In this document: positions 1 through 13,272 of the stretch, piece by piece
Layout: the number at the start of each line of letters is the position of its first letter
Position numbering within the stretch: the first letter of the stretch is position 1
NCBI GenBank assembly: GCA_029939385.1
Contig: JAOZSZ010000014.1
Span: 1 to 13,272 of the forward strand
Origin: Pontiella sp.
GTDB taxonomy: Bacteria; Verrucomicrobiota; Kiritimatiellia; Kiritimatiellales; Pontiellaceae
Length of the DNA: 13,272 nucleotides
Direction of reading: 5' to 3'
Made by a program: the position numbers and the translations under genes
The notes under the pieces: model-generated
What the model was told of the DNA's origin: nothing
Database searches by the model: none
The model's input: only the letters and a program-made list of their open reading frames with translations

Positions 1-62
1 AGAAGCCCGCTTGCATTCAAGAGGTCTAAAGTTTATGTTTTTCCTTTCAACAACGGGGAAAA
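1..62. other. Upstream edge, probable end of a preceding gene
   Basis: Too little sequence is present to identify a gene. On the plus strand one frame is open from base 1 to a TGA at 118-120, a second to a TAA at 83-85, and the third stops at 27-29. Any of these could be the tail of an upstream gene of the same cluster; two of them would overlap the acetyltransferase that starts at 63. A purine-rich GGGGAA just before 63 can serve as that gene's ribosome binding site. No terminator or clear promoter is visible, which fits the operon continuing from outside the window. Confidence 0.3.
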
Positions 63-599
63 ATGGTCGATTTATCAAAATTTAATAATGATGCCTTTAA
101 GCGGGGTGCTCCTGCGGTGAAGGAGTTGCTATGGCGCATGATCCAACAGGGATTTTTTAATACGGAATGGATCACGGCTTATGGGCTCAAGCGCTACATT
201 CTGCGTGTTTTTGGCGCAAAATTGGCTCCGTGCGTGGTGGTGAAGCCGAAGGCGAAGATTACCTTCCCGTGGAAGCTGTCGGTCGGGGCCAATTCATGGA
301 TTGGCGAAGAGGTGTGGTTGCTGAATTTGGATCGCATTACGATCGGTTCCAATGTCTGTATTTCACAGCGGGCTTTTCTTTGCACGGGAAGCCACGATTG
401 GAAGAAAGAATCGTTCGATCTCATCACCCAGCCGATTGTGATCGAAGATGGCGCATGGATTTGTGCCGATGTATTTATTGGGCCGGGCGTGACGGTGGGT
501 GAAAACTCGGTGGTTACGGCGGGCAGTGTGGTAAACAAGGATCTTCCGCCTAACATGATTTGCTCCGGCAATCCATGTGTGGCGGTGAAGCAGAGGTGA
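63..599 (+). CDS. WcaF-like hexapeptide-repeat acyltransferase
   Basis: A 178-residue left-handed beta-helix acyltransferase of the WcaF/serine-acetyltransferase-like group, expected to move an acetyl group from acetyl-CoA to a sugar hydroxyl in the cytoplasm. The N-terminal 50 residues are the helical lead-in typical of WcaF-type proteins (the FNN segment near residue 7, a GAKL turn at 51-54). Hexapeptide repeats run from about residue 60 to 157, with the steps SVGANSWIGE (73-82), ITIGSNVCIS (92-101) and VFIGPGVTVGENSVV (137-151). His111 in TGSHDW is the likely catalytic base, and the C-terminal GNPCV is the usual end of the fold. Length is normal for the family (about 180). The start has a GGGGAA leader. 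The TGA is one base from the next ATG, so the two genes are almost certainly co-translated. Family assignment is firm; the acceptor sugar is unknown. Confidence 0.88.
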   Translation: MVDLSKFNNDAFKRGAPAVKELLWRMIQQGFFNTEWITAYGLKRYILRVFGAKLAPCVVVKPKAKITFPWKLSVGANSWIGEEVWLLNLDRITIGSNVCISQRAFLCTGSHDWKKESFDLITQPIVIEDGAWICADVFIGPGVTVGENSVVTAGSVVNKDLPPNMICSGNPCVAVKQR

Positions 600-600
600 G

Positions 601-1566
601 ATGAAAATATTGGTAACTGGCGCGGCGGGCTTCATCGGCTCATATGTCGCACACGCATTGCTTGATGACGGCCACGAAGTGGTCGGATTTGATAACTTTA
701 ACGACTATTACTCGGTTGCACTCAAAGAAGCTCGGCATGCCAAACTTAATGCTCGCGAGGGCTATATCGGAATTCGGGGCGATCTCGCCGACTATCCACT
801 TTTAACCTCAATTTTCCAGCAACATCACTTTGGCCGGGTCTGTCATTTGGCCGCACAGGCGGGCGTTCGCTATTCTATCGAAAATCCGTTTGCCTATGAT
901 CAGGCGAATTTATCAGGACATTTAAACGTTTTAGAGTGCTGTCGAAACTTTGAGATTCCGCGGCTTGTCTATGCCTCTAGTTCGAGTGTTTATGGTGGAA
1001 ATAAGAAGGTTCCTTTTAACGAAAACGATCCCGTCGATCATCCTGTCAGTCTCTATGCCGCCACCAAAAAGGCGAACGAGCTGATGACGCATAGCTATAC
1101 CCATCTCTACGGCTTTCAGTCTATTGGCCTGCGCTTCTTCACGGTCTACGGCCCTGAGGGCCGACCGGATATGGCTTATTGGCTTTTTTCTGATGCGATG
1201 TTGAAGGGGAAGCCCATCAAGGTGTTTAACCACGGCGATATGAAACGCGACTTCACCTACATCGATGACATTGTCCAAGGCGTCAAAGCGGCCTTGTTCG
1301 TCGATGGACTCGATCCGTATGAAATTTTTAATCTAGGCAATAACCAGCCAGAGCGCCTGATGGATATGATCCAGATTCTCGGCGATGCCTTTGGGGTTGA
1401 GCCGCAGATGGAAATGTTACCCATGCAGCCCGGGGATGTGCCCATTACGTTTGCGGATATCACTAAAGCGCAGGCCAAGCTCGGCTATCAACCCACGACG
1501 TGCCTGAAAGAGGGATTGGGCCGGTTTGTGGAATGGTTTCAAAATCAGGAAAGAGGGAAGATCTAG
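601..1566 (+). CDS. UDP-glucuronate 4-epimerase-like SDR (NAD-dependent epimerase)
   Basis: A 321-residue extended short-chain dehydrogenase, best matched to UDP-glucuronate 4-epimerases (LpsL/Cap1J type), which convert UDP-glucuronate to UDP-galacturonate in the cytoplasm by a reversible C4 oxidation. Visible signatures are the Rossmann glycine motif GAAGFIG at 7-13, NAD-ribose contact D31-N32 (FDNFNDYY), HLAAQAGVRYS at 82-92, the serine run 127-129, the catalytic YxxxK as Tyr152 and Lys156, and the segments VYGPEGRPDMA (182-192) and MQPGDVPITFAD (275-286), both typical of the UGA-epimerase branch. It is slightly shorter than most members (330-350). GAGGTGAG just before the ATG is a good ribosome binding site. 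The substrate could also be another UDP-hexose; the fold is certain and the uronate preference probable. Confidence 0.87.
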   Translation: MKILVTGAAGFIGSYVAHALLDDGHEVVGFDNFNDYYSVALKEARHAKLNAREGYIGIRGDLADYPLLTSIFQQHHFGRVCHLAAQAGVRYSIENPFAYDQANLSGHLNVLECCRNFEIPRLVYASSSSVYGGNKKVPFNENDPVDHPVSLYAATKKANELMTHSYTHLYGFQSIGLRFFTVYGPEGRPDMAYWLFSDAMLKGKPIKVFNHGDMKRDFTYIDDIVQGVKAALFVDGLDPYEIFNLGNNQPERLMDMIQILGDAFGVEPQMEMLPMQPGDVPITFADITKAQAKLGYQPTTCLKEGLGRFVEWFQNQERGKI

Positions 1567-1570
1567 CCGG

Positions 1571-2347
1571 ATGAAAATATCAATTATAACGGCAACTAGG
1601 AATTCGGAAGCGAGTATTCTCGATACGCTCCACTCTATTGCAGAGCAGGACTATCCGCGCGATCAAATTGAATGGATCGTCATCGACGGCGCGTCGACGG
1701 ATCACACCATTGAACGAATTAAGGCCTCCAATTTTCAGCCCGACAAGCTGATCTCGGAAGCGGATGAAGGGATTTACGATGCGCTAAATAAAGGGGTTCG
1801 ATGGGCCACGGGCGATGTGGTGGCCTTTCTACATGCGGATGATTTCCTCGCCTCCACCGATGTGCTGAGTCGGGTGGCCGATGCGTTTAAAAATTCGGAT
1901 GTCGAAGCGGTTTATGGGGATCTTGAATATGTCCGCCCCCAAGCAGATCAGGGTTTCTCGGTGGTTCGATATTGGAAAAGTGGAGCGTACGATCCCCGTC
2001 GATTGCGCTGGGGATGGATGCCGCCGCACCCCACGTTTTATTTAAAGAAGACGGTTTATGATCGGGTGGCTGAGGCGGAGAAGGACTATTTTGATACCAC
2101 TCTTTCTTGTGCGGCCGATTATGATTTTATGCTGCGGATCTTCTCAAAATATAAAGTTAAACCGGTCTATCTAAAGCAGGTGCTTGTCAAAATGCGGATC
2201 GGGGGAATGAGCAATCGAAGCCTGAAGCATATCCTTCAAAAATCGCGCGAGGATTGGCTAGTGATCCGACGCAATCGCATCGGGCACATTCATACGCTGG
2301 TATGGAAAAATCTCAGTAAGTTGGGGCAATTTATCAAGCGGGGTTGA
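1571..2347 (+). CDS. GT2-family glycosyltransferase (WcaA/WcaE-like)
   Basis: A 258-residue GT-A fold family 2 glycosyltransferase, which would add one sugar to the lipid-linked repeat unit at the inner membrane face. Seen in order: the opening beta strand MKISIITATRN, VIDGASTDHT with Asp39 for nucleotide binding, DEGIYDALNKGVRWATGD (65-82), the metal-binding HADD at 88-91, a PHPTFY segment at 152-157 and an acceptor-side DYDFMLR at 183-189. The IYDAxNKG and PHPTFY pair is characteristic of the colanic-acid WcaA/WcaE-like branch. I chose the ATG at 1571 because the protein then begins exactly at the conserved strand; a longer in-frame opening from 1526 would run into the preceding gene. The gap to the epimerase is 4 bases, with a GAGGG at 1553-1557. 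No transmembrane segment is seen. Donor and acceptor cannot be read from sequence. Confidence 0.9.
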   Translation: MKISIITATRNSEASILDTLHSIAEQDYPRDQIEWIVIDGASTDHTIERIKASNFQPDKLISEADEGIYDALNKGVRWATGDVVAFLHADDFLASTDVLSRVADAFKNSDVEAVYGDLEYVRPQADQGFSVVRYWKSGAYDPRRLRWGWMPPHPTFYLKKTVYDRVAEAEKDYFDTTLSCAADYDFMLRIFSKYKVKPVYLKQVLVKMRIGGMSNRSLKHILQKSREDWLVIRRNRIGHIHTLVWKNLSKLGQFIKRG

Positions 2348-2421
2348 TGAAGCTTAATTCCTCTCCCACAGAAAATGGATAAAAGAAACAGTGGGGTTTT
2401 CCCAGCGGTTGAAGAACGAAG

Positions 2422-5079
2422 ATGAAAACGAATAGAACCGATATGGAAGCAGAACAAATAACAACCCCTTCACCGCTTAGCGCGGAGGAGCGGAATACAT
2501 TGTTGTACGACTGGAATCCTGCGCCAACCCCTTATCCCTCGCTCCCCGTGCACGCGCTCTTTGAAAAGCAGGTTATTGAGCGCGGCGAATCGGTGGCTCT
2601 GATCTTTGAAGATCGCCAGTTGAGTTATCAAGAGCTGAACAAACAGGCGAATCGGCTTGCGCACTATCTTATCGAAATCGGAGTTCGCCCCGGACAATCC
2701 GTCGCCCTTTTTTTGGAGCGTGGTCTTGATCAAATAGTGGCCACATTGGCTATTCTCAAGGCGGGGGCAGTTTATATCCCCCTTGACGTTGAGTTTCCGC
2801 AGGAACGCATTGTTCAAATGCTAGAAGATGCCCCACCGCATTGTGTGCTCTCGAATACCTCTTTGGCGGGACGGATAGATGATCCCGTGATGCTGGATGA
2901 ACTGGCCGACACACTACGGACTTATCCCGAATCGAATCCCGCTATTGAGCATCCTTCCAATGCCTTGGCCTATATCATGTATACCTCCGGATCGACCGGA
3001 CGCCCGAAAGGAGTCGAGGTAACGCATCGGGGCATTGTTCGACTTCTCTTTGGCGGGAACTATGTTCCGCTCAATACGAATACGATCATTCTTCATATGG
3101 CCGCAACCTCGTTCGATGCGGCTACTTTTGAAATTTGGGGCGCCCTTCTGCAGGGAGGAACCTGCGTACTTTGTCCATCGCGCGTTCCCACACTCGATAC
3201 GATCGGACAGTTGCTGGCCGCCCATCGTATAAATACATTTTGGATGACTTCGGCGCTTTTTAATCTGGTGATTTCCGAGGCTCCGCAGCTTCTCAAGCCG
3301 GTAAAGTATCTCTTGGTTGGGGGCGAAGCTCTTTCGCCGCGGCATGTTGAAAAGGCGTTGCGTGAATTACCGGAAACCCAGCTCATTAATGGCTACGGGC
3401 CCACCGAAAATACGACCTTTTCTACCACCTATACTTTTGATCGAACCACCTTTGATCCCGCGCGCCCGATCCCGATTGGCCGCGCCATTGGGAATTCCAC
3501 TTGCTACGTGCTTGATGCGCACCAGCAATTGGTCCCCGTCGGCGTTCCTGGGGAATTGTATCTGGGTGGCGATGGCTTGGCCCGGGGCTATATAAACCGT
3601 CCGGACTTGACGGCCGAATGTTTTTTTAATGATCCGTTCAGCTCCGAATCCGATGCGCGGATGTATAAAACCGGCGATAGAGTCTGTTGGAATCCAGAGG
3701 GATTAATTGAGTTTCTGGGGCGCATCGATCATCAAATAAAGTTGCGCGGGTTCCGGATTGAGCTTCAGGAAATTGATCTTGTGATCGGGGCTCATCCCAA
3801 AGTTGAACAAGCCATTACGACGGTCTTTGAGGATGCTGTACGCGGGAAGGGGCTCGCCTGCTACGTTAAAGGCGTTGATCTGGATCGGGTTTCTTTAGAT
3901 GAACTGGAAAAATTTGCCTATACAAAACTGCCCGACTATATGGTTCCCGCACGGTTTATTCCTGTAAAAGAATGGAGTTACACCCCCAGCGGAAAACTGG
4001 ATCGGAAGGCCCTGCCGAAGCCATTGTTGACTCGCTCCGACCCCGCAAATTTTCAGGCACCGGAAAACGAAACCCAAAAGGCTTTGGTTGGGATTTGGGA
4101 ACACTTACTCCAGATTAAACCCATCAGCATCGACGATCACTTTTTCGAGCTCGGCGGCGATTCACTCCGCGCCGTTCATCTGTTTCATGAAATCCATCAG
4201 CATCTGGGACGCGAGCTTCCGCTGGCCACCCTGATGCAGTCGCCAACACTTCGAGGATTAGCCGCGATCATCGATGGCCATTCCGAAGAATCACCCTTGG
4301 AAGGTTTTCGTTCTCTACAATGTATTCAAAAGGGCGATCCCGACGTCGCTCCGCTTTTCATGATTCATGGCGGAGCCGGGAACGTGGTGGTCTTTCGCGA
4401 ATTGGCCCACAACCTCGGCGCCGATCAACCGGTATATGCCTTCCAATGGTCGGGGTGGGATGGGCATCGGGGGGATCGCAGCATTCCCGAAATGGCGGCC
4501 GCTTATAAAGAAGAGTTGCTTCGCTTTCATCCGTCAAAAACCTATCGGCTGGGCGGGCACTGCATGGGCGGGCTGATTGCTATAGAGCTGGCCCAGCAGT
4601 TGCGTGCGGAAAATATTGGCATCGACGGCCCGATCGTGGTGTCGGACTGTCCCAATCTAAAATCTATTCATTATCATCAAGAGGAACCCGATGCCTCTGG
4701 ATTAAAACGGTTTCCTTGGGTTATTTCTTTCGTACGTCGGGCGCGTGCTTTGCCGCAAAATTTACGAATTAATTGGACCTTAATACGCGGGAGAAAAGTT
4801 TCGATGAAGGATCGGGCGTTCTATTCCTCGGGAACGTTGGTCGCCGCGGCCAAGCGGTATACTCATCCGCACTATCCCGGCGACATTCTCTATTTCCGTT
4901 CCGCCTGCATGCTAGGGCGTAATTTGGGATTGCAAGGCTGGTGGGACGATCCCTTCCTCGGGTTTGGTGAATTATGCGAGGGCCGGTTTGAAACACATGA
5001 GGTGGGCGGTGAGCATAATGAGGTGTTGAGTCTTCCTGAGGTGGCCGAGCTGACACGTCGCGCAATATCTAAAAAATAG
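2422..5079 (+). CDS. Single-module NRPS: adenylation, carrier and thioesterase domains (A-T-TE)
   Basis: An 885-residue protein that should activate an amino acid as its adenylate, load it on its own phosphopantetheine arm and release or transfer it through a thioesterase. Adenylation domain (about 35-535): YTSGSTGRPKG at 187-197, YGPTE at 325-329, the GELYLGG region, YKTGD and GRIDHQIKLRGFRIE, and the A10 lysine Lys525. Residues lining the pocket by my alignment to GrsA are D232, A233, F236, W274, L298, G300, G324, T332, F333, K525, close to a known valine code. Carrier domain (about 545-618): FFELGGDSL with Ser581 as the phosphopantetheine site. Thioesterase (about 634-885): GHCMGG with Cys714 at the nucleophile position instead of serine, likely Asp742 and His865 (GGEHN). 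There is no condensation domain, although residues 18-35 resemble the linker that normally follows one. Product unknown. Sitting between glycosyltransferase and CDP-sugar genes suggests amino acid decoration of a glycan. Domain calls are secure; substrate and product are inference. Confidence 0.93.
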   Translation: MKTNRTDMEAEQITTPSPLSAEERNTLLYDWNPAPTPYPSLPVHALFEKQVIERGESVALIFEDRQLSYQELNKQANRLAHYLIEIGVRPGQSVALFLERGLDQIVATLAILKAGAVYIPLDVEFPQERIVQMLEDAPPHCVLSNTSLAGRIDDPVMLDELADTLRTYPESNPAIEHPSNALAYIMYTSGSTGRPKGVEVTHRGIVRLLFGGNYVPLNTNTIILHMAATSFDAATFEIWGALLQGGTCVLCPSRVPTLDTIGQLLAAHRINTFWMTSALFNLVISEAPQLLKPVKYLLVGGEALSPRHVEKALRELPETQLINGYGPTENTTFSTTYTFDRTTFDPARPIPIGRAIGNSTCYVLDAHQQLVPVGVPGELYLGGDGLARGYINRPDLTAECFFNDPFSSESDARMYKTGDRVCWNPEGLIEFLGRIDHQIKLRGFRIELQEIDLVIGAHPKVEQAITTVFEDAVRGKGLACYVKGVDLDRVSLDELEKFAYTKLPDYMVPARFIPVKEWSYTPSGKLDRKALPKPLLTRSDPANFQAPENETQKALVGIWEHLLQIKPISIDDHFFELGGDSLRAVHLFHEIHQHLGRELPLATLMQSPTLRGLAAIIDGHSEESPLEGFRSLQCIQKGDPDVAPLFMIHGGAGNVVVFRELAHNLGADQPVYAFQWSGWDGHRGDRSIPEMAAAYKEELLRFHPSKTYRLGGHCMGGLIAIELAQQLRAENIGIDGPIVVSDCPNLKSIHYHQEEPDASGLKRFPWVISFVRRARALPQNLRINWTLIRGRKVSMKDRAFYSSGTLVAAAKRYTHPHYPGDILYFRSACMLGRNLGLQGWWDDPFLGFGELCEGRFETHEVGGEHNEVLSLPEVAELTRRAISKK

Positions 5080-5144
5080 ATTTTTTTCAGTGGATTTGTT
5101 TTTCAACTCAAAAGCAATCATGGAACAGTGGAGCAAGTAAATAC

Positions 5145-5152
5145 GGAGGGGG
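5145..5152 (+). promoter_or_regulatory. Strong ribosome binding site deciding the rfbF start
   Basis: GGAGGGGG lies 5 bases before the ATG at 5158. This selects 5158 over the in-frame GTG at 5128, which would add ten residues ahead of the conserved MKAVILAGG opening. Confidence 0.7.
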
Positions 5153-5157
5153 TGAAT

Positions 5158-5937
5158 ATGAAGGCGGTTATTCTCGCGGGGGGCTTTGGTACCCGTATTA
5201 GTGAAGAAAGCGCGGTGCGTCCGAAGCCGATGGTGGAAATCGGACCGCAACCGGTTCTCTGGCATATCATGAAAATCTATGCCCACCACGGCATCACCGA
5301 TTTCGTGGTGGCTTGTGGCTACAAAGGCGACATGATTAAAGAATACTTTTCCAAAATGTTTCTATCGATGGCCGATGTAACCTTTGATTTAAAAACCAAC
5401 TCCCTCGAAGTCCATCACACGCGGGCTGAACCTTGGCGCGTGACTTGTCTGGACACGGGAATAGACAGCATGACGGGGGGCCGCATGAGGCGGGTGCGTG
5501 ATTATCTCGATAACGAAACCTTCTGCATGACCTATGGCGATGGGGTTTCGGATATCGATATCACCGCCGAGATTGAATATCACAAAAAAGAAGGGTTACT
5601 GGCCACGATGGCGGCGGTTAAAACGCCGGGACGGTTTGGTGCTTTTTCCCTTCATCCCGACGAGACAAAGGTCAATAATTTTTTAGAGAAACCGGATGGA
5701 GATGGCGCCTGGATTAATGGTGGATTCTTTGTGCTAGAACCCTCGGTGCTCGACTATATTGACACCGATAAGACGACGTGGGAGCAGGAACCCATGCAGC
5801 GGCTGGCAGAAGATGGCCAGCTTGGGGCCTTTCGCCATTCCGGCTTCTGGCAACCGATGGATACTCTACGCGATAAGCATGTGCTGGAAGAATTATGGGA
5901 GTCCAACAAGGCTCCGTGGAAAGTCTGGAGCGAATGA
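5158..5937 (+). CDS. rfbF: Glucose-1-phosphate cytidylyltransferase
   Basis: A 259-residue nucleotidyltransferase that joins CTP and glucose 1-phosphate to CDP-glucose plus pyrophosphate, the entry step to CDP-deoxysugars. The CTP-binding signature [11 protein letters not shown] is at 8-18 and RPKPMVEIG at 21-29, both diagnostic for RfbF rather than RmlA or GalU. YGDGVSD at 126-132 carries the metal-binding aspartates, [11 protein letters not shown] at 185-195 binds the sugar, and the end [11 protein letters not shown] at 230-240 is also family-typical. Length matches known RfbF proteins (about 257-260). It is 78 bases after the NRPS stop; that gap shows no convincing terminator or promoter. 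Its stop overlaps the ATG of rfbG (ATGA at 5934-5937), so the two are coupled. Confidence 0.95.
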
Positions 5938-7040
5938 ATTCCTTAGAAACCCACTACAATGGCAAGACCGTTCTGCTGACGGGCCACACCGGCTTCAAGG
6001 GTTCATGGCTGGCCGAGTGGTTGCTTTCGCTGGGGGCGAACGTGGTGGGCGTGAGCCTCGACCCCGTCGCCGAACCTTCGCTTTTCGAGCAACTTAATCT
6101 TAAGGATCGGTTGGAGCACCATATCCTCGATATTCGCGATGCGGAAAAACTGGCAATGCTCATTAAAGCCACACAGCCCGATATTGTATTCCATCTCGCG
6201 GCACAGGCATTGGTTCGCTATTCCTACGCCCATCCACTCGAAACTTTTGCAACGAATATCATGGGCACGGCCCACGTACTCGAAGCACTGCGGCAGATAG
6301 AAGGGGCTTGTGAGGCGGTGATCATCACGACCGATAAATGCTACGAAAACCATGAGTGCTCCACGCCCTACTCCGAGGACGATCCTATGGGCGGCCACGA
6401 TCCATATAGCGCCAGTAAGGGGGCCGCAGAGTTAGTGGTGGCCTCCTATCGTCGCTCCTTTTTTGATCCGGCGGAATATGGAAAATCCCATCGAATTGCC
6501 GTAGCGACGGCCCGCGCGGGAAATGTGATCGGTGGGGGCGACTGGGCACTCGACCGCATTATGCCCGATTGCATGCGCACGCTGGCCGCGGGCGATCCGA
6601 TTCCCGTTCGCAACCCCTCCGCCACCCGCCCGTGGCAGCACGTCCTCGAACCCTTGGGCGGCTACCTTCGTCTCGCCGCGCGGTTGGCGCAGGTCGAAAC
6701 CGAAGAGCAGCGAAAGGTTCTGTTTTCTGGCTATAACTTTGGCCCCGATCCCTCGGCCAATCGACCGGTGCGCGATTTGGTCGAGCAGGTCTTAAAAGGG
6801 TGGCCGGGCGAGTGGCTTGACTTGGCAGATCCCAACGCGGTGCATGAGGCTGGTCTGCTCAATCTGTCGATCAACAAGGCGGAGCGGTTACTCGCGTGGA
6901 CGCCGGTCTGGAGTTTTGAAATGGCGATCGAGCAGACCGTGCAGTGGTATCGGCGTGTCTTGGAGGACTCCTCCTGCGCAGCGGAACTGACGCGGCGGCA
7001 GATCGCGGAATACTCGGAGGTTTTTGGCTATGAAATTTGA
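5934..7040 (+). CDS. rfbG: CDP-glucose 4,6-dehydratase
   Basis: A 368-residue extended SDR that turns CDP-glucose into CDP-4-keto-6-deoxyglucose with bound NAD. The nucleotide loop is GHTGFKG at 17-23 and the FKGSWL extension is characteristic of RfbG. TTDKCYEN at 132-139 carries the acid and base (Asp134, Lys135) used in dehydration, and YSASK gives Tyr158 and Lys162. [17 protein letters not shown] at 197-212 and [15 protein letters not shown] at 226-240 are further RfbG marks. Length is usual (about 355-370). I took the ATG overlapping the rfbF stop; an earlier in-frame opening at 5895 lies inside rfbF and precedes no conserved residue. The product feeds the following epimerase and oxidoreductase. 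No RfbH (C3 dehydratase) is present nearby. Confidence 0.95.
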
Positions 7041-7569
7041 ACCCGCCCCCCTCAAGGATGCTTGGGTGATTACCTTGGACCCGCACGGCGACGATCGCGG
7101 CTATTTTGCGCGCGCCTTTTGCCGGAAGGAATTTGAGGCACACGGAATCGAAACCAACGTGGCCCAGTGTAATGCCTCGTTTAACAAGGAGGCCGGAACG
7201 TTGCGCGGCATGCACTATCAAACTGATCCCGCCTCCGAAACAAAGCTGGTGCGCTGCGTGCGCGGGGCTCTTTACGATGTGATTGTTGACCTGCGCCCCG
7301 ACTCGCCAACCTATATGAAAAACTTTGGAGTCAGGCTTACGGCCGATAATCTGAAAATGCTCTTTGTACCGCGCAATTTTGCTCACGGTTTTTTGACGCT
7401 GGAGCCGGATACCGAAGCCTTCTATATGGTGGCGGAGTTTTATACGCCGGAATACGAGTGCGGGCTTCGCCACAACGACCCCGCGCTGGGCATCGAGTGG
7501 CCCTCGCCGATTAAGGTGATCAGCGAGAAAGATGCGAGCTGGCCACTTCTTCAGGGAGGAAAATCATGA
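7030..7569 (+). CDS. rfbC: RmlC/RfbC-type 4-keto-sugar 3,5-epimerase
   Basis: A 179-residue cupin of the dTDP-4-dehydrorhamnose 3,5-epimerase family, which inverts C3 and/or C5 of a 4-keto-6-deoxy nucleotide sugar. The catalytic set is present: His62 in LRGMHYQ, Lys72, Tyr138 in the FYTPEYECG segment, and Asp168 in SEKD, the partner of the histidine dyad. PRNFAHGF at 114-121 is the usual core strand. Length is normal (about 180). The ATG at 7030 lies inside the last codons of rfbG (11-base overlap) with GGAGG at 7016-7020; a TTG two codons earlier is less likely. Because it is coupled to rfbG and no rmlA, rmlB or rmlD is here, the substrate is probably CDP-4-keto-6-deoxyglucose rather than the dTDP sugar. 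That is inference, so the symbol denotes family only. Confidence 0.88.
   Translation: MKFEPAPLKDAWVITLDPHGDDRGYFARAFCRKEFEAHGIETNVAQCNASFNKEAGTLRGMHYQTDPASETKLVRCVRGALYDVIVDLRPDSPTYMKNFGVRLTADNLKMLFVPRNFAHGFLTLEPDTEAFYMVAEFYTPEYECGLRHNDPALGIEWPSPIKVISEKDASWPLLQGGKS
7554..7560 (+). promoter_or_regulatory. Ribosome binding site for the SAF-domain oxidoreductase
   Basis: GGGAGGA lies 5 bases before the ATG at 7566, which overlaps the epimerase stop as ATGA. A second in-frame ATG at 7572 is 11 bases away and cannot be excluded; the choice changes the protein by only two residues. Confidence 0.6.
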
Positions 7570-8864
7570 TCATGATCGATACCGCATTGAAGAAGCGCGC
7601 CGAAGAGGGGCGTCCGCTTAAAGTCGGCCTCGTGGGTGCGGGAGCCATGGCGCGAGGAGTCGCCAACCAAATCATTAACTCGGTGCCCGGTATGGAGTTG
7701 GTCGCGATTGCCAACCGGACGCCTGCTCACGCCGAGCGCGTCTATGCGGAGGCGGGGGTGGAAAATGTTTCCGAAGCATCCACGCTTGCGGGGTTGCAGG
7801 ATTGTTTGGCGGCCGGGAAACCGGTGATTACCCACGATGCAATGATGTTGTGCGAGGCCGAGGGGCTGGATGCCATTATCGAGGCGACCGGGGCCGTTGA
7901 ATTTGGAGCAAACTTGGCTCTCAAGGCTTTCGCTTGTGGGAAAAATCTGGTTTCGATGAATGTTGAACTCGATGCCACCGTAGGCTCAGCACTCCAGCAC
8001 CATGCGAAAAAGGCCGGCGTCCTCTACACCATTGCCGATGGGGATCAACCTGGTGTTGAAATGAATCTTTGGCGCTATGTGAAAAGTATCGGCATGGAAC
8101 CGCTCGTCTGTGGAAATATTAAGGGTTTGCAGGATGCCTATCGTACGCCGACCACGCAAAAGGGGTTCGCCGAGCAGTGGGGGCAGGATCCTTATATGGT
8201 GACCAGCTTTGCGGATGGAACAAAGATCTCGATGGAACAAGCTTGTGTGGCGAATGCAACCGGGATGCAGGTTGAGATGCGCGGCATGCGCGGCGGCGAC
8301 TTTGAGGGGCATATTGACGAGTTGTGTCATTCGGGGCGCTATGATGTCGACCGGCTTCGCGAGCTGGGCGGGGTGGTGGACTATACCGTAAAGACCCAAC
8401 CGGCGCCGGGTGTTTTTGTGCTCGCCACCAATGAGGATCCAAAGCAAAAGCATATGCTTGATCTCTATAAGCTGGGCAAGGGACCGCTCTATAGTTTTTA
8501 CACGCCTTATCATCTGTGCCATTTCGAGGTGCCGTTGTCGGTGGCGCGCGTGGTGTTATTTGACGACGTGGTGCTGGCGGCGGAGCAACCTAAGGTGGAT
8601 GTGATCACCATGGCGAAGACCGATCTAAAGGCGGGCGATATGCTGGACGCTCTCGGCGGCTATATGACCTATGGCCAGTGTGAGAATTATCCGGTGGTGC
8701 GTTCGGAGAATCTTTTGCCCCAAGGGCTGGCGGTGGGTTGCCGGCTTAAGCATGACCTTTCAAAGGATACGGCGATTACTTACGATGATGTTGAAATCCC
8801 CGCCGGGCGCATGTGCGATCAGCTCCGGGCAGAACAAAATCAACTTTTTACAAAGGGCATCTAA
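7566..8864 (+). CDS. NAD(P)-dependent oxidoreductase with C-terminal SAF domain (COG4091-like)
   Basis: A 432-residue protein of the type annotated as predicted homoserine dehydrogenase with SAF domain (COG4091). Residues 18-135 form a Rossmann fold with GLVGAGAMARG at 21-31, an AIANR strand end at 47-51 where the cofactor ribose sits, and EATGAVEFGA at 106-115. The middle part, about 150-340, includes IADGDQPG (156-163) and the GNIKGLQD and RTPTT segments (183-197). The SAF-like region, about 345-415, has AKTDLKAGD and the matching LPQGLAVGCRL. True homoserine dehydrogenase is unlikely in this setting. Coupled to the epimerase by a 4-base overlap, it may reduce or otherwise modify the CDP-4-keto sugar, but this reaction has not been shown to my knowledge. 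The family call is firm; the reaction is open. Confidence 0.82.
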   Translation: MIMIDTALKKRAEEGRPLKVGLVGAGAMARGVANQIINSVPGMELVAIANRTPAHAERVYAEAGVENVSEASTLAGLQDCLAAGKPVITHDAMMLCEAEGLDAIIEATGAVEFGANLALKAFACGKNLVSMNVELDATVGSALQHHAKKAGVLYTIADGDQPGVEMNLWRYVKSIGMEPLVCGNIKGLQDAYRTPTTQKGFAEQWGQDPYMVTSFADGTKISMEQACVANATGMQVEMRGMRGGDFEGHIDELCHSGRYDVDRLRELGGVVDYTVKTQPAPGVFVLATNEDPKQKHMLDLYKLGKGPLYSFYTPYHLCHFEVPLSVARVVLFDDVVLAAEQPKVDVITMAKTDLKAGDMLDALGGYMTYGQCENYPVVRSENLLPQGLAVGCRLKHDLSKDTAITYDDVEIPAGRMCDQLRAEQNQLFTKGI

Positions 8865-8890
8865 TAGACCTTAAATTAAATCCAAAAAAG

Positions 8891-9544
8891 ATGGTGAGTG
8901 TACTCGGTACCGCTGTGGCTGTATTGGGGATCCTCCATGTGATCGCGTGTCTTCCGCTGGTTTTTATGGGACGATCCCATCCGCTGGGATTCCTAAGTTT
9001 GGATGGCGAATCCAATTTGCCCTCACTGTTTTCTGTGGCGTTGCTTTGGTGTAGTGCGGTGCTGACCGCATGCATAGCATGGGCGGGGAAGGATGGGTTG
9101 ATCCGGAGAGTCTTTTGGATCGGGTTGAGTTTAGCATTTGTTTTGGTGGGGTTGGACGAGGGAACGATGATTCATGAACGGGTTCCGGGATACGTTCAAC
9201 AATTCACGGAAATCTCAGGGCTATTTTATTCTTCATGGGTGGCCTTATATGCACTATTTCTAGTGTTGTTTTTGGCAACCTACGGATGGTTCTTTTTCGC
9301 CTTGCCTCGGGACACGCGCAAGCATCTTGTTCTTGCGATTCTTCTATATCTTGGCGGGGCAATTGGAGTGGAAATGGTCGGTTGGGTATGGGTGGTGGAT
9401 CATGGAAAGGAATCCGTCTACCATCTATTGGTTCTGGTTGAAGAAATATTAGAAATGGCGGGCAGTATTGCCTTCATCTATACGTTTTCCAGCTACATCG
9501 ATAGGCATCTTCCCCATCTTCGTTTTAGAATTACTTCAGATTAA
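8891..9544 (+). CDS. Uncharacterised six-helix inner-membrane protein with buried acidic and histidine residues
   Basis: I do not assign a function. With the ATG at 8891 it has 217 residues and about six hydrophobic helices, near 5-26, 46-65, 74-92, 111-138, 146-169 and 178-202. Charged residues sit in or beside the helices: LDEGTMIHERV (Asp89, Glu90, His95, Glu96), Glu161 in VEMVGW, and EEILEM (Glu184, Glu185, Glu188). The segment DGESNLPSLFS after helix 1 resembles a conserved stretch I recall from unnamed bacterial membrane proteins. The set of acidic and histidine residues could bind metal and act as an enzyme site. It starts 26 bases after the oxidoreductase stop. The ATG has a poor ribosome binding site; a GTG at 8813 would extend it into the preceding gene and is less likely. 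It is probably the last gene of the plus-strand cluster. Confidence 0.72.
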   Translation: MVSVLGTAVAVLGILHVIACLPLVFMGRSHPLGFLSLDGESNLPSLFSVALLWCSAVLTACIAWAGKDGLIRRVFWIGLSLAFVLVGLDEGTMIHERVPGYVQQFTEISGLFYSSWVALYALFLVLFLATYGWFFFALPRDTRKHLVLAILLYLGGAIGVEMVGWVWVVDHGKESVYHLLVLVEEILEMAGSIAFIYTFSSYIDRHLPHLRFRITSD

Positions 9545-9578
9545 TTCCGTTCTGTTATTTCCTAATATTAACCGGGCG

Positions 9579-11582
9579 TTACGGCTCCGGAATCTCCACA
9601 TCCTCCACCGAGCATTCGTTCAGTGATTCGAGAAAGAGTCGGCCATACCATTGATCGCGGATACGGCTATCGAGAATAGAGACCGTTCCGTAATCGCTTC
9701 CGCTACGGATGAGCCGGCCCACGCCTTGACGAAATTTTAGAACCGCTTCGGGAAGCGAATATTCTTTGAATGAATTTCCGCCCCGCGCTTCGATCGATTC
9801 AAATCGGGCTTGGGTTAAAGGGTGGTCGGGAACGGAAAAGGGAAGGCGAGTGATGATCACATGGCTTAGCGCTTCGCCGGGCACATCGACCCCCATCCAA
9901 AAACGATCTAACCCAAACAGTACGCCCGCCTCGTGGTTACGAAATGTTTCAAGCATCCGTTTGGGAGGGATGCCCGCGCCTTGCACGAGAAATGCGTAGC
10001 CTTCCTCTTCGAAATCAAAGCGCAACTCCTCCGCCACTTTTTTCATAAACCGCGAATTAGTAAAAAGCACGAAGGCCCGTCCTCGGCTTTTATTCACGAA
10101 ATACCGAATGGCCGTGGAGGAGGCGGACTCAAAATTATTCGCGGTCGGCGGCGGCATATTGATCGGAATTTGAATCTGCATCTGTCGGGCATAGTCGAAG
10201 GGGGAGCCCACACGCAGTTCTGTGCACTCCTCGGCACCAATGCGGTGACGGAAATATTCAAGATTGCTACCGACGGCCAGCGTGGCGCTGGTCATGATGA
10301 CACATGGAATTTCCTCAAAAAGCATTTCGCGGAGGATTGGAGCAACATCAACCGGTGCGGAATAGAGCACGGCTTGTTTGCGCCGGCCCTGAATCTCGAC
10401 CCAGTAAACCTGATCCTCTAGCGATTGCTTGAGAAAGGATTCAATGATATCGCGCAGCTCTAACCCTCGGCTTCGCGATGATTTGATCTCCGACTGGATA
10501 TCGGGGTTGTCGGTCGTCTCTGTGAGCGTTTTTAGGTGGAGGCAGAGGTTGGTTATTTTTAGGGGCAGATCGGTTTCGATGGGCGGCGGCGCGAAGACCC
10601 GTTGCTGGGTTTTTTGTGCGCCGAGCTTGAAGTGGTTACGAATGGATTCGAAGAAGATCTCTGCGGCATCGGCGGTTTGGGTGGCCAGAAAAGCGCCTTT
10701 ACCATCTTTGAGTGCGGCACAAAGCCCTTTTCGCTTTTCGCTGCCGTAGATGCGCCGGAGCCAGTATTCAACCATGTAAAGCGAGAGCCGGATACCGAGG
10801 TGCGCCGATGCAACCTGCTCCATTTGGTGGGCTTCGTCGAATACGACATAGCCGTAAGGCGGAAGAATGGCCGCCCCTTCTGCGCGCAGTGCAAGCTCTG
10901 AAAAGAAGAGAGAGTGGTTTACCACGAGGACCTGTGCATTCATCATTTCTTGTCGTGCCGTCATGAAATAGCACTCTTTATAGAAGGGGCAGCGTTTCCC
11001 GGTGCAGTTTCCATATTCTGCGCAGATGGCTCCCCAAACCTGGTGATCGGGTTGCTCTTCTAATTCCTGCAGGCTCCCGTCGGCCAGCTGGTTGTTGCTG
11101 GCTAGCGCATAGATGACTTCAAGTTGGTTTTCTCGATCGGTATCGAGGAGGTCGCCTCTCATTTTTCGTGCACGTTGAAGGCGCCGCCGACAGAGATAAT
11201 TCGAGCGGCCTTTCACCATGACGGCTTTGAAGTCGCACCCCAGTATCTTGCGGACAAGCGGAATATCCTTATGCATCAACTGCTCTTGGAGGGTGATGGT
11301 ATAGGTAGCGATCACGCAGCGTGTTTCATGTTCGAGTGCGGTAAGGATTTGGGGAACGAGGTAGGCAAAGCTCTTTCCGACGCCCGTGCCGGCTTCAACG
11401 GCAAGATGGTGGCCAAGGTGGGCGGCATCGGCGATGGCCCTCGCCATTTTTTGCTGTTGCGGGCGCAACTCAAACTCAACATCACCCTCGGTGAAATGTT
11501 GCTCCAATAGGCCGCCGGGCTCGAAAAAAAGGTCGGTCGTTTTTATGGCCTGTGGCGTTGGATTTGAGAGGGGTGAAGTCAT
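9579..11582 (-). CDS. dinG: DinG-family iron-sulfur ATP-dependent DNA helicase
   Basis: A 667-residue superfamily 2 helicase of the XPD/DinG group, which unwinds DNA 5' to 3' and helps resolve replication-blocking structures such as R-loops. Walker A is AGTGVGKS at 64-71 and the Walker B box is DEAH at 249-252. Between them are Cys131, Cys193, Cys198 and Cys204, whose 5- and 6-residue spacings match the iron-sulfur cluster ligands of E. coli DinG; Cys187 is an extra nearby cysteine. MTSATL marks the start of the second helicase half and QGVGRLIR at 619-626 is motif VI. There is no N-terminal exonuclease domain, so it is not the longer Firmicutes form. The ATG at 11582 has no strong ribosome binding site. 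It converges with the membrane-protein gene (34 bases between stops) and is unrelated to the sugar cluster. Confidence 0.95.
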   Translation of the reverse strand: MTSPLSNPTPQAIKTTDLFFEPGGLLEQHFTEGDVEFELRPQQQKMARAIADAAHLGHHLAVEAGTGVGKSFAYLVPQILTALEHETRCVIATYTITLQEQLMHKDIPLVRKILGCDFKAVMVKGRSNYLCRRRLQRARKMRGDLLDTDRENQLEVIYALASNNQLADGSLQELEEQPDHQVWGAICAEYGNCTGKRCPFYKECYFMTARQEMMNAQVLVVNHSLFFSELALRAEGAAILPPYGYVVFDEAHQMEQVASAHLGIRLSLYMVEYWLRRIYGSEKRKGLCAALKDGKGAFLATQTADAAEIFFESIRNHFKLGAQKTQQRVFAPPPIETDLPLKITNLCLHLKTLTETTDNPDIQSEIKSSRSRGLELRDIIESFLKQSLEDQVYWVEIQGRRKQAVLYSAPVDVAPILREMLFEEIPCVIMTSATLAVGSNLEYFRHRIGAEECTELRVGSPFDYARQMQIQIPINMPPPTANNFESASSTAIRYFVNKSRGRAFVLFTNSRFMKKVAEELRFDFEEEGYAFLVQGAGIPPKRMLETFRNHEAGVLFGLDRFWMGVDVPGEALSHVIITRLPFSVPDHPLTQARFESIEARGGNSFKEYSLPEAVLKFRQGVGRLIRSGSDYGTVSILDSRIRDQWYGRLFLESLNECSVEDVEIPEP

Positions 11583-11613
11583 GGGAGTACTTTAGCCGAA
11601 CAGGATTAGTGCG

Positions 11614-11627
11614 GGAATCTTGATTCC
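11614..11627. promoter_or_regulatory. Dyad symmetry upstream of dinG, possible operator
   Basis: Six-base arms GGAATC and GATTCC are separated by TT, about 32-45 bases before the dinG start. The spacer is too short for a good hairpin, so a protein-binding site is the more natural reading. E. coli dinG is LexA-controlled, but this site does not match the E. coli LexA box. It could be chance. Confidence 0.25.
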
Positions 11628-11630
11628 AAT

Positions 11631-11665
11631 AAAAAACGCGCCACCAAGAATTGGAAGCGCGTTTT
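11631..11665 (-). terminator. Rho-independent terminator after the porin gene
   Basis: Arms 11633-11641 (AAAACGCGC) and 11657-11665 (GCGCGTTTT) pair perfectly over nine bases, with a smaller CCAA/TTGG helix inside the loop. On the minus strand the stem is followed by a run of T. It lies 33 bases past the porin stop and just ahead of dinG, so it should separate the two transcripts. Confidence 0.8.
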
Positions 11666-11670
11666 CAAGG

Positions 11671-11685
11671 GGGATTATGAATCCC
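11671..11685. repeat. Short inverted repeat in the porin 3' untranslated region
   Basis: GGGATT and AATCCC flank a three-base ATG loop, between the porin stop and the main terminator hairpin. It may add to 3'-end stability of the porin mRNA. No separate role is evident. Confidence 0.4.
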
Positions 11686-11697
11686 GCTACTCCAACG

Positions 11698-12894
11698 TTA
11701 GAAGGTGTAGGTAAGGAACAGGCGAACGTCGGTGGCCAGTGTATCGGCGGCGTCCCGATAGCCGAGGCCCGCTTTTCCGCAGACCGTCAGGTTTTCACCG
11801 ATGGGTTGCTTGGCGATAAAGTCAAACTCCATGGCATTATCCATCGGGCCTTTGTTGAGTATGGTGTAGTTGCACAGCGTGTAGAGAATGGTTTTGGTCT
11901 CTTCCAGCTTAGTCGTGGCCTTGAGATAGAAGGTGTCGGCTCCGCCTGCATATTGGCCGGTGTAGATCATCAGCGATGCCCCGAGCGCATGGTTGAAGCC
12001 GGTGGTGAGCTGGTTGAATTCTAAGGTATCGCCATAGACGCCGAAGTAGCCGCCTTCAAGTCGAACCTTACCCACTTTTTGTACGAGAGAAAGACCGAGC
12101 ACATCGGAGCTATGTCCAGCGGCCCGACCAATATCGAACTCGTTGCGGTAGTAGCCGAGGATGGATGTTTTTTCGGCAACATCATATTTGATGCGGGTGC
12201 CGATCATGTTGGCGATATCCCACGCCACGGCATCAAACAGGGCCACTTCTAGCTTTTCAATGCCGGTGTAGGAGGTTTCTCCCCATGTCACGCCGTCGGT
12301 GTCGTAGCCTTTTCCAAAAACATCTCCGTAGTCCCTGAATTCCCAGCGATCGCCGGTGTCAAGAATTCCGCTTTGTTCAAAGGCGTGTCCACCGGCGATA
12401 CGCCAGTTTTCAACGTCTTTTGATTCCATCTGGAGAGCCATGATGGAGCGGGCCTTCTGGCGGATATCATCGGCGCGGAAGATCTCCGCGTTATTGATTT
12501 TACGACCTGCCGTGGCGGTGGTGTTGGTGAGCCCAAGGGCTTGCATATTATAGTTTAAATAGCCTTCGTTAAGGACGCTGATACGACCATTGGAGACGAG
12601 GGCGTTTCCGGGATTATTTACGTTTCCGTAGTCCATGGAGTTAAGGACGCCAGCACCGTTATAGGCTGCACCAACGCTCCAGCCTTCTATCTCTGGAGAA
12701 ACATATTTGAGGATGATGCCCAGCGAGGTGGCGTGCGCATTGTTTCCATTGTCGTAGTCGCGATACATGCTGAGCGATTGGACGCGTCCGGAGAGGGTTC
12801 CGTAGCCTTTGTTGTTAAATTGTTCGAGAGAGCTTTCGGCTGAAACGAGCGAGGCGGCCATCGCGGTGATGAGTATAAGGGCTATTTTTTTCAT
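11698..12894 (-). CDS. Outer-membrane beta-barrel porin (OprD-like)
   Basis: A 398-residue secreted protein expected to form a passive channel in the outer membrane. The N-terminus is a classical Sec signal peptide: MKK, a hydrophobic core and LVSA, with cleavage likely after Ala19. The mature part is rich in alternating aromatic/polar strands, Gly and Asn, and ends in FLTYTF; a terminal Phe is the signal for the BAM insertion machinery. The early segments ATSLGIILKYVSP (55-67) and GWSVGAAYNGAGVL (71-84) resemble OprD-like porins of Campylobacterota and related groups, though similarity in such barrels is low and I rely on memory. AAGGAGA at 12901-12907 is a strong ribosome binding site. It lies next to an ActP-like symporter, hinting at uptake of small organic acids across both membranes; this is inference. 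Confidence 0.8.
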   Translation of the reverse strand: MKKIALILITAMAASLVSAESSLEQFNNKGYGTLSGRVQSLSMYRDYDNGNNAHATSLGIILKYVSPEIEGWSVGAAYNGAGVLNSMDYGNVNNPGNALVSNGRISVLNEGYLNYNMQALGLTNTTATAGRKINNAEIFRADDIRQKARSIMALQMESKDVENWRIAGGHAFEQSGILDTGDRWEFRDYGDVFGKGYDTDGVTWGETSYTGIEKLEVALFDAVAWDIANMIGTRIKYDVAEKTSILGYYRNEFDIGRAAGHSSDVLGLSLVQKVGKVRLEGGYFGVYGDTLEFNQLTTGFNHALGASLMIYTGQYAGGADTFYLKATTKLEETKTILYTLCNYTILNKGPMDNAMEFDFIAKQPIGENLTVCGKAGLGYRDAADTLATDVRLFLTYTF

Positions 12895-12900
12895 AAGTAT

Positions 12901-12907
12901 TCTCCTT
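12901..12907 (-). promoter_or_regulatory. Ribosome binding site of the porin gene
   Basis: On the minus strand AAGGAGA ends 6 bases before the ATG at 12894. It begins 5 bases after the T-run of the upstream terminator, leaving no space for an ordinary promoter between the two. Confidence 0.75.
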
Positions 12908-12912
12908 TTTAT

Positions 12913-12942
12913 AAAAATCCCGACCGGAGAATTCCGGTCGGG
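12913..12942 (-). terminator. Strong hairpin with T-run between the symporter and porin genes
   Basis: Arms 12919-12928 and 12933-12942 pair perfectly over ten GC-rich bases (CCCGACCGGA with TCCGGTCGGG) around a four-base loop, and on the minus strand five T residues follow. This is a textbook intrinsic terminator for the symporter gene, 16 bases past its stop. Because the porin ribosome binding site follows almost at once, it may instead be a partial terminator or attenuator that sets porin expression. Confidence 0.88.
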
Positions 12943-12958
12943 GGTAAGGGGTGTTGGG

Positions 12959-13272
12959 TTAAATATCTTTTAGGGCTTTATTATCCTTTTGAGTCATCAA
13001 CGAAACGGTGATCAGCACAATGAAGCTGAGCGGAATCGAAATGATGCCCGGGTTATTGAGGGCATGTAGTGCTGTATCTGGATCAAGTCCGTATTGTGCA
13101 TACATCTTGGGGGAGGAGAGGATGATGCTCAGTGCGGAAATCATGCCGACTCCGATCGACCAAGCAATCCCTTTGGCGGTGGTCTTCTTCCAGAAGAGCA
13201 GCATGATGATCGACGGTAGGTTGGCCGAGGCCGCCACCGCAAACGCCCAGCCGACAAGGAAGGAGACATTCA
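12959..13272 (-). CDS. actP: ActP-like sodium:solute symporter, C-terminal part (cut by window edge)
   Basis: The last 103 or so residues of a sodium:solute symporter family protein; the frame stays open to the window end, so the 5' part is missing. The first visible residues, NVSFLVGWAFAVAASANLP, match the late transmembrane helix of the acetate permease ActP, where the sequence AFA-AAS-N-P is strongly kept. A short basic FWKKTTAKG loop follows, then two more hydrophobic helices (a GIAWSIGVGM segment and an IPLSFIVLITVSL segment) and a charged cytoplasmic tail ending NKALKDI. ActP moves acetate and similar short carboxylates with sodium or protons across the inner membrane. The tail is shorter than in E. 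coli ActP. Family is firm; acetate as substrate is likely but not provable from this piece. Confidence 0.8.
   Translation of the reverse strand, partial: NVSFLVGWAFAVAASANLPSIIMLLFWKKTTAKGIAWSIGVGMISALSIILSSPKMYAQYGLDPDTALHALNNPGIISIPLSFIVLITVSLMTQKDNKALKDI

What the first reader, a model, noticed from the sequence alone, without database searches (positions are those of the whole stretch)
2422..5079. Stand-alone A-T-TE amino-acid-activating protein inside a surface-glycan gene cluster
Sequence shows one protein with adenylation, carrier and thioesterase domains and no condensation domain, flanked by a glycosyltransferase and by CDP-sugar genes in the same direction. Known A-T-TE enzymes, such as the fungal atromentin synthetases, act alone on aryl-keto acids, but the pocket here looks amino-acid-like. 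The inference is that an amino acid is loaded and passed to a sugar amine or hydroxyl, or to a small amine, making an aminoacylated glycan by an NRPS route.
Basis: partly seen in the sequence, partly recalled or inferred. Interest (0 to 1): 0.72.

Follow-up and report, generated by a model that had tools for sequence, protein, structure and literature searches.

The report
Amino-acid-loading enzyme in sugar-coat gene cluster
A single protein that picks up an amino acid and hands it on, built like one stripped-down step of a peptide-antibiotic assembly line, sits in a fixed place in bacterial surface-sugar gene clusters, where it probably attaches the amino acid to the sugar coat.

Summary
Window 2422-5079 (+) encodes an intact 885-aa adenylation-carrier-thioesterase (A-T-TE) protein without a condensation domain, between a GT2 glycosyltransferase and CDP-sugar genes. 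It belongs to a coherent family: 75 of 76 relatives found by the TE lack a condensation domain, and the TE nucleophile is Cys in 94 of 94 rows. In the window's genus the gene fills a fixed slot of a polysaccharide locus: a related GT2 lies upstream in 14 of 16 loci, the other two running off their contigs. No condensation domain was detected in any of 15 carrier genomes. In three Balneolota loci a distant member stands beside RfbF and DRL genes. One Chloroflexota MAG copy has no sugar genes in the 12.7 kb read.

Pocket codes point to an amino acid: valine-like here, proline-like in 67 of 94 rows (code table recalled). A and T-TE parts recombine as cassettes, and some members keep half a condensation domain. 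Best reading: a one-protein aminoacyltransferase that decorates a cluster-made sugar. Acceptor, bond and product are untested. New variant of a known kind.

The parts
2422..5079 (+). A-T-TE protein, 885 aa (alternative start Met8 at 2443)
2560..3996 (+). Adenylation domain (res 47-525); pocket code read as DAFWLGGTFK (valine-like; code table recalled)
4081..4269 (+). Carrier (thiolation) domain, res 554-616; phosphopantetheine Ser581 at 4162-4164
4351..5031 (+). Thioesterase-fold domain (about res 644-870): Cys714 (4561-4563) in place of the usual Ser, Asp742, His865; lid about 40 positions shorter than in relatives, gap near 4699
1571..2347 (+). GT2 glycosyltransferase (WcaE-like), the upstream neighbour of the A-T-TE slot
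601..1566 (+). NAD-dependent sugar-nucleotide epimerase family protein
63..599 (+). WcaF-family polysaccharide acetyltransferase
5158..5937 (+). RfbF glucose-1-phosphate cytidylyltransferase, Shine-Dalgarno-like GGAGG upstream
5937..7040 (+). RfbG CDP-glucose 4,6-dehydratase (ORF also open from 5895)
7024..7569 (+). RmlC-type 3,5-epimerase
7566..8864 (+). DRL/DXR-II-like NAD(P)-dependent oxidoreductase; relatives beside the Balneolota A-T-TE genes

Best explanation
The protein is a self-contained aminoacyltransferase for surface polysaccharide. The A domain adenylates an amino acid (valine or a similar aliphatic one in the window; proline in most relatives seen). The acid is loaded on the carrier arm, moves to the Cys of the TE-fold domain as an aminoacyl thioester, and is released onto a hydroxyl or amine of a sugar made by the neighbouring genes (most likely the CDP-sugar residue) or of the lipid-linked glycan on the cytoplasmic side. 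Shown here: domain make-up, catalytic residues, no condensation partner detected, locus conservation, domain shuffling. Inferred: the substrate amino acid, the Cys-acyl step, the acceptor, the side of the membrane, and ester versus amide.
For: A, T and TE domains with catalytic residues. A 233-aa phosphopantetheinyl transferase in the same genome, over the Pfam PF01648 cut-off and HetI-like but below that NCBIfam model's cut-off. No condensation domain detected in the own genome, in 0 of 15 same-genus carriers, or in the 3 carrier genomes outside the genus that were searched. GT2 upstream in 14 of 16 same-genus loci, the other 2 running off their contig on that side; RfbF at 72% identity or more in 9 of the 16. 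The same locus without the A-T-TE in G020: GT2 followed directly by RfbF, RfbG, RmlC, as expected of an accessory decoration gene. Tandem sets of 2-3 A-T-TE genes with different pocket codes in one slot in G008, G003 and G021. Balneolota: RfbF and DRL beside the A-T-TE in 3 of 3 loci and RmlC in 2 of 3; the one of these scanned further (L054) looks like an O-antigen-type locus. Crossovers near the A/T border: one G008 A-T-TE has a Pro-type A core (76% to L038, 31% to the window) on a window-type T-TE (69% to the window, 50% to L038); P0014 is the reverse. TE clades agree with sugar modules in 12 of the 13 same-genus loci that could be placed, out of 16: DRL in 3 of 3 window-clade loci, Epim2+CMeT in 5 of 6, AT_IV+DUF4910 in 4 of 4. 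N-terminal extensions of some relatives are the C-terminal half of a condensation domain (E 2e-11; 5 shuffled controls at best 0.04), so the peptide-bond part was lost while A, T and TE stayed.
Against: No biochemistry and no glycan structure. L052 (Dehalococcoidia MAG) sits beside G6PD- and luciferase-family genes, with no sugar-locus gene in the 12.7 kb read. Cys is not unique to this family: 9 of 32 outgroup TEs in the tree have it too. L041 breaks the TE-clade/sugar-module match, L036 fits no clade by identity, and L043 and L015 were not placed. In 8 of 94 rows, and in the Gly-type copies of L034 and L035, the TE Asp is replaced by Gly; in P0146, P0182 and P0184 the His position holds another residue, and some rows end before it. 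No sugar aminotransferase is seen in the window, so an amine acceptor is not obvious there. RfbF is absent from 6 of 16 loci as read and only 35% alike in a seventh (three of those genomes have it on another contig). Other acyltransferase genes occur in related loci (Acyl_transf_3 in L034; MBOAT in L036 with a homologue in L039), so the A-T-TE need not be the enzyme that touches the glycan. The window's own TE lid is shortened. Shared ancestry could explain part of the TE-to-module match.
Confidence: 0.6

Rival explanations
1. The TE is a shuttle, not the final transferase: like CmaE, SyrC or the LgnA type II TE it passes the aminoacyl group to another carrier or enzyme, where the amino acid is modified before or instead of reaching the glycan.
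For: TE- and AT-like enzymes that move aminoacyl groups between carriers are known (PMC8748450, passages and abstract). Pro-like pocket codes dominate the rows seen, and carrier-bound proline is often modified in trans (recalled). Other acyltransferase genes lie in some related loci.
Against: No separate carrier-protein gene or acyl-CoA-dehydrogenase-like gene among the neighbours annotated; but only representatives were scanned, and ORFs under 90-100 aa in the related loci were not examined, so a small free carrier protein would have been missed. Each of the tandem copies keeps its own TE.
Confidence: 0.14
2. It makes a free small molecule (aminoacyl ester or amide, or a cyclic dimer) and is only co-regulated with the glycan locus.
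For: Single-module NRPSs that esterify small alcohols with proline exist (AneB, PMC10720950, passages). One family member lies outside sugar loci as far as read.
Against: Fixed slot in the glycan locus in every same-genus locus that shows its upstream flank (14 of 14); association with a CDP-sugar module in a second phylum.
Confidence: 0.14
3. Atromentin/RalA-type enzyme that condenses two aryl-keto acids.
For: Same A-T-TE order (PMC9047271, passages).
Against: Asp at the amino-group-binding pocket position in 93 of 94 family rows, and Val- or Pro-like codes in most (reading of codes recalled).
Confidence: 0.02
4. Degenerate remnant of a peptide synthetase without function.
For: Half condensation domains in some members; one split copy (L036) and one A-less copy (L040, 10647-11840) in relatives; shortened TE lid in the window.
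Against: Core motifs kept across a large, diverse family; several kept tandem copies; presence in a second phylum with the sugar module.
Confidence: 0.05

Closest known systems
EntF / SrfA-C / AB3403-type terminal NRPS module (C-A-T-TE)
   Same: Top fold matches of the whole model (4zxh, 2vsq, 5ja2); same A, T, TE order; half a C domain still present in some family members
   Different: No condensation domain in the window protein and none detected in the genome
Alm system of Vibrio cholerae (adenylating ligase, carrier, AlmG transferase) putting glycine on LPS, and Dlt putting D-alanine on teichoic acid
   Same: Carrier-bound amino acid moved to a cell-surface glycoconjugate (PMC3783018, passages)
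   Different: There separate proteins with unrelated transferases; here one fused protein with a TE-fold transferase candidate
AneB/ThmA single-module NRPSs, aminoacyl esters of terpenes
   Same: One-module enzyme whose product is an amino-acid (proline) ester (PMC10720950, passages)
   Different: Fungal; its C domain is credited with the ester; acceptor is a terpene alcohol
LgnA type II TE; CmaE/SyrC aminoacyltransferases
   Same: TE-like or AT-like proteins that transfer aminoacyl groups (PMC8748450, abstract and passages)
   Different: They move the group between carriers of different NRPS subunits; not a fused A-T-TE acting on sugar
Atromentin/polyporic acid synthetases and RalA (RalA recalled)
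   Same: A-T-TE order (PMC9047271, passages)
   Different: Aromatic keto-acid substrates; here an amino-acid-type pocket
PacP (A-T-TE0) of pacidamycin
   Same: A-T-TE protein carrying an aminoacyl group (PMC8748450, passage)
   Different: Its TE was believed inactive for lack of the triad; the window keeps Cys-Asp-His

Membership tests
NRPS terminal module (EntF type) | Condensation domain with HHxxxDG upstream of A | tested here: not met
   No PF00668 in the protein; none detected in the own genome
NRPS terminal module (EntF type) | A, T and TE domains homologous to NRPS domains | tested here: met
Atromentin/RalA A-T-TE synthetases | A-T-TE order without C | tested here: met
Atromentin/RalA A-T-TE synthetases | Pocket lacking the Asp that binds the amino group (keto-acid substrate; feature recalled) | tested here: not met
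   Asp present in the window and in 93 of 94 rows
Dlt/Alm aminoacylation of surface glycans | ATP-dependent amino-acid activation and carrier loading | tested here: inconclusive
   Domains and residues present, a phosphopantetheinyl transferase in the genome; activity not testable here
Dlt/Alm aminoacylation of surface glycans | Separate ligase and carrier proteins and an AlmG (LPLAT) or DltB (MBOAT, recalled) transferase | tested here: not met
   Fused A-T-TE; no such transferase among the 10 window proteins scanned; an MBOAT gene is seen in L036, with a homologue in L039
Aminoacyl-glycan transferase (functional class) | Amino acid found on the glycan, lost in a mutant | not testable with these tools
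   needs chemistry
This A-T-TE family (defined here by its TE) | TE on the family side of a fully supported branch, Cys nucleophile, no C domain | tested here: met
   P0001 lies in the 58-row, all-Cys side (SH-aLRT 100, quick tree); 94 of 94 Cys; 75 of 76 without PF00668

The most novel reading that the evidence does not exclude
A multi-phylum family of one-protein aminoacyltransferases, derived from peptide-synthetase termination modules by loss of the condensation domain, decorates bacterial polysaccharides with amino acids. The A domain sets which amino acid, the Cys-TE sets which sugar, and evolution swaps the two as cassettes, so that a glycan's amino-acid substituent could be read from the A-domain code.
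Probability: 0.45. Interest if true: 0.8.

Novelty: new variant of a known kind. Interest (0 to 1): 0.62.

Why it matters
Amino acids on surface glycans change charge, immune recognition and phage binding (recalled). The known carrier-based routes (Dlt, Alm) use several separate proteins. A fused A-T-TE enzyme in a fixed glycan slot would be a simple, swappable route, would let genome readers predict amino-acid decorations from A-domain codes, and would give NRPS modules a place in polysaccharide biosynthesis. In my library searches I saw no paper describing an A-T-TE protein in a polysaccharide locus. That is weak evidence of novelty: open-access text only, searches used narrow term sets and returned no paper at all, and of the other listings only three papers were opened, for passages.

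Tried and rejected
Condensation partner elsewhere: not found in the recovered genomes (the own genome is 81% complete). Split NRPS: the only other PF00501 hits in the own genome are two partial ones in frames of about 455 aa on contig C24, whose type was not examined. Chance neighbourhood: rejected. Keto-acid synthetase: rejected by the pocket. Paper searches for printed pocket codes, for glycans with proline or valine, and for NRPS genes in O-antigen clusters gave nothing usable. The careful tree did not finish; the quick tree is used. The G031, G060 and G340 hits (2e-31 to 8e-31, first third of the TE profile only, open frames of about 2,350-2,400 aa) and the four Methylobacterium hits (31% identity; frames of about 2,080 aa in the three of four read, L064, L066, L067) look like ordinary larger NRPSs, and the Aminicenantes hit L068 lies among other NRPS-like frames; none was counted as family. 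The pocket position aligned to GrsA Thr278 depends on the alignment in Pro-type copies (L, F). The 94 rows come from two searches with two queries (the top rows and the listed rows, P0002 left out, plus L052 and L055), so code proportions reflect those queries.

Full report
What is there. The ORF at 2422-5079 is one 885-aa protein with an adenylation domain (res 47-525), a carrier domain (554-616) and a thioesterase-fold domain (644 to about 870) and no condensation domain. The genes on either side run the same way: acetyltransferase (WcaF family), epimerase and GT2 before it; glucose-1-phosphate cytidylyltransferase, CDP-glucose 4,6-dehydratase, RmlC-type epimerase and a DRL-type oxidoreductase after it. 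The window is the whole contig of an 81%-complete genome. Contigs of same-genus genomes match named Kiritimatiellales/Pontiellaceae records by length (for example G028:C2, 2,756,615 bases, Pontiella sulfatireligans).

It is a family, not a fragment. A search with the TE region of the Fodinibius roseus relative returned 76 proteins at E <= 1e-25; 75 carry no condensation domain by precomputed Pfam, although C-A-T-TE lengths were within the allowed range; the exception is P0179 (1371 aa). In 94 aligned rows (window, first-search relatives, these proteins and two loci) the TE nucleophile is Cys in all 94. The rest of the triad is less constant: 8 of 94 rows have Gly at the Asp, P0146, P0182 and P0184 have another residue at the His, and some rows end before it. 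In a quick tree of 90 TEs the family is a 58-row group, all Cys, cut off by a branch with SH-aLRT 100; of the other 32 rows 22 have Ser, 9 Cys and 1 Ala, so Cys by itself is not diagnostic. In the profile alignment to the fatty-acid-synthase TE the family Cys lies on its Ser, and the Asp and His also line up; the AB3403 TE has Cys there too. The full-length model (mean pLDDT 83, pTM 0.62) matches terminal NRPS modules best.

Where it came from. Relatives of about 1,060-1,100 aa carry about 170-190 extra N-terminal residues. A profile of 11 of these stretches (one from the split copy P0079) matches only the C-terminal part of a profile of 68 condensation-domain segments (template 203-459 of 467, probability 97, E 2e-11); five column-shuffled controls reach E 0.04 at best. 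The family therefore looks derived from C-A-T-TE modules by erosion of the condensation domain.

Where it sits. In the window's genus 15 of 28 genomes, its own included, carry a match at E <= 1e-100 (a sixteenth genome, G001 of another genus, has NRPSs with condensation domains). Over 16 same-genus A-T-TE loci, the window included, a related GT2 lies upstream in 14, with a partial A-T-TE copy in between in L040; the two others (L033, L044) run off their contig on that side. RfbF at 72% identity or more is in the same stretch in 9 of 16, a 35% relative in one more; in three genomes RfbF is on another contig. The common order is GT4, GT4, WcaF, GT2, epimerase, GT2, A-T-TE (one to three copies), LamG-VanZ membrane protein (11 of 16 loci; not in the window, L032 or L033), then a sugar module; single loci lack one or other part. 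G020 has this locus without any A-T-TE match: GT2 is followed by RfbF, RfbG and RmlC. G004, G014 and G025 hold parts of the sugar module at contig ends or on contigs of about 3 kb without an A-T-TE; these cannot show its absence. In the phylum sample 11 of 387 genomes match the TE profile at 1e-30; 8 are of this genus and 3 are weak part-matches to larger NRPS-like frames. In the family of G406 (the Fodinibius roseus genome) 3 of 92 match at 1e-40. The three Balneolota loci hold RfbF, a FAD oxidase and DRL beside the A-T-TE, RmlC in two of three; in L054, the only one of them scanned over several genes, WbqC, GT56 (fucosyltransferase family), nucleotidyltransferase and DegT genes follow. The counter-example is L052 from a Dehalococcoidia MAG, with no sugar-locus genes in the 12.7 kb read; its contig ends 1.8 kb past the gene, and 22 kb on the other side were not fetched.

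No assembly line. PF00668 was not detected in the own genome, in any of the 15 same-genus carriers (2 of 29 genomes in the set have it, G001 and G013; G013 has no A-T-TE match) or in the three carrier genomes outside the genus that were searched. The own genome has a 233-aa phosphopantetheinyl transferase, HetI-like but below that model's cut-off, over the Pfam cut-off.

Which amino acid. Pocket residues were read by alignment with anchor positions that I recall from GrsA, and the code table is recalled too; no code was found in print in the library. Window: DAFWLGGTFK, valine-like; this or a near variant in 12 of 94 rows. DVQFIAQVIK or a near variant, proline-like, in 67 of 94. DILQLGMIWK, glycine-like, in L034 and L035; DVFLMGAVNK-type (8 of 94) and DAFLLGAVIK (4 of 94) unassigned. 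In two genomes (G003, G021) three genes stand in tandem with Gly-like, unassigned and Pro-like codes.

Cassettes. In G008 one of the two A-T-TE genes has an A core 76-84% identical to the Pro-type A domains of L038 and L041 and 31% to the window, but a T-TE 69% identical to the window and 50-52% to L038 and L041; the change falls around residues 550-600. P0014 is the mirror image: A core 75% to the window and 33% to L038, T-TE 66% to L038 and 50% to the window. TE clades agree with the sugar module in 12 of 13 placed loci: window clade with DRL in 3 of 3 (window, L032, L033), a second clade with Epim2 and C-methyltransferase in 5 of 6 (L041 differs), a third with a class IV aminotransferase and DUF4910 in 4 of 4. 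Of the 16 loci L036 fits no clade by identity, and L043 (cut TE) and L015 were not placed. Shared descent of whole loci could produce part of this match.

How it most likely works. Shown: domains, residues, family, locus, shuffling. Inferred: adenylation of Val (window) or Pro, thioester on the carrier, hand-over to the TE Cys, then attack by a sugar hydroxyl or amine of the CDP-sugar or lipid-linked glycan. AneB shows that a one-module enzyme can make a proline ester (PMC10720950, passages), and TE-like or AT-like proteins can move aminoacyl groups (PMC8748450, abstract and passages). Alm and Dlt show amino acids moved from carriers to surface glycoconjugates (PMC3783018, passages). None of these, as far as I saw, is a fused A-T-TE acting on sugar. 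Other acyltransferase families in related loci leave room for a shuttle role.

Verdict. Real, conserved, and more interesting than a single odd gene, but the product is unproven.

Noticed in passing
window 5158-8864: RfbF, RfbG, RmlC and a DXR-II-like (DRL) oxidoreductase form a module shared in part with Balneolota. By analogy with the dTDP-dihydrostreptose route (recalled), the DRL enzyme could contract a CDP-4-keto-6-deoxyhexose to a branched furanose; pure inference. DXR-II-like relatives without shown DXR activity (DLO1/2) are described (PMC3847144, passages).
   Followed up: partly
L032:5968-7194; L054:4901-6178; L055:5344-6738; L056:4701-5972: A FAD oxidase (DAO family; the L032 copy scores just under the L-2-hydroxyglutarate oxidase cut-off) stands near RfbF in loci where no RfbG was found.
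   Followed up: partly
L045:7393-8400 and relatives in 11 of 16 same-genus loci: A LamG-VanZ fusion protein lies downstream of the A-T-TE in 11 loci, L036 with its Val-type A domain among them, but not in the window, L032 or L033.
   Followed up: partly
L034:17424-19646: Class IV aminotransferase (BCAT-like, below cut-off) plus a DUF4910 protein next to RfbF in four A-T-TE loci.
   Followed up: no
L036:8731-11966; L040:10647-11840: A split A-T-TE copy and a copy lacking the A domain; described only, not mended.
   Followed up: no
window 8891-9544: 217-aa protein, membrane-like by eye, with no Pfam or NCBIfam match at 1e-3, between DRL and the convergent DinG/YoaA-like helicase.
   Followed up: no
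L033:996-3011; L041:1580-3013; window 9579-11582: The DinG/YoaA-like helicase also lies at this end of the locus in two other genomes, a possible shared chromosomal border.
   Followed up: no
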